A stretch of DNA of 64,000 nt from Solibacillus silvestris (GTDB lineage Bacteria; Bacillota; Bacilli; Bacillales_A; Planococcaceae). The stretch is taken from the NCBI GenBank assembly GCA_001586195.1, contig CP014609.1:3617001-3681000 (forward strand), read 5' to 3'. Shown in pieces: positions 1-64,000 of the stretch; position 1 is the stretch's first letter; every line of letters begins with the position of its first letter. A model generated the notes under the pieces. The model was given only the letters and a program-made list of their open reading frames with translations, did not search any database and had not been told where the DNA came from. Made by a program: the position numbers and the translations under genes.

Positions 1-207
1 CCACTCCGGATCTGTATCAGGGAAGTGACGGCCGATATCCCCTTCACCAATTGCACCTAATGCCGCGTCTGTTACTGTATGTAAAAGTACATCGGCATCT
101 GAATGACCTACTAAACCGCGCTCATGTGGAATTGTAATACCACCTAAAATTAATGGACGTCCTTCTGCAAATTCGTGAACGTCAAACCCTTGTCCAATTC
201 GAAACAT
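1..207 (-). CDS. ispF: 2-C-methyl-D-erythritol 2,4-cyclodiphosphate synthase, N-terminal part (cut by window edge)
   Basis: Only the first 69 codons are present; the 3' end lies outside the window. The product makes 2-C-methyl-D-erythritol 2,4-cyclodiphosphate in the cytosolic MEP isoprenoid pathway. The start at 207 gives [11 protein letters not shown], the conserved IspF N-terminus with the Asp and His zinc ligands. A further IspF signature, [10 protein letters not shown], follows near residue 34. It lies 121 bp downstream of ispD on the same strand, the ispD-ispF order of Bacilli. The Shine-Dalgarno sequence in front of the ATG is weak, but the match to the family N-terminus supports this start. 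Confidence 0.93.
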
Positions 208-328
208 ATCGTTGCTAGCCTACAAAGTAAACTAGCCTTCACCTTCTTTCTGGTAATCTCATTATCATTAGTATAATCAACTTGTCCGAAAAAAGCCTCG
301 CAAACCTATTTTCTTTTCAAGGTATCTT

Positions 329-1009
329 CTATTTTCGTTGTTTTAAAATAGCTTCCCCAAAAATCAGATCTTCCTGCGTTGTCATTTTTACATTTTCATA
401 ACTGCATTCCACAATATGAATATCATGTCCTAAACGCTCCACGAGCATCGCTTCATCCGTTCCTAAAAAACCCACCTTTTCAGCTACATCCTCAGCTTCT
501 GCCAGTAAATCATAACGGAACGCTTGTGGTGTTTGAACCATCCATAAAGACTCCCGGTCAACGGTTTCTTTAATAAGACCATTATGGACGACCTTCATCG
601 TATCCTTCGCACGAACTCCTGCAATAGCCGCTCCTTTTTCATAAGCGACTTTTGCAAGTTCGGTAATTTTCGGAATAGTAATAAAAGGTCTTGCAGCATC
701 ATGAACAAGGACAACATCCACTGCACTCATTTCTTTTATGCATGAATGCACTGAATGTTGGCGTTCTTCACCACCTGTCGGCAGGCCTTTTACTTTTGTA
801 ATATTATGTTTTTCGATGAGCGCCTGGATAAATGGCCGTTCCTCATCTTTTACGGCAAGCCAAATTCCTGTACAATTTTCATCACGTTCAAAAACAAGAA
901 GTGTATGAACTAAAATCGGTTTATCCGCTAAGTTTAAAAATAATTTATTTTGCCCGGCACCCATGCGCTTTCCACTTCCTGCTGCCGGCAAAACGACTTC
1001 ATAACGCAA
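329..1009 (-). CDS. ispD: 2-C-methyl-D-erythritol 4-phosphate cytidylyltransferase
   Basis: 226 residues, normal family length. It transfers CMP to MEP in the third step of the MEP isoprenoid pathway. The N-terminal nucleotide-binding loop LPAAGSGKRMGAGQNKLF (residues 7-24) is intact, with the conserved Arg and Lys of the family. VLVHDAARPFI near residue 100 carries the metal-binding region, and the late GTDEAMLVERLG stretch is also typical. It follows yacL by 13 bp and precedes ispF, so it probably belongs to one operon with both, as in other Bacillales. Confidence 0.96.
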   Translation of the reverse strand: MRYEVVLPAAGSGKRMGAGQNKLFLNLADKPILVHTLLVFERDENCTGIWLAVKDEERPFIQALIEKHNITKVKGLPTGGEERQHSVHSCIKEMSAVDVVLVHDAARPFITIPKITELAKVAYEKGAAIAGVRAKDTMKVVHNGLIKETVDRESLWMVQTPQAFRYDLLAEAEDVAEKVGFLGTDEAMLVERLGHDIHIVECSYENVKMTTQEDLIFGEAILKQRK

Positions 1010-1022
1010 AATGCTTCACATC

Positions 1023-2102
1023 CTAATCCTCTTTTGGCTTGGCGAAAATCATACGCCCTGCTGATGTTTGAAGTACGCTCGTTACCGTCACTGTAATCGC
1101 CTGGCCAATATAGCTTCGGCCGCCCTCTACTACAATCATTGTACCGTCATCTAAATAGGCCACACCTTGATTGTGTTCTTTCCCGTCTTTAATGACTACG
1201 ACTTGCATATCTTCACCCGGAATTACGACCGGTTTCACCGCATTTGCCAAATCATTAATATTCAATACTTGTACACGGTGCAGTTCACAGACCTTATTTA
1301 AGTTAAAATCATTCGTCAGTATTTGGGCACTCATGTTTTTGGCTAATCGAACCAACTTTAAATCCACTTCAGACACATCTTCAAAATCAACTTCCGTAAT
1401 AAGTACCTTCGACGCACGTTCGTCCTGAAGCCTTTTTAAAATATCTAGACCCCTGCGACCACGCGTACGCTTCAATGTATCAGATGAATCCGCGATATGC
1501 TGTAGTTCCGTCAAAACAAACTGAGGTACAACTAAAACCCCTTCAACAAACCCTGTTGCTGAAATATCAGCAATACGGCCATCAATAATGACACTTGTAT
1601 CAAGTAATTTATACTGCTCCTGATCCTGAACTTCCTTGACAGAACCGTCACTCTGACGCTTTTTCGTCGATTTCCCGGAAAAAATCTGCAACAGCTCATC
1701 CCGTTTACTAAAACCTAGCCGGAAACCAAGATAACCAAGAACAATGGATAAAATAGCAGGAACAACAGCGGTAATAACCGGAATGTTCATTTGATTGATC
1801 GCGACACCGACCAATGTTGCTACACATAATCCTACGATTAAACCGAGCGTACCAAATAATAAATCCGCTGCAGGCAATTTGAATAATACTTCCTCTAACC
1901 AAGTAATTAATTTTACAAAGTAATCAGATAATGCAAACGATAAAACGAATAACAAAGCAGCACCTATCGCAACACTGAAATATGGATTATTAAGCCAAGG
2001 ATTGGATGATAAGTTCATGAATGCATATAATGGCGGTAAGAAAATGAGGCCTAATGCTCCACCGATAAATAAAAATGCTACTTGAATTATTTTCTTCAAC
2101 AT
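1023..2102 (-). CDS. yacL: YacL-family membrane protein with PIN and TRAM domains
   Basis: 359 residues from the preferred start. The reading frame is open to 2132, but GGAGGTG lies 6 bases before the ATG at 2102, so the longer version is rejected. The N-terminal third has about four hydrophobic segments (residues 1-120). A PIN nuclease-like domain starts at LLDTSVIIDGRIADI, with conserved acidic residues further on (TNDFNLNKVC). A TRAM RNA-binding domain closes the protein. The function of YacL is not firmly established; a membrane-bound ribonuclease role is inferred from the domains. It sits immediately upstream of ispD. In B. subtilis disA precedes yacL, but here the upstream gene is a divergent acetate transporter. 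Confidence 0.92.
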   Translation of the reverse strand: MLKKIIQVAFLFIGGALGLIFLPPLYAFMNLSSNPWLNNPYFSVAIGAALLFVLSFALSDYFVKLITWLEEVLFKLPAADLLFGTLGLIVGLCVATLVGVAINQMNIPVITAVVPAILSIVLGYLGFRLGFSKRDELLQIFSGKSTKKRQSDGSVKEVQDQEQYKLLDTSVIIDGRIADISATGFVEGVLVVPQFVLTELQHIADSSDTLKRTRGRRGLDILKRLQDERASKVLITEVDFEDVSEVDLKLVRLAKNMSAQILTNDFNLNKVCELHRVQVLNINDLANAVKPVVIPGEDMQVVVIKDGKEHNQGVAYLDDGTMIVVEGGRSYIGQAITVTVTSVLQTSAGRMIFAKPKED

Positions 2103-2337
2103 TTGTTTCACCTCCAAGTAATAATTATACATCTAAAGTTTCATTCATGCGAAGCCCAGGTACCAAAAGCAAGGGTAAATAAACAACAAACGCCAATTGA
2201 ATTCCAATATTAGGATTTTACCCATTTTTTAAGATTATTCCCTATTTTTTTTAGTTAGATTTGCGCGATATTAATTCAATAATGACGTACTTCATTCTAA
2301 ATTTCCGTTCCCTGTAGCTTAAACAAACTAATGAATA

Positions 2338-2355
2338 TATTATATTAATATAATA
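2338..2355. promoter_or_regulatory. 18-bp perfect AT-only palindrome upstream of the acetate transporter
   Basis: TATTATATTAATATAATA reads the same on both strands. It lies 32 bp before the TTG start of the SatP-like gene and contains TATAAT-like hexamers on both strands. It may be an operator, a bidirectional -10 region, or chance in AT-rich DNA. Confidence 0.35.
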
Positions 2356-2387
2356 GAAAATTTTAACATAGAAGAGGAGAATACGTT

Positions 2388-3035
2388 TTGAATACTGCAA
2401 AAGAAGTAAAAATTACTACTGCTGATCCGTCTGCAATCGGTCTATTCGGTTTGGCGATTGTAACATTTGTTGCTTCCACTCAAAAGTTAGGCTGGACAGA
2501 GGGCTTAGGTTTGGTTATTCCTTGGGCAATATTTTTAGGTGGTATTGCACAATTTTACGCATCTGTCTTAGACTCAAAACATAATAATACATTTGGTACG
2601 ACTGCATTCGGCGCATACGGTTTATTCTGGATGGGTGTAGGTATGAGCTGGTTCGTTCAAGCCGGTGTATTTGGTGCAACATTACAGGCATCTGTTGATA
2701 CATCTCAGCTCGGTGTTGTGTATTTAGGTTATTTAATCTTTACCCTATTTATGACGATTGGTGCAGCTGAAACAAATAAAGTTCTATTCGCGATCTTTGT
2801 AATGATCGACTTCTTATTTATTGGTCTGGCATTAAGTTCATTTGGAATTATGGAGCACGGTATGCATTTATTAGCAGCCTACTCTGAATTAATCATTGCT
2901 CTTTTATCACTTTACGGTGCAGGTGCTAATGTATTGAACAAGCATTTCGGCTTCAATTTCTTACCGATTGGAAAGCCTTTTGGTATTTTCACAAGAGAAG
3001 CATTTTTAAAGAAAGAAAAAACGGTAAAGGCATAA
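2388..3035 (+). CDS. Acetate uptake transporter, GPR1/FUN34/YaaH (SatP) family
   Basis: 215 residues with six hydrophobic segments. The family moves acetate/succinate across the cytoplasmic membrane. The N-terminal signature ADPSAIGLFGLA (residues 13-24) matches the NPAPLGL-type motif of the family. FYASVLDSKHNNTFGTTAFGAYGLFW is also characteristic in position. The start is TTG, with GAGGAG about 8 bases upstream. It is transcribed opposite to its neighbours and occupies the place of disA in the usual radA-disA-yacL order. A C-terminal charged tail follows the last helix. Confidence 0.88.
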   Translation: MNTAKEVKITTADPSAIGLFGLAIVTFVASTQKLGWTEGLGLVIPWAIFLGGIAQFYASVLDSKHNNTFGTTAFGAYGLFWMGVGMSWFVQAGVFGATLQASVDTSQLGVVYLGYLIFTLFMTIGAAETNKVLFAIFVMIDFLFIGLALSSFGIMEHGMHLLAAYSELIIALLSLYGAGANVLNKHFGFNFLPIGKPFGIFTREAFLKKEKTVKA

Positions 3036-3038
3036 TTT

Positions 3039-3076
3039 AAAGAGGCACGGAAATTTTTAACTTCCCATGCCTCTTT
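3039..3076. terminator. Convergent hairpin between the acetate transporter and radA
   Basis: AAAGAGGCA pairs with TGCCTCTTT around a 20-nt loop that also pairs in part. T-runs on both sides are short, so it may act weakly in both directions. Confidence 0.55.
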
Positions 3077-3104
3077 CTTGTGCGAATTATTATGAATCCA
3101 TTCA

Positions 3105-4478
3105 CTATAAATTTTGGAAAGATTCCCGCAGTGCATCACTGATTGTTTCGACACCGACGACTTGTATGTCCGGCGGGAATTCCCAGCCCCCAATATTAGA
3201 AGCTGGAATAAAGGCGCGTTTAAACCCTAACTTTGCCGCCTCCTGTACACGTTGCTCAATTCTGGAAACACGACGTACTTCACCCGTTAAGCCCACTTCA
3301 CCGATAAAACAATCTGTCGGACGTACTGTCTGATCTTTAAAGCTTGATACAATACTTGTTAAGACAGCTAAATCAATCGCAGGCTCATCCAGTTTCACAC
3401 CACCCGCAACTTTAATATACGCATCCTGTGCCTGAAGCATCATGCCCATACGTTTTTCCAATACCGCCATTAAAAGCTGAACACGGTTTTGGTCAACCCC
3501 GGTTGCCATACGCTTCGGATAATTGAAACTGGTTGGTGTAACAAGCGACTGTATTTCTACCAAAATTGGGCGTGTCCCTTCCATCGATGCAACAATTGTT
3601 GAACCAGGGGCACCTTGTGAACGTTCCTGTAAGAACAGCTCGGACGGATTCAATACTTCCTTTAATCCCCCATGGAGCATTTCAAAAATTGCAATTTCAT
3701 TTGTAGAACCAAAACGGTTTTTTTGACTGCGTAAAATACGGTGGTTATGGTGACGTTCCCCTTCAAAGTAAAGCACCGTATCTACCATATGTTCTAAAAT
3801 ACGTGGACCGGCAATCTGTCCTTCTTTTGTAACGTGACCAACAAGAAAAATAGCGATATTTTTTGTTTTTGCAATACGCATTAATTCTGCTGTACATTCA
3901 CGTACTTGTGACACACTGCCCGGCGCACTAGTAACTTCCGGATGGTGCACCGTTTGAATCGAATCGACAATGACAAATTTCGGTTGGACTTCATCGATTG
4001 TTTGATTTAAAAATTCCAGATTCGTTTCCGAGTAAATATAAAGCTCTGGTGTATGTACACCTAAACGTTCAGCACGCAGCTTCGTCTGACGTACAGATTC
4101 TTCACCGGATATATATAAAACACGTTTCCCCTGATTAGAAAGAAGTGCAGATACTTGCAGTAGTAATGTCGATTTCCCGATACCCGGATCACCGCCTATC
4201 AGCACGAGTGAACCTGGTACAATACCGCCTCCGAGTACACGATTAAATTCATTCATCTCTGTAGCGATACGTGTTTCTTCTTGTACTTCCACATGAATAA
4301 TAGGGGTTGCTTTTGTAGCTGTTGTAGAATGCTGGAACGCCCCGCGTGGCCCTTTTGAGATGACTTCGACTTCTTCATTCATCGTATTCCATTCGCCACA
4401 GCCAGGACAGCGCCCCATCCATTTTGCTGCTTCATAGCCACAGCTGCTGCACATAAATTTAGACTTCTTTTTTGCCAT
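3105..4478 (-). CDS. radA: DNA repair/recombination ATPase RadA
   Basis: 457 residues, normal length. RadA is a hexameric helicase-like ATPase that promotes branch migration in recombination repair. The N-terminal zinc finger has two CxxC pairs ([21 protein letters not shown]). Walker A is [10 protein letters not shown] near residue 95. The RadA-specific KNRFGS motif is near residue 252, and a Lon-protease-like C-terminal domain follows. The start is preceded by AAGGAG. It is separated from clpC by a terminator and 240 bp, so it probably has its own promoter, unlike a simple read-through arrangement. Confidence 0.97.
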
Positions 4479-4681
4479 TTTGCTAGCTCCTTCGAATGTT
4501 TGTTCCTATAATTGTACACGAAACAAAATTGAATACCCACTAATCCGTCGCAAAATTCTTTTTCGGTTAGCTTCTCATACATATAACAATTCCTGCACAT
4601 GCCGTTTAATTGCGTATGTGTAACCGGCGCGTTTCGCTTGTATATGCCACCAGTACCCAGCAACTTCAGTTTGCATAAAAA

Positions 4682-4711
4682 AGACGAGGCAGGAACTATC
4701 CCGACTCGTCT
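4682..4711 (-). terminator. Intrinsic terminator of the ctsR-clpC operon
   Basis: On the minus strand AGACGAG...CTCGTCT is followed by TTTTTT, directly after the clpC stop. It separates the stress operon from radA. Confidence 0.85.
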
Positions 4712-4718
4712 GGTTTTG

Positions 4719-7163
4719 CTAATTTGTTGCTACTTTTTCTTGTGTACGTACGACAAACTCATCATTTACATAGTCAAGTACGACTGTTTGTGTTTTATCC
4801 AATGTACCTTTTAACAGTTCTTCGGATAAGCGGTCTTCCACATGTTTTTGTAATGCACGGCGTAATGGACGCGCACCATATTGTGGATCATAACCTTCTT
4901 CTGAAATTTTCTCAAGCGCTGCATCTGTAAGCTGCAGTTCGATATCCTGCTCTTTTAGACGTTTCTTTAATGAATTCGCCATTAATGATACGATTTCTTT
5001 TAAGTGATCCTTTTCTAATGAATGGAATACGATCATTTCATCAATACGGTTTAAGAACTCTGGACGGAACGCCTTTTTCAGTTCTTCCAGCATTGTGCTC
5101 TTCATGTCTTTATCTTTCGATGCATTTAAACCGGCGCCGAAGCCAACATGTTTGCGGTATTTCAGTGCATCTGCCCCAACATTCGATGTCATAATGACAA
5201 CTGTGTTACGGAAATCAACTACACGACCTTTTGAGTCAGTTAAGCGCCCGTCTTCCAACACTTGTAATAAGATGTTGAATACATCCGGGTGCGCTTTTTC
5301 GATCTCATCCAGCAGTACAACTGAATATGGTTTACGACGAACTTTTTCTGTTAATTGACCGCCATCATCAAAACCTACATAGCCTGGAGGTGAACCGACT
5401 AAACGAGAAGTCGAATGTTTCTCCATATACTCGGACATATCTACACGGATCATTGCATCTTCATCACCGAACATTACTTCAGCAAGTGCTCGTGCAAGTT
5501 CCGTTTTACCGACACCAGTAGGTCCAAGGAAGATAAATGAACCGATTGGACGTTTTGGATCTTTTAAGCCGGCACGGGCACGACGGATTGCACGGGAAAT
5601 TGCTTCTACTGCTTCACCTTGACCAACTACGCGTTTGTGTAATTCTTCTTCAAGATTTAATAACTTCGCAGATTCAGCCTGAGCAATTTTCGAAACAGGA
5701 ATTCCCGTCCACATCGCTACCACTTGTGCAATATCGTCTACATATACTGTAGATTCTTCTTTGCCTTGTTTTTCTTTCCACTCTTTTTTCAGTTGTTCAA
5801 GCTCTTGTTTCAGCTTCTGCTCCGTATCACGCAATGCAGCAGCTTTTTCAAATTCCTGTCCTGAAACAGCAGCATTCTTTTCAGACTTAATGCCTTCGAG
5901 CTTATCTTCTAACTCTTTTAAATTAGGTGGAACAGTATAAGAGCGTAAGCGCACTTTTGAACCAGCCTCATCAATTAGGTCAATTGCTTTATCCGGTAAG
6001 AAACGATCCGAAATATAACGATCTGATAATTTTGCTGCTGCTTCTACCGCTTCATCCGAAATTTTCACACGGTGATGTGCTTCATAACGGTCACGTAAGC
6101 CATTAATAATTTGGATTGTTTCTTCAACAGATGGCTCATCAACTTGGATCGGTTGGAAACGACGCTCTAATGCTGCGTCTTTTTCAATATATTTGCGGTA
6201 CTCATCCAACGTAGTTGCACCGATACATTGCAGTTCGCCTCGTGCCAATGATGGTTTTAAAATATTCGATGCATCAATCGCACCTTCTGCACCACCTGCA
6301 CCGATCAATGTATGAAGCTCATCGATGAATAAAATAATATTGCCGGCCTGACGAATTTCATCCATCACCTTTTTAAGACGGTCTTCAAATTCCCCACGAT
6401 ATTTTGTACCTGCAACAACTGTTCCCATATCGAGCGTCATAACACGTTTATCGCGTAATGTTTCAGGTACTTCATTATTGATGATTTGCTGTGCCAATCC
6501 TTCTGCAATGGCCGTTTTACCTACACCCGGCTCCCCGATTAGTACCGGGTTGTTTTTTGTACGACGTGATAGTACTTCTACAACACGTGTAATTTCTTTA
6601 GAACGGCCGATAACCGGATCAAGTGAACCTTCACGCGCCACCGCTGTTAAATCGCGGGCTAAACTATCAAGTGTTGGTGTATTTACTGTTTGCGTTATAC
6701 TGGAATTACCGCTAGTGTTTGAGTCATTGTTGCCTAATAACAGTAAAACTTGTTGGCGGGCTTTATTGATACTTACACCTGTATTCGCCAATACGCGGGC
6801 AGCAACGCCTTCACCTTCACGAATTAAAGCTAATAAAATATGCTCTGTTCCGACATATGCATGCCCTAATTTACGCGATTCATCCAATGAAAGTTCGATT
6901 ACCTTTTTAGCACGTGGTGTGTAGTGAACGATAGGACCTACATCTTCTGTGCCTTTCCCAACAAGTTCCTCAATGCCGGTTTCGATCATTTGAGGGCTAA
7001 TATTAATTGCTTCCAAAGCTTTAGCGGCAATTCCGCCACCTTCACGAATTAAGCCAAGTAAAATATGTTCTGTTCCGATTTCTTTATGCTTAAGACGAAT
7101 TGCCTCTTCTTGAGCAAGTTGTAATACCTTTTGAGCACGTTGTGTGAATCGATTAAACATCAT
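4719..7163 (-). CDS. clpC: AAA+ unfoldase ClpC of the Clp protease
   Basis: 814 residues. ClpC unfolds substrates, including arginine-phosphorylated proteins and CtsR, and feeds them to ClpP. Two N-terminal Clp_N repeats cover about residues 1-150. AAA module 1 has Walker [10 protein letters not shown] near 208; a UVR coiled-coil middle segment lies around 420-455; AAA module 2 has GPTGVGKTE near 546. The LGF-type ClpP-binding loop was not checked. Its first ATG overlaps the mcsB stop by 3 bp; a second ATG follows at once, so the exact start is ambiguous by one codon. AAAGGAGAGG lies upstream. It is the last gene of ctsR-mcsA-mcsB-clpC. Confidence 0.97.
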
Positions 7164-8257
7164 AGAAAATCCTCTCCTTTTTCCCCATTGTTTGTAGCTT
7201 CATCTTGCTCGTTTAACTTTTCTTGCAACAGCTTCGCACGATACATGTCGCGTTCTGCTGGTTGTAACGTAGTACCAATATATTGCTGAATGAGTCCAGG
7301 TTGCATAATAAGCATGCACTCATTTAGTTTACGCTGTGAAATTGCTTCTAATAATCCTAAACTTACCCCAAGACGCACATTTGATAAACAGCTTGCCGCT
7401 TCTTCACTCGTTAAAATTTTTGCGTACTTTAACGTACCGAGTGAACGGCTTAAACGGTCTTCCAACGCGGAGGGGGCACGCATCAATAAATTTTTGCGTG
7501 CAAGCTCTTCCTTTTTGATAACTTGCTCGACAACATCCTGAAGCTCCTGTAAAATCGTTTCTTCTGATTTACCTAGTGTAATCTGATTCGAGATTTGATA
7601 AATATTGCCTAAATTTTCACTGCCTTCCCCATATATACCCCGCACAACCATTCCTAATCGGGTCATCATCTGAATTAATGGATTCATCTGTTTCATCATT
7701 GTGAGTGCAGGTAAATGGAGCATGACAGATGCTCGAAGCCCTGTTCCGACATTTGTTGGGCAACTTGTCAAATAACCATAGCGGTCTTCATATGCGTAAT
7801 TAATTGACTTACTTAAGTAGCGGTCAATATTACGAGCCTTATCAAATGCTTCTTTTAAATTCATTCCTTGCGTAAGACTCTGTATACGAATATGATCCTC
7901 TTCATTTACTAATATGCTAATGGATTCATCTTTTGTTAAAAAAAATGATCCAATTTTTTTTCTTCGTGCCAAATTCGGACTGATCAAATGCTTCTCCACT
8001 AAAATTTGGCGTTGTAAAACGGGCATATCTTTTATTTGGAAATAAGAAAACTGATACGGGTTGTCATCTAAAGATAATAATGAATGCATCATTTTTTCTT
8101 CGATCATTTGTGCTTCCTGTTCTGTAAAACTAATCGGAAATCGAGTATTGGCAATATTACGAGCAAGCCGAATGCGCGTGCTAATGACGATATCTGAATC
8201 GCTTTCGTGCTGCATCCAGCTGGGACTGGCATTCGTTAAAAAATGCTCGATGTTCAT
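7160..8257 (-). CDS. mcsB: Protein-arginine kinase McsB
   Basis: 365 residues. McsB phosphorylates arginine side chains, marking proteins for ClpCP degradation, and removes CtsR from DNA under stress. The phosphagen-kinase-like catalytic region is clear: the early [16 protein letters not shown] stretch, the central [19 protein letters not shown] segment and the RGIYGEGSE loop. The start overlaps the mcsA stop by 4 bp, and its own stop overlaps clpC, showing tight translational coupling. Confidence 0.96.
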
Positions 8258-8796
8258 GCGTTCCCCTCACCTTCCTGTTTTATTTTACTTTCCAATTCCC
8301 TAACTTCATCACGTATGGAAGCTGCATCTTCAAAACGCTCTTCCTCAATTGCTTGCTGCAGTGATGAACGGAGCTCTTGGATTTGTTGTTCCACTTTTTC
8401 TTTTGAAGGTCCTTCTTCCACATATCCTACATGCTGAGTACCTGCCTGCAGACGTTCAAGTAGCTGTGGTAATTGCTCACTAAATGTTTCGTAACATTGA
8501 CCGCATCCAAATTTGCCTTGCTTTAAAAACTGTCGGTACGTAAACCCACAGGATGGGCAGGATTTTGGGCTGGCAGTATTTGTTGTCGTGCTTTCTTTCT
8601 TTGCATTCACAGGCACAAAATTAAACCAATTTGAAATAAGCTGCTGAAGAGATGCAGGCTCTTCATTTACGTCAAATTGAAATGGATGAAATTGAGTTGC
8701 ACATACTTCACAGTAGTGACGCTCGACTTTTTGACCATTGTGAACTTGAGTAACGGTAACATTGGCATGACGCTGTTTACAATGCTCACATATCAT
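8254..8796 (-). CDS. mcsA: McsB activator McsA (zinc-finger, UVR domain)
   Basis: 180 residues. McsA binds and activates McsB and modulates CtsR. Four CxxC pairs are visible: CEHC and CEVC in the first 35 residues, then CPSC and CGQC between about 80 and 105. This fits two zinc fingers. The C-terminal UVR motif (about residues 135-175) is a charged coiled coil. It lies 12 bp downstream of ctsR and overlaps mcsB. Confidence 0.95.
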   Translation of the reverse strand: MICEHCKQRHANVTVTQVHNGQKVERHYCEVCATQFHPFQFDVNEEPASLQQLISNWFNFVPVNAKKESTTTNTASPKSCPSCGFTYRQFLKQGKFGCGQCYETFSEQLPQLLERLQAGTQHVGYVEEGPSKEKVEQQIQELRSSLQQAIEEERFEDAASIRDEVRELESKIKQEGEGNA

Positions 8797-8808
8797 AATA
8801 ATCCACCT

Positions 8809-9273
8809 CTACTTTTCAAAAGAAATCGTTTGTAGCATTGCGTGCATAATCCGCGCTCTTAGCTGATCACGCAACGGTAAAGCTACCTGTAATGTGACAC
8901 GATCTAAAGCGGCCTTCATAATGCTTGCTTCTCGCTCTGTAATGATATCCTCTTCCAATAAACGGAAAATAATACGCTCAGCATTAGTTTGGGCTATGGC
9001 GTTACCTATTTGTGTTTCCATTTCGTCCAGTAAATTTTTCTTAGAGTGGATTGTTACACGCAAAATCCGAATATAACCGCCACCACCCCGCTTACTCTCT
9101 ACATAGTAGCCATGCTCGGTCGTGAAACGCGTATTGATAACGTAATTGATTTGGGAAGGAGCACAGGCAAATTGCTTTGCTAATTCATTTCGCTTTATTT
9201 CAATATGTCCCTGTCCCTCTAATTCAATAACTTCCTTCAAATACCCTTCAATTATGTCAGATATATTCCTCAT
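8809..9273 (-). CDS. ctsR: Class III stress-gene repressor CtsR
   Basis: 154 residues. CtsR represses clp genes by binding tandem heptads; heat and McsA/McsB relieve repression. The frame is open to a GTG at 9285, but GAGGTG lies 9 bases before the ATG at 9273 (MRNISDIIEGYLK), which also matches the family N-terminus. The winged helix spans the first half, with the conserved glycine-rich wing KRGGGGYIRI near residue 60. First gene of its operon, with its own operator just upstream. Confidence 0.96.
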   Translation of the reverse strand: MRNISDIIEGYLKEVIELEGQGHIEIKRNELAKQFACAPSQINYVINTRFTTEHGYYVESKRGGGGYIRILRVTIHSKKNLLDEMETQIGNAIAQTNAERIIFRLLEEDIITEREASIMKAALDRVTLQVALPLRDQLRARIMHAMLQTISFEK

Positions 9274-9300
9274 GCTGTCTCTCACCTCTCATCAACTGAC

Positions 9301-9317
9301 TTTGACTATCTTTGACT
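9301..9317 (-). promoter_or_regulatory. CtsR operator
   Basis: On the minus strand the site reads AGTCAAAGATAGTCAAA, two heptads matching the known CtsR consensus RGTCAAANANRGTCAAA. A third partial heptad follows. It lies directly downstream of the -10 box, suiting autorepression. Confidence 0.93.
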
Positions 9318-9319
9318 TA

Positions 9320-9349
9320 AATATACAATATTTATTTTTCGAAATGCAA
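9320..9349 (-). promoter_or_regulatory. Sigma-A-type promoter of ctsR operon
   Basis: TTGCAT, an 18-bp spacer and TATATT on the minus strand, with the CtsR operator starting within 3 bp of the -10. Confidence 0.7.
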
Positions 9350-9409
9350 CTAATCACTCTTGTTTTAGGTTTCCCTATTTTCACATTAATAAATCCCTAT
9401 TTATGTAAA

Positions 9410-9448
9410 AAAGCGGTAAGGTGTTTTTTAAACAAACCTTACCGCTTT
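9410..9448 (-). terminator. Terminator of the DUF4870 gene
   Basis: A 13-bp perfect stem AAAGCGGTAAGGT/ACCTTACCGCTTT, followed on the minus strand by a T-run. It can also act in the opposite direction. Confidence 0.85.
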
Positions 9449-9475
9449 TATAAACTTTGCCAAGACGAGGATAAA

Positions 9476-9781
9476 TTATACCCAGCGTCCGACGATTGGA
9501 TAATTCCAGTGCTGATCAGACAATGCTTTAACAATACCGATGATCGGTGCAATCCAGAAGATGGCTAAAAATACTAACAGGAATGGTAAACCAATTAATA
9601 TAACTGAAAGGACACCTGCAATCGCTATGAAGATACCGAATACGATTTGGAAAAGCAATGCTTGAATCGCGGTACGCTTTACTTCATCTTCAGAACTTAT
9701 TAAGAAAAACAGAATCGGTACTAGGAACGGCGCAAAGAATGCACTGGCATGAATGATGATTTTCGACCATTTAGATTCCAT
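9476..9781 (-). CDS. DUF4870-type small membrane protein
   Basis: 101 residues with three hydrophobic segments (about residues 10-28, 40-70 and 70-90). The order Trp-Ser-Lys start, a charged EDEVKRTAIQALLFQ loop and a C-terminal IVGRWV resembles DUF4870/Tic20-like small proteins. No catalytic residues are evident. Function unknown. It has a good terminator and appears monocistronic. Confidence 0.75.
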   Translation of the reverse strand: MESKWSKIIIHASAFFAPFLVPILFFLISSEDEVKRTAIQALLFQIVFGIFIAIAGVLSVILIGLPFLLVFLAIFWIAPIIGIVKALSDQHWNYPIVGRWV

Positions 9782-9858
9782 TTGTTATCAACCTCACTTT
9801 AGTTTATTAGCTTATTTACGGATAATATTCGTAAAAGTTTCATAGAGAGGGCAAAAAA

Positions 9859-9881
9859 ATCCCGAATTTTTATTTCGAGAT
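9859..9881 (-). terminator. Terminator of the 70-residue membrane protein gene
   Basis: ATCTCGAA pairs with TTCGGGAT (one G-U) on the minus strand, followed by TTTTTTT. Confidence 0.7.
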
Positions 9882-9903
9882 TTCCGGTCATGTCTGTATT
9901 TGG

Positions 9904-10116
9904 TCAATATGGGCCTCTATCTTTCGGGTTGTCCCCTTCTTGTGGAAATAAGAAGTAGGAAATAATCGCCGTTAAGATGGTTGCTCCTATAACTATTAAA
10001 ATCCGGTCACGGTCGCCTACTTCTGCATAATTGTTAACAAGCATAATATACGATGCGATCGCCACCCCAAGTGACAATGGTATAACAAATTTCAAACGCC
10101 CTTTATGAAACTTCAT
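9904..10116 (-). CDS. Hypothetical small membrane protein (two TM segments)
   Basis: 70 residues from the ATG at 10116; the frame is open 6 codons further to a GTG, but GAAAGG is better placed for the ATG. Two hydrophobic segments (about 9-28 and 40-57) are separated by the polar AEVGDRDR loop. The C-terminus is soluble (FPQEGDNPKDRGPY). No family recognised. Divergent from the aerotaxis transducer gene. Confidence 0.65.
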   Translation of the reverse strand: MKFHKGRLKFVIPLSLGVAIASYIMLVNNYAEVGDRDRILIVIGATILTAIISYFLFPQEGDNPKDRGPY

Positions 10117-10206
10117 TAATACAACGCCTTTCACTATTTACTGCATCCATTTTAATTAGTTATTATATTACCTCATATACAAATTACTGTAAATTTTTTA
10201 TCCTTA

Positions 10207-10233
10207 TAGAATAATACTGATATGATCCGATAT
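10207..10233 (+). promoter_or_regulatory. Sigma-D (flagellar) type promoter of the aerotaxis gene
   Basis: TAGA, a 15-bp spacer and TCCGATAT match the sigma-D consensus TAAA-N15-GCCGATAT with one mismatch in each element. It lies 49 bp before the ATG. Chemoreceptor genes are typical sigma-D targets. Confidence 0.7.
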
Positions 10234-10281
10234 AAACAGTAATAGAGTATTATTTAATAAATAGACGAAACGAGGAAGAAC

Positions 10282-11595
10282 ATGGGTATTCTGTTTTCAA
10301 GAGCGACAAAAGTTTCAAACAAGCCATATTTTGATATAGCTAATTATGCACAGCAAGTAAATCTGGATGTTTCAACCTATCCTAACTTACACAAACAGAT
10401 TGAGTTGCTAAAATTAACGAAAGAGGATTTAGCTGTAATTAAACAGTTAGAACCTTTTGCACAACAGGTTGTCCCGAATATGGTGGAAAAGTTTTACTGT
10501 GCAATCAGTTTAAGTCCGGAACTCGTAGATATTATTGGGAGTTCAGCTCGAATGGATCGTCTAAAAGGTACATTAACGAAGCATTTAGAAGCGATGTTCA
10601 ACTGTAATATCAATTCACATTATATAGAAGAGCGACAAACGATTGCGCATGTTCATGTCAAAATCGGACTTCAATCCAAGTGGTATATCGCTTCATTCCA
10701 ATCGCTAATGACAACGTTTATCGATTTCATCAGTAAAATAGAAATGTCGAATGTTGACATGGCTAAAGCAGTTGATGCTTTTTCAAAACTCATTAACTTC
10801 GAGCAACAGCTTGTCATTGAAGCATATGAAAAAGAAGAGCAACGAATTCGTACTGAAAGTTTAGATGTAAAATACAGAATTGTAGAGCGAATTCAACATA
10901 CTGCACAAGAGTTAACGCATATTAGTGATCAAACAAATGCATCATTACAAGAAATTGCGAGCCAATCAGAAGAAATTGCTTCCAATACAAAACAAGGTTT
11001 AAATTTAGTAGCAGAAACAGAAAATAAATCAACAACAGGTACTACATATTTAATTAACCAGACAGCAATCATGACCAACATTTTGGATCGTGTGGATACA
11101 CTTGAATCGTCAATGGTTAAACTCCGTCAATCGTCTAAAAAAATTGCCGAAATTGTAGGATTGGTAACAGGTATTGCTGATCAGACAAACTTGCTTGCAT
11201 TAAATGCATCGATTGAAGCAGCACGTGCAGGTGAACACGGAAAAGGGTTTGCCGTAGTAGCTGATGAAGTCCGAAAGCTTGCTGAAGAAACTAAAAATGC
11301 GGTTCAAAACGTCTCTCATTTAATTAAAGAAACCGAACTTAGTATTTCACAAATGTCTGACTCTGTTTCTAGTGTAGATGAGCAAGTAAAAATGAGTGTT
11401 GATACGCAAAAAAGCCTGGCGGATTCCTTTACATCGATTACAGAAGCGGTACATGGAATCAAAACGCAATATGAAAACACGAACGAAGACATTCATGCCA
11501 TTTCTTCTGTTATTACCGGTTTGACACATACAACGAATGATGTAATGACATCATCAGATTCATTGCTGCACATTGTCCAGGAACTGCATGATTAA
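10282..11595 (+). CDS. hemAT: Heme-based aerotaxis transducer HemAT
   Basis: 437 residues, no membrane segment. HemAT senses oxygen through an N-terminal globin and signals to CheA/CheW. The globin fold spans about residues 20-185; the proximal-heme-ligand region is [20 protein letters not shown] (121-140), with His125 the likely ligand. The C-terminal half is a cytoplasmic MCP signalling domain; its hairpin tip reads [20 protein letters not shown], the most conserved chemoreceptor sequence. A sigma-D-type promoter precedes it, and a strong terminator follows. Confidence 0.94.
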
Positions 11596-11611
11596 TTTTG
11601 CTTAATACCAA

Positions 11612-11650
11612 AAAGGGATATCAACTGGCATTTCGCCTTTGATATCCCCT
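11612..11650. terminator. Bidirectional terminator between hemAT and the thioesterase gene
   Basis: 13-bp stem AAAGGGATATCAA / TTTGATATCCCCT with a T-run on the plus strand. The two genes converge on it. Confidence 0.88.
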
Positions 11651-11654
11651 TTTT

Positions 11655-12143
11655 TTATGCACGACGTTTTTTTGATAATGCACGTTTTTGTTTTCGATGT
11701 TCCTGACGAATTGGGCCTGTTTCAAATAAATGACGTTCGAAATCCGTCTCCGGTTCAACTCCCGGCACTTCTTTCGGCTTGCCATTTTCGTCAATTGCGA
11801 CCATCGTTACGAAAGATTCAGTCGTTAATTTCTTTGCACCTGTTTTAATATTTCTTGATACAACCCGTACATATACTTCCATCGAAGTACGACCTGTTCC
11901 AGATACAACAGCTTCCAGTTCAATCATATCACCTGCATAGGCAGAAGATACGAAGTCTACTGAGTCAAAAGAAGCAGTAACGACTTCACCTTGGCAATGT
12001 TTCATTGCTGCAATCGCAGCAATTTCATCAATATATGCTAACACTTTCCCTCCAAATATCGATTGATGATGATTTGTATCAGGAGGCAGTACTAATCGTG
12101 TTTGGATAGATTTTGAAAAGCTCATTGGCAGAGTATTTTTCAT
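11655..12143 (-). CDS. Acyl-CoA thioesterase (hot-dog fold)
   Basis: 162 residues from the ATG at 12143, which has AGGAGG 7 bases upstream; a longer frame to 12173 has no such signal. The hot-dog core with FGGKVLAYIDEIAAIAAMKHC near residues 30-50 and an SVDFVSSAYAGD strand fits the bacterial cytosolic acyl-CoA hydrolase family. Substrate range unknown. It lies 64 bp downstream of an aldehyde dehydrogenase on the same strand and may share its transcript. The C-terminus is lysine/arginine-rich. Confidence 0.87.
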   Translation of the reverse strand: MKNTLPMSFSKSIQTRLVLPPDTNHHQSIFGGKVLAYIDEIAAIAAMKHCQGEVVTASFDSVDFVSSAYAGDMIELEAVVSGTGRTSMEVYVRVVSRNIKTGAKKLTTESFVTMVAIDENGKPKEVPGVEPETDFERHLFETGPIRQEHRKQKRALSKKRRA

Positions 12144-12207
12144 AATCTTCCTCCTTTCTAGACTACACTCCATGTTACTATTCGGAAGATGGAAGTGCTA
12201 GTACAAA

Positions 12208-13638
12208 CTATTCATAATTCAACTTCATTGTAATAAATTTTAAATCGGTCATTTCTTCTACTGCATACTTAATGCCTTCTTTACCATATCCGCTCATTTT
12301 GACGCCCCCATACGGCATATTATCTACACGGAATGTTGGAATATCGTTAATGATGACCGCACCTGCTTCAATTTCTTCCGCGGCCTTCATTGCATCTGTT
12401 AATACATTTGTGTAAATACCAGCATTTAACGCAAGCTCCGATTCATTTACAAGTGCAATTGCTTCGTCCAGCGTATCATATGGCACAATGGAGACAATCG
12501 GCGCAAAAGTCTCTTGGCAAATAATTTTCATATCGGACTTCACATTCGTCATGACAGTTGGGGAGCAAGTACGCTCTGTAAATTCAGCTCCCGTTGCAAC
12601 CGTTGCACCTTGCTGTTTCGCCTGTTCAATCCATTCTTTTATACGGCTAACTTCATCCGGGTGAATCATTGCACTCACATCCGTTTTTTCATTATGCGGA
12701 TCACCGACAACTAGTTTCTTTGTCTCTTCTACAAATGCCTTTGTAAATTCTTCATAAATTGAAGAATGAACATAAATTCGTTGCAATGAAATACATACTT
12801 GTCCAGCAAATCCAAATGCACCGCCTACACAGCGTTTCATAATTTTTTCAAGCGGTGTTGAAGGCTCAACAATGAGTGCCGCATTTGATCCAAGCTCTAG
12901 TGTAATTTTCCGCAAGCCGACTTTTTCTTTAATCTTCAAGCCAACCGCACCGCTACCCGTAAACGTCACTTTTTTCACAAGCGGATGTGTTACGAGTGTC
13001 TCGCTCAATTCCCCGCCGCTACCTGTCACGATTTGCAATGCACCGTCCGGTAAACCTGCTTCTTTGAAAATTTCCGCCATCGCAAGTGCACTTAACGGGG
13101 TTTGAGATGCAGGCTTTAGTACAACTGTGTTCCCTACAGCAAAGGCTGGACCTAATTTATGCGCTACGAGATTAAATGGAAAATTAAATGGTGTAATTGC
13201 CGAAACTACGCCTAAAGGTACTCGCTTTGTATAACCGATTCGATCTTTTACACCTGGTGCTGCATCCATCGGAATCGTTTCGCCTGTACTTTGTTTAGCC
13301 GCCTCTGCAGCAAATTGATACGTCGCAATAGTACGATCCAATTCAGTAAGCCCTGCAGAGATTGGTTTTGCCGCTTCATCTGCTAAAATTTCTGCAAGCT
13401 CGTTTTTACGTTCACGCATGATTTCCACGACTTTGTATAAAATTTCTGCGCGCTCATAAGCAGTCGTATTTTTGAATGATTTGAATGCTTGATGTGCGCC
13501 TTCAATTGCGCGCTCCACGTCCCCTGCCGATGCTTTTGCTACATTTGCAAGCAATTCTCCTGTATAAGGTGCCGTTAACTTACTTGTTTCATTTGTACTT
13601 TCCCAAATGCCGTTAATCCATAATTTTGTCTGTTTCAT
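12208..13638 (-). CDS. NAD(P)-dependent aldehyde dehydrogenase
   Basis: 476 residues from the ATG at 13638 (AAGGAG 8 bases upstream; the GTG at 13647 is too close to it). The aldehyde dehydrogenase fold is complete: TPFNFPFNLVAHK at the cofactor site, the general base Glu in ITLELGSNAA, and the nucleophile Cys in FGFAGQVCISLQR. The C-terminal MPYGGVKMSGYGKEG resembles lactaldehyde/glyceraldehyde-3-phosphate-type enzymes, so the substrate may be a small hydroxyaldehyde; that is inference. It follows the DUF4003 gene by 31 bp. Confidence 0.9.
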   Translation of the reverse strand: MKQTKLWINGIWESTNETSKLTAPYTGELLANVAKASAGDVERAIEGAHQAFKSFKNTTAYERAEILYKVVEIMRERKNELAEILADEAAKPISAGLTELDRTIATYQFAAEAAKQSTGETIPMDAAPGVKDRIGYTKRVPLGVVSAITPFNFPFNLVAHKLGPAFAVGNTVVLKPASQTPLSALAMAEIFKEAGLPDGALQIVTGSGGELSETLVTHPLVKKVTFTGSGAVGLKIKEKVGLRKITLELGSNAALIVEPSTPLEKIMKRCVGGAFGFAGQVCISLQRIYVHSSIYEEFTKAFVEETKKLVVGDPHNEKTDVSAMIHPDEVSRIKEWIEQAKQQGATVATGAEFTERTCSPTVMTNVKSDMKIICQETFAPIVSIVPYDTLDEAIALVNESELALNAGIYTNVLTDAMKAAEEIEAGAVIINDIPTFRVDNMPYGGVKMSGYGKEGIKYAVEEMTDLKFITMKLNYE

Positions 13639-13669
13639 TTTATTCACTCCTTACTATTGTTTACCCAAA

Positions 13670-14644
13670 TTAAAAAAATATATCGAGAATATCGATGGCA
13701 AGTAAAATTGGGATATCATCTATATAATCGCTCATCTCAAGAGCCTGCAAAAATAATAAACTATCATTGAAATGAGATAACAATTCGTTTTCAATTAACC
13801 TTTTCAGCACATACTGGGCAGCGGTCATTAAAGCATACGCTTGCATCCCAGTAAACATCGGGAGCTTAGCGAGTGCTCGTTCCATTTCAACAATTTCATC
13901 GACAACTTCCGATGAAGCCCCTACTAACGCCAGCAAAGCTAAGTATGGATAAGACCTTTTCTTCACTTTCACACCATTATTTAAAAATGACTGCTTCATC
14001 GCGACTACATAATCAACTAATACCGGCTGAAACTCCTCATCATACAATGGCAATAGCTGTGTCATTGCTTGCAAGGCATCCCCATTTTTAAAACCTTTGC
14101 CGTGCAAGGCATCATAGTATTTCCGCATTGTTTGAGCTAGCTTAACCGTATTATTTTGCTTTTTTGTCAGTAAAACTGCATATGGAATATCATCTTTACC
14201 GGTCAGGAAAAAATGATGTTTTTTCATTTCATCATGTAATGCTTTTGCTTTTCCAGCATGTGCTTCATCCACTAAAAAAAGGGCTGCGATTTTTTGATAG
14301 CTGCTGGATTTAAACCCTGCATTCAATAATGCCTTTTCATTTAACTTTAAACGATGAAGCTCCTGCTCAGGTTGTGGGTGCAATGCGAAATGGGCTAACA
14401 TTTTATATGTTAAAACTGAATTATTTGATGGTGTAGAGAAAAACTCGAAAAATGATTGCCTTGATTTTTGATTATGTATTTCTTTTACATTCTTCTCAAA
14501 TGCAGGGCCATTAAATGTTTCACGTGAAAATGTAAATTGGACCGCTAATGGTATCCTGGCAGCACTTTGTACGTCCGCACCGAAAAAAAGCTCCATCCGC
14601 TCATTATTATTTTTAAGTAATTGTATAAAAGTTGTTTGCTCCAT
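13670..14644 (-). CDS. DUF4003 family protein
   Basis: 324 residues, predicted soluble and mostly helical, beginning MEQTTFIQLLKNNNERMEL. It resembles the DUF4003 proteins of Bacillales, whose function is unknown. AGGAGGGTG lies before the ATG. It is the first gene of a likely three-gene unit with the aldehyde dehydrogenase and the thioesterase. No catalytic motif seen. Confidence 0.75.
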   Translation of the reverse strand: MEQTTFIQLLKNNNERMELFFGADVQSAARIPLAVQFTFSRETFNGPAFEKNVKEIHNQKSRQSFFEFFSTPSNNSVLTYKMLAHFALHPQPEQELHRLKLNEKALLNAGFKSSSYQKIAALFLVDEAHAGKAKALHDEMKKHHFFLTGKDDIPYAVLLTKKQNNTVKLAQTMRKYYDALHGKGFKNGDALQAMTQLLPLYDEEFQPVLVDYVVAMKQSFLNNGVKVKKRSYPYLALLALVGASSEVVDEIVEMERALAKLPMFTGMQAYALMTAAQYVLKRLIENELLSHFNDSLLFLQALEMSDYIDDIPILLAIDILDIFF

Positions 14645-14717
14645 CAGTACACCCTCCTTTCCTTGATTATACGCCTAAAATTTAAAAGTGAAAAAAATTT
14701 GATTTTCTCTCCACAAA

Positions 14718-14755
14718 AAAGAGGAATACTGATTGTTGAACCAGCATTCCTCTTT
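14718..14755 (-). terminator. Terminator of the DUF779 gene
   Basis: Minus-strand stem AAAGAGGAATGCTG / CAGTATTCCTCTTT (one mismatch) followed by a T-run. Confidence 0.85.
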
Positions 14756-14762
14756 TACAACT

Positions 14763-15119
14763 TTATACTTGAAGCTCATCAAGCTCTTCTTTTGTGAAAG
14801 CCCGTGATCTAGATAAAAAGCGTTTTCCTTCGACGCCCTCTAACGAAAACATTCCGCCCCGTCCATCGACGACATCAATAATAATCTGTGTATGCTTCCA
14901 ATAATCATATTGGTTTTTGTGCATATAAAATGGACTTCCGCCAATAAGACCGAGCAATATATCCTGGTTGCCGATAATTAAATCGCCATCCGGATAGCAC
15001 ATTGGAGACGAACCATCACAGCAGCCTCCCGATTGATGGAACATAACCGGGCCGTGGCGCTCTTTCAATTTCTCGATCAACTGTAGTGCTGCTTCGGTTG
15101 CTATAACGCGATCAACCAA
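14763..15119 (-). CDS. DUF779 protein, partner of aldehyde dehydrogenase
   Basis: 118 residues from a TTG at 15119 with GGGGGTG 6 bases upstream; a GTG at 15128 is possible but overlaps that signal. The cysteine-rich HQSGGCCDGSSPMCYPDGD stretch near residue 30 is the family hallmark and could bind metal. DUF779 genes are commonly next to AldA/ExaC-type aldehyde dehydrogenases, exactly as here (17 bp gap). Biochemical role unknown. Confidence 0.85.
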   Translation of the reverse strand: MVDRVIATEAALQLIEKLKERHGPVMFHQSGGCCDGSSPMCYPDGDLIIGNQDILLGLIGGSPFYMHKNQYDYWKHTQIIIDVVDGRGGMFSLEGVEGKRFLSRSRAFTKEELDELQV

Positions 15120-15136
15120 ATTCTGCACCCCCTCTC

Positions 15137-16663
15137 TTAGAAGAAGCCTAAGCGGTTTTCATCATAACTTACTAGCAAGTTTTTCGTTTGTTGATAGTGG
15201 CTTAACATCATTTTATGGTTTTCGCGACCAACACCACTCATTTTGTAGCCCCCAAACGCCGCATGTGCCGGATATGCATGATAGCAGTTCGTCCATACAC
15301 GTCCCGCCTGAATACCACGGCCAAAGCGGTAAGCAGTATTCATATCACGTGTCCATACACCTGATCCTAATCCATATAATGTATCATTTGCGATTTCCAA
15401 CGCTTCTTCTTTCGTCTTAAATGTTGTTACAGCAACAACCGGGCCGAAAATTTCTTCCTGGAAAATACGCATTTTATTATGACCTTTAAATACAGTCGGT
15501 TTAATATAGTAGCCGTCTGCATAATCACCGCCTAAATCATTTTTCTCGCCGCCGATTAAGCATTCCGCGCCTTCCTCTTTACCAATTTGTAAATAGGATT
15601 GGATTTTTTCCATTTGTTCCGATGATGCCTGTGCACCCATCATTGTATCTGTATCTAAAGGGTTGCCTGTTTTAATTGCTTCAACACGCTTTAATACGCG
15701 CTCCATAAATTTCTCGTAGATTGATTCCTGAATAAGTGCACGAGAAGGACATGTACATACTTCACCTTGGTTTAAAGCAAATAATACGAAGCCTTCAACC
15801 GCTTTATCCAAAAATGCATCATCTGCATCCATAATATCTTCAAAGAAAATGTTCGGTGATTTACCGCCCAATTCCAGAGTAACCGGAATCAGATTTTGAG
15901 ATGCATATTGCATAATAAGGCGACCAGTCGTCGTCTCACCTGTAAATGCTATTTTACCGATGCGCGGATTCGATGCTAACGGCTTTCCTGCTTCTAAACC
16001 GAAGCCATTTACAACATTCAGCACACCTGGTGGAAGTAAATCTTCAATCAGCTCAACAAGCACTAAAATTGATGCTGGTGTTTGCTCAGCCGGCTTTAAT
16101 ACGACACAGTTTCCTGCAGCAAGTGCAGGCGCCAGTTTCCATACAGCCATTAATAGCGGGAAATTCCATGGAATAATTTGTCCAACTACACCAATCGGCT
16201 CATGGAAGTGATAGGCCACTGTATTTTCATCAATCTGACTAAGTGATCCTTCCTGTGCACGTAAAGCACCCGCAAAATAACGGAAGTGATCAATGCCCAA
16301 AGGTAAATCTGCATTCAAAGTTTCACGTACCGCCTTACCGTTATCCCATGTTTCTGCAACGGCCAGCATTTCTAAATTTTGTTCCATACGATCTGCAATT
16401 TTCAGTAAAATATTCGAGCGTTCAGTTGCCGATGTCTTACCCCAGGCATCCTTTGCCGCATGGGCTGCATCTAAAGCAAGCTCGATATCTTCTTCCGTAG
16501 AACGCGCGACCTGGGTAAATACTTTGCCCGTAACAGGAGTAACATTGTCGAAGTACTCCCCCTTTACTGGCGGTGTCCATTTACCACCGATAAAGTTGTC
16601 ATAACGCTCCTTGAAATTTACTAATGCGCCATCCGTGTTTGGATTTTGATACACTGCTGCCAT
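15137..16663 (-). CDS. Aldehyde dehydrogenase, ExaC/AcoD type
   Basis: 508 residues from the ATG at 16663, preceded by AAGGGGAG; 28 extra upstream codons are rejected. It oxidises acetaldehyde-like aldehydes with NAD. The cofactor region [14 protein letters not shown], the base Glu in [11 protein letters not shown] and the nucleophile Cys in [14 protein letters not shown] are all present. The C-terminal [19 protein letters not shown] followed by [18 protein letters not shown] is typical of this subgroup. Forms a two-gene unit with DUF779. Confidence 0.92.
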
Positions 16664-17016
16664 TGAAATCTCTCCCCTTTGCACAAATTGTGGTGACCAT
16701 ACCTTCTCATAAAAAGGCAGTGCTGACATCCATGCTGTAAAGCTCACTTTTCTGTGAGAGGTATCTTCATCTATTATATTGTCAGAAAAGTTGAATCATT
16801 TCAAATATTAAACTACAATTTTCAGATTATTTTATTATTCCCTATTCTGTTATACTGAAAATGAAGAGATTACTATAATAAAAATGTATAAAATGGGTAA
16901 ATTCCAGTAAAGATAAGTTTATCCATTGGATAATCAACTGTCATTTCGAACGAAGTATTACAAGTACAGATAGACTCCTGTTATACTGAAGATATTCTAT
17001 TAGTAGGTGAAAAATT
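16664..17016. other. 353-bp divergent intergenic region
   Basis: Separates the aldehyde dehydrogenase (minus) from the pseudouridine synthase (plus). It contains CTCAC-TTTTCT-GTGAG, a small inverted repeat at 16743-16758, a TATAAT on the minus strand at 16773-16778 without a well-spaced -35, and the plus promoter listed separately. No small ORF with a ribosome-binding site was found. Confidence 0.6.
16958..16987 (+). promoter_or_regulatory. Sigma-A-type promoter of the pseudouridine synthase gene
   Basis: TTACAA, an 18-bp spacer and TATACT, ending 29 bp before the ATG. Confidence 0.5.
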
Positions 17017-17721
17017 ATGAGAATCAATAAGTTTTTAGCAGAAACCGGCATCGTGTCCCGGCGCGGTGCAGATAAATGGGTAGAAGATGGACGTGTAAAA
17101 ATCAATGGGGTTGTTGCGACAAACGGCAGCCAAGTTGAAACAGGCGATGAAGTATTAGTTGACGGTAAGCCTGTAAAAAGACAGGAAGAATTAGTTTACA
17201 TTGTACTGAACAAGCCTGTTGGGATTACGAGTACAACAGAAAAACAAATTGAAGGAAATGTTGTGGATTTTGTAAATCATCCGCTTCGTATTTTCCATAT
17301 CGGACGTTTGGATAAAGATTCAGAAGGTTTACTGCTTCTTACAAATGACGGAGATATCGTCAATGAAATTTTAAGAGCAGAAAATCATCATGAAAAGGAA
17401 TATGTCGTACAGGTAGACAAGCCGATTACCGATCAATTTATTCACGATATGAGCTCGGGAGTGGAAATTTTAGATACAACGACATTACCTTGTCGAGTAG
17501 AGAAGGTGTCTTCTAAAGTGTTTAAGATTATTTTAGAACAAGGATTAAATCGCCAAATTCGCCGAATGTGTTCTGCACTTGGCTATTCTGTACAGCGATT
17601 ACAACGCATTCGTATTATGAATATTCATATCGGCAATTTAAAGGTCGGACAGTGGCGTGACCTTACAGATAAAGAAAGAAGTGAACTATTTCAGTTACTG
17701 AAATACACACCAAAGCAATAA
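17017..17721 (+). CDS. rRNA pseudouridine synthase, RsuA/RluB/RluE/RluF family
   Basis: 234 residues. An N-terminal S4 RNA-binding domain (MRINKFLAETGIVSRRGADKW, residues 1-60) precedes the pseudouridine synthase domain. The catalytic Asp lies in FHIGRLDKDSEGLLLLTNDG near residue 98. EQGLNRQIRRMCSALGYSVQRLQRIRI is the second family signature. The exact uridine cannot be told from sequence; an RluF-like specificity is possible. Monocistronic with its own promoter and terminator. Confidence 0.92.
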   Translation: MRINKFLAETGIVSRRGADKWVEDGRVKINGVVATNGSQVETGDEVLVDGKPVKRQEELVYIVLNKPVGITSTTEKQIEGNVVDFVNHPLRIFHIGRLDKDSEGLLLLTNDGDIVNEILRAENHHEKEYVVQVDKPITDQFIHDMSSGVEILDTTTLPCRVEKVSSKVFKIILEQGLNRQIRRMCSALGYSVQRLQRIRIMNIHIGNLKVGQWRDLTDKERSELFQLLKYTPKQ

Positions 17722-17782
17722 GAATATACAAATATCAGATAACGAATCCATTGTTTGGTAGCATTTGTTAGAGTCTTTATAG

Positions 17783-17823
17783 AACAAGTCCGCTATTTTC
17801 GATATGAAAGTAGCGGACTTGTT
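17783..17823. terminator. Bidirectional terminator, pseudouridine synthase / livF
   Basis: 13-bp perfect stem AACAAGTCCGCTA / TAGCGGACTTGTT between convergent genes. Confidence 0.85.
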
Positions 17824-17826
17824 ATT

Positions 17827-18534
17827 TTATAATCCGCCTAAATAAGCGGCTCTTACTTCATCGCTCTCCTGCAGTTCTTTTGCTGAACCTGTTAGGACGA
17901 TTTTACCTGTTTCCAAAACGTAGGCGCGGTGGGCAACCGATAATGCCATGTGTGCGTTTTGCTCTACAAGCAATACTGTCACACCTTCTTTGTTGACCAT
18001 TTCAATAATGTTGAAGATGTTTTTTACCATAAGAGGGGCTAGACCCATTGATGGCTCATCCATAATGATCAGCTTCGGCTTAGCCATTAAAGCACGGCCC
18101 ATCGCAAGCATTTGCTGTTCTCCGCCTGATAAAGTCCCTGAAAGCTGCTTGCGTCGTTCCAACAGACGAGGGAACAACTCAAACACATGATTTAAATCCT
18201 TTTTTATAGCCTCTCGGTCATTCCGTAAATAGGCACCCAATTCCAGATTTTCTTCCACTGTCATGTTCGAAAATACGCGACGTCCTTCCGGTACATGGGA
18301 AAGCCCTGCCTTTACGATCGTTTGTGCCGGCTTTCCATCGATTGCCGCACCTAAATATTCAATCGAACCCCGCTTTGGCTTCAGTAAACCTGAAATTGTT
18401 TTTAGCAATGTGCTTTTCCCTGCTCCATTGGCACCGATCAGTGTTACAATTTCGCCTTCTTTTACTTCGAGGGAGATTCCTTTCAATGCTTGGATATTAC
18501 CATAAAATACATCGATATCATTAATTATTAGCAT
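17827..18534 (-). CDS. livF: Branched-chain amino acid ABC transporter ATP-binding protein LivF
   Basis: 235 residues from the ATG at 18534, with AGGAGG 11 bases upstream; a longer frame to 18555 is rejected. One of two ATPases of a high-affinity leucine/isoleucine/valine importer. Walker A GANGAGKST near residue 35, the signature LSGGEQQ near 135 and Walker B LIIMDEPSMGL near 155 are intact. PEGRRVFSNMTVEENL is characteristic of LivF. Last gene of livJHMGF, starting 1 bp after livG. Confidence 0.94.
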   Translation of the reverse strand: MLIINDIDVFYGNIQALKGISLEVKEGEIVTLIGANGAGKSTLLKTISGLLKPKRGSIEYLGAAIDGKPAQTIVKAGLSHVPEGRRVFSNMTVEENLELGAYLRNDREAIKKDLNHVFELFPRLLERRKQLSGTLSGGEQQMLAMGRALMAKPKLIIMDEPSMGLAPLMVKNIFNIIEMVNKEGVTVLLVEQNAHMALSVAHRAYVLETGKIVLTGSAKELQESDEVRAAYLGGL

Positions 18535-18535
18535 A

Positions 18536-19312
18536 TTATTCTGTAACCTCCTCACCTAAGTAAGCCTCAATTACTTTCGGGTTTGAACGGATTTCTTCAG
18601 GTGTCCCATCGGCAATTAACTGTCCGTGGTCAAGTACGTAGATTCGCTCACAAATACCCATAACTAAGTTCATATCATGTTCGATCAATAAAATCGTTAA
18701 ATCAAATTCCTTACGAATAAAAGCAATTAGCTCCATTAAATCATGCGTTTCCTTTGCATTCATCCCAGCTGCCGGTTCATCCAATAATAATAGCTTTGGT
18801 GCAGCAGCTAACGCTCGGGCTATTTCCAGGCGTCGCTGCATTCCGTACGGCAAATTTTTCGCAAGCTCGTCACGGTATACATCAAGCCCGAATATTTTCA
18901 AGAATGCTAATGACTCCTGTTCCATTTTCTCTTCGCCTTTAAAGTGACTTGGCAACCTGAAAATGCTCGAAACTAAATTATGTTTTGCCAAACCATGGTT
19001 AGCGACCTTTACATTATCCAGTACAGACAACTCTTTAAATAGGCGAATATTTTGGAATGTCCGGCTAATACCTTGGCGTGTCACCTTATATGGATCCAGG
19101 CCGCCAATTGCTTTTCCGTTGAATATAATTGTCCCTTCCGTTGGTGTATATACCCCTGTCAGCATATTAAATGTGGTTGTTTTCCCTGCACCATTCGGGC
19201 CGATTAAACCTATCAACTCTCCTTGATTCAAATGCATTTCTACATTTTGAACAGCCTTTAAACCCCCAAACTGAATACCTAGCTTTTCTACTTTTAGAAG
19301 TGCACTGCTCAT
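18536..19312 (-). CDS. livG: Branched-chain amino acid ABC transporter ATP-binding protein LivG
   Basis: 258 residues. The second ATPase of the importer. Walker A is GPNGAGKTT near residue 38. FQNIRLFKELSVLDNV and the insertion before the signature are typical of LivG. The usual LSGGQ is replaced by LPYGMQRRLEIARAL, which is normal for LivG. Walker B is LLLLDEPAAGM. AAAGGAGGT lies before the ATG. It overlaps livM by 4 bp. Confidence 0.94.
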   Translation of the reverse strand: MSSALLKVEKLGIQFGGLKAVQNVEMHLNQGELIGLIGPNGAGKTTTFNMLTGVYTPTEGTIIFNGKAIGGLDPYKVTRQGISRTFQNIRLFKELSVLDNVKVANHGLAKHNLVSSIFRLPSHFKGEEKMEQESLAFLKIFGLDVYRDELAKNLPYGMQRRLEIARALAAAPKLLLLDEPAAGMNAKETHDLMELIAFIRKEFDLTILLIEHDMNLVMGICERIYVLDHGQLIADGTPEEIRSNPKVIEAYLGEEVTE

Positions 19313-20247
19313 ACGCGTGTACCTCCTTTTTTACCAAACTTGAAGTATGCTGTGATCTCTTTTGAACCTAATAAACCTGTAGGTCGATAAAGCATAACTA
19401 ATATTAAAATCAATGAGTAAATAATCATCCGCGTTTCCGGGAAGTCCTGTAAATACGTAGAGACGAATGTCAGTAATACTGCTGCAATAACAGAACCGGA
19501 TAAACTGCCTAATCCGCCCAATACGACGAATATTAAAATATCAAATGACTTTAAAAACCCGAATGCTGTCGGCTGAATAATATAATAATTATGGGCATAG
19601 ATGGCACCCGCCACTCCAGCGAAGAACGAACCGATTGCAAATGCGACAACTTTGTAATAGGTTGTGTTAATGCCCATTGCGTCAGCCGCAATTTCATCTT
19701 CACGTATGGAAATACACGCACGACCATGACGAGAATTCGTAAAGTTCGAGATGACGAGAATTGTAATGAATGTCGCAAAAAAGGCATATGTCCATGTTGA
19801 CTGATGGGCAACTTGCAAGCCTGCTGCACCACCTACATAGTCAGTATTCACAAATACAATTCGAATAATTTCAGCAAACCCTAGCGTAGCAATCGCCAAG
19901 TAGTCGCCTTTTAAACGAAGTGAAGGAATTCCTACAAGCAATCCGGCAAGTGCTGCGACAATAGCGCCAATTAAAATGGCTGTAATAAATGGCATGCCAA
20001 TTTTCATTGTACAAATAGCCGATATGTAAGCTCCGACAGCTAGAAAACCTGCATGCCCTATCGAGAACTGACCTGTAACCCCGATAATGACATGTAAACT
20101 TACCGCCAAAATAACATTAATACACATTGCGATGAACATGTTTTGATAGTAGAACTGGATAACACCGTTGGAAATCAATAATTGAACAACTGCATAAATC
20201 ACAAGTGCTAGGACGGCATAACCCCAAAAGATTTTCGATTTTTTCAT
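19309..20247 (-). CDS. livM: Branched-chain amino acid ABC transporter permease LivM
   Basis: 312 residues from the ATG at 20247 (AGGTGA 5 bases upstream). About nine membrane segments. The segment GVTGQFSIGHAGFLAVGAYISA and the EAA-like loop SREDEIAADAMGIN region identify LivM-type permeases. Lies between livH and livG, all on the minus strand. Confidence 0.93.
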   Translation of the reverse strand: MKKSKIFWGYAVLALVIYAVVQLLISNGVIQFYYQNMFIAMCINVILAVSLHVIIGVTGQFSIGHAGFLAVGAYISAICTMKIGMPFITAILIGAIVAALAGLLVGIPSLRLKGDYLAIATLGFAEIIRIVFVNTDYVGGAAGLQVAHQSTWTYAFFATFITILVISNFTNSRHGRACISIREDEIAADAMGINTTYYKVVAFAIGSFFAGVAGAIYAHNYYIIQPTAFGFLKSFDILIFVVLGGLGSLSGSVIAAVLLTFVSTYLQDFPETRMIIYSLILILVMLYRPTGLLGSKEITAYFKFGKKGGTRV

Positions 20248-20256
20248 GCTGTTCAC

Positions 20257-21132
20257 CTACACTTTCTCGCGCGTATTTTTACCGAAAATACCCGCTGGAC
20301 GTAATATTAGAATTAAAATCAGGATGACAAATGCGGCTGCATCTCGCCATAATGAATATCCGAGAGCCGAAACAACTGTTTCAACAACCCCTAGTACAAG
20401 ACCGCCTACCATTGCCCCTGGAATAATGCCAATACCACCTAATACAGCGGCAATGAATGCTTTAATACCAGGCATAATCCCCATTAACGGATCAATACGT
20501 GTATAGTAAATGCCAAAAATTACGCCCGCAGCTCCTGCCAGTGCGGAACCAATTGCGAATGTGGCTGAAATCGTATTATCTACGTTAATGCCCATTAAGC
20601 GAGCTGCATCTGCATCATGGGATACGGCACGCATTGCTTTACCGATCTTTGTTTTATGAACAATGAATTGTAATAAGATCATTAAGAAAATCGAAACAGA
20701 TAAGATGAATATCGCCAGTGTACTGATCTGGGCACCGAAAATTTCAATATTCTTCGTTGCAAATACAGACGGATACGCCTCTGGTGACGGACCTCTAAAG
20801 AAAATTACCGTATATTCAATTAACAGTGAGACACCGATTGCCGTAATAAGAGCTGCGATTCGCGTTGCATTACGCAGTCGCTTATAGGCGACACGCTCGA
20901 TTATTACTCCAATAACGGCACATAATATCATCGCGATAATAAGGGCTAAAAAGACATTCATTTCCCAACGTGCAATGGCATAAAAGCCGATAAAAGCACC
21001 AAGCATGAAAACATCACCATGGGCAAAGTTGATGAGCTTAATAATTCCGTATACCATCGTATAGCCTAGTGCGATTAGTGCATAAATACTACCTAGCGAA
21101 ATACCATTCACTAATTGTTGGATCCATTCCAT
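20257..21132 (-). CDS. livH: Branched-chain amino acid ABC transporter permease LivH
   Basis: 291 residues from the ATG at 21132 with AAGGAG 8 bases upstream. It begins EWIQQLVNGISLGSIYALIALGYTMVYG, the standard LivH opening, and has the KLINFAHGDVFMLGAF segment. The cytoplasmic coupling loop KAMRAVSHDADAARLMGIN is conserved. Pairs with LivM in the membrane. Confidence 0.94.
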   Translation of the reverse strand: MEWIQQLVNGISLGSIYALIALGYTMVYGIIKLINFAHGDVFMLGAFIGFYAIARWEMNVFLALIIAMILCAVIGVIIERVAYKRLRNATRIAALITAIGVSLLIEYTVIFFRGPSPEAYPSVFATKNIEIFGAQISTLAIFILSVSIFLMILLQFIVHKTKIGKAMRAVSHDADAARLMGINVDNTISATFAIGSALAGAAGVIFGIYYTRIDPLMGIMPGIKAFIAAVLGGIGIIPGAMVGGLVLGVVETVVSALGYSLWRDAAAFVILILILILRPAGIFGKNTREKV

Positions 21133-21172
21133 ACAGTTCACTCCTTTTTTCTCTATTAATGTATGAAAAAAA

Positions 21173-21197
21173 AAGGGAGGCTAGTTCCGCCCCCCTT
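21173..21197 (-). terminator. Internal terminator/attenuator between livJ and livH
   Basis: Minus-strand GC-rich stem AAGGGGGGC / GCCTCCCTT followed by nine T's, inside the operon. It should lower transport-component expression relative to the binding protein. Confidence 0.8.
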
Positions 21198-21209
21198 ACT
21201 TGTAAAAAA

Positions 21210-22421
21210 TTAAGGATTAACTTTAGAGTTGAACTGTTGTTTGCCGTCTACGAATTCTAGAACTGTTGCTGATTTTACTGGGTTGTGGTTTTCGTCAACT
21301 GTGAAAGTACCTGTTACTAAGCTTAAATCTTTCGTTGATGCAAGCTGCTTTTGAATTGCTTCGCCTGTAATGTCTCCATCTACACGCTTAATCGCATCAA
21401 CGATAAAGTAAATCGAATCATAACCTAATGCATGGAAAGCATTCGGTGATTTGCTGTACTCATCATTAAATGCTGTAACGAAGTCCTGAATTTTTGAATC
21501 CGGATCTTCAGATGAGTAGTGGTTAGTAATAAAGGTATTATTTAACGCATCAGCACCCGCTAATTCAATTAGTGTTGGCGAGTCCCAACCATCAGCACCC
21601 ATAAGCGGCACGGTAATACCTAATTCCCGTGCTTGTTTTACGATAATCCCTACTTCTTCATAGTAGCCAGGGATGAAAATGAAATCAGGATTTTTCCCTT
21701 TAATATTAGTTAATTGAGATTTAAAGTCTACGTCCTTTGCAACATACGCTTCTTCTGCGACTACCGAACCGCCATTTGCAGAAATAGTTTCCTTAAATGA
21801 TGCGGCTAAACCTTTCGCGTAATCTGAAGCATTATCCGCGAAAATTGCCACATTTTTAGCTTGTAGTTCATTTGTCGCAAAGTTTGCTGCTACCGTCCCT
21901 TGGAATGGGTCGATGAAACAAGTACGGAATGCATATTCATTTACTGTTCCGTCATCGTTTACTGTTACATTTGGTGCAGTACCTGACCCTGTCACCATCG
22001 GAACTTTATGCTGACTTGCGATTTGTACTGTTGCAACGGAGTTCCCTGAAGTAGCCGGCGCTAACATTGCCACTACTTTTTCTTGTTCTGCTAATTTCAT
22101 GGCAGCAGAAGTTGCTTCCGCTGTTTCTGATTTATTGTCGACTGGAATGTACTCCAGTTTTTTTCCATCTATACCGCCTGCTGCATTAATTTCTTCAATC
22201 GCCAATTTTGCTCCATCATTAATCGATGATCCGTATGAAGCTACAGCACCTGATAATTCTAAGTTGGCTCCGATTTTAATCGTGTCGCCAGCTGCGTTGC
22301 CGCCGTCTCCTGATCCAGAAGAACTAGAGTCATCTGTACCACAACCAGCTAACACCCCTGTTAATAAAGCTGTTGCCATGAATAATGAACCATACTTTTT
22401 TGTCTTTTTGTGATTTGTCAT
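21210..22421 (-). CDS. livJ: Branched-chain amino acid ABC transporter substrate-binding lipoprotein
   Basis: 403 residues from the third of three consecutive ATGs (22421), chosen because GGGGG lies 8 bases upstream; starts at 22424 or 22427 are possible. A lipoprotein signal peptide ends in the lipobox LTGVLAGC, followed by a Ser/Gly-rich linker. The mature part is a type-I periplasmic-binding fold (KIGANLELSGAVASYGSSINDGAKLAIEEIN). It captures leucine/isoleucine/valine or related amides outside the membrane. First gene of livJHMGF. Confidence 0.93.
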   Translation of the reverse strand: MTNHKKTKKYGSLFMATALLTGVLAGCGTDDSSSSGSGDGGNAAGDTIKIGANLELSGAVASYGSSINDGAKLAIEEINAAGGIDGKKLEYIPVDNKSETAEATSAAMKLAEQEKVVAMLAPATSGNSVATVQIASQHKVPMVTGSGTAPNVTVNDDGTVNEYAFRTCFIDPFQGTVAANFATNELQAKNVAIFADNASDYAKGLAASFKETISANGGSVVAEEAYVAKDVDFKSQLTNIKGKNPDFIFIPGYYEEVGIIVKQARELGITVPLMGADGWDSPTLIELAGADALNNTFITNHYSSEDPDSKIQDFVTAFNDEYSKSPNAFHALGYDSIYFIVDAIKRVDGDITGEAIQKQLASTKDLSLVTGTFTVDENHNPVKSATVLEFVDGKQQFNSKVNP

Positions 22422-22456
22422 CATCATTTCCCCCTTAGTCATACTACAAATGTTTG

Positions 22457-22471
22457 ATATTTCTGATAATT
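22457..22471 (-). promoter_or_regulatory. CodY-box-like site at the liv promoter
   Basis: ATATTTCTGATAATT differs from the CodY consensus AATTTTCWGAAAATT at three positions and overlaps the -10 box. A second 3-mismatch copy lies at 22637-22651. CodY control of branched-chain amino acid uptake is well known in Bacilli. Confidence 0.4.
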
Positions 22472-22497
22472 ATAACCAATACCCCACATTCGCACAA
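22469..22497 (-). promoter_or_regulatory. Sigma-A-type promoter of the liv operon
   Basis: TTGTGC, a 17-bp spacer and a perfect TATAAT on the minus strand, 48 bp before livJ. Confidence 0.7.
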
Positions 22498-22663
22498 TCT
22501 AAATTTTCAATATTCAGAATAAATCTACGAGAATAATATAAACAATTATTCCAACTTCTGTATTGTAATCGAATACCAATTATTAGTCTAGTACGATTAT
22601 TCTGTTAATTTTATGTATTCTAAATTTACAGTCTACTATTTTCTGATAATAAAAAAACGCCGT

Positions 22664-23269
22664 TTATTGTTTCGGAATACGAAAAACGACGATACGTTCA
22701 TTTTCATTTTTTTCATGGCGTAATTTTATATCTAAATAGCAATGTATTGACTGCTCTTGTTGCAGGAAATCCATATAGTCAGGGGATGGATAATATAAAA
22801 TAATATCTACTATTCGCGGGTATAACGTGATGGAATCCATAACATGCTTTATAAACTCACGAAATACATGTACTGAAAAGGGGTTGAAGAAGAAAAAGAC
22901 ATTATCGTGCTTTTTAATTTCATATGTCTCGGCGATGATGTTCAAAAATTGAATCGGTGCTTGTTTCTTCTTTACCTTTTTTAAATATTGCTCTGCATTA
23001 TGTTCCGCTTCTGTAAAAAACTTCTGATCCATTTCAATGCCAATAACGGGAATATGGAAGCGATGATATATATAAATAGGAACACGCCCTTTTCCGCAGC
23101 CGATATCCAGAAAATGTGCTTTAGGGGGGAGCTCGTAGGATTCGAATAATTGCTCCAGTCCGCTATAGGGTGTAGGTTCATAGCGATGGTATTTTGCTAA
23201 TTTGGGAAAACCGTATTGATAGCCGGTTGTTTCGATATTTAGCATATGATCATATTGCTGCTCGTTCAT
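22664..23269 (-). CDS. SAM-dependent methyltransferase (class I)
   Basis: 201 residues. The SAM-binding motif HFLDIGCGKGRV near residue 53 and the following acidic residue in VIGIEMDQKFF define a class I methyltransferase. The later NVFFFFNPF region is where the family's catalytic motif would lie. Substrate unknown. GAGGTGA precedes the ATG. It is 46 bp downstream of ogt on the same strand. Confidence 0.82.
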   Translation of the reverse strand: MNEQQYDHMLNIETTGYQYGFPKLAKYHRYEPTPYSGLEQLFESYELPPKAHFLDIGCGKGRVPIYIYHRFHIPVIGIEMDQKFFTEAEHNAEQYLKKVKKKQAPIQFLNIIAETYEIKKHDNVFFFFNPFSVHVFREFIKHVMDSITLYPRIVDIILYYPSPDYMDFLQQEQSIHCYLDIKLRHEKNENERIVVFRIPKQ

Positions 23270-23315
23270 TCTTTCACCTCACTAACGAGTTAAAAAAAAT
23301 TATATTTCTATAACG

Positions 23316-23795
23316 TTAATCTAAATTGAAGCTATATTTAAGCTCATGTTCAAGCAGCCACTGTTTTCTCCATAAACCGCCTGCATACCCTGTAAGTTTA
23401 CCATTTTTGCCGATAATCCGGTGGCATGGGACGATAATACTTATTACATTTTTGCTATTTGTCATTCCAACAGCGCGGACAGCTTTTTCATTTTCAATCT
23501 GTTGGGCAATTTCTTTATAGGAAGCGGTTTTGCCATAAGGGACTGTTGTTAATGCTTGCCATACCGTTGTTTGAAACATTGTTCCTTGCAATTTATAAAG
23601 TACCGAAAAATCTTTGCGTCGGCCTTTAAAATATTCATCCAGCTCTGTACTGCAGTCCAATAAAAGCTGAGGGGTATCATTAGCTGGAAAGTTTACAATT
23701 TCTTCTCGCTCTGCAAATAATACCGATGCTATAAAATGTTCAGTTCCTGCAATCTCAATAACGCCAATTGGTGAAGCATAATCTAATTTATACAT
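23316..23795 (-). CDS. ogt: Methylated-DNA--protein-cysteine methyltransferase
   Basis: 159 residues from the ATG at 23795 (GGAGGAG upstream). It repairs O6-methylguanine by transferring the methyl group to its own cysteine. The acceptor Cys lies in IIVPCHRIIGKNGKLTGYAGG near residue 125. The helix-turn-helix WQALTTVPYGKTASYKEIA is also present. Length is typical of small Ogt proteins. Confidence 0.95.
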   Translation of the reverse strand: MYKLDYASPIGVIEIAGTEHFIASVLFAEREEIVNFPANDTPQLLLDCSTELDEYFKGRRKDFSVLYKLQGTMFQTTVWQALTTVPYGKTASYKEIAQQIENEKAVRAVGMTNSKNVISIIVPCHRIIGKNGKLTGYAGGLWRKQWLLEHELKYSFNLD

Positions 23796-23883
23796 TGTAC
23801 TCCTCCTTCCCTTCTCCAAATTTACTATAGCGTAATTTCTTTATTAAAAAAAGAACCTTTAATCCGACAATGATTTGAACTTA

Positions 23884-23900
23884 CCCCTGTCAAGTAGACA
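23884..23900 (+). repeat. IS terminal inverted repeat, orfB side
   Basis: CCCCTGTCAAGTAGACA; shares CCCCT and AAGTAGACA with the opposite end, but carries one extra base between them. Confidence 0.75.
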
Positions 23901-23913
23901 GCCTATAAAAAGA

Positions 23914-24777
23914 CTAAGCAGCCATCTGGTGACGATATTCTATCGGTGCCAGATGGTTGAGTCGTTTTTGGAAGCGCTGGTAATTATAAAAGTAGATATA
24001 TTGCTCAACAGCTTGTCTTACCGTTTCCTCTGAATAATCATGTAACAGATACAAGCACTCGCTTTTAAAGTGCGAGAAAAAGGACTCAATACAAGCGTTG
24101 TCATGGCAGTTTCCTTTGCGAGAATGACTGCCAATCATGCCAAGCTGCTCTACTGTTTGATGATACTTTATGGATGTGTATTGGTAGCCTTGATCTGAGT
24201 GAATGATGCTTCGATACACATTTCTTTTTGCGGTCAATTCCTGGAGGGTATCCATGACTAATTCTAAATCATTACGCTTGCTAATACGCCAAGCGACAAT
24301 TTCGTTGTTATATAAATCCTGTACAGCTGACAAGTAGAGAAATCCATTTTTCGTTGGCAGATACGTAATATCTGTTACGAGCACCTCATTTTCTACACGT
24401 TCTTTAAATTGACGCTCCAACACATTATCAAATACACGTGAGAGACGGTTGCCCCATACGCGACGCTTTTTACGGATAATCGATTGAATACCCAACTCAC
24501 TCATTAGTCGATAGACTTTCTTATGATTCACAAGAAAGCCTTTGTCCCATAGAGCGATTTTCATGCGTGGATATCCATACATTTTGTGCGTTTGATGAAT
24601 CGCTAAAATTTGCTCCTTTAAAACAATATCATTATGTTTGCGTAACGATACTTTGCCATTTTTAAGCCACTTATAGTAGCCTGAACGTTCCAATTTTGCC
24701 ATTTTAGTAAGCCATGTAATGGGATAGCGATCTTTCATTTCTTCAATAATTTGATAACGATCTGAATAAGTAGGCAT
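23914..24777 (-). CDS. IS3-family transposase OrfB (DDE integrase domain)
   Basis: 287 residues. The catalytic rve domain carries the DDE triad: Asp in VTDITYLPTKNG, Asp in IIHSDQGYQYTS and Glu in NCHDNACIESFFSHFKSE. An HTH_21-type segment is near the N-terminus. It lies in the -1 frame relative to orfA and is probably made mainly as an OrfAB fusion by frameshifting. Its own ATG follows GGAGG very closely. Confidence 0.95.
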   Translation of the reverse strand: MPTYSDRYQIIEEMKDRYPITWLTKMAKLERSGYYKWLKNGKVSLRKHNDIVLKEQILAIHQTHKMYGYPRMKIALWDKGFLVNHKKVYRLMSELGIQSIIRKKRRVWGNRLSRVFDNVLERQFKERVENEVLVTDITYLPTKNGFLYLSAVQDLYNNEIVAWRISKRNDLELVMDTLQELTAKRNVYRSIIHSDQGYQYTSIKYHQTVEQLGMIGSHSRKGNCHDNACIESFFSHFKSECLYLLHDYSEETVRQAVEQYIYFYNYQRFQKRLNHLAPIEYRHQMAA

Positions 24778-24785
24778 TCCTCCAT

Positions 24786-25106
24786 TTACAGATTTGGATA
24801 CTGCTTTTTTAAGTATTCGACCTGTGCCTTATAGTAATCACGTTCTTCTTCTACATTTTTAAAGTGGACCCGTTTTCCTTTTAAAGGATTCTTCTCACCT
24901 TTCGCACCAGAACCTGAAGATGCGATACGATTAAAAGCTTCGATGGATCCGACTTTTTTATATTTCTTCACCCAAGCTTTTACTTGAGAAACATTACGAA
25001 TCTCATATCGATCCGCAATTTTTTGCATACTTTCATTGCCTGTTAAATAAGCTTGTACAATCTCTAACTTCAACTCGTTTGAATAAATATTATTTTTTCT
25101 CGACAC
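24786..25106 (-). CDS. IS3-family transposase OrfA (DNA-binding)
   Basis: 106 residues with a GTG start, GGGG 8 bases upstream. A helix-turn-helix (LEIVQAYLTGNESMQKIADRYEIRN) at residues 14-40 and a C-terminal leucine-zipper-like coiled coil (FKNVEEERDYYKAQVEYLKKQ) are typical of IS150-group OrfA. It contains the slippery heptamer near its end. Its Shine-Dalgarno sequence is the 3' arm of a 14-bp inverted repeat (see 25113-25182). Confidence 0.93.
   Translation of the reverse strand: MSRKNNIYSNELKLEIVQAYLTGNESMQKIADRYEIRNVSQVKAWVKKYKKVGSIEAFNRIASSGSGAKGEKNPLKGKRVHFKNVEEERDYYKAQVEYLKKQYPNL
24804..24810 (-). other. Programmed -1 frameshift site A-AAA-AAG
   Basis: On the minus strand the orfA frame reads TTA AAA AAG, giving the classical slippery heptamer. 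A -1 shift here enters an open frame that runs without stop into orfB, producing an OrfAB transposase. Confidence 0.85.
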
Positions 25107-25112
25107 AGAAAA

Positions 25113-25182
25113 ATCCCCTTTAAGTAAAATGTTTACCTACAGCGTACTGTAGGTTTTTTAACATTGTCTACTTAAAGGGGAT
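25113..25182 (-). promoter_or_regulatory. Inverted repeat that can hide the orfA ribosome-binding site
   Basis: ATCCCCTTTAAGTA at 25113-25126 and TACTTAAAGGGGAT at 25169-25182 are perfect complements (14 bp). On minus-strand RNA the downstream arm holds the orfA Shine-Dalgarno sequence. Between them lies a second hairpin, ACCTACAG-CGTA-CTGTAGGT, whose T-run faces the plus strand. RNA entering from mqo would fold and block OrfA translation. Confidence 0.65.
25165..25180 (-). repeat. IS terminal inverted repeat, orfA side
   Basis: On the minus strand CCCCTTTAAGTAGACA; pairs imperfectly with the other terminus. Confidence 0.75.
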
Positions 25183-25213
25183 AATATCGATTAAAGGTTC
25201 TTTCTATTAACAA

Positions 25214-26698
25214 TTATGCTTTGTTTAAACCTAAAGCTTTCGTTGTTGTTTCATGTACTTCTTTAAGAAGTTCTGTATTTTCAACTAAGTTTTCACCGTA
25301 AGATGGAATCATTTCCTTAATCTTTGGTTCCCAAGCTTTCATCTCTTCTGGGAAGCATTGGTTGATTACTTTTAACATAACAGATACAGCTGTAGAAGCA
25401 CCTGGAGATGCACCTAATAATGCTGCGATAGATCCGTCGTGTGCAGTTACAACTTCAGTACCGAATTGTAATGTCCCTTTACCAGCGTCTGTGTCTTTAA
25501 TTACTTGTACACGCTGACCTGCAACACTAACTTCCCAGTCTTCTGACTTAGCAGTTGGAATGAATTGACGTAATTCCTCCATACGTGCTTCTTTTGAAAG
25601 AACTAATTGAGAAACTAAATATTTGCTCAACGACATTTCTTTCACACCACAAGCTAGTAAAGTTAATAAGTTATGTGGTTTAATCGATGCAAATAAGTCC
25701 ATATTTGAACCTGTTTTTAAGAACTTCGGAGAGAAGCCTGCGAATGGTCCGAATAATAATGATTTTTTACCATCGATATAACGAGTGTCTAAGTGTGGTA
25801 CCGACATCGGTGGCGCACCAACCGCTGCTTTACCATATACTTTTGCGTGGTGTTGATTCACTACTTCCTCATTGTTACACACTAAGAATAAACCAGAAAT
25901 CGGGAATCCACCGATATGTTTTGATTCAGGAATACCGGATTTTTGTAGTAACTCAAGGCTACCACCACCAGCTCCAAGGAATACAAATTTCGCAATGTGG
26001 TATTCGACTTTACCGTTTTCTTTGTTATGAACTTTTACTTCCCAAGAACCATCTTTTAAACGTTTTACATCTAAAACATTATGGTTGTAGTTTACATCTA
26101 CATCTTGCTTTTGTAGATTCGAAATTAGCGTACGAGTTAACGCCCCAAAGTTAACATCCGTACCAGAATCGATTTTTGTTGCAGCAATTGGTTCACTTGA
26201 TTTACGTTCATTCATAATTAAAGGAATCCATTGTTTTAGTGTTTCAGGATCATCCGAGAATTCCATACCTTCGAATAATGGATTTGCTGTCATTGCTGCA
26301 TGACGCTTTTTAAGATACTCAACATTGCTAGCACCTTGTACCATACTCATATGTGGTAATGGCATAATGAATTCTTCAGGTTTCTCGATTTGCTTTGTGT
26401 TAACTAAATGTGTCCAAAATTGTAGTGAATCTTGGAATTGCGTGTTAACGTTAATCGCTTTTGTAATATCGATTGTTCCGTCTTTTTTCTCGCTTGTGTA
26501 GTTAAGCTCACATAAAGCAGCATGCCCAGTTCCGGCATTATTTAATTCGTGAGAGCTCTCTTCACCCGCTTTAGCTAGGTTCTCAAATACTTTGATCTTC
26601 CAATCCGGTGCTAATTCTTTAAGCATTGTACCTAAAGTAGCACTCATAATTCCGGCACCAATTAAGATAACGTCTGATTTGATATGCTTGTTACTCAT
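25214..26698 (-). CDS. mqo: Malate:quinone oxidoreductase
   Basis: 494 residues. A peripheral membrane FAD enzyme that oxidises malate to oxaloacetate and passes electrons to quinone. The N-terminal dinucleotide motif is [20 protein letters not shown] (residues 9-28). [18 protein letters not shown] is the Mqo signature, and [14 protein letters not shown] near the C-terminus is also typical. GGAAGG lies 5 bases before the ATG. Its downstream terminator appears to be split by the IS element. Confidence 0.96.
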
Positions 26699-27221
26699 TT
26701 TTACCTTCCCTTACATATATATTAAGATTTTTAGAATAATGTAAGCGCTCTATTTTACTATCGACAACCCTTTATAGGAGACGATTCCATTGATTCTATA
26801 TCATTTATTACCTTATTGTAGTGTAACACAATTGTGAAAAGATTAAAATATATACAAACCGAGACATTGCAAGCAAGTGAAAAGGTTGTCTTTTGCGAGA
26901 ATAGGCGAAACATTTATGAGCATATTTTGTAGAAGCTTAAAATTATTTATTTATGTTTTCTTTATTTTCTAACAACTTTTTTCTAACTATTTTGTCTATT
27001 TTACGTTATGCTACAATGAGAAGCTTATACTTTTCATTAAATGGAATTTCTATAAATATCAACTTGAAATATCGTCAATATTTTGTAAGAATAGTAGGCA
27101 TCGCTCTGTGCATAAACTATATAATAAATACAGTTATCATAGGAAAGACATGACAAATTTAAATAGTTCATTATTTAAATTAAAACTAAAATCAAATCTG
27201 AGTGAGATAAGGGGGATGTTT
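26699..27221. other. 523-bp divergent region between mqo and the degV-like gene
   Basis: A half-conserved CcpA-type site (AATGTAAGCGCTCTATTT, 26738-26755) lies 40 bp before mqo. A palindrome CACAATTGTG is at 26827-26836. An extended -10 (TGCTACAAT, 27009-27017) with a poor -35 may drive degV, leaving a leader of about 200 nt. No riboswitch class was recognised. Confidence 0.45.
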
Positions 27222-28070
27222 ATGAAAATTTATACGGATAGTGGTTCTGACTTACCGAAATCATTTTTTGATAACGAAGAAGTACATCTTTTTCCGTTAC
27301 GCGTGTTAGTGAAAGGTGTTGAGTATGATGACATTATTGGCATCACAACAGACCAGGTATACGCGGCAATTGCTGAAGGTGAGCAACTTAAAACATCACA
27401 AGTTTCATTAGAAGTATTTATCAACGCTTTTGAAGAATTAGCAAAATCCGGTGAAGAAGGAGTTTATATTGCCTTTTCATCTGAACTGTCTGGTACATGC
27501 CAAACAGCAATTTTAGCAAAAAATCAGGTATTAGAAAGTTATCCGAACTTGAAATTAGAAATCATTGATACGAAATGTGCTTCTTACGGGCAAGGCTTAG
27601 TTGTGAAAGAAGCCGTACGTTTAAATAAATTTGGCATTGAGTTTAATGAAGCCGTTGAAAAACTAACAACAATGGCTAATTCAATGGAACATCTATTTAC
27701 AGTTGGCGATTTAAACCACTTAGCAAAAGGCGGTCGTGTATCAAAAGCGAGTGCTTTTATGGGTGGATTACTTAATATTAAGCCTATTTTAAATATGGAT
27801 GATGGTAAGCTTGTACCAATAGAAAAAACACGTGGATTTAAAAAGGCTACCCAACGTATGATTGCCCTTATGAAAGAACGTGGAGGAGACTTTTCGAATA
27901 AAGTTGTCGGTATTTCCCACAGTAATGATGAGGAATTAATGCTAGAAATAAAAGCCGCAATTGCAGATTCATTACACCCAAAAGCAATTGAAACCACAAC
28001 AATTGGTGCGGTGATTGGTGCACATGTCGGTCGAGGAACAATCGCTATTTTCTTTACAAATGATAAATAA
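27222..28070 (+). CDS. DegV family fatty-acid-binding protein
   Basis: 282 residues from the ATG at 27222, with GGGGG 6 bases upstream; the frame is open further to 27108, but those residues do not match the family. The start MKIYTDSGSDLP is the DegV opening. SSELSGTCQTA (near 85) contains the lipid-head-binding Ser residues, and KGGRVSKASAFMGGLLNIKPIL is the second signature. DegV (FakB-type) proteins bind fatty acids for the FakA kinase. The partner kinase is not in the window. Confidence 0.92.
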   Translation: MKIYTDSGSDLPKSFFDNEEVHLFPLRVLVKGVEYDDIIGITTDQVYAAIAEGEQLKTSQVSLEVFINAFEELAKSGEEGVYIAFSSELSGTCQTAILAKNQVLESYPNLKLEIIDTKCASYGQGLVVKEAVRLNKFGIEFNEAVEKLTTMANSMEHLFTVGDLNHLAKGGRVSKASAFMGGLLNIKPILNMDDGKLVPIEKTRGFKKATQRMIALMKERGGDFSNKVVGISHSNDEELMLEIKAAIADSLHPKAIETTTIGAVIGAHVGRGTIAIFFTNDK

Positions 28071-28076
28071 AATAAC

Positions 28077-28106
28077 GGCTGGCACATTATTTGTGACAGC
28101 CTTTTT
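28077..28106 (+). terminator. Terminator of the degV-like gene
   Basis: GGCTGGCACA pairs with TGTGACAGCC (one internal mismatch) and is followed by TTTTT. Confidence 0.8.
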
Positions 28107-28110
28107 ATTA

Positions 28111-28368
28111 TTACCAGAAAAAAATTGATGCTAGTGCAATACCTGTAATTGCTCCTAATGCAATACCATAGCCAAAACCTGGTGCTCCATATCCTCCACC
28201 AAATCCCCAGAAACCAATTCCATAGCCCGCCCTATCAGGCATAATCCAAACCATACGATTGTCTACTTTCGTAATTCTTCCAACATGGACATTTCCTTTA
28301 TTATCATTTATTCTGACACGTTTTCCGTGATGTTTGCAGCACAAATCATACGCCTCTTGGTGATTCAT
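28111..28368 (-). CDS. Hypothetical small protein with glycine/aromatic C-terminus
   Basis: 85 residues. The N-terminal half is polar with CCKHHGKRVRINDNKGNVHVGRI, a possible small beta-barrel (RNA-binding-like SH3 fold is a guess). A Gly/Phe/Tyr-rich stretch (GFWGFGGGYGAPGFGYG) and one membrane segment end the protein. AAGGAGGAG precedes the ATG. Such Gly/Tyr-rich tails occur in spore-surface proteins, but no family could be assigned. Confidence 0.65.
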   Translation of the reverse strand: MNHQEAYDLCCKHHGKRVRINDNKGNVHVGRITKVDNRMVWIMPDRAGYGIGFWGFGGGYGAPGFGYGIALGAITGIALASIFFW

Positions 28369-28468
28369 AAGTTCTCCTCCTTTCTGTAAGTTTTTCTACT
28401 ATATGTTCAAGCTTTTTGCACATACATGCGCATCGTCTAATTCATACACTAAGAAAAAGGAGAAAATT

Positions 28469-29221
28469 ATGCCCATTCTTGATACAAAATTATTATTTGA
28501 AAAAACGGAACACCGTGAGCTGGCAGCGTATCCAATCATCCAATCCATTTTCCCTCGATTTCCACCTGAGGCCGTTCAATTTGAACTTTTACAACAAGGT
28601 TTGCTTCGACATGAGGAACTTCGCTTAACATTGGATGTTTGGCAAATATCAAAAAGACTATTAGAGGAATTAATACGTTTATGGGACGGACCTGATATAC
28701 CTGTTGCCATTTTGCCGATAAAAAACGGGTTTGTAAAAAATGGTGTTGCCTATCCTAATGGCATTTGTTTGTATGTATCCCCTCGCGTCACAATAAAAGA
28801 ACTCCATGCGCTGTTTACCCATGAATATCATCATATTTGCAGGCGCAGGTATTTAATAGAACCCCCTACATTAATTGATTCATTGCTTATGGAAGGACTG
28901 GCCGAACATGCGGTGGAAAGCTTATATGGAGAGTATGCATTAAGTTCTTGGACGAAACGTTATTCCTTAGAGGAAGTATTAAACTATTGGGATACGCATT
29001 TCATCCAAGCATTGCATGTACCAGGTTTACATGAACATCAAGCGTTTTTATTCGGGGACTCGGCATTAAATTTACCTCCTTGGATTGGGTATTGTACCGG
29101 GTATCGATTGGTTGAAGCCTTTTTACAAAAGAAAGGTCCTTATGATGTAAAACAACTCCTCTCCATGCCTTCACTTTATTTATTAGAAGGTGCAGGTTGG
29201 AAAAAGGGAGTAACCGAATAA
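28469..29221 (+). CDS. DUF2268 putative zinc metalloprotease (YjaZ-like)
   Basis: 250 residues from the ATG at 28469 (AAGGAG upstream; the frame is open to 28403 without a signal). The zinc-binding motif HEYHH is at residues 118-122, and a downstream Glu in MEGLAEHAVE (141-150) can be the third ligand. This is the layout of DUF2268 (B. subtilis YjaZ). No signal peptide, so probably cytoplasmic. Substrate unknown. Confidence 0.85.
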   Translation: MPILDTKLLFEKTEHRELAAYPIIQSIFPRFPPEAVQFELLQQGLLRHEELRLTLDVWQISKRLLEELIRLWDGPDIPVAILPIKNGFVKNGVAYPNGICLYVSPRVTIKELHALFTHEYHHICRRRYLIEPPTLIDSLLMEGLAEHAVESLYGEYALSSWTKRYSLEEVLNYWDTHFIQALHVPGLHEHQAFLFGDSALNLPPWIGYCTGYRLVEAFLQKKGPYDVKQLLSMPSLYLLEGAGWKKGVTE

Positions 29222-29239
29222 TTAATTACGGTTACTCCC
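29206..29239 (-). terminator. Terminator after the cyclophilin gene, overlapping the opposite stop codon
   Basis: GGGAGTAACCG / CGGTTACTCCC, an 11-bp perfect stem; the T-run is on the minus strand. The plus arm overlaps the end of the YjaZ-like gene. Confidence 0.85.
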
Positions 29240-29246
29240 TTACATA

Positions 29247-29888
29247 TTATTTTTGAACGACTGGCTCCGGATAATCAAAGCCTTTCGTGTCAACTTCAAC
29301 TGTTTTTATCTTTTGATCTTCCAGCGGTTTATCATTTTTCGCGCGTTCAGCAGCAACAATCTCATCGACTGTTTCCATTCCTTCAGTTACCTTGCCGAAT
29401 GCTGCATAGTCACCATCCAAATGCGTTGCTTGCTCCGTCATTATAAAGAATTGTGAGCCCGCCGAATCCGGATCTTGGGAACGAGCCATCGAGATTACAC
29501 CTCGCTCGTGTGTTAACGTATTTTCAAATCCGTTTGAGGTAAATTCTCCTTTAATTGCATAATCAGGTCCACCCATACCTGTACCATCCGGGTCTCCACC
29601 TTGGATCATGAAACCGGGAATGACACGATGGAAAATTAGTCCATCATAAAACCCATCTTCTACAAGGGAGATAAAATTGGCCACTGTATTAGGAGCTGTT
29701 TTTGGCTCTAGCTCAATAACGATCTTTTCATCATTTTCCATTGTGATTGTAACAATTGGATTTTCTGTTACTTCCTCAGCATAATTTGCAGTAGTTCTCT
29801 GATCTTCGTTTTCCGCCGTTTCCTTACCGCATGCAGCTAAAATGACGATTAGCACTGTAAATAAAACTATTTGATAATACTTCTTCAT
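29247..29888 (-). CDS. Peptidyl-prolyl isomerase lipoprotein, cyclophilin type
   Basis: 213 residues. A short signal peptide ends in the lipobox VILAAC (Cys20), so the protein is anchored outside the membrane. The cyclophilin domain has FHRVIPGFMIQGGDPDGTGMGG with the catalytic Arg, SMARSQDPDSAGSQFFIM and the Trp-less HLDGDYAAFGKV loop. It should help fold exported proteins. AAAGGAG is near the ATG. Confidence 0.93.
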   Translation of the reverse strand: MKKYYQIVLFTVLIVILAACGKETAENEDQRTTANYAEEVTENPIVTITMENDEKIVIELEPKTAPNTVANFISLVEDGFYDGLIFHRVIPGFMIQGGDPDGTGMGGPDYAIKGEFTSNGFENTLTHERGVISMARSQDPDSAGSQFFIMTEQATHLDGDYAAFGKVTEGMETVDEIVAAERAKNDKPLEDQKIKTVEVDTKGFDYPEPVVQK

Positions 29889-29977
29889 TCACATTCATCT
29901 CCTTTTTCCAACTTAATTCCATCATACTACGGATATATATATAAGAGCATCAATTGGAAGCAGCGTTTTCATTAAAA

Positions 29978-30015
29978 AACATCTAAAACTTTGCAGCCGC
30001 AATGTTTTAGATGTT
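29978..30015 (-). terminator. Terminator of the alcohol dehydrogenase gene
   Basis: 12-bp stem AACATCTAAAAC / GTTTTAGATGTT; T-run on the minus strand. Confidence 0.85.
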
Positions 30016-30051
30016 ATATAAAATGCTTTTATTTAAATTCGACAGAAAAAA

Positions 30052-31191
30052 CTATGGTTTTAAAATAAATTTAATACTTTGATCTTCATGGTCATGGAAT
30101 TTCTTATATGCCTCACTAGCCTCAGATAGCGGCACTTTATGGGTAATGATTTCTGTTGGATCAATCTTCCCTTCAGCAACCATTTCATAAAGCATTGGAC
30201 TATAATGAATAGCCGGTGCTTGTCCCGTTTTCACTGTTACATTGCGCTCGAAAATATTGCCTAATGGGAACATATTGTATTTTGAACCATATACACCTGT
30301 CAGCTGAATTGTACCAAATTTTCTGACAGCCTTAATTCCAACATCAATCGCACTCAATGTTCCACCTTGAAGCTTTAGTTTTTGCTGTGCCTTTTCTACA
30401 AGGGACATTTTACCATCCATACCTACACAGTCGATTACTACATCGGCACCTCCATGTGTAAGCTCATGAAGATGATTTCCTACATCATCGAAATCATCAA
30501 AGTTAAATATTTCTACATTGTTTGTACGTTTTGCATGTTCTAAACGATAGTTTAAAGGGTCTACTACCATTACACGCTTCGCACCTTTCATCCATGCGAA
30601 TTTCTGTACCATTAAGCCGATGGGGCCAGAGCCTAATACAATAACCGTATCACCCTTTTTAACACCCGAATGTTCCACACTCCAATAGGCAGTCGGCAAT
30701 ACATCAGATATAAACAGCAATGCCTCATCTTCTAGTTCACAGTTGTCAGGTACTTTAAATGGTATGAAGTTCCCGTACGGTACACGCAAGTATTCTGCCT
30801 GTCCACCCGGGAAGTTACCATAGCGCTCTGTATATCCAAAATAGGCACCCGAATCAATCGCCGGATTTTCGTTGGCATTGTCACATTGGCTTTCCAATTG
30901 ATTTTGACAGTAGAAGCATTCTCCGCAAGCAACATTAAAAGGAATAACAACGCGGTCCCCTTTTTTAACTTTTGTCACATCAGGTCCGACTTCTTCCACG
31001 ATTCCCATAGGTTCATGTCCAATAACAAAATCTTCTCGTGCCGGAACAGCTCCGCGATAAATATGGAGATCTGACCCGCAAATTGCCGTTGAGGTAATAC
31101 GTACAATAATGTCATCTGGCTTTTCAATTTTTGCATCCGGAACTTCTTTTACTTCTACTTTTTTTGCACCTTGATACGTTACTGCTTTCAA
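30052..31191 (-). CDS. Zinc-dependent alcohol dehydrogenase (formaldehyde/threonine dehydrogenase-like)
   Basis: 379 residues with a TTG start, AGGAGGGG upstream. The catalytic zinc site starts with CGSDLHIYRG (Cys38) and includes GHEPMG. The structural zinc cysteines are in ACGECFYCQNQLESQC. The NAD-binding loop is VLGSGPIGLM. The C-terminal half matches glutathione-independent formaldehyde dehydrogenase-like proteins of Bacilli. The true substrate is uncertain. Confidence 0.9.
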   Translation of the reverse strand: MKAVTYQGAKKVEVKEVPDAKIEKPDDIIVRITSTAICGSDLHIYRGAVPAREDFVIGHEPMGIVEEVGPDVTKVKKGDRVVIPFNVACGECFYCQNQLESQCDNANENPAIDSGAYFGYTERYGNFPGGQAEYLRVPYGNFIPFKVPDNCELEDEALLFISDVLPTAYWSVEHSGVKKGDTVIVLGSGPIGLMVQKFAWMKGAKRVMVVDPLNYRLEHAKRTNNVEIFNFDDFDDVGNHLHELTHGGADVVIDCVGMDGKMSLVEKAQQKLKLQGGTLSAIDVGIKAVRKFGTIQLTGVYGSKYNMFPLGNIFERNVTVKTGQAPAIHYSPMLYEMVAEGKIDPTEIITHKVPLSEASEAYKKFHDHEDQSIKFILKP

Positions 31192-31318
31192 AAAGACCCC
31201 TCCTGTTGGATAAAGTATTAGAATGAAACTTCGTCAAAGTTATTCTGTAAGTTATATACCCTCCAGCCGAGAAAATAGACATAAAATCAGCCATTGTGTA
31301 TTCTATTTACAGCTAAAA

Positions 31319-31352
31319 AAACACTGATCCTTTATTAAAGAATCAGTGTTTT
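31319..31352 (-). terminator. Terminator of bcsA-ypbQ
   Basis: AAACACTGAT pairs with ATCAGTGTTT; T-run on the minus strand, just after the ypbQ stop. Confidence 0.8.
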
Positions 31353-31355
31353 TAT

Positions 31356-31898
31356 TTATGGCTGCTTAACATTATTACGTTCCAAATAGGCAGTATAGTT
31401 CGTCCCTTCTTTTAACGCTTTTTCCTCCAGTGGAATACGAATAGAAAGGATAATGAAATTTAAAATTGTGAAACAGATAGCTGTAAAATATGCCTGGAAC
31501 ATAAGTGGCAATACAGCAATCTCTAAACATACAACTAAATAGTTTGGGTGACGGATAAAAGAATACGGCCCCTTCGCTACTACATTTGCTCCTGGTAAAA
31601 TAATAATTTTTGTATTCCAGAAAGATCCTAATGAAACTAGACACCATACTCTTAACATCTGCAACAATAAAAATAAAATGAGCCATATATAATGCGGCGT
31701 AAACTGTCCACTGAAAAATAAGACTTCAATAAGAAGGCTTACAAAAAAGCCAGTATGCAGTACAATCATGAATGGATAATGAGAGGCACCTACTTCATAT
31801 GCTCCTTTAGCAAGCATTAATTTTTCATTTCTTTTTGCTATAACCAGCTCTACTAATCTTTGAATAATTACAAAAGCTAGTACAATATAAAAAATCAG
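31356..31898 (-). CDS. ypbQ: Isoprenylcysteine carboxyl methyltransferase family protein (YpbQ/BpsB-like)
   Basis: The first ATG (31817) gives 153 residues and lacks the first membrane helix. The frame is open further, and 27 upstream codons encode LIFYIVLAFVIIQRLVELV and then AKRNEK, the family's usual first segment. No ATG, GTG or TTG exists there; a CTG at 31898 has GGAGGG 6 bases upstream and is my preferred start (180 residues). GPYSFIRHPNYLVV is the ICMT motif. In B. subtilis the partner methylates alkylpyrones made by BcsA. The CTG begins 1 base after the bcsA stop. Confidence 0.82.
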   Translation of the reverse strand: MIFYIVLAFVIIQRLVELVIAKRNEKLMLAKGAYEVGASHYPFMIVLHTGFFVSLLIEVLFFSGQFTPHYIWLILFLLLQMLRVWCLVSLGSFWNTKIIILPGANVVAKGPYSFIRHPNYLVVCLEIAVLPLMFQAYFTAICFTILNFIILSIRIPLEEKALKEGTNYTAYLERNNVKQP

Positions 31899-31899
31899 C

Positions 31900-32982
31900 T
31901 TACTCCCTCCATTCCAATAATACGACTTCTCCGCTAAAACCTGGCCCTAGAGCCACTAGTAAACCTAAAGTATCCGCTCTTTTTTCATTTAACATAAATT
32001 GCTCCAAAACATACAGAACTGTAGGAGAAGACATGTTTCCATTTTTTTGAAGTATTTCACGTGAAACATCTGTATGTTCCGTTGTTAAATTCATTGTTTC
32101 CTCGTATGCTTGCAATACTTTTTTTCCACCAGGATGTGCTACAAAGTTTACAATTTGTTCAGGTAAAACATCGTACTTATTTAAAAACTCATGGATAAAT
32201 GGTCCAAGCCACTTTGAAATAATGACCGGTATGCTTTTTGAAAATACTACATGCAAACCGCTATTTTTTACATCCCAGCCCATTACATCTTCAGAATCCG
32301 GCATCCACTTTGAGCCACTTCCCTTAATATATGGGATTGGTACATTTTGCTCTAGCTCAACATCATCGCCGCACACGAGGGCACAAGCCGCTCCATCAGC
32401 AAATAATGAAGTACCTACGAGATTACTTTTAGAATAATCATCTTTTTGGAATGTAAGGCTACATAGTTCCACACAAACGACAAGTACCTTTGCCTTTGGG
32501 TGCGCTTTGCAATAGTCAGAAGCCCTACTAATACCTGCGGCTCCCCCTGCACAGCCTAGCCCCCATAACGGGATTCTGACTAGTTCATTTGAAAAAGGTA
32601 GAATATTCATAACACGTGCATCAATACTTGGTGTTGAAATGCCTGTACTACTAATAAAAATAATAGCATCTATATCTTCAGTAGAGATGTCCTGTTGTAA
32701 AAAGGAACGATTTGTTAAACATTTTTGAATGACTTCAACACTATACTCGGTAGCCAGTTTTATATAAAGTTCATTGCGTTCTTCAAATGTATGATCTTCA
32801 CGATACCAGTCAGGTGAAACACATAAATTTCTTGTTTTTATTTCACCATTCTCAAAAACTTTTAATAACCGTTCTAACTTTGGAATTTTATGTTGGAAAA
32901 GCTCTTTCGTCAATTGCTCAATATTCGACTGAGCTAATGCGAAAGGCGGTGTATGCGTACTTACTGAAGCGATTTTTGGAAT
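31900..32982 (-). CDS. bcsA: Type III polyketide synthase (chalcone synthase-like, alkylpyrone synthase)
   Basis: The first usual start is TTG at 32913 (337 residues) with no ribosome-binding site. An ATT at 32982 has AAGGAG 8 bases upstream and adds PKIASVSTHTPPFALAQSNI, the conserved first strand of these enzymes; a TAA lies in frame just before. I therefore take 32982 (360 residues). The catalytic triad is present: Cys144 in WGLGCAGGAAG, His in FVAHPGGKK and Asn in NGNMSSPTVLYVL. It condenses acyl-CoA with malonyl-CoA into alkylpyrones. Operon with ypbQ. Confidence 0.9.
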   Translation of the reverse strand: MPKIASVSTHTPPFALAQSNIEQLTKELFQHKIPKLERLLKVFENGEIKTRNLCVSPDWYREDHTFEERNELYIKLATEYSVEVIQKCLTNRSFLQQDISTEDIDAIIFISSTGISTPSIDARVMNILPFSNELVRIPLWGLGCAGGAAGISRASDYCKAHPKAKVLVVCVELCSLTFQKDDYSKSNLVGTSLFADGAACALVCGDDVELEQNVPIPYIKGSGSKWMPDSEDVMGWDVKNSGLHVVFSKSIPVIISKWLGPFIHEFLNKYDVLPEQIVNFVAHPGGKKVLQAYEETMNLTTEHTDVSREILQKNGNMSSPTVLYVLEQFMLNEKRADTLGLLVALGPGFSGEVVLLEWRE

Positions 32983-33155
32983 AGTAATTTCTCCTTATAT
33001 GAGTTATTTTCTTTCAATGTATTGATAAAACCAAAAAAATATACAGAAATAAATGGAATATTTATGTTATTTTTCATGAATAATAGCACTATCCATTAAC
33101 AGGACGGTGCTATTATCTTTTTTATTAATTTTTAAATGCAATTATTGAAGAACGA

Positions 33156-33494
33156 CTACCAGCCTCTTCTTTTTGAACAACCACAGTCACCATGTGGTCT
33201 AAACGGTGTTCCACACATTGTATTAGTTTCGAAACACTCATTCACAACAGATTGTGTATGAGGGAAATAGTGTTGGTTGTTAATATAATGTTGGTTGACC
33301 GTTGTTAAATGTGATGGATGAACGTGTGGCACCACCGTGTTCGATATATTTCTTTGAACATATTGTCTCGTTGGCGATACTTGCGGTGATGCATACTGAG
33401 TTGGTCCTGTTTGTGTTGGTAATTGCTGTGCATTATTGAAAAACGATTGACCTCTTTCATCATTAAAAGAATTAAACCAGTTTCTATTAACCAA
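33156..33494 (-). CDS. Spore coat protein, CotD family
   Basis: 112 residues, TTG start with GGAGG upstream. The HVHPSHLTTVNQHYINNQHYFPHTQSVVNE core is the CotD signature (histidine/tyrosine-rich), followed by a short Cys-rich tail CGCSKRRGW. CotD is an inner coat protein made in the mother cell late in sporulation. A sigma-K-type -10 lies upstream. Shows the organism forms endospores. Confidence 0.88.
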   Translation of the reverse strand: MVNRNWFNSFNDERGQSFFNNAQQLPTQTGPTQYASPQVSPTRQYVQRNISNTVVPHVHPSHLTTVNQHYINNQHYFPHTQSVVNECFETNTMCGTPFRPHGDCGCSKRRGW

Positions 33495-33530
33495 TTTTAT
33501 CCTCCTTCCTTCATCTTGATGTATCTTTAC

Positions 33531-33539
33531 TAACGTATG
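33531..33539 (-). promoter_or_regulatory. Sigma-K-type -10 element of the cotD-like gene
   Basis: CATACGTTA on the minus strand fits CATANNNTA. A matching AC at -35 is not obvious, so an activator such as GerE would be needed. Confidence 0.5.
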
Positions 33540-33656
33540 AAAGGAATTCGGAATAACCTATTTACTTGCCTATTGTTTAGAAACAAATTTTAAAGAATAG
33601 GCTGTAATCTGCAAAAATAGTGAAGTAAAGTCAAAAAATATTTGTCTAGTAAAAAC

Positions 33657-34400
33657 CTATTGAATCTTTTGTGATAATGGCGTGTAAAGTCTTTCCCATA
33701 TTTCTTTTACACCGGCTGATGCGTGCCCTTTTGCATAATGAATATGGTCATTTTGCGATAATGCTAATATGGCGTCACATGCGTTTCCAACTGCAATTGC
33801 AGGATAGCCGAGATTGAAAAGACTGAGATCATTTTCCGAATCCCCCGCTACAACTACCTCGCCATCATAGTTACACTTATTAAGTACATATTTCAGAGCA
33901 GCACCTTTATTAATATTTGCAGGGAGAATATCTACATCTCTTTCACTGCTAAAAATAAGATCAACTGCTAAATTATGCTGCTTGATCGCTTTCTTAAGTA
34001 TTTGAACCTGCAGTTCACTCGCAAAATAGGCCAATCGCCAAGGGGTATCAATTGGCTGTCTGGCGATATCAATGGATTTTGCAATCGTATTAACCTGTTC
34101 AAAGTCTTCCTGCTTAATATTGCTCGCCCATTCCTGATCAAGCTCATATGAAGGACCAAGGTAGATCGAAGCTCCAACGTCACATATTAAAATGTCCGGC
34201 TTTGGCAGTTGTTCGCGTTCAATTAAATCAATCGCCGACTGCCTGTATCTTCCTGTAATGTATATAAGAGATGTGTTTTCAAGTGCCAGCGTTTCCCACA
34301 AATCGGTATGTGGAACCTTATCGCTAACAATCGTATTATCTAAATCTGTTGCTAAAACACGAGGTTTAAGGTAAGGAAATGTAAGCATTTTTTCGTTCAT
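33657..34400 (-). CDS. HAD hydrolase, sucrose-phosphate-phosphatase-like
   Basis: 247 residues. Motif I is LATDLDNTIVSD (nucleophile Asp19) and motif IV is VVAGDSENDLSLFNLG. The cap arrangement and the DWxTS-like ITGRYRQS place it near sucrose-phosphate phosphatases. It starts 35 bp inside the preceding glycosyltransferase gene (AAAGGAG upstream), indicating translational coupling. It likely dephosphorylates the sugar phosphate made by that enzyme. The exact sugar is unproven. Confidence 0.8.
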   Translation of the reverse strand: MNEKMLTFPYLKPRVLATDLDNTIVSDKVPHTDLWETLALENTSLIYITGRYRQSAIDLIEREQLPKPDILICDVGASIYLGPSYELDQEWASNIKQEDFEQVNTIAKSIDIARQPIDTPWRLAYFASELQVQILKKAIKQHNLAVDLIFSSERDVDILPANINKGAALKYVLNKCNYDGEVVVAGDSENDLSLFNLGYPAIAVGNACDAILALSQNDHIHYAKGHASAGVKEIWERLYTPLSQKIQ

Positions 34401-35574
34401 ACAGCTCCTTTACTTTGCGGGAAATGAGAGACCAGTTAAATTCTTCCATTGCATATTGTTTTGCATCACGACGCATTTTTAATAGTTTTGGCGAGCTCTT
34501 TAAGAAATACGCCATGCTTTCGCTTAATTTTTGCACATTTGCTTTTGGTATATGAAGGCCAGTCACTCCGGATTTGACGACATCTTTTAGTCCACCTACA
34601 TGTGTCGCAATTACAGGACAGCCACAAGCCTGCGCTTCTGCAGCTACCATACCAAATGATTCATAATGTGAAGGCATAATGGTTGCTAAGGCACCACCGT
34701 AAAGGTTCTTTAACTGTTTTTCATTTTTGGGGCCGAGGAATAATACACGATCTTCCATTCCTTTAATTGCTTCTTTTAGCGGTTCGCTTTTTGGGCAATA
34801 GTTTTTAATATCAATTGATTCCGGACAGCCACCTGCAATAAGCAGTTTTACGTTATCCGGGACATCATACTTTTTCAGCATATGTCTGAATCCTTCTAAA
34901 AGATCAAAAATCCCTTTTGAAGTTTCTAAACGGCCGGCATAAAAATAGTATGGAAATGCAAACTGGTCCACTTCCTCAGGGGATGTCAGATACACTGGTG
35001 AAACTCCTACCGGCACAACAGATACTGCACTTTTTTTCTTTGTAAAAACTTCAATCTGTTGCTTTTCATTTGGAGTAGTCGCAATAACTACATCCGCTTG
35101 CTCCATAATTAGTTTTTCAAAGTGCTTACGCTTACTTTCTATAAAGCCTGTACCTTGCTCTTTTGCAATGGCAAGGGAGTGATTTGTATGGCACCAGTAA
35201 AATGAATATTCTTTTTGCAGATTATATGCAAGTACTCCTGATAACCAGTAATGGGTATGAACAACATCATAGCTGCTTATATCCAGTGTTTCGGTCATTT
35301 CTTCGTATAAACGAGGAAGTAAAGTAAACATCTGACGCTTATCAACAAAGCCTTTTTGACCACCTGCAAAGCGGTAAACTTTACTGCGCTCACCCAGCTG
35401 TTCAACTGCCGGCTTTTGTTCACTACTCCAATGGGTAACAATATCAACACTGTACCCAAGCCCATCAAGCTGCAGGGCTAAATGTTTTACATAATTGTTT
35501 TGTCCACCTGCTTGTTTACTTCCAAGTGGAATTAAAGGGTCGCCATGATCGGAAATAAATAATATCTTTCTCAA
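34366..35574 (-). CDS. GT4 glycosyltransferase, sucrose-phosphate-synthase-like
   Basis: 402 residues from a TTG at 35574; an ATG at 35586 directly touches its purine run, so it is less likely. The N-terminal ISDHGDPLIPLGSKQAGGQ matches the HGDP...GGQ acceptor loop of sucrose(-phosphate) synthases. The catalytic E-x7-E is ESFGMVAAE. Together with the coupled HAD phosphatase it suggests a synthase/phosphatase pair making a non-reducing disaccharide or glucosylglycerate-type solute. Confidence 0.82.
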   Translation of the reverse strand: MRKILFISDHGDPLIPLGSKQAGGQNNYVKHLALQLDGLGYSVDIVTHWSSEQKPAVEQLGERSKVYRFAGGQKGFVDKRQMFTLLPRLYEEMTETLDISSYDVVHTHYWLSGVLAYNLQKEYSFYWCHTNHSLAIAKEQGTGFIESKRKHFEKLIMEQADVVIATTPNEKQQIEVFTKKKSAVSVVPVGVSPVYLTSPEEVDQFAFPYYFYAGRLETSKGIFDLLEGFRHMLKKYDVPDNVKLLIAGGCPESIDIKNYCPKSEPLKEAIKGMEDRVLFLGPKNEKQLKNLYGGALATIMPSHYESFGMVAAEAQACGCPVIATHVGGLKDVVKSGVTGLHIPKANVQKLSESMAYFLKSSPKLLKMRRDAKQYAMEEFNWSLISRKVKELYERKNAYISLP

Positions 35575-35956
35575 ATGAAATCTCATCCTTTCGTTCTTAA
35601 GCAGCGAATCATAGCTGTAAAAATTTACTGCTGTCTTGCTGATTTTTAATGAAATGATGGTAACTTTTCAAAAAATTACTCTTCATTAGCTAGGTAGAAT
35701 TTATAACTTCTTATGCTGTCCTTTATTCTCAATTGATTTAAACACCCTCACACTACCTAGCAAATAATAGAAGAGAGATTAAGGGTGTTGGAATTTTATA
35801 TTATTAAATAGATTCAATTAATAAGTACCCTACTCAATAAAAATTAAACAAAATATTCTAAAAAATAGTAAAAACAAAACTTTATTATTACACTAATTTT
35901 TTAAATGGGTTAAAAGTATCTACATTTTGTAATCTTTATAAGCCAGCACACTTTAT
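35575..35956. other. 382-bp intergenic region
   Basis: AT-rich, with no small ORF carrying a ribosome-binding site. The only structure seen is AACACCCT / AGGGTGTT (35741-35748 and 35782-35789), an inverted repeat with a 33-nt gap. It may be a weak terminator of ohr on the minus strand. Confidence 0.4.
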
Positions 35957-36379
35957 TTAAATCACTTCAAGCTTGACCTCAATATTGCCTCTTGTTGCTT
36001 TTGAGTAAGGACATACTTCATGTGCTTTATGCACCAGTTCTTCTAATTGATCGCGCTCTATATCTGTGCCTTTCACCTGAAGCACAACACCAAGCTTAAA
36101 CCCCTGATCTTGTTCATCTTTCAATAAGCTGACATTAGCTGTTACTTCAGAAGTAAATTTAATACGGGCTTTACTTGCCGTTAATTGGAGAGCGCTATCA
36201 AAGCAAGCAGCATAACCTGAAGCAAATAATTGTTCCGGGTTTGTTGCATTTTCAAGTTTTTTCGCTCGCGGTGTTCCTGGCATTGCTGTTTCAAATTGAA
36301 TTACCCCATCATCCGACTGTACTTTCCCTTCACGTCCTCCTGAAGCAGTTGCAATAGCAGTAAATAATTTTTCAGACAT
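35957..36379 (-). CDS. Organic hydroperoxide resistance protein (Ohr/OsmC family)
   Basis: 140 residues. The two redox cysteines lie in SGYAACFDSAL (near 60) and HEVCPYSKATRGN (near 125), the Ohr signature. It reduces organic hydroperoxides using thiols. The N-terminal catalytic Arg is present in PGTPRAKK. No OhrR regulator gene is adjacent, and no clear OhrR operator was found upstream. Confidence 0.93.
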   Translation of the reverse strand: MSEKLFTAIATASGGREGKVQSDDGVIQFETAMPGTPRAKKLENATNPEQLFASGYAACFDSALQLTASKARIKFTSEVTANVSLLKDEQDQGFKLGVVLQVKGTDIERDQLEELVHKAHEVCPYSKATRGNIEVKLEVI

Positions 36380-36719
36380 TCCACTTCCACACCTTTCATT
36401 TTTAAATACAACTTATCCTTACCCGTTTTTTTCTTTTTCCAAAAGTGTTTTTGTTAATTAATTGTTAAATTCATAATGAAGTAGCAATAAATTAGTCAGC
36501 AAAAAATTTTTATAGGTCGATATAATCGCCAAAATGAGTGATGAGGGCTTGTGTTTCTTTATAGGATTTATACAGTCCAATACTTTTTTACTATTTCTCT
36601 ATACTATTTTTTCCCCAAACAAATTGGATGCAAGTGTTGTTAATCAAGCGGTTGCTTATGTTTTGAATTGATAATCGGGGGTATCAACTTACAAGTATTC
36701 GTTGGGAGGGGATAGTAAT
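36380..36719. other. 340-bp intergenic region between ohr and the S2P-like gene
   Basis: Holds the sigma-B-type promoter listed separately. A TATAAT at 36519-36524 lacks a well-placed -35. No ORF or riboswitch recognised. Confidence 0.4.
36660..36684 (+). promoter_or_regulatory. Sigma-B-type (general stress) promoter
   Basis: GTTTTG, a 13-bp spacer and GGGTAT match GTTTAA-N12-15-GGGTAT with two mismatches in the -35 and a perfect -10. It ends 35 bp before the ATG of the S2P-like gene. Confidence 0.65.
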
Positions 36720-37307
36720 ATGTTTGGCATATCCGATCTCATTTCACTTGTCATTTCTGCATTTATTATCCTGCCTGCAGTTGTATTTATTCGGGAGATG
36801 GGATACGTAATAGTCAGTTGGCTTTTCGGAGTAATTAAACCAAGAGTAACGATCGGATCCGGGCGTAGAGTTTTTAAGTTTGGTATGTTCGATATCCGCA
36901 GTTGCTATCATTTTTATAGCTGGTTTTCGTATGACAAATTAAAACATGAAAATAAGTTTGCCTATATTAGCATTTATTCGGGACCTATTTTAATCAATCT
37001 TATAATAGGTCTTACGATTAATTTTCTAATTGCTAATGGGGTGATTGAAGAATATAAAACATTTTGGGATCGCTTTGTTTTTTATGCATTTTATTATGTA
37101 TTATTCGATGCAGTTCCAATGACCACATTTAACGGAAAACCAAATAACGGGATGATAATTTATAAGATGATTCGTTATGGAAAGCGGATCGACTCATCTA
37201 AGGAACACATTCTCCCCTCAACATCGGAAGTGGAGAAAGAATACCAGGAATACATGAAAGAAATTGACGAAAATGAAAAGAAGGTAAATAAGGAAAATCA
37301 TTACTAA
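36720..37307 (+). CDS. Site-2-protease-like membrane protein with a degenerate active site
   Basis: 195 residues from the ATG at 36720 (GGAGGGG 8 bases upstream). About four hydrophobic segments. The first resembles the M50 helix before HExGH, but here reads VVFIREMGYVIVSWLFG: Arg25-Glu26-Met27-Gly28-Tyr29. The later AVPMTTFNGKPNNG replaces the family's DG with Asn-Gly. Both zinc histidines and the Asp ligand are gone, so it is probably a pseudo-protease. The charged C-terminal tail is cytosolic. A sigma-B-type promoter precedes it. Confidence 0.7.
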   Translation: MFGISDLISLVISAFIILPAVVFIREMGYVIVSWLFGVIKPRVTIGSGRRVFKFGMFDIRSCYHFYSWFSYDKLKHENKFAYISIYSGPILINLIIGLTINFLIANGVIEEYKTFWDRFVFYAFYYVLFDAVPMTTFNGKPNNGMIIYKMIRYGKRIDSSKEHILPSTSEVEKEYQEYMKEIDENEKKVNKENHY

Positions 37308-37386
37308 ATCAATCGGCTTGTAATTGCCGAACCAAAATGTTAAATGATATAACCTGTTTGCAATTTGAAAAGTAACTTTCAATAAA

Positions 37387-37416
37387 AAAGAACCAAGGCT
37401 TATGCCTTAGTTCTTT
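37387..37416. terminator. Bidirectional terminator after the S2P-like gene
   Basis: AAAGAACCAAGGC / GCCTTAGTTCTTT (one mismatch) with A/T-runs on both sides; the flanking genes converge. Confidence 0.85.
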
Positions 37417-37449
37417 AATTCAATGTACAAAATAGATGTCAAATATAAA

Positions 37450-37674
37450 TTAGTTCCAGGCAGTTCGTTCACTTTCAGCCTCGTTCATGCCTGTTTTATT
37501 TCTTTTAGCAGGAACATTGCTTTCTTTTGCTGGAGCTGCATTAAAAATAAAATCAAGTTCTGATACAAACTCTTCTTGCTTGGAGTTTTTACGATTTTGA
37601 TTTACTTCTAGCTTATTCGCACTTTGCTTGCGACTTGCTTTTGCATAGTTGCGTTTAGAATCTATATTTGACAT
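37450..37674 (-). CDS. Hypothetical small hydrophilic protein
   Basis: 74 residues from the ATG at 37674 (GGAGG 6 bases upstream; the ATG two codons earlier touches it). Very polar, Asn/Lys/Ser/Glu-rich, with no cysteine, ending SERTAWN. The composition is reminiscent of small spore proteins, but the gamma-type SASP repeat is not clearly present, so I leave it unnamed. Its leader contains a perfect inverted repeat. Confidence 0.65.
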   Translation of the reverse strand: MSNIDSKRNYAKASRKQSANKLEVNQNRKNSKQEEFVSELDFIFNAAPAKESNVPAKRNKTGMNEAESERTAWN

Positions 37675-38023
37675 ATCCATCCTCCATTGATTTTTATTTG
37701 AAAAGTATAAAAATCTTTTCCCTTTATACTTTTCATTTTAAAGTTTAACCACTCTTACTTCCTTTTATTAAAAATATATACAATCTCCTTTCCCAAATTA
37801 GTGAATTAGTTCCCACCTTTTTTTATCTCTCGTATGAAAGTTCTACTATTTTACCAAATTACTAGGAAGATAGATTTACCCTATATTTACCATACTGATA
37901 CTATTTATCAATCTTTTGGGAAATACAGAAATTTCGATATTCGGATAAATTCAATTGTGATAAATTGGTAATACCGCATTAAACAGAATAGTGCGAAAAT
38001 TTAATGCAAAGGGGAAATGAGGA
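37675..38023. other. 349-bp divergent region upstream of the subtilase gene
   Basis: Contains the 12-bp inverted repeat listed separately. The remainder is AT-rich; no convincing sigma-A promoter for the subtilase was picked out by eye. Confidence 0.35.
37700..37734. repeat. Perfect 12-bp inverted repeat in the small-protein leader
   Basis: GAAAAGTATAAA and TTTATACTTTTC, separated by 11 nt, 26 bp before the ATG of the small gene. It could be an operator or an RNA hairpin; on either strand the 3' arm is not followed by a T-run, so a terminator is unlikely. Confidence 0.6.
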
Positions 38024-41824
<3,801 letters not shown>

Positions 41825-41832
41825 TTAATATA

Positions 41833-41879
41833 GCCAAGTTTAAGCTTCATCCCCGATGGAGCCTAAACTTGGCTTTTTT
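41833..41879. terminator. Terminator of the subtilase gene
   Basis: GCCAAGTTTA...TAAACTTGGC followed by TTTTTT on the plus strand; may also serve the convergent MFS gene. Confidence 0.88.
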
Positions 41880-41926
41880 GTCCTACGAAGAAAAAGGATG
41901 CTTTTATTAAAGCACCCCTTCACACT

Positions 41927-43195
41927 TTATCCTATTACTATTTCTTTTTTCTTATTAAACTCTTCGTTTTCCAAGTTCACTTTTTCAGGTTTAACAACGA
42001 ATATACTAATTAAAGTAGCAAGCGTAAACAAAGCTGCAATTACGTATAATACCATGTCATAAGATTGGGTTTTTTCAAGAATAATGGCACTTAGCTGGTT
42101 GCCTGTCAATCCTGCAAACGCCCATGCAGATAAGGCTAAGCCATGCACAGTTGAGATACTGTCGATACCAAAGCGGTCTGATAACAGTGGCGGCAACGAT
42201 GAGAATCCTCCCCCGTAACCTGCATTCACAATACAAAGTAAGGCAATGATAAGAATGGCCATGGAATTATTTATTCCATCAAATATAACGGTACATAAAA
42301 TAATGACAATGGAAGAAATGAAAATAATTTTATAAATGGAGTTCCGATCTTTTAAACGGTCCCCCCAAGAAGAAAATGCAATTCGTCCGCCTGCATTAAA
42401 AATAGCTGTGAGCGAACTAACTAAACCAATCGCTCCAAATCCAATGAAAGATAAAATGCCTTTTTCCTGTGAAATTAACGCTAAGCCACATGTAATGTTA
42501 ATATAGAACATCAGCCAAATACCGATAAATGTCTTATTCGTTAATACTTTTCTATAACTAAAGCTTTGCATTTGTAAACTTTCTTCTTCATATCCAGCCG
42601 GTTTCTTTAAAATTAAGTGTCCGACAACCATCATTACTAAATAGATTGCTGCCAAAATATAAAACATAGTATAGATATTTGTCGGATTCACTAAAATACC
42701 TTCACTATTGCGATCACCAAGTAACTTTTCCATTAATGGACTTGCAATAACTTTTGCTAAGCCAAATCCTGCAACAGCAAGACCCGTTGCTAATCCCTTT
42801 TGTTCTTTAAACCAAAGCATCAGTGTTTTTACAGGTGTTAAATAGCCGATTCCAAGCCCAATCCCCATAACAACCCCATATGAAATATAAATTCCGATTA
42901 AGGATTTTTGATAAATAAAGAATCCTGTTGCTGCCATCCCTACAACAAAAAATATGGCCGCAAGCAAGGATGACTTATGAATATCTTTTTCAACAAATTT
43001 CCCGCCAAAAGCAGCAGACATACCAAGAACAAAAATAGCTATACTGAATGCCCATTCCACTTCACTGACAGGTTTTCCGATGTAAGAGGCAATATCACCC
43101 TTAAATAATGACCAGCAATAAACTGTACCAATACTACAGTGAATCAATAAAGCCGGAATGACAGCACGCATCCACTTGTTTTCAAACTTTCCCAC
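41927..43195 (-). CDS. MFS transporter, OxlT-like (oxalate:formate antiporter family)
   Basis: 422 residues from a GTG at 43195 with GAGGAG 7 bases upstream; an ATG at 43210 lacks such a signal. Twelve hydrophobic segments. GVVMGIGLGIGYLTPVKTLMLWF and KGLATGLAVAGFGLAKVI are typical of the OFA subfamily. Known members exchange oxalate/formate or carry other small carboxylates; the substrate here is unknown. The C-terminus is charged and cytosolic. Confidence 0.87.
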   Translation of the reverse strand: MGKFENKWMRAVIPALLIHCSIGTVYCWSLFKGDIASYIGKPVSEVEWAFSIAIFVLGMSAAFGGKFVEKDIHKSSLLAAIFFVVGMAATGFFIYQKSLIGIYISYGVVMGIGLGIGYLTPVKTLMLWFKEQKGLATGLAVAGFGLAKVIASPLMEKLLGDRNSEGILVNPTNIYTMFYILAAIYLVMMVVGHLILKKPAGYEEESLQMQSFSYRKVLTNKTFIGIWLMFYINITCGLALISQEKGILSFIGFGAIGLVSSLTAIFNAGGRIAFSSWGDRLKDRNSIYKIIFISSIVIILCTVIFDGINNSMAILIIALLCIVNAGYGGGFSSLPPLLSDRFGIDSISTVHGLALSAWAFAGLTGNQLSAIILEKTQSYDMVLYVIAALFTLATLISIFVVKPEKVNLENEEFNKKKEIVIG

Positions 43196-43524
43196 ATTAA
43201 AACTCCTCATTATTCATTTAACCAAAAACACGAACTTTAATTAGAAATAAATAAATATAGTTCGTATATAAACTATATTATTAATTATAATAAGTGATTT
43301 ATAGATTAAATATTTTATTTTCACGAACATTAACAAAGTGATTATATAATAATATTCATGATAAATGAATAATAATTTTAATATAATTTTTAAATTGCTA
43401 GAAATGATTCATATATTATTCAAATTATTCTGTACTTTAGAAAATAAAAAACAGCCTAATTTAGTAATTAGACTGTTTGAAGCAGCAAAATATATCTTCT
43501 TGTTTAATCGGGTAGAATTAAAAT
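43196..43524. other. 329-bp intergenic region
   Basis: Very AT-rich. It holds the terminator of the DUF4230 gene (43449-43478) and presumably the MFS promoter. No ORF seen. Confidence 0.4.
43449..43478 (-). terminator. Terminator of the DUF4230 gene
   Basis: AAACAGTCTAAT / ATTAGGCTGTTT (one G-U) with a T-run on the minus strand. Confidence 0.8.
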
Positions 43525-44268
43525 CTATTTAAATGTTATTTTCACAGCATAACCTAGATTTCGGAAAAAACCTGCGAGAACTTTCTCCGCACTTTTTTCT
43601 GCTGACTCCAGCAACCCGATTTCAATGGCTTCATCTTTAATTTGCTTTTGCGCTACTGCTGCCAGATTATATCCCTCATCCCACTTCACTTCCCCACGGA
43701 ATAATCCTTCGTCCGAGAAAGTTTTGACATCTTCCATTTGAATAGCAGGATCCTGTATCAGTGTTGCTCGTGGCAGGACAATCTCTAACTCTTTATCATC
43801 TTCGTTGATTTTGATATCATCCGAAGTTATTCCTTTAAGATCAACACCTGCAATGACTGTGGCAGGGACAATTAATAATAACTCTCTTTTTGTACCTGGT
43901 AAATTAACCGAAATATCATTTCCGAACAGCTTATTATCCTTTTGTTCAATGACTACTTTCACATGTGCTTCAGCCGTTGCGAGCGTTGCTAATTCCTGAA
44001 CCTGTTCTACAAATACTGTACTATCTTTTTTCAATTTATTTCCGAAAAATAACCAAGTACCTCCAAAGGTAATGAGTATTAGGAGCAGTGCAATTAATAA
44101 AATCTTAAATCCCCAAAATTTAAATATAACCTTAAATATTGCTCCGGAAATATTGGCGTTTCCTCTGTGCTGTCCTATAACCGCTGTGGCAGCACTTTCT
44201 TCCTCACCCTTTTTCAATTCCTTCAATACTTGTTCAATTTGTGTTAATGCTTCTTCTTTTTTACTCAT
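43525..44268 (-). CDS. DUF4230 membrane-anchored protein
   Basis: 247 residues. A charged cytosolic N-terminus (coiled-coil-like LTQIEQVLKELKKGEEE) is followed by one membrane segment (about 52-74) and an extracellular domain resembling DUF4230. That domain carries conserved LPRATLIQDPAI and a C-terminal LGYAVKITF. Function unknown. Divergent from the TVP38 gene. Confidence 0.78.
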   Translation of the reverse strand: MSKKEEALTQIEQVLKELKKGEEESAATAVIGQHRGNANISGAIFKVIFKFWGFKILLIALLLILITFGGTWLFFGNKLKKDSTVFVEQVQELATLATAEAHVKVVIEQKDNKLFGNDISVNLPGTKRELLLIVPATVIAGVDLKGITSDDIKINEDDKELEIVLPRATLIQDPAIQMEDVKTFSDEGLFRGEVKWDEGYNLAAVAQKQIKDEAIEIGLLESAEKSAEKVLAGFFRNLGYAVKITFK

Positions 44269-44499
44269 GGCATCTCCCCCCTTCCCGATATCTTGTTAAG
44301 GAAAATTAAATTATAGTTTCCAGATTTATACTTGAATATCATATCAAATTATTTACCTTTATTAGTACTAAAAGAGGTGACTACGAGATATAACTCAAAA
44401 GGTGTAATCATTTTTCATTTTTTTCAAATCTTGTTAATAGCAATTTTCATTAAATACATTTAAACTATCGAATGGAATTATATTAAGAGAGGTTACAAA

Positions 44500-45153
44500 A
44501 TGAAAAAACAATCGTTGTTTATACGAGGAACTCTATTTGCAGCAATTTTAACAGGTTTATTCTTTGCACTTTACAAAAGCGGTATTTCTGTTTCCGATCT
44601 GTCACCCCAGCTTATTTTAGAGCTTGCTCATAATAATCTAACTATCGTTATTTTAATAATGATGTTATTAATGCTCTTGCAAAACTTATTTACATTTATT
44701 CCGTTAATTTTAGTTATCACAATTAATATTGCATTATTCGGGTTTTGGCGCGGTTATTTTTTTAGTACATTCAGCAGTGTTATTGGAAGTACATCGATTT
44801 TCATTTCCATCCGCTATTTTTTTGCAAACTTAATTACTTCGGAAAAACTAAAAAAATATGAGCAGAAAATCAATCAAAACAGCTTTCTATTTGTTCTTTC
44901 AGGCCGTATTTTGCCATTCCTTCCTACGAATCTAATAAACATCGTATCCGGCTTAAGCAAAATGAAAATATCGTATTTTATCTCAGCTACTACAATTGGT
45001 AACATGATTTATGGACTTATATTAGCCTCTATTTCTTTTGGAATTGTCTCTGTCTCACAGCAATATAGACAACTATTTTATGTGATTATTGCAATTGCCG
45101 CCATTATCGTTGCGGTCCGATTCATTAAAAAGCAACGTACAAGCAGTATTTAA
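44500..45153 (+). CDS. TVP38/TMEM64 (DedA-like, SNARE-associated) membrane protein
   Basis: 217 residues with about six hydrophobic segments. FLFVLSGRILPFLPTNLINIVSGL contains the R-x-x-P-F-x-P-x-x-x-x-N motif of the family. Related proteins act in lipid or undecaprenyl-phosphate movement; the role here is inferred only. GAGAGGT precedes the ATG. Confidence 0.87.
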   Translation: MKKQSLFIRGTLFAAILTGLFFALYKSGISVSDLSPQLILELAHNNLTIVILIMMLLMLLQNLFTFIPLILVITINIALFGFWRGYFFSTFSSVIGSTSIFISIRYFFANLITSEKLKKYEQKINQNSFLFVLSGRILPFLPTNLINIVSGLSKMKISYFISATTIGNMIYGLILASISFGIVSVSQQYRQLFYVIIAIAAIIVAVRFIKKQRTSSI

Positions 45154-45180
45154 AAAAGAAGGTATTATACCTTCTTTTTT
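45152..45180. terminator. Bidirectional terminator between TVP38 and the TetR gene
   Basis: AAAAAAGAAGGTA / TACCTTCTTTTTT, starting at the TVP38 stop. Confidence 0.85.
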
Positions 45181-45203
45181 TATTGCGCTAATTACACAAC
45201 AGC

Positions 45204-45794
45204 CTAATTATTTTTCTTTTGGATAAAGGAAATAATATCAATATACAATGCAGTCATCTCTTCAGGGGTCTTGTCTAAATTATTTTGAACCCATTGTTCA
45301 ATTAATCCTAAAAAAGCAGATGTAATAAAGGCTAAAAAGTACTCCATCGGGACCTTTAAATTTGCATTAAAGCTTTCATTCCCCTCCAAGTTTACACGCA
45401 CTTTTTCTGAAAAGGCTGCTCTAAACCGAAGATGAAAACCCGCTCTTCCATGTTCACTTAAAAAGATTTTTAAAAATGGTGCCTGCATTTTTATCGAATT
45501 AAATAATGCGGAAGCTAATTGCTCTTGTCCTTTTTCAAACGTATGTGTAGATGAGTAGTTTAATTGCAATTCATCAATATGATCCCCTAGCTCTTCAAAC
45601 AGTTGTAATTCAATCTGATTTAGCAAATCAAACTTATCGATAAAGTGTAAATAAAACGTTCCACGATTAATCTTGGCTGTTTTCGCAATATCCCCTACTG
45701 TAATTGAATCAAAAGTTTTCTTTTCCAGCATCTCCATAAATGATTTTTGAATAAGCTCTTTTGTTCTTCGATTTTTTTCTGTATAAACGCTCAA
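45204..45794 (-). CDS. TetR/AcrR family transcriptional regulator
   Basis: 196 residues from a TTG at 45794 (AGAGGGTG 6 bases upstream); a GTG at 45815 lacks a signal. The N-terminal helix-turn-helix reads FDSITVGDIAKTAKINRGTFYLHFIDK (residues 27-53). The C-terminal ligand domain has no recognisable specificity. It is divergent from a YhgE-type gene, a pairing seen in Bacilli (YhgD/YhgE), so it most likely represses that gene. Confidence 0.92.
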   Translation of the reverse strand: MSVYTEKNRRTKELIQKSFMEMLEKKTFDSITVGDIAKTAKINRGTFYLHFIDKFDLLNQIELQLFEELGDHIDELQLNYSSTHTFEKGQEQLASALFNSIKMQAPFLKIFLSEHGRAGFHLRFRAAFSEKVRVNLEGNESFNANLKVPMEYFLAFITSAFLGLIEQWVQNNLDKTPEEMTALYIDIISFIQKKNN

Positions 45795-45842
45795 AAAAAC
45801 ACCCTCTTTCACCAAAAATGAACAATCTGTTTATTTTGTTGA

Positions 45843-45890
45843 TTGCTTTGATTTCCCCTTAAATTATAAAATAAACGAGTAATAATAAAC
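45843..45890 (+). promoter_or_regulatory. Promoter and likely TetR operator of the YhgE-type gene
   Basis: TTGCTT, a 16-bp spacer and TATAAA (45865-45870), followed at once by AATAAAC (45870-45876) and a second AATAAAC (45884-45890). An inverted copy, GTTTATT, lies at 45829-45835. The repeats over the start region suit a repressor. Confidence 0.5.
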
Positions 45891-45924
45891 AACATGTTGA
45901 AATTTGAGAAAGGATGAAATTCAT

Positions 45925-47073
45925 TTGAGATTATTTAAAGAAAAATTAGCATGGGCTGCTCCTATTGCTGTTATATTAATCATTGCACTATTTTCGGTAA
46001 ACTTATTCGCACAAGGAAATCCACAAGTAAAAAATCTGCCGGTTGCTCTTATTGTTAACGATGAGGGGCAACACGTTGAAACTGTTCGCGAGGCTGTTGA
46101 ACAAATGAGTAAAGGTATAGACGGTGCAGAACCCGTTATAGCATTTACAAATGAGAATGAAGAAAATATCAAGGCACTTTTTGCAGATAAAAAGTATTAT
46201 GCAGCACTTGTCATTCCTGAAGGCTACAATGACACATTACAAAATGCACTAACAAACAATGAAGCGGCAAAGCTTCAAATATATATTAACCAAGGCTTTA
46301 ATATGACAGGTGCAAACTTTGCAAAAACTGCTTTAAACGGTTTTGTAAATGAGGTAAATAGTCAATATTCCGCCAACTTCCTAGCTCAGCTTGGCACTGA
46401 AAAAATTGATGCTGCACAGGCTTCTGTTTTAGTAAATCCAATTGTTCCTGAAGAAAAAATATACAATGCTATTACAGCTTCTACTGCAAATGGTAGTGCT
46501 CCAACTTTATTGGCAGTACCTGCATGGGTAGGTGCGTTAATCGGTGGATTCATTGTATTTTTAGCAACATCAGGCATCTTTAAGAAAGAACTGTTAACAC
46601 GTAAACAAACATTAGGCCTTATTGGCGGGCAAGTATTATTCGGCATTATTATCGCCCTATTCTCAGGCTTTACTGTTGCAACACTTGCACAGATCGCCGG
46701 TATTAACATGCCAAGCTACTTCCTAGTTGCCTTCTTTGTATCATTTGCGGCATTCTGTTTCTACTTATTAGTATCAGCAATTACCGCATGGATCGGCAAA
46801 CCGGCCATTACATTATTCATGGTTGTCATGCTTTTAGGTATGGGTGTTCTTATGACACCACAGGAAATGCTTCCAAGTTTCTTCGTAAACTTCATTCGTC
46901 CTTGGGTACCAATTCGCTTTGCTTCTGAAGGTTTACGAGAAATTTTCTATTTCGGTAGCGGATTTTACACAGGCGCATCCTTTAACACAATTTTAGGAAT
47001 TGGTATTGCAGGTTTGGTTATTTTCTTACTGTCTATTTTCAAACCGGTAAAAGTTAAAGAACAACAGAACTAA
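45925..47073 (+). CDS. YhgE/Pip-like ABC-2 type membrane protein
   Basis: 382 residues from a TTG at 45925 (AAAGG 11 bases upstream; the TTG at 45904 has none). One N-terminal membrane segment, an extracellular domain with LPVALIVNDEG and AALVIPEGYNDTL (YhgE/Pip N-domain), then five C-terminal segments of ABC-2 type. PWVPIRFASEGLREIFYFG is typical of the C-terminal loop. It is shorter than full YhgE. Possibly an exporter without its own ATPase; no ATPase gene is adjacent. Confidence 0.85.
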   Translation: MRLFKEKLAWAAPIAVILIIALFSVNLFAQGNPQVKNLPVALIVNDEGQHVETVREAVEQMSKGIDGAEPVIAFTNENEENIKALFADKKYYAALVIPEGYNDTLQNALTNNEAAKLQIYINQGFNMTGANFAKTALNGFVNEVNSQYSANFLAQLGTEKIDAAQASVLVNPIVPEEKIYNAITASTANGSAPTLLAVPAWVGALIGGFIVFLATSGIFKKELLTRKQTLGLIGGQVLFGIIIALFSGFTVATLAQIAGINMPSYFLVAFFVSFAAFCFYLLVSAITAWIGKPAITLFMVVMLLGMGVLMTPQEMLPSFFVNFIRPWVPIRFASEGLREIFYFGSGFYTGASFNTILGIGIAGLVIFLLSIFKPVKVKEQQN

Positions 47074-47080
47074 CATATTA

Positions 47081-47119
47081 AAAAACGTTATTTTGCATTC
47101 AGCGCAAAATAACGTTTTT
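47081..47119. terminator. Bidirectional terminator, YhgE-type gene / symporter
   Basis: AAAAACGTTATTTTGC / GCAAAATAACGTTTTT, 16 perfect pairs, with a T-run on the plus strand; the flanking genes converge. Confidence 0.9.
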
Positions 47120-47166
47120 TATTTATTATTTAATTTCTTTGTACATTAAACTGCGCTCTGAATTCT

Positions 47167-48834
47167 TTATTCTTTCGATGACCCGTCATTTAAATAAACT
47201 TCACCGTCTTTATAAACCATTTGTTCTGGATAACGCAGGTTTATAACTGCATCTTGAAGTTCTTGTGAAGGAGCCCGTGTTGAAAGCGAAACAATAATAT
47301 TAGTAGCGAAGGCAGCAATTGCTCCGAAAATACCAGCACCTGTATCAATGATGCCTAATATAGTAAACCCACCGTACTTCGCACTAAAGATGTAGATAAG
47401 TGTTACCGCTAATCCGACAAGCATTCCCGCTATTGTTCCTTTTGCATTAGCACGCTTCCACCAGACACCTAAAACGAGTGCTGGGAAGAAGGTACCTGTT
47501 GCAAGCGCGAATGCCCATGCAACAATTTGAGTAATGGCACCAGGTGGGTTTAATGCAATAATACCAGCCAACAGTGTTGCCACAACAATTGAAATACGTC
47601 CTATTAACAGGCGTTTTTGTTCAGAGGCTTGTGGATTGATGATGCGATAATAAATATCGTGTGCAAATGACGAGGATATAGAAATCATTAAACCACCAGC
47701 TGTAGATAATGCGGCTGCCATTGCGCCTGCTGCCACGAGTCCAATAACAAACACACCTAGGTTTGCGATTTCAGGTGTTGCCATTACGACAATATCGTTG
47801 GCTATTTGCAGTTCTAGCCATTGAAGAATGCCATCACCATTCGTATCGGCTATCCCTAATTTGCCTGTATCAATCCATGATTGAGTCCAAGCCGGTAGCT
47901 CAGCAATTTTTCTACCAGCCACTTCCGTCATTAAAATAAAGCGAGCAAAAGCGGCATAAGCTGGTGCGCTAAAATATAAAAGCCCGATAAAAACTAATGC
48001 CCATGCACCTGACCAACGAGCCGCCTTCATAGTACCTACTGTATAAAAACGTACGATTACATGCGGAAGTCCAGCTGTACCACACATTAACGTAAACATA
48101 AGAGCTAAAAACTGCCACTTAGTTCCATTTGTAAAAGGTGCAAAATACTCCGAAATACCGAGTTCCCGGTCGAGTTCACCCATTTTCGTTAAAATTTCAC
48201 CATAGGAAATCCATGGTAAGGGATTACTAGTCAAATGGAATGACATAAAAATAACAGGTACTAAATATGCGATAATTAAAATCACGTATTGTGCTACTTG
48301 AGTCCAAGTAATACCTTTCATACCACCAAATGCAGCATAAAATGCAATGAGCACAACGCCGATTAGCGTTCCAATTTTCGCATCAATTTCAAAGAGACGT
48401 CCAATTACTACACCAGAACCTGATAGCTGTCCGATTGAATACGTGAAGCTTATAATAATTGTACATATAGCTGCTATTATTAGTGCTGCTTTACTATTAA
48501 AACGGTCTCCAATAAATTCTGGCACAGTATAGCGACCAAATTTACGAAGCTGCGGTGCAAGTAATATCGTTAAAAATAAATATCCGCCAGTCCATCCCAT
48601 AATATAAGCCAATCCATCATAGCCAAGTAACATGATCGTACCAGCCATCCCGATAAAGGATGCTGCACTCATCCAGTCTGCCCCAATTGCCATCCCATTA
48701 AAAATTGGTGGCACTCCACGACCAGCAACATAGAAGTCCGATGTTTGCTTAGCAGTGTTATAAACTGCAATCCAAATATATAAAGCAAATGTAGCCAGTA
48801 TAATTAACATTGACACTATAAATTGAGTATCCAT
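47167..48834 (-). CDS. Sodium:solute symporter (SSS family, acetate-permease-like)
   Basis: 555 residues with about 13 membrane segments. The opening DFYVAGRGVPPIFNGMAIGADWMSAASFIGM is the ActP/SSS substrate and sodium region. A cytosolic or external loop contains DTNGDGILQWLE (330-341), a canonical EF-hand calcium loop. It is preceded by a DUF4212 small subunit with a 16-bp gap, the usual pair in this subgroup. Monocarboxylate uptake (acetate or similar) is inferred. Confidence 0.9.
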   Translation of the reverse strand: MDTQFIVSMLIILATFALYIWIAVYNTAKQTSDFYVAGRGVPPIFNGMAIGADWMSAASFIGMAGTIMLLGYDGLAYIMGWTGGYLFLTILLAPQLRKFGRYTVPEFIGDRFNSKAALIIAAICTIIISFTYSIGQLSGSGVVIGRLFEIDAKIGTLIGVVLIAFYAAFGGMKGITWTQVAQYVILIIAYLVPVIFMSFHLTSNPLPWISYGEILTKMGELDRELGISEYFAPFTNGTKWQFLALMFTLMCGTAGLPHVIVRFYTVGTMKAARWSGAWALVFIGLLYFSAPAYAAFARFILMTEVAGRKIAELPAWTQSWIDTGKLGIADTNGDGILQWLELQIANDIVVMATPEIANLGVFVIGLVAAGAMAAALSTAGGLMISISSSFAHDIYYRIINPQASEQKRLLIGRISIVVATLLAGIIALNPPGAITQIVAWAFALATGTFFPALVLGVWWKRANAKGTIAGMLVGLAVTLIYIFSAKYGGFTILGIIDTGAGIFGAIAAFATNIIVSLSTRAPSQELQDAVINLRYPEQMVYKDGEVYLNDGSSKE

Positions 48835-48850
48835 AAATTACCTCCCTTCA

Positions 48851-49153
48851 TTAGTGATTCATCATATTGTTTGCGCCTATCTCTTCATTTCGCGCTTCAC
48901 TAATTCCATACTTTTTATCAATTTTGTCTCCAACAATTGCATTTACAAAAAGTAAAATAATGAAAGTAAGTAAAGCTCCAATTGCCCCCATAAAATAGTG
49001 GAATGGGAACCCTAAAAATTGAACTTCAGTTAATGAGTCTGCAAGCGCTACCATAACAAAAGACACTAAAAACCAAATAACAAAATAAATAGCCATGTAC
49101 GTATTTTTCTCACGGAAATAGGCATCAGCAACTTTTTTGTCAATTTTTTTCAT
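48851..49153 (-). CDS. DUF4212 small subunit of the symporter
   Basis: 100 residues with two membrane segments (about 20-40 and 54-76). DAYFREKNTYMAIYFVIWF and FPFHYFMGA match the DUF4212 pattern. Always found next to SSS symporters of the VC_2705 type, and here directly upstream of one. The C-terminal tail is charged. Confidence 0.9.
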   Translation of the reverse strand: MKKIDKKVADAYFREKNTYMAIYFVIWFLVSFVMVALADSLTEVQFLGFPFHYFMGAIGALLTFIILLFVNAIVGDKIDKKYGISEARNEEIGANNMMNH

Positions 49154-49176
49154 CTAGACCTTCTTTCTTCAAATTT

Positions 49177-49353
49177 TTATCGTAAATCAAAAATAAAAAG
49201 AATTGTTTCCTTTAACGGAAGCGGTACTAAAATTACCTTAACAACCATTAAAATAATTAGTCCTATTACTGGAAAGGTGAGAGCGATGAAACGTTTTTTT
49301 ATTAGTCCATAAGCAAGACAGCAAATGGAGAAAAGAATAATGAACAGCAGCAA
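49177..49353 (-). CDS. Small membrane protein ORF (58 residues), first gene of the symporter operon
   Basis: Open frame with a TTG start, AAGGGGG 6 bases upstream, ending 23 bp before the DUF4212 gene. The product begins MLLFIILFSICCLAYGLIKK, with a second hydrophobic segment near 27-45, and ends LFIFDLR. Two membrane helices with little else. Short length hides it from ordinary gene finding. It could be a third subunit of the symporter; function unknown. Confidence 0.6.
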   Translation of the reverse strand: MLLFIILFSICCLAYGLIKKRFIALTFPVIGLIILMVVKVILVPLPLKETILFIFDLR

Positions 49354-49477
49354 CTAATTCCCCCTTTGTCTCCAAGTTTTTTTTAATGTATGTTGAAAAT
49401 GTCCAGGATAAAACGACTATAGAATAAAAAATCCAGTTGAGTACGAATATTAAAACAGACAAGCATGAAAAATTAAA

Positions 49478-49515
49478 ACCACCTGGAACGATGACAAATC
49501 AACGTTCCAGGTGGT
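49478..49515 (-). terminator. Strong hairpin downstream of the histidine kinase
   Basis: ACCACCTGGAACG / CGTTCCAGGTGGT, 13 perfect pairs, followed on the minus strand by TTTTAATTTTT. Confidence 0.75.
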
Positions 49516-49655
49516 ATTTATTAAAACTGCCCCTACTTATAATATGGTTTGTTTCCTCTTTTATCGAATATGATTTTTCTTATAAACTTAAACACAGAAT
49601 ACATAATTATTAATGATTCCACGGTTTACTATGTTATATTGAAATAGTAGTATTT

Positions 49656-49682
49656 TTGACATCGAAAATGTTAATTTAAGAT
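49656..49682 (+). promoter_or_regulatory. Possible promoter of the candidate RNA
   Basis: A perfect TTGACA, a short 15-bp spacer and TAAGAT. No plus-strand gene follows for 2 kb. Confidence 0.4.
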
Positions 49683-49689
49683 TGTTAAA

Positions 49690-49776
49690 TCAGCATTATT
49701 GGGTGCCAAACCCATTAGAGTTCTTCAGGAACAAAGAATTCTACCGCAGCATCTCCAAGTGGGATGCTGCTTTTTT
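49690..49776 (+). ncRNA. Candidate small structured RNA with three hairpins
   Basis: Hairpin 1 is TGGGT/ACCCA (49700-49714). Hairpin 2 is TAGAGTTCTT/AAGAATTCTA (49716-49743, ten pairs with one G-U, loop CAGGAACA). Hairpin 3 is GCAGCATC/GATGCTGC followed by TTTTTT (49746-49776), an intrinsic terminator. No plus-strand coding gene lies upstream or directly downstream. The start is estimated from the putative promoter. It matches no RNA family I can name. Confidence 0.45.
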
Positions 49777-49855
49777 GTTTGTTTCCGAAACAAGTTAATC
49801 TCCTCTAAGCTTTTTCATATCTGTTTTCTTACAGTCCAATAATGGTTCTGAATTT

Positions 49856-51445
49856 TTAAGATTGCGGCAACCAAATTGTAAAGATTGTGCCTTTTTCCTT
49901 CTCACTTTTTACTTTTATTCTTCCTCTATGCAACTCAATAATGTGATAGCTCATCGATAATCCCAGTCCCAACCCGCTTTTTTTCGTTGAATGAAAAGGA
50001 GTGGATAGTTTTTCTAACGTATCTTTATCCATTCCAGATCCATCATCTCGGATTGTAATTTCAACCTCACCATCAGATTGATTTTGATTGACAGCAATTG
50101 ATATATTGCCTTCAAAGTCAATGGCTTCAAAGGAATTTTGTAGGACGTTTAGAAAAACCTGCTTGATTTTATCCTTATCTACATTAATTTTATTCTTAAA
50201 AGTAGCCTGATAATGGACCTTTATATTTTTATTTTTAAAATCATTTTCCATTAACGTTAAGATATCTTCTATAATTTCATGTATACTCACTCTGGATTTA
50301 GAGACTTCTTTTGCATCTGGTTTAGCCATCATTACAAATTGCTGAACAAGATTTTTTATTCTTTCTAATTCACTGAAGATGATTCTAAAATATTCTTTTT
50401 GCTTGTCATTATCTGTTTTTAAATTTACCTTAAAGACTTCTAATAAACCTATGATTGAAGTAAGAGGATTTCTAATCTCATGAGCAAGTCCGGCACTGAT
50501 CTTTCCTATTGCTGACAATTTCTCACTTAGCATAAGTTGCCTTTCTAATACGAGTCTTTCTGTAATATCTCTAAACTGGCCAAATACTCCATTTATTTGG
50601 TTGGATTCATTATAAATTGGAAATGAGTCAAATAAATACGTTTTATTGGATATAGATATTTCAATATCTTCGTACTTTTTACTCCCCCTCAAAACATTTT
50701 CCATGTACCCGCCAATTACTGCGATTTCTGTAATAGGGCGATTGCATATTTCTTCTTTATTGCAAGATAATACTTTCTCAGCAAAAGCATTTATCTCAAT
50801 TATTTTTCCGTCCTCATTGGTCATAATGACCCCGTTTCGACTGTTTTCCATCAGCACTTGATTTAAGATTAATAATTTCTTATTCTGCTGCTTTACTTTA
50901 ACCTCTCGTTCTATAGAATCCACCGCAGACTGAAGTAATCCTGAATGGAATGAACTTGCATGATGAGCAGCCATCATCACCGAAATAGTCCCGCCTATCT
51001 TACCTAACGAATTGAATGGTACAGAGAAACAAGCACTTTTATGTAAACAATGGAAGAAATGGTCTGATCCAATGAGCTGGACAGATTCTCCTAATTTTAG
51101 TGCCATTTCAATACTATTCGTTCCCGCCTCTTCTTCCTTTAACCTGATTCCGGTAGATAAACCTAACGATTCACTTTGGCACTTAATCATTTCATCTCCG
51201 TACAACTCAATAATGTATCCTTCATGATCAGTGATAACGATTAAAACAGCTGTTCCATCAAGTTCAGCTATTAACTTCGTCATAAATTTTCTCGCCACTG
51301 TAATGGTATCTTCAAGCACCTTCTTTTTTTGTACCAACTCACTTTTTGACAATTTCCCTCCAGGAATAGGAAGTTTATAAGGATCCAATTTCCTATCAAG
51401 ACATCTTTGATGCGAATTATATATATATTCATTTCTAGTTTCCAT
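49856..51445 (-). CDS. Soluble sensor histidine kinase with GAF-like and PAS domains
   Basis: 529 residues without membrane segments. The N-terminal 200 residues resemble the GAF sensor of AcoR-type regulators (SHQRCLDRKLDP; GTNSIEMALKLGESVQLIGSDHF). A PAS domain follows (about 205-310), then HisKA with the phospho-His in GLAHEIRNPLTS, and HATPase motifs N (NSFEAI), G1 (DDGSGM) and G2 (GLGLGLS). It should autophosphorylate in response to a cytosolic signal. No response-regulator gene is adjacent. Confidence 0.9.
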   Translation of the reverse strand: METRNEYIYNSHQRCLDRKLDPYKLPIPGGKLSKSELVQKKKVLEDTITVARKFMTKLIAELDGTAVLIVITDHEGYIIELYGDEMIKCQSESLGLSTGIRLKEEEAGTNSIEMALKLGESVQLIGSDHFFHCLHKSACFSVPFNSLGKIGGTISVMMAAHHASSFHSGLLQSAVDSIEREVKVKQQNKKLLILNQVLMENSRNGVIMTNEDGKIIEINAFAEKVLSCNKEEICNRPITEIAVIGGYMENVLRGSKKYEDIEISISNKTYLFDSFPIYNESNQINGVFGQFRDITERLVLERQLMLSEKLSAIGKISAGLAHEIRNPLTSIIGLLEVFKVNLKTDNDKQKEYFRIIFSELERIKNLVQQFVMMAKPDAKEVSKSRVSIHEIIEDILTLMENDFKNKNIKVHYQATFKNKINVDKDKIKQVFLNVLQNSFEAIDFEGNISIAVNQNQSDGEVEITIRDDGSGMDKDTLEKLSTPFHSTKKSGLGLGLSMSYHIIELHRGRIKVKSEKEKGTIFTIWLPQS

Positions 51446-51704
51446 TTTTTTAAAGCCACCATTTGCAATTTATTTGTTATTCCATCCAATCTATTAAGAA
51501 TACCATTACTTGTACATTTAGGTAGATATGCTTATAAAAATATAATACTAGAAACTCTATTAATTTTAATTCCAGTTATATCAATGAATAATCTATTAAT
51601 GCCTTAACTATATAACTTCCGGTAATTGTTCTATTCTTGGTATGATGTTAAGGTTGTGTAATTACTATGTCACACATTTACATTCATCTAAGAAAGAGGT
51701 ATTT

Positions 51705-52895
51705 ATGCACTCCACAGAATTATCAAAGCAACATTGGTTGCTGATCTTAACACTTTCTTTATTAACATTTGTTCTCGGGACAAGTGAATTTGTTATTGTC
51801 GGAATTTTAACAGATATTTCTTCAAGTCTTAATATGACTAATGTAAAAACCGGCACACTCGTTTCTGCGTTTGCAATTACGTTTGCCATCGCTACACCAC
51901 TGGTGATGTCAGTAACAAGTCATTTACCAAAGCGAAAATGGATGTTGTTTTTAATAGCATCTTTCATCATTCTAAATGCTTTGTGCGTAATTTCGACGAG
52001 CTATATCATGCTCCTTACACTACGGATTATGACAGCGATTGTAACAGGAGTTTTAATCTCTCTAGCCATGATTGTAGCAAGTGAAACCATACCGATTAAA
52101 AAACGCGGACTTGCTATTTCATTCGTTTTCGGTGGTTTCACACTTGCAAATGTCGTTGGAGTGCCAATTGGTATTGTTATCGCCGATGATTACGGCTGGA
52201 ATGCCACTTTCATGTTAACCACTTTCCTAGGAGGATTGGCGTTTTTGGCATCCTTTTTTGTCTTACCTCATAAACTCAGCCAAGTACGCAGTTCGATACG
52301 TGATCAGTTTTCTTTATTGACCAAGCCTCGTATATTGATGGCTTTTTTCATTCCTGCACTCGGATTTGGCGCAACTTATGCAGTCTTTACATACCTTGTA
52401 CCAATCTTGAAAGAAATGGGAACACCAAATAAATCAATTAGTATAATCTTATTTAGTTATGGGTTTATTTCGATTTTCAGCAACATCCTCGCTGGTAAAA
52501 TTGCTAGCCAAAATGCAATCGGTCGCCTTCGGTTTGTTTTTCTCGTGCAAGCAGTTGTTCTGACAAGTTTATTTTGGACTACCAATCAATTTGTTTTAGG
52601 ATTAATAAATATTGGATTAATGTCGTTAATGGCTATCCTTTTAACAACATCTACTCAGCTATATTTAATTGACCTTGCAGGAATTTATCAGCCAAAAGCA
52701 ACAGGACTCGCCGCTTCACTAATGCCAGTGGCAAGCAACGTAGGCATCGCTTTTGGTTCTGCATTAGGTGGAATTGTGTACCATCAAGGAAATTTAATGA
52801 ATGTAGCTTGGGTCGGTGGGATAATTGCCGTCTGTGCAAGTCTGCTAACTTTCTTTAGTCATCAATTAGACCAAAAACAAAATACATCAGAATAG
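51705..52895 (+). CDS. MFS transporter, DHA1 family (AraJ/PbuE-like)
   Basis: 396 residues from the ATG at 51705, with AGAGGT 6 bases upstream; the frame is open to 51642 without a signal. Twelve hydrophobic segments. FVLGTSEFVIVGIL near the start and the motif-A-like loop HLPKRKW are typical of arabinose/purine/drug efflux proteins of this family. Substrate unknown. Divergent from the histidine kinase. Confidence 0.87.
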   Translation: MHSTELSKQHWLLILTLSLLTFVLGTSEFVIVGILTDISSSLNMTNVKTGTLVSAFAITFAIATPLVMSVTSHLPKRKWMLFLIASFIILNALCVISTSYIMLLTLRIMTAIVTGVLISLAMIVASETIPIKKRGLAISFVFGGFTLANVVGVPIGIVIADDYGWNATFMLTTFLGGLAFLASFFVLPHKLSQVRSSIRDQFSLLTKPRILMAFFIPALGFGATYAVFTYLVPILKEMGTPNKSISIILFSYGFISIFSNILAGKIASQNAIGRLRFVFLVQAVVLTSLFWTTNQFVLGLINIGLMSLMAILLTTSTQLYLIDLAGIYQPKATGLAASLMPVASNVGIAFGSALGGIVYHQGNLMNVAWVGGIIAVCASLLTFFSHQLDQKQNTSE

Positions 52896-53037
52896 AAATG
52901 ATCAATTAAACAAAAGTTAAATTAATTCTACATCGATCATTGCTACCGGTTTATATTTTTCGGCAGATAGAGATGAATTTTCAGAAACAGTTGCCAATTA
53001 AAGTGCTTACTTAGTTACAACCTATATTTTAGTATAA

Positions 53038-53074
53038 AAACAGGCACAATCGCATGAAGCGAATGTGCCTGTTT
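53038..53074 (-). terminator. Terminator of rlmH
   Basis: AAACAGGCACA / TGTGCCTGTTT with an inner TCGC/GCGA stem; T-run on the minus strand. Confidence 0.88.
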
Positions 53075-53086
53075 CAAAAACCGCAC

Positions 53087-53566
53087 TTATTTATGATACG
53101 GTTCTCCCTTAATTATTCTAAAACTGCGGTATATTTGTTCTACTAGCACGAGTTTCATCAACTGGTGAGGCAGCGTCATTTTTCCGAAGCAAAGCTTTTC
53201 ATCCGCGCGCTGAAGTACATCCGTATGCAATCCTAATGATCCGCCTATAATAAATGCAACTTTGCTTTTCCCGTAAGTCATCAGTGCCTCTAAATCTGCC
53301 GCCATTTCTTCGCTCGTTTTCATTTTACCGTCGAGTGCCAAAGCGATGACATATGTACCATCATTAATTTTCGCAAGGATACGGTCACCTTCTTTTCGTT
53401 TAACGATTTCCATATCGGCATCGCTTAACTGTTCAGGTGCTTTTTCATCCGGGACTTCTACTAAATCGATTTTTGCATAGCCGCCTAATCGCTTCACATA
53501 TTCCTCGATGCCCATTTTTAAATACTTTTCTTTTAACTTTCCAACCGAGATGATAGTAATATTCAC
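53087..53566 (-). CDS. rlmH: 23S rRNA (pseudouridine1915-N3)-methyltransferase RlmH
   Basis: 159 residues, exact family length. It methylates pseudouridine 1915 in helix 69 of 23S rRNA, using a SPOUT trefoil knot. The SAM-binding [20 protein letters not shown] and the C-terminal [30 protein letters not shown] are nearly invariant. The upstream region carries a cluster of DnaA boxes. Confidence 0.97.
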
Positions 53567-53569
53567 AAC

Positions 53570-53983
53570 TTATCCACCTTTACGTTCCATTTACAAACAA
53601 GTTATCCACAAAAGTTATGCACATATCCACAAACAAAAACTATATATTGTGTAAAGTTATTTACTTGATACAACATATGTTGCTGACTGTTCACAGTAAG
53701 AACAAGTTGTTGATAACTTTTCCTCTTCCGATAAAAAATCCATCATAGGGAATTGTTCCATTTCTGCCACGTGCATATCTAACGCATGATCTATATGGGT
53801 TTCACAGCTGTATGTCTTCATTTTTAAACCTTCTTTCTTTTCTGAAATTTCCACAAACTTATTCACAATTTTTGAAATGTTATCCACAACTCATTGTAAC
53901 AGACAAAAAACGAGTAGAAAAGACAAGCCTTTTTCTTCTCTACCCGTTGTGTACAATTTCATTCTTTAATTAAGTTATCCACA
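53570..53983 (+). promoter_or_regulatory. DnaA-box cluster around rlmH and yyzF
   Basis: Perfect TTATNCACA boxes on the plus strand at 53602-53610, 53615-53623, 53859-53867, 53880-53888 and 53975-53983, plus 8/9 matches at 53570-53578 and 53623-53631. All have the same orientation; nearly all fall outside coding sequence. Confidence 0.85.
53657..53821 (-). CDS. yyzF: CxxH/CxxC small protein (YyzF-like)
   Basis: 54 residues from the ATG at 53821 (AGAAGG 7 bases upstream); the frame is open to 53887 but the extra residues are not conserved in the family. SCETHIDHALD gives the CxxH and TTCSYCEQSA the CxxC, a probable zinc site. The family is found next to rlmH in Bacillales. Function unknown. 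Confidence 0.88.
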   Translation of the reverse strand: MKTYSCETHIDHALDMHVAEMEQFPMMDFLSEEEKLSTTCSYCEQSATYVVSSK

Positions 53984-53984
53984 T

Positions 53985-55277
53985 TTACAATTGTGCATTT
54001 TCCACTAACTCTAAATTAGCTTCTACTATTTTACCGTTACGATATACTTTAATTTTTAGTGTATCGCCAATGGATTTTTCATTATATAGATGTTTGCGAA
54101 GCTCAATTGCATTTTCAATTTTTTCGCCATCCATTTCTACAATGACATCATACTGCTGTAATCCTGCCTTATCCGCAGCTGAACCTCTTACAACTTGGGA
54201 AATGACAACACCATTCGTTACTTCTTCAGGTAATTTTAATGTTTGCTGTTGATAATAAGCCGGTACTTCCGTTAAATCGACTAAGGAAATTCCCATTGTT
54301 GGACGTTGTACTTCCCCGTGCTTTTCGAGTTGTTCAATAATCGGAATTGCTGAATTGATGGGAATTGCAAATCCTAAGCCCTCAACTGAAGACTGGGCAA
54401 TTTTCATCGAATTTATACCGATTAATTCACCTGCAATATTCACTAAAGCGCCACCTGAGTTCCCTGAGTTGATTGCTGCATCAGTCTGTAATACTTCTGT
54501 AGACCAGTCTTCTGCACCATCCTCATTTAAGTCGACTGGCACCGAGCGGTCTTTCCCCGAAATTACACCTGTTGTTACAGAACCATAAAAATCTAAGCCT
54601 AATGGATTTCCAATGGCGATTACCGTTTCACCTTGTTTTAATACATCCGAATCTCCAAAGTTAGCTACTGTATCAATTCCTTCACTTGGTATTGAAAGTA
54701 TTGCTAAGTCTGTCCAGATATCAGAACCGATAAGCTCTGCTTTTACTTTTTCGCCATCATCTAAAGTTACTTCAATTTGTTCTGCCCCATCTACAACATG
54801 GTGGTTCGTTACGATAAAGGCAAAGTTCCCTTCTTTTTTATAAACAACGCCTGAACCGCTACCTACCGCTTGAGCTTCTCCCGTACTTTGGTTCCAGAAG
54901 TTCGGTGCTACATTTTGAATATTTGTAATTCCAACAACGGCACTTGATACTTTTTCCACCGCATCTGTTACATTTGTAGTTACCTCTGTGGCAGTTTGAC
55001 TAATTGTTGAGTTTGGGGAGTCCTTTGTAATTGAATTTACTTCATTGCCCCCTGGCAACTGATTTGCCAACGAGGGAAGCAGGAGCCATAATAATAAAGC
55101 ACCAACGACAACACCACTCAAGCCAGATAAAAAGTACCCGCCTTTACTGCCGCCTTTTTTTTCTTTTCTATTCTGCCGCTGTTTTTTTTCTTCTTCCTCT
55201 CTTTTTAAACGAGCCTCAAGCTCTGTAATTCGGTCATTTTGAGTTTCTTTCTTATCGTCTTCAGGATAGTAACCCAT
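53985..55277 (-). CDS. htrC: HtrA-like membrane serine protease with PDZ domain
   Basis: 430 residues from the ATG at 55277 (AAAGG 9 bases upstream). A charged cytosolic N-terminus, one membrane helix (about 50-70), a Ser/Thr linker and a trypsin-like domain. The triad is His in VTNHHVVDGAEQ, Asp in IWTDLAILSIP and Ser in NSGNSGGAL. A C-terminal PDZ domain follows. It degrades misfolded extracytoplasmic protein. It lies downstream of the wal operon but is separated by a terminator. Confidence 0.94.
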   Translation of the reverse strand: MGYYPEDDKKETQNDRITELEARLKREEEEKKQRQNRKEKKGGSKGGYFLSGLSGVVVGALLLWLLLPSLANQLPGGNEVNSITKDSPNSTISQTATEVTTNVTDAVEKVSSAVVGITNIQNVAPNFWNQSTGEAQAVGSGSGVVYKKEGNFAFIVTNHHVVDGAEQIEVTLDDGEKVKAELIGSDIWTDLAILSIPSEGIDTVANFGDSDVLKQGETVIAIGNPLGLDFYGSVTTGVISGKDRSVPVDLNEDGAEDWSTEVLQTDAAINSGNSGGALVNIAGELIGINSMKIAQSSVEGLGFAIPINSAIPIIEQLEKHGEVQRPTMGISLVDLTEVPAYYQQQTLKLPEEVTNGVVISQVVRGSAADKAGLQQYDVIVEMDGEKIENAIELRKHLYNEKSIGDTLKIKVYRNGKIVEANLELVENAQL

Positions 55278-55384
55278 ACCGTTCATCCTTTCTTTATTTT
55301 TCTTACTGATAGCATACACATTTAACATTAAAATTAGATGAAAATCACATAAAACCTAATTAAAATTTATCCATAAACTAAAAA

Positions 55385-55418
55385 AGGTATGCTAAAAGTA
55401 GAAACTTTTAACACACCT
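55385..55418 (-). terminator. Terminator of the walRKHIJ operon
   Basis: AGGTATGCTAAAAGT pairs with ACTTTTAACACACCT (two internal mismatches); T-run on the minus strand. Confidence 0.8.
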
Positions 55419-55458
55419 ATCTTTTACCCATATTTACTTCAATTATGCCTTGCTGAAA

Positions 55459-56247
55459 TTAAACTGTCACAAGCTTTGTCGGCTCATTTGCATCGGTATC
55501 ATGCAGATGCAGATATTCCCCTGCCATAATGCCGCAAGACTGCAATGTCTGTTCTACGCTCATCCGCGCCAGATCTTTCATATTGTTGTCTTTACTTAAA
55601 TGTGCCAAATAAATTTGCGTCGGTTTTTCTGCTACAACATCAGCCATTGCTACTGCAGCATCCTCATTTGAAACATGTCCTACATCCGATAATATACGGC
55701 GTTTAATACTCCAAGGATATTTGCCCATTTGAAGCATACTCACATCGTGGTTACTTTCAAATACGTAGGCATCTGCTGCTGAGATATATCCTTTCATCCT
55801 GTCGCTGACATAGCCCGTATCTGTAATAACAACAAGCTTCCGTCCATTTTCATAGAATGTATAGAACATCGGTTCAGCAGCATCGTGAGACACGGCAAAT
55901 GATTGAATATCCAGCCCGCCAAATGTTTTTACTGTTTCCATATTAAAATCAAAACATAAGTCTGTCGGAATCGTTCCTACGAGCCCGTCCATCGCTGTCC
56001 ATGTTTTTGCATTTGCAAAGACAGGAATATTATATTTACGTGCAATGACACCAAGCCCTTTAATATGGTCACTATGCTCATGAGTTACTAAAATACCTGA
56101 TAAATTTTTCATATCACGATCTATATTAGCAAACAGTTGCTCCATTTTCTTTCCGCTTAAGCCTGCATCAATCAAAAATGAATGTTCATCATTTTCTACG
56201 TAGACTGCGTTTCCTGTACTGCCACTTGCTAAAACGCTAAATCGCAT
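55459..56247 (-). CDS. walJ: MBL-fold metallohydrolase WalJ (YycJ)
   Basis: 262 residues. The metallo-beta-lactamase metal motif is THEHSDH near residue 56, with Asp in the VITDTGYVS strand and a final His in [11 protein letters not shown] 5'-3' exonuclease-like or cell-wall-linked role is proposed for this family. It lies 12 bp after walI as the last gene of the operon. Confidence 0.94.
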
Positions 56248-56259
56248 TTTTAAAACTCC

Positions 56260-57099
56260 CTACTCTTCCAAATCCTCTGTCTGCTCAACAATTTCGGATA
56301 AGTCATTTTGGATCTCCACAATTCGTCCTTGTACCGCATTCACAAAATGTATTTCTTCTGTGTCATCAGTCAGCTTTACCCGTACTTCCCATGTCGGTGC
56401 AAATACTTGTGTTTGCGTTAATTGAACAATTGTAGAGTAGCCTAGATTCATTTCCGTAATCTGAGAATCGGGTTTTAATAAATTCTTTCCATATAGAATC
56501 TGCAATACTTGTCTTGCAGTTAATAGATTTTGCTGTTTATCTAACTTTTCATGCTTTTCCAGCATTGTTTGCTCATAGGAAACAATGCGGTTTTCATCAT
56601 CCCAATAAAGTTTTACATAACCACGCACATTATAATACAGTGTTACGTCATTCACCTTCTGGAAAAATGTCGCTTCTTTTTTCTCTTTATCGATATCCCA
56701 AAGCACATAGGAATCACCTTCATATACATTGTTGTGGACAAAGTCAGTATAGGAATCTCGGGTATCGCTTTTCTGAAGCTTTACAGGCTTGTCCATCGTC
56801 ACAATCAGCTTATTGTTATTTTCTATCTTTGCGCTTTGATTCTTAAAGTATGGCACTTCAGATGGAGAGAAATTTTTAATTTGTCCGGAATAATATGCTG
56901 CACTTTCCTTATTGTTCGGAAGGGCAATATACGTTATATTATCTCCCTTCAAACGTGCTTCAATTTCCATCGTTTCCCCTAAAACATCTATTTCCTGGCC
57001 TTCGTTATAGCTCTCTAAATACTGCGTATATAAAAAGATATTCAATACTAGAAAAACCCATATAAAAATAGTTTTCGTTCTACTCCAATCCAACTTCAT
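56260..57099 (-). CDS. walI: WalK-regulating membrane protein WalI (YycI)
   Basis: 279 residues from the ATG at 57099, overlapping walH by 20 bp. One N-terminal membrane helix (about 10-28) starts right after MKLDWSRTKTIFIWVFLVLN, followed by an extracellular domain of YycI type. Together with WalH it restrains WalK through membrane contacts, as known in B. subtilis. Confidence 0.93.
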   Translation of the reverse strand: MKLDWSRTKTIFIWVFLVLNIFLYTQYLESYNEGQEIDVLGETMEIEARLKGDNITYIALPNNKESAAYYSGQIKNFSPSEVPYFKNQSAKIENNNKLIVTMDKPVKLQKSDTRDSYTDFVHNNVYEGDSYVLWDIDKEKKEATFFQKVNDVTLYYNVRGYVKLYWDDENRIVSYEQTMLEKHEKLDKQQNLLTARQVLQILYGKNLLKPDSQITEMNLGYSTIVQLTQTQVFAPTWEVRVKLTDDTEEIHFVNAVQGRIVEIQNDLSEIVEQTEDLEE

Positions 57100-58414
57100 C
57101 ACCCCCTATTTCCTCGGGTGAAAGGCGTGTCCATACATTGTTTGTTACGGCAAACCATTTTGGCTCCAATACGAGGACTAAATCCGTATCCTGCTCTGAT
57201 TCTTCAAGCGTTAATTCGTACCCAACAACGATTTCCTCTGTTTCATTAAATAATTTATTATCATTGGTACGAAGCAACTCAACTATTTGTTCCCCTGATT
57301 CCAGATCCCTCTGTACCTTTTCAATATTAGTACCCATTGAATAATAAGGGCGGCGGTAACGGAAAATACGGTTTTCACCCCAAGTAGTTACGAGACGCGT
57401 TGCCGTAACATTACTGTATACAGGAAGACCCTGTACAAATAGCTGATATTCTGTAATATGCCTATCAATGTCCATAGAAGAAAGGCGGTAATCCATTGTA
57501 AATCCACCATGGTCATTTATAAAATTATAACTGTCTATAAATAATCTTGTGGAAGGAATCGGTGCAATACTTTCTGCAGTCGGGTATACATAATTTATAA
57601 TCCGATTTTGGCTATCAACTGTCATTAACGATGTCCCATCAGTAAACCTTTCAGATTGGGAACTTTCAATATTCCGTTGTACGATTTTTAAATCGGTGAA
57701 CAGAATCTTTTTAAATAAATCAGGTTTAATCTCTTCAGTTAAATATCTGTACCTTGCTGATTGTATAGGATCTTTGGCCACATATAAAGAGCTTAGAGCA
57801 TCCCGTTCAACTTCAACATATTGGCTATAATCATTTGCTGGTTCAATTACTTTCTCCATGAAATAATCTTTATCCGGCACGCTCGCATACGCTCTATATA
57901 ATAATCGCTTTTCTGTGTTTAGGAAAAGCAACTGTAGCTGATCGCTATTCTCTACATTTGACCAGTCTACAATAAGACGTGTAAAGCTTACATCTGGTAT
58001 TTCATTATCATTAAATGACAAGATATTTGAAAAAACGCGCAAAGGAATTTCTTCTTTAAAAAACATGGTTATACGATTATTCTTCCGCAGCATTTCGTTC
58101 ATTTTACTGTCTGAAAGGTCACTGTTAATTACATCCATCTCGTAAACTTGCCATGAACGTAAGTGGCTGTATAATTCTTTCAAAGGTGTTGAAGAAACTG
58201 TCCCGTAAAATTGCTCATTTTGGCGATACAACAATCTGTATGGTTTTATTACTTCCTGTAAGTCCTTCGGTTTGCCGACAAGTACTTCCTCAATCTGGGT
58301 CTCCTTTATCGTTTCATATTCCGGTTTATAATTCCAAATAAGAAGTGTGAACACAATGCTGAGTAAAACGAGGAATGCTAATAAAAGAGATTTTATCTGT
58401 TCAACATACTTCAT
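57080..58414 (-). CDS. walH: WalK-regulating membrane protein WalH (YycH)
   Basis: 444 residues from the ATG at 58414 (GGGGG 7 bases upstream). One N-terminal membrane helix and a large extracellular domain. Its ATG overlaps the walK stop by 4 bp, so the two are translationally coupled. Known role: with WalI, modulates WalK activity. Confidence 0.93.
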   Translation of the reverse strand: MKYVEQIKSLLLAFLVLLSIVFTLLIWNYKPEYETIKETQIEEVLVGKPKDLQEVIKPYRLLYRQNEQFYGTVSSTPLKELYSHLRSWQVYEMDVINSDLSDSKMNEMLRKNNRITMFFKEEIPLRVFSNILSFNDNEIPDVSFTRLIVDWSNVENSDQLQLLFLNTEKRLLYRAYASVPDKDYFMEKVIEPANDYSQYVEVERDALSSLYVAKDPIQSARYRYLTEEIKPDLFKKILFTDLKIVQRNIESSQSERFTDGTSLMTVDSQNRIINYVYPTAESIAPIPSTRLFIDSYNFINDHGGFTMDYRLSSMDIDRHITEYQLFVQGLPVYSNVTATRLVTTWGENRIFRYRRPYYSMGTNIEKVQRDLESGEQIVELLRTNDNKLFNETEEIVVGYELTLEESEQDTDLVLVLEPKWFAVTNNVWTRLSPEEIGGDEVGLE

Positions 58415-60246
58415 TCCCAATCCCCCGCTTCATCCAATTCATATGGCAATGTGAAGAATATCGTAGTGCCCTGGCCTTCCTCACTTTCTGCCCAAATTTT
58501 CCCGCCGTGTGCTTCAATCATTTCACGAGCAATTGCAAGACCTAAACCTGTTCCACCCATCGACCTTGCTCTTGCTCGGTCTACACGATAGAAGCGATCG
58601 AAAATTCGCGTTACATTTTCTTTCGGAATTCCCATACCATCATCTGAAATCATAACGCGAATCATATTATCATGAACGGTAAAACCAAAACGAATATTGC
58701 CGCCATCCGGAGAATATTTCAGTGCATTTGAAATAATATTATCGATCACCTGTGTAAGCTTATCGGTATCAATATCAACAAAATAGCTCTTTTCTGGAAG
58801 CAATCGGATAAATTCTACATTCTGTGACTTCGACATTTCAAAACGGTCAATAATTTGCGTGAAAAACTTATTAAATTCAACAAACTCCAGATTCAGTTCA
58901 TATTCCTGGCTGTCCATTTTTGATAATTGTAGCAAATCATTTACAAGGCGTATCATACGCTCTGTTTCAGTTTGCGTAACGTTTAAAAATGTCGGCGCTA
59001 TATTTTCATCTTTCCATGCACCTTCTGCAAGTGCTTCTAAATAACTCCGCATCGTCGTTAACGGCGTACGCAATTCATGGGAAACATTCGCAACAAATTC
59101 ACGACGCTCCATATCAATTTTTTCCTGTTCGGTAATATCATGCAATACCGTAATCAGACCATTTACAAAACCTGTTTCCTTTTGAATTACAGAAAAGTTT
59201 GCACGTAACACATACGGTGCATCATTCATACTAAAATCAAGATTCACAGAATCTTTCATATGAATCAAGTCTTCAAAACTATACTCCTGGTCTAAGCGTA
59301 ATACCGATGCAATCGGGCGGTTTAAAGTTGTTTCACGTGAATCATGAAGCAATTCCAATGCCGGATCATTAATCAATATAATTTTCCCTTTGCGGTCTGT
59401 GGCTATTACACCATCTGTCATGTTACTAAGTACACTTGCCAGTTTTCGGCGTTCAGCCTCTGTCGTGGATTGTGCTTCCTGCAGACGATTGGTTAAATGA
59501 TTGAAGGCAATGGCTAACTGACCTATTTCATCTGTTCCGTATACACGCACTTTCCTTGCATAATTTCCTTTTGACATTGCCTGAGCCTGTTTTCGCATAT
59601 CGGAAATAGGGCGAGTAATAGTTCGCGCAACTAAAATTCCTAATATAATGGTAATAGCAAGCGATACTGCAATACCTGCCGCAAAAATCCGGTTAATTTC
59701 ATTTAGTTGCTCGTATACCTTTTCAATATTCGATTGAACGTAAATGACGCCTTTCAAATCCTCTTTAGATCCCACATTATCCATAATAGGAACAGCTAAT
59801 ATCCATATGCGCTGTCCTGTATCCCGATCCAATGAAATCTTATCCAACAGTGTTTCGGAAGACGCGGCCTGTTGTATAATTTCCTCATTTATACGCTGAC
59901 CAACAATTGCCTGGTCGTCTTCGGAAGTAGCCAATATACGGTCGTGACGGTCCACTACATTGATTTTGTTAATATCTTCTGTAGAAAACCCCTGCAAAAT
60001 CGGTTTTAAACTATCCTCTAATGAAGGCGGGGTATTTTCATCGCGTATCTTTAACATTTCTTCACGTACACTATAATGCACAAGCTCTATTCTTTGGCGA
60101 ATCGAATCTTGGAAATTCGTTTTTAAATTCGTCTCCAGCTGCTTTGAGAAATAAATACCTATAATTTGAAGAGCAATAATAATTAATAGGACATAAATCA
60201 ATACAAGCTTTACATGGATGGACTTAAAAAAGCTCACTTTTTGCAT
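58411..60246 (-). CDS. walK: Cell-wall sensor histidine kinase WalK
   Basis: 611 residues. Two membrane helices (about 10-30 and 184-206) enclose an extracellular Cache/PAS-like domain. A HAMP domain follows (about 208-260), then a PAS domain (about 265-365), HisKA with the phospho-His in ANVSHELRTPLTT, and HATPase (NALKYS, DDGMGIP, GTGLGLAIA). Essential in most Firmicutes; it controls autolysin and wall genes through WalR. It lies 5 bp after walR. Confidence 0.97.
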   Translation of the reverse strand: MQKVSFFKSIHVKLVLIYVLLIIIALQIIGIYFSKQLETNLKTNFQDSIRQRIELVHYSVREEMLKIRDENTPPSLEDSLKPILQGFSTEDINKINVVDRHDRILATSEDDQAIVGQRINEEIIQQAASSETLLDKISLDRDTGQRIWILAVPIMDNVGSKEDLKGVIYVQSNIEKVYEQLNEINRIFAAGIAVSLAITIILGILVARTITRPISDMRKQAQAMSKGNYARKVRVYGTDEIGQLAIAFNHLTNRLQEAQSTTEAERRKLASVLSNMTDGVIATDRKGKIILINDPALELLHDSRETTLNRPIASVLRLDQEYSFEDLIHMKDSVNLDFSMNDAPYVLRANFSVIQKETGFVNGLITVLHDITEQEKIDMERREFVANVSHELRTPLTTMRSYLEALAEGAWKDENIAPTFLNVTQTETERMIRLVNDLLQLSKMDSQEYELNLEFVEFNKFFTQIIDRFEMSKSQNVEFIRLLPEKSYFVDIDTDKLTQVIDNIISNALKYSPDGGNIRFGFTVHDNMIRVMISDDGMGIPKENVTRIFDRFYRVDRARARSMGGTGLGLAIAREMIEAHGGKIWAESEEGQGTTIFFTLPYELDEAGDWE

Positions 60247-60251
60247 GTATT

Positions 60252-60965
60252 TTACTCCTGTTCAGGGTTTCGTAAGTAATAGCCTACTCCTCGTCTCGTA
60301 ACAATCCATAAAGGGTGACTTGGATTATCTTCAATTTTTTCACGTAAACGGCGGATTGTTACATCCACTGTTCGTACATCACCGAAATAATCATAACCCC
60401 ATACTGTTTGCAGCAAATGCTCACGCGTCATTACTTGACCAATATGTTTTGCTAAATAATGCAGTAATTCAAATTCGCGGTGTGTTAATTCAATTGACTC
60501 GTCACGCTTTAATACTAAATAGGCATCTGGCTGAATTGTTAAAGAGCCTACTACAATATCATTCGTTTCCGCCTGTGCTTCTTCTATTTGAGCAGGCACA
60601 TTTAATCTGCGCATATTCGCTTTTACACGGGCGATTAGTTCACGTGTACTGAACGGCTTTGTTACATAATCGTCAGCACCCATTTCCAGTCCTAGCACTT
60701 TATCGATTTCCGACCCTTTTGCCGTTAGCATAATAATTGGGAAATCATATTTTTTGCGTACTTCACGACATACTTCCATGCCGTCACGTTTAGGTAACAT
60801 AATATCCAGCAACATTAAATCCGGCTGTTCCTCTTCTACTCTTTGAAGCGCTTCGTCCCCATCGTATGCACAAATGACGCGATAACCTTCTTTTATTAAA
60901 TTAAACTGCAAAATATCTGCAATCGGTTTTTCATCGTCTACAACTAATATCGTTTTATCCATCAT
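60252..60965 (-). CDS. walR: Response regulator WalR
   Basis: 237 residues. The receiver domain starts with [13 protein letters not shown]; the phospho-acceptor is Asp54 in [13 protein letters not shown], with the switch Thr in MLTAKG and Lys in VTKPF. The C-terminal OmpR-type winged helix contains [15 protein letters not shown]. Two ATGs are adjacent (60965 and 60962); GAGG is 7 bases before the first. First gene of walRKHIJ. Confidence 0.98.
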
Positions 60966-61024
60966 CTAATTCCTCTTTTCTCATAAATTCTCTATATAAT
61001 TATGAAAGGTTATCTTTTATTTTT

Positions 61025-61052
61025 ACTATAACTACTCTATCATGCTTTGCAA
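61025..61052 (-). promoter_or_regulatory. Likely promoter of the wal operon
   Basis: Minus-strand TTGCAA, a 16-bp spacer and TATAGT, about 60 bp before walR. Confidence 0.5.
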
Positions 61053-61168
61053 TTTGGTGCATTATACAGCTATATTGCTATGATTATTTTCCGGGAAATA
61101 TTCCACCCATATAAGAATTTTTTTTGAATTTTACCCATTAAATTAATTAATGACCGTATTATAGAAAA

Positions 61169-61196
61169 AGCAGCCCAAAACTCCGCTTGGACTGCT
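61169..61196 (-). terminator. Terminator of the M23 hydrolase gene
   Basis: Minus-strand AGCAGTCCAA / TTGGGCTGCT (one mismatch) followed by TTTTTC. Confidence 0.82.
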
Positions 61197-61201
61197 AAAA
61201 A

Positions 61202-62671
61202 TTAATTTAAATATGATAACGGGTTTACTTCTGTACCGTTCTTATGAATTTCGAAATGTAAATGTGTACCTGTTGAACGTCCTGTTGAACCCATTTGCCC
61301 TAAAGCGGAACCTTGTTCAACTACTTGTCCAACTTCTACGTCAATACGAGATAAATGAGCATATAACGATTCAAAACCGTTTTTATGGTTAACCACAACA
61401 TAATTTCCGTATGTTGAATGCTTACCTGCAGTTTTAACAACACCGTTATCCGATGCTTTTATCGTATAGTTTGATGGTCGGGCAATATCGATTCCGTAGT
61501 GGTAACGTCCCCAACGCTCTCCCATATTACTTGATATATAGCCACCAACTGCAGGCCAAGCAAAGGTACCTGTACCAACAGAAGGGATTACTTTAGTTCC
61601 GACAACAACAACACGATCTTCAGGCTCGGCTACTACATTTGCCTCTGATTGTATTCTTTCCGTTCGGACACCATTCTCTTCAGTAATTAAGTAGGAAACT
61701 TCCTTTTTGCCCTTTTCGCCTTCCTGCTTAACTACTTTTTTGCCTTTAAGCATTGTTTCATCTTCTTTAACGATTTTCGCAAAGTCGATTCCCTCTACTT
61801 TTTTCTTTTCATAAACTGCCTTTACCGTAACAAACGGTTTTTGTACTGTTACGTTAACTTGTTCGCCTATACGCAGGACAGTGTCTGCTTTAAGTGTGGG
61901 ATTGATTTTTAATAAGTCAGCAGTTGTTAAATTGTGAGCTTTTGCAATCGAACCTAACACATCTCCTGCTTTTACCGTATATACTTTTTGCTCTAATGCA
62001 CCTGTTTGTAAAAGCTGTACCGCTTGTTTGGCTGAGACAATCTCCGCCGGCTCGGCTAACACTTCATCTCCTGTAATCGGAGCTGATAATGTAAGATCAA
62101 CCAGGCGTGTTTCATCATCCTTCAATTCGGGTATAGAATCTTTAGTAGCATTGTTTTGTAATTCTTTTAAATCGTTTTGTGACACAAACTGAAGCTTTAA
62201 TCCGTCAATTACAGCTTCGAACTCTTCTCTATCCTTCACTGATGCAACGACTGTTTCCCCTACTTTTAGGGAATGGGCTTTTGCCTGAACAGTTATTGCT
62301 TCCTGAAGGTTTTTTAATGTCTGCTCTTCATTAGCTTCGACTGTAAATACCTGCTCTGGGATGATTGAGATATCGGCGCCAGCGTCAATTGTTAAATCTT
62401 CATATTGTTCGCTTGCCTCTTGTTCTTTTTGCTCGACAATCTCATTTACTGTTGCTTCATCTGCAACAGAACCTACGTATGTATCAGCTACATAAACGTG
62501 GAAAACTTTAGCGAATTTTTCTTTATCTGTTTCATTCGCGAAACCTATATTGAATGTCACTGTAGAAACAAGTAATGCAAATAATGTTGCCATTTTAAGT
62601 TTTCTATTATGACGATTCATTAGACTTACATTACGTTTTTTTAAGTCTAACTTGTTTCCTTTTGAACTCAT
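61202..62671 (-). CDS. Secreted peptidoglycan hydrolase: LysM, G5 and M23 domains
   Basis: 489 residues. A lysine/arginine-rich start and a membrane segment (about 26-45) form a long signal peptide or anchor. A LysM wall-binding domain (KVYTVKAGDVLGSIAKAHN, near 230-275) is followed by a G5 domain (about 278-360). The C-terminal M23 endopeptidase has HYGIDIARP and HLHFEIHKNG zinc ligands. It cleaves peptide cross-links in the wall. It lies between walR and purA, and a WalR-box-like site lies upstream. Confidence 0.93.
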   Translation of the reverse strand: MSSKGNKLDLKKRNVSLMNRHNRKLKMATLFALLVSTVTFNIGFANETDKEKFAKVFHVYVADTYVGSVADEATVNEIVEQKEQEASEQYEDLTIDAGADISIIPEQVFTVEANEEQTLKNLQEAITVQAKAHSLKVGETVVASVKDREEFEAVIDGLKLQFVSQNDLKELQNNATKDSIPELKDDETRLVDLTLSAPITGDEVLAEPAEIVSAKQAVQLLQTGALEQKVYTVKAGDVLGSIAKAHNLTTADLLKINPTLKADTVLRIGEQVNVTVQKPFVTVKAVYEKKKVEGIDFAKIVKEDETMLKGKKVVKQEGEKGKKEVSYLITEENGVRTERIQSEANVVAEPEDRVVVVGTKVIPSVGTGTFAWPAVGGYISSNMGERWGRYHYGIDIARPSNYTIKASDNGVVKTAGKHSTYGNYVVVNHKNGFESLYAHLSRIDVEVGQVVEQGSALGQMGSTGRSTGTHLHFEIHKNGTEVNPLSYLN

Positions 62672-62805
62672 GATAAAGCTCCTTTCGACTAGATCTGTTC
62701 TATAAAAAAATGTTTGTATATTCTTTTAATAACTCGCAATGGTCAAAAAACACACTTCGCTAATGTATCATATTTCACATTTCAAATGAACCGCTCCAGT
62801 CTTTT

Positions 62806-62822
62806 TGTAATGTAAATGTATT
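62806..62822 (+). promoter_or_regulatory. WalR-box-like site
   Basis: TGTAAT-GTAAA-TGTATT fits TGTWAH-N5-TGTWAH with one mismatch, about 135 bp before the M23 gene, on the opposite strand. The region is AT-rich, so chance is possible. Confidence 0.35.
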
Positions 62823-62912
62823 ATTATCTAAAAATTTGTTACATTTTTATTAGTTAAAATAGTATATTCATCCTCTTAGTATCCTCTTTTTCATTTTATT
62901 AGAAATAATAAA

Positions 62913-62951
62913 AAAGTGTATTAAAAGCCTGTTAGACCTTTAATACACTTT
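62913..62951 (-). terminator. Terminator of purA
   Basis: AAAGTGTATTAAA / TTTAATACACTTT, 13 perfect pairs, followed on the minus strand by TTT. Confidence 0.88.
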
Positions 62952-62965
62952 TATATTCAAACCGG

Positions 62966-64000
<1,035 letters not shown>

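Follow-up and report, generated by a model that had tools for sequence, protein, structure and literature searches.

The bcsA-ypbQ locus of Solibacillus silvestris raises the question of whether two consecutive genes are both initiated at non-standard codons, ATT in bcsA and CTG in ypbQ, as proposed in the initial annotation. The locus lies in a 64,000-nucleotide stretch of contig CP014609.1, analysed here as a whole and referred to as the window, whose best-matching named relatives are S. merdavium and S. faecavium (86%) and S. palustris (80%), with a record under the name Lysinibacillus odysseyi MF12 matching at 82%. On the minus strand, bcsA is followed by ypbQ. The product of bcsA matches both Chal_sti_synt domains, N and C (Pfam PF00195 and PF02797; 73.6 and 71.4 bits, with a cut-off of 27), and its alignment with the solved structure of Pks11 (4jao) begins at residue 4 in both proteins, while the product of ypbQ carries an ICMT domain (Pfam PF04140; 100.8 bits, with a cut-off of 24). 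Together, the two genes probably make a sporulation-linked lipid-like compound.

Table 1. Features of the bcsA-ypbQ locus, in positions of the window.
Feature	Position	Strand	Remarks
ypbQ	31356..31898	-	isoprenylcysteine carboxyl methyltransferase family, BpsB-like; 180 aa from CTG
CTG start codon, ypbQ	31896..31898	-	1 nt beyond the bcsA stop codon
Shine-Dalgarno GGAGGG, ypbQ	31905..31910	-	within the final codons of bcsA; 6 nt to CTG
bcsA	31900..32982	-	type III polyketide synthase, alkylpyrone synthase BpsA-like; 360 aa from ATT
TTG, bcsA codon 24	32911..32913	-	earliest in-frame canonical codon; discarded as a start
ATT start codon, bcsA	32980..32982	-	start column of 110 tabulated orthologues
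Shine-Dalgarno AAGGAG, bcsA	32991..32996	-	8 nt before ATT; 7 nt from the aligned core
In-frame TAA	32995..32997	-	overlaps the bcsA Shine-Dalgarno
Promoter-like block GTATATT-N14-AATACATT	33016..33044	-	sigma-E-like; conservation in alignment
Predicted bcsA tryptic peptide, for the most part upstream of codon 24			IASVSTHTPPFALAQSNIEQLTK
Predicted N-terminal tryptic peptide, ypbQ			MIFYIVLAFVIIQR

Within the window, the arrangement described in the initial annotation was recovered for both genes. The Shine-Dalgarno of bcsA stands at the claimed distance from an ATT that is followed by no ATG, GTG or TTG before codon 24, and the in-frame TAA bars any start further upstream; likewise, the Shine-Dalgarno of ypbQ precedes CTG at the claimed distance, and the first canonical codon is the ATG at 31817 (codon 28). 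In a survey of the 56 long non-overlapping open reading frames (ORFs) of the window, with a canonical start counted as good when backed by a Shine-Dalgarno match of at least 5, 20 ORFs lacked such a start, and bcsA and ypbQ were the only ones among these 20 to display a Shine-Dalgarno-backed non-canonical codon ahead of their first canonical one. Five other ORFs in the survey also display a Shine-Dalgarno-backed non-canonical codon, but they have a good canonical start too. The Shine-Dalgarno-backed rare codons at bcsA and ypbQ are hence more than would be expected by chance.

Matches to bcsA (E 1e-60) were found in 213 of 261 genomes of the family, including all 16 genus genomes searched. One of these (G010; L046 and L053) carries a copy that a frameshift disrupts near codon 313, due to a sequencing error or to recent decay, while its ypbQ (L077) is open. 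The start column was tabulated for 110 of the 213 matches (the 16 from the genus, 14 further loci and 80 mainly top-ranked among the matches listed), a sample that covers the least similar half of the matches thinly, and reads ATG in 59, TTG in 33, ATT in 15 and GTG in 3, so that 95 of the 110 orthologues have a canonical codon at this position. The 15 ATT rows comprise 14 of the 16 genus genomes and one genome (G075) assigned to a neighbouring genus; the remaining two genus genomes show TTG. A separate scan of 35 named bcsA loci yielded four with ATT (L003, L004, L005 and L019), which were left out of the count because their letters resemble genomes already included. In all 15 ATT rows, a 6-nt Shine-Dalgarno is found at an aligned spacing of 7, and the 95 canonical rows show spacings of 5-10. 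Nine ATT rows (the window, L038-L043, L046 and L050) have no canonical codon upstream of ATT, and the next one occurs at codon 24 at the earliest; L042 lacks any before codon 40, and L043 and L050 lack any in their first 40 codons. The other six (L044, L045, L047, L048, L049 and L058) have an in-frame ATG two codons upstream (codon -2), so ATT is not strictly forced in these rows. As judged from these alignments, ATT is forced as the bcsA start in nine genomes and is the likely start in six.

The ypbQ start was scored in 109 rows, after dropping L046 because of its broken bcsA. In 74 of them the start column lies one base past the bcsA stop codon, and reads ATG (47), TTG (17), CTG (7) or GTG (3). 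Among the 109 rows, a canonical codon near this column is missing only from the seven CTG rows. Since the ypbQ gene accompanying the broken bcsA (L077) also reads CTG, this codon is present in 8 of 8 members of the window's clade, and outside this clade the column reads ATG, TTG or GTG. The window's ypbQ has GGAGG at a spacing of 7 from CTG, and the letters are identical in the other CTG rows. The second codon of ypbQ (ATT, GTT or TTT) is not a start, because it is variable. In one relative (L083, in G013), an in-frame TAA close to the end of ypbQ makes the gene slightly shorter than that of the window.

Selection on the reading frame points in the same direction. Over bcsA codons 2-23, the pN/pS ratio is 0.177 in the nine rows lacking an upstream ATG and 0.181 in nine canonical Psychrobacillus-type rows; over codons 24-300 it is 0.102 in these nine ATT rows and 0.154 in the nine canonical relatives. 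The two shifted frames over codons 2-23 yield 0.98 and 41, the latter resting on about one synonymous difference. Codons 2-23 of bcsA are under purifying selection, and this 22-codon segment ranks 12th highest in pN/pS among 95 such segments (median 0.092), being therefore less constrained than most of the gene. For ypbQ codons 2-27, the ratio is 0.223 in the seven CTG rows and 0.231 in seven other rows of the lineage. Column 0 is ATT in all 14 intact rows, and 27 of the 222 constant bcsA columns with a choice of codon keep a single one; taken alone, ATT invariance is weak evidence, because 2 of the 14 other all-isoleucine columns are equally invariant.

On a tree built from bcsA and ypbQ (24 rows, leaving out L046), the fewest changes required are two for the bcsA start codon, three for the upstream ATG and six for the ypbQ start codon, and support for the ATT rows as a single clade reaches only 70/48.6. 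Because the ATT rows are related, they represent few independent events.

The proposal of non-standard starts is strongly backed by conservation, by selection on the reading frame and by the spacing of the Shine-Dalgarno, and the comparison with orthologues that it had called for revealed the same rare codons at the same columns in other genomes. On these comparative grounds, ATT in bcsA and CTG in ypbQ are very probably the true start positions. Three other accounts of the locus fare much worse. The presence of identical codons in relatives excludes a base error at ATT or CTG and, combined with purifying selection across the gene, makes it scarcely credible that the locus reflects faulty sequencing or assembly, or gene decay, for all that a frameshifted bcsA exists in one relative (G010). 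That translation begins instead at TTG codon 24 in bcsA and ATG codon 28 in ypbQ, yielding truncated proteins, has in its favour that these are the first canonical codons in frame. This reading was rejected, and we regard it as very improbable, because the TTG is carried by 8 of the 15 ATT rows and lacking in the other 7, has no Shine-Dalgarno by the rule used in the ORF survey, and stands downstream of a segment that is under purifying selection and that aligns with Pks11 nearly from its beginning; a truncated YpbQ, in turn, would lose its hydrophobic first ~12 residues. Equally hard to credit is the generation of BcsA through a frameshift from an overlapping upstream ORF. An ORF in the +1 frame, with an ATG at -95, does overlap the bcsA start in the window and in L038, L040, L041 and L046, but it is missing from the other 13 of 18 rows (in L042, L043 and L050 the sole starts are TTG codons no further away than -35, and L059 has an ORF in the other frame), it starts upstream of the promoter-like block, and the letters following the start differ (CCAAAAAT or CCTAAAAT). 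This candidate was rejected.

A further candidate is a start elsewhere near the Shine-Dalgarno, since the ATG at codon -2 that is seen in six ATT rows also occurs in both genus TTG rows (L051 and L052). This ATG might be the true start in some relatives, with the window's clade using a changed codon there (ATT or ATC), or both positions being used, and the tree would require at least three changes in it, such as one gain and two losses. In all eight rows it reads ATGA and follows GGAG (GGGG in L052) by 2 nt. Against this reading, codon -2 sits 1 nt from the aligned Shine-Dalgarno core, far closer than in any of the 95 canonical rows, and codon -1 varies (ACT, ATT, AAT, ATC or GTC) while column 0 remains ATT. 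Furthermore, a study on Staphylococcus aureus indicates that spacing in this organism is 2-3 nt longer than in Escherichia coli, and that the better-spaced of two competing starts is preferred (PMC13009471). A start at codon -2 is thus improbable. A different kind of alternative accepts ATT and CTG as real starts and disputes their purpose: a single-base change may have been tolerated in a little-expressed gene and then inherited. One or few events suffice to account for all 15 ATT rows, and the ypbQ column drifts among ATG, TTG, GTG and CTG, both of which favour such neutral weakness. However, ATT has been retained among rows whose synonymous divergence is considerable (pS about 0.63), even though one T-to-G change would turn it into ATG, and equal constancy is seen in just 1 of 76 columns of the fourfold type (all alanine, glycine, proline, threonine or valine). 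With evidence on both sides, we give this neutral history close to an even chance.

The region upstream of bcsA bears on what the weak starts might do. Of the 18 rows from the genus and its sister, 16 carry the promoter-like block GTATATT-N14-AATACATT, or a near match, at -60 to -63; across all 110 rows the count is likewise 16. In L047 (G013) an insertion of about 190 nt separates the block from the Shine-Dalgarno and puts it at -231, and the block was not found in L052 with the pattern used. We take the block to resemble the sigma-E consensus. The rate at which the sigma-E-like pattern appears in shuffled sequences (0.0024) does not constitute an independent test, because the pattern was written after viewing the alignment, and the evidence for the block is its conservation. 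Leaders of the ATT rows fold weakly (mean of -4.30 kcal/mol, versus -6.35 for ATG and -7.19 for TTG rows), in a pattern that tracks their lower G+C content (0.29, versus 0.32 and 0.34) among rows that are related. Between the upstream gene and the promoter block, the window also contains an inverted repeat (ATAATAGCAC/GTGCTATTAT, 33080-33116), perhaps a terminator, which recurs with small changes in the eight rows of the window's clade.

Taking ATT and CTG as the starts, a mechanism can be outlined in which the sigma-E-like promoter would drive the operon in the mother cell during sporulation, and initiation would be positioned by a well-spaced Shine-Dalgarno within an A+U-rich leader that folds weakly. 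The initiator tRNA would then read AUU in bcsA and CUG in ypbQ, so that both products would begin with formyl-methionine. By analogy with S. aureus reporters for AUU and AUA, the AUU codon may keep BcsA at roughly a tenth of the level expected from AUG, and ribosomes ending bcsA may feed ypbQ, the Shine-Dalgarno of which lies in the bcsA end with CTG one base past the stop. Low expression of both genes as a result of their weak starts is plausible. The sigma-E-like promoter and the published reporters further suggest, tentatively, that weak starts would serve to restrict how much of a developmental alkylpyrone is made. Whichever the case, the locus provides two comparatively supported rare starts in a single operon, with a readable history: neighbours carry canonical codons, most of the genus has ATT, and CTG is confined to the window's clade. 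Gene finders restricted to ATG, GTG and TTG would shorten both proteins, and bcsA and ypbQ offer a concrete case for testing whether selection favours weak starts as a means of keeping a developmental metabolite at a low dose.

A known rare start with a regulatory role is that of infC, which starts at AUU and is autoregulated through IF3 in E. coli and in bacilli. The autoregulation of E. coli infC is also mentioned in the S. aureus study (PMC13009471). The infC gene of the genus likewise appears to start at ATT, in 16 of 16 genomes; another in-frame ATT precedes this codon by two codons, and an ATG follows it by four. Both infC and bcsA hence share ATT, but BcsA is an enzyme and no translation factor, and bcsA shows no evident feedback loop. 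Nothing in these comparisons points to the condition-dependent expression of the infC kind that the initial annotation suggested. Another rare start is seen just upstream of a PF03618 gene, in a gene (L185-L200) that is presumably ccpN, judging by its position; its domains also fit, with HTH_11 and CBS domains found in the one of 16 copies that was scanned. The apparent start of this ccpN-like gene is ATA in 7 and ATC in 9 of the 16 genus genomes and is preceded by GGGTGA (AGGTGA in L193), and the window's genome has an in-frame GTG three codons and a TTG six codons upstream of it. The ATT of infC and the ATA or ATC of the ccpN-like gene therefore suggest that these cells probably use such starts elsewhere. 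It is conceivable, if doubtful, that infC, the ccpN-like repressor, bcsA and ypbQ form a small translational regulon in the genus, with starts discriminated by IF3; the level of this factor, which may shift in the mother cell during sporulation, would control alkylpyrone synthesis and hence the timing of sporulation; the ATT start of infC in the genus makes this idea testable, and no more.

Conserved AUU and AUA starts are already known in the Bacillales, and what is new here is the ATT of bcsA and the CTG of ypbQ; a description of these starts in the genus was not found in the titles and abstract openings of the papers that literature searches listed. According to the S. aureus study, cvfC1 starts at AUU, and ccpN and infC at AUA, and in poor medium the reporters for AUU and AUA starts yielded about 10% of what AUG gave; the AUU site of cvfC1 showed no effect of the medium, whereas an AUA site did respond (PMC13009471). 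As described there, the S. aureus sites resemble those of bcsA and ypbQ in belonging to the same order and in combining a rare start with a Shine-Dalgarno and with conservation among relatives (PMC13009471). They differ in their extended, start-proximal Shine-Dalgarno pairing (GGAGGUGAU type), which was not seen by eye in bcsA (AAGGAGAAATTACT), where a plain 6-nt AAGGAG is found, as is GGAGG in ypbQ; inspection by eye revealed GGAGGTGG and GGGTGA in the infC and ccpN-like genes of the genus. Set against the S. aureus class, the ATT of bcsA is seen in a single genus-level lineage among the 110 of 213 matches tabulated. Beyond this order, a report on Borrelia burgdorferi describes an AUU start, shown experimentally, for BBE22 (PncA), a metabolic enzyme like BcsA; the annotated form, being shorter, misses part of the fold, a further likeness to bcsA; the evidence is experimental for BBE22 and comparative for bcsA (PMC13398362). 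Lastly, a functional parallel is provided by the bpsA-bpsB operon of B. subtilis, a two-gene type III polyketide synthase operon like bcsA-ypbQ, for which the published account reports that bpsA transcription rises in sporulation and that added alkylpyrones delay sporulation (PMC5686519).
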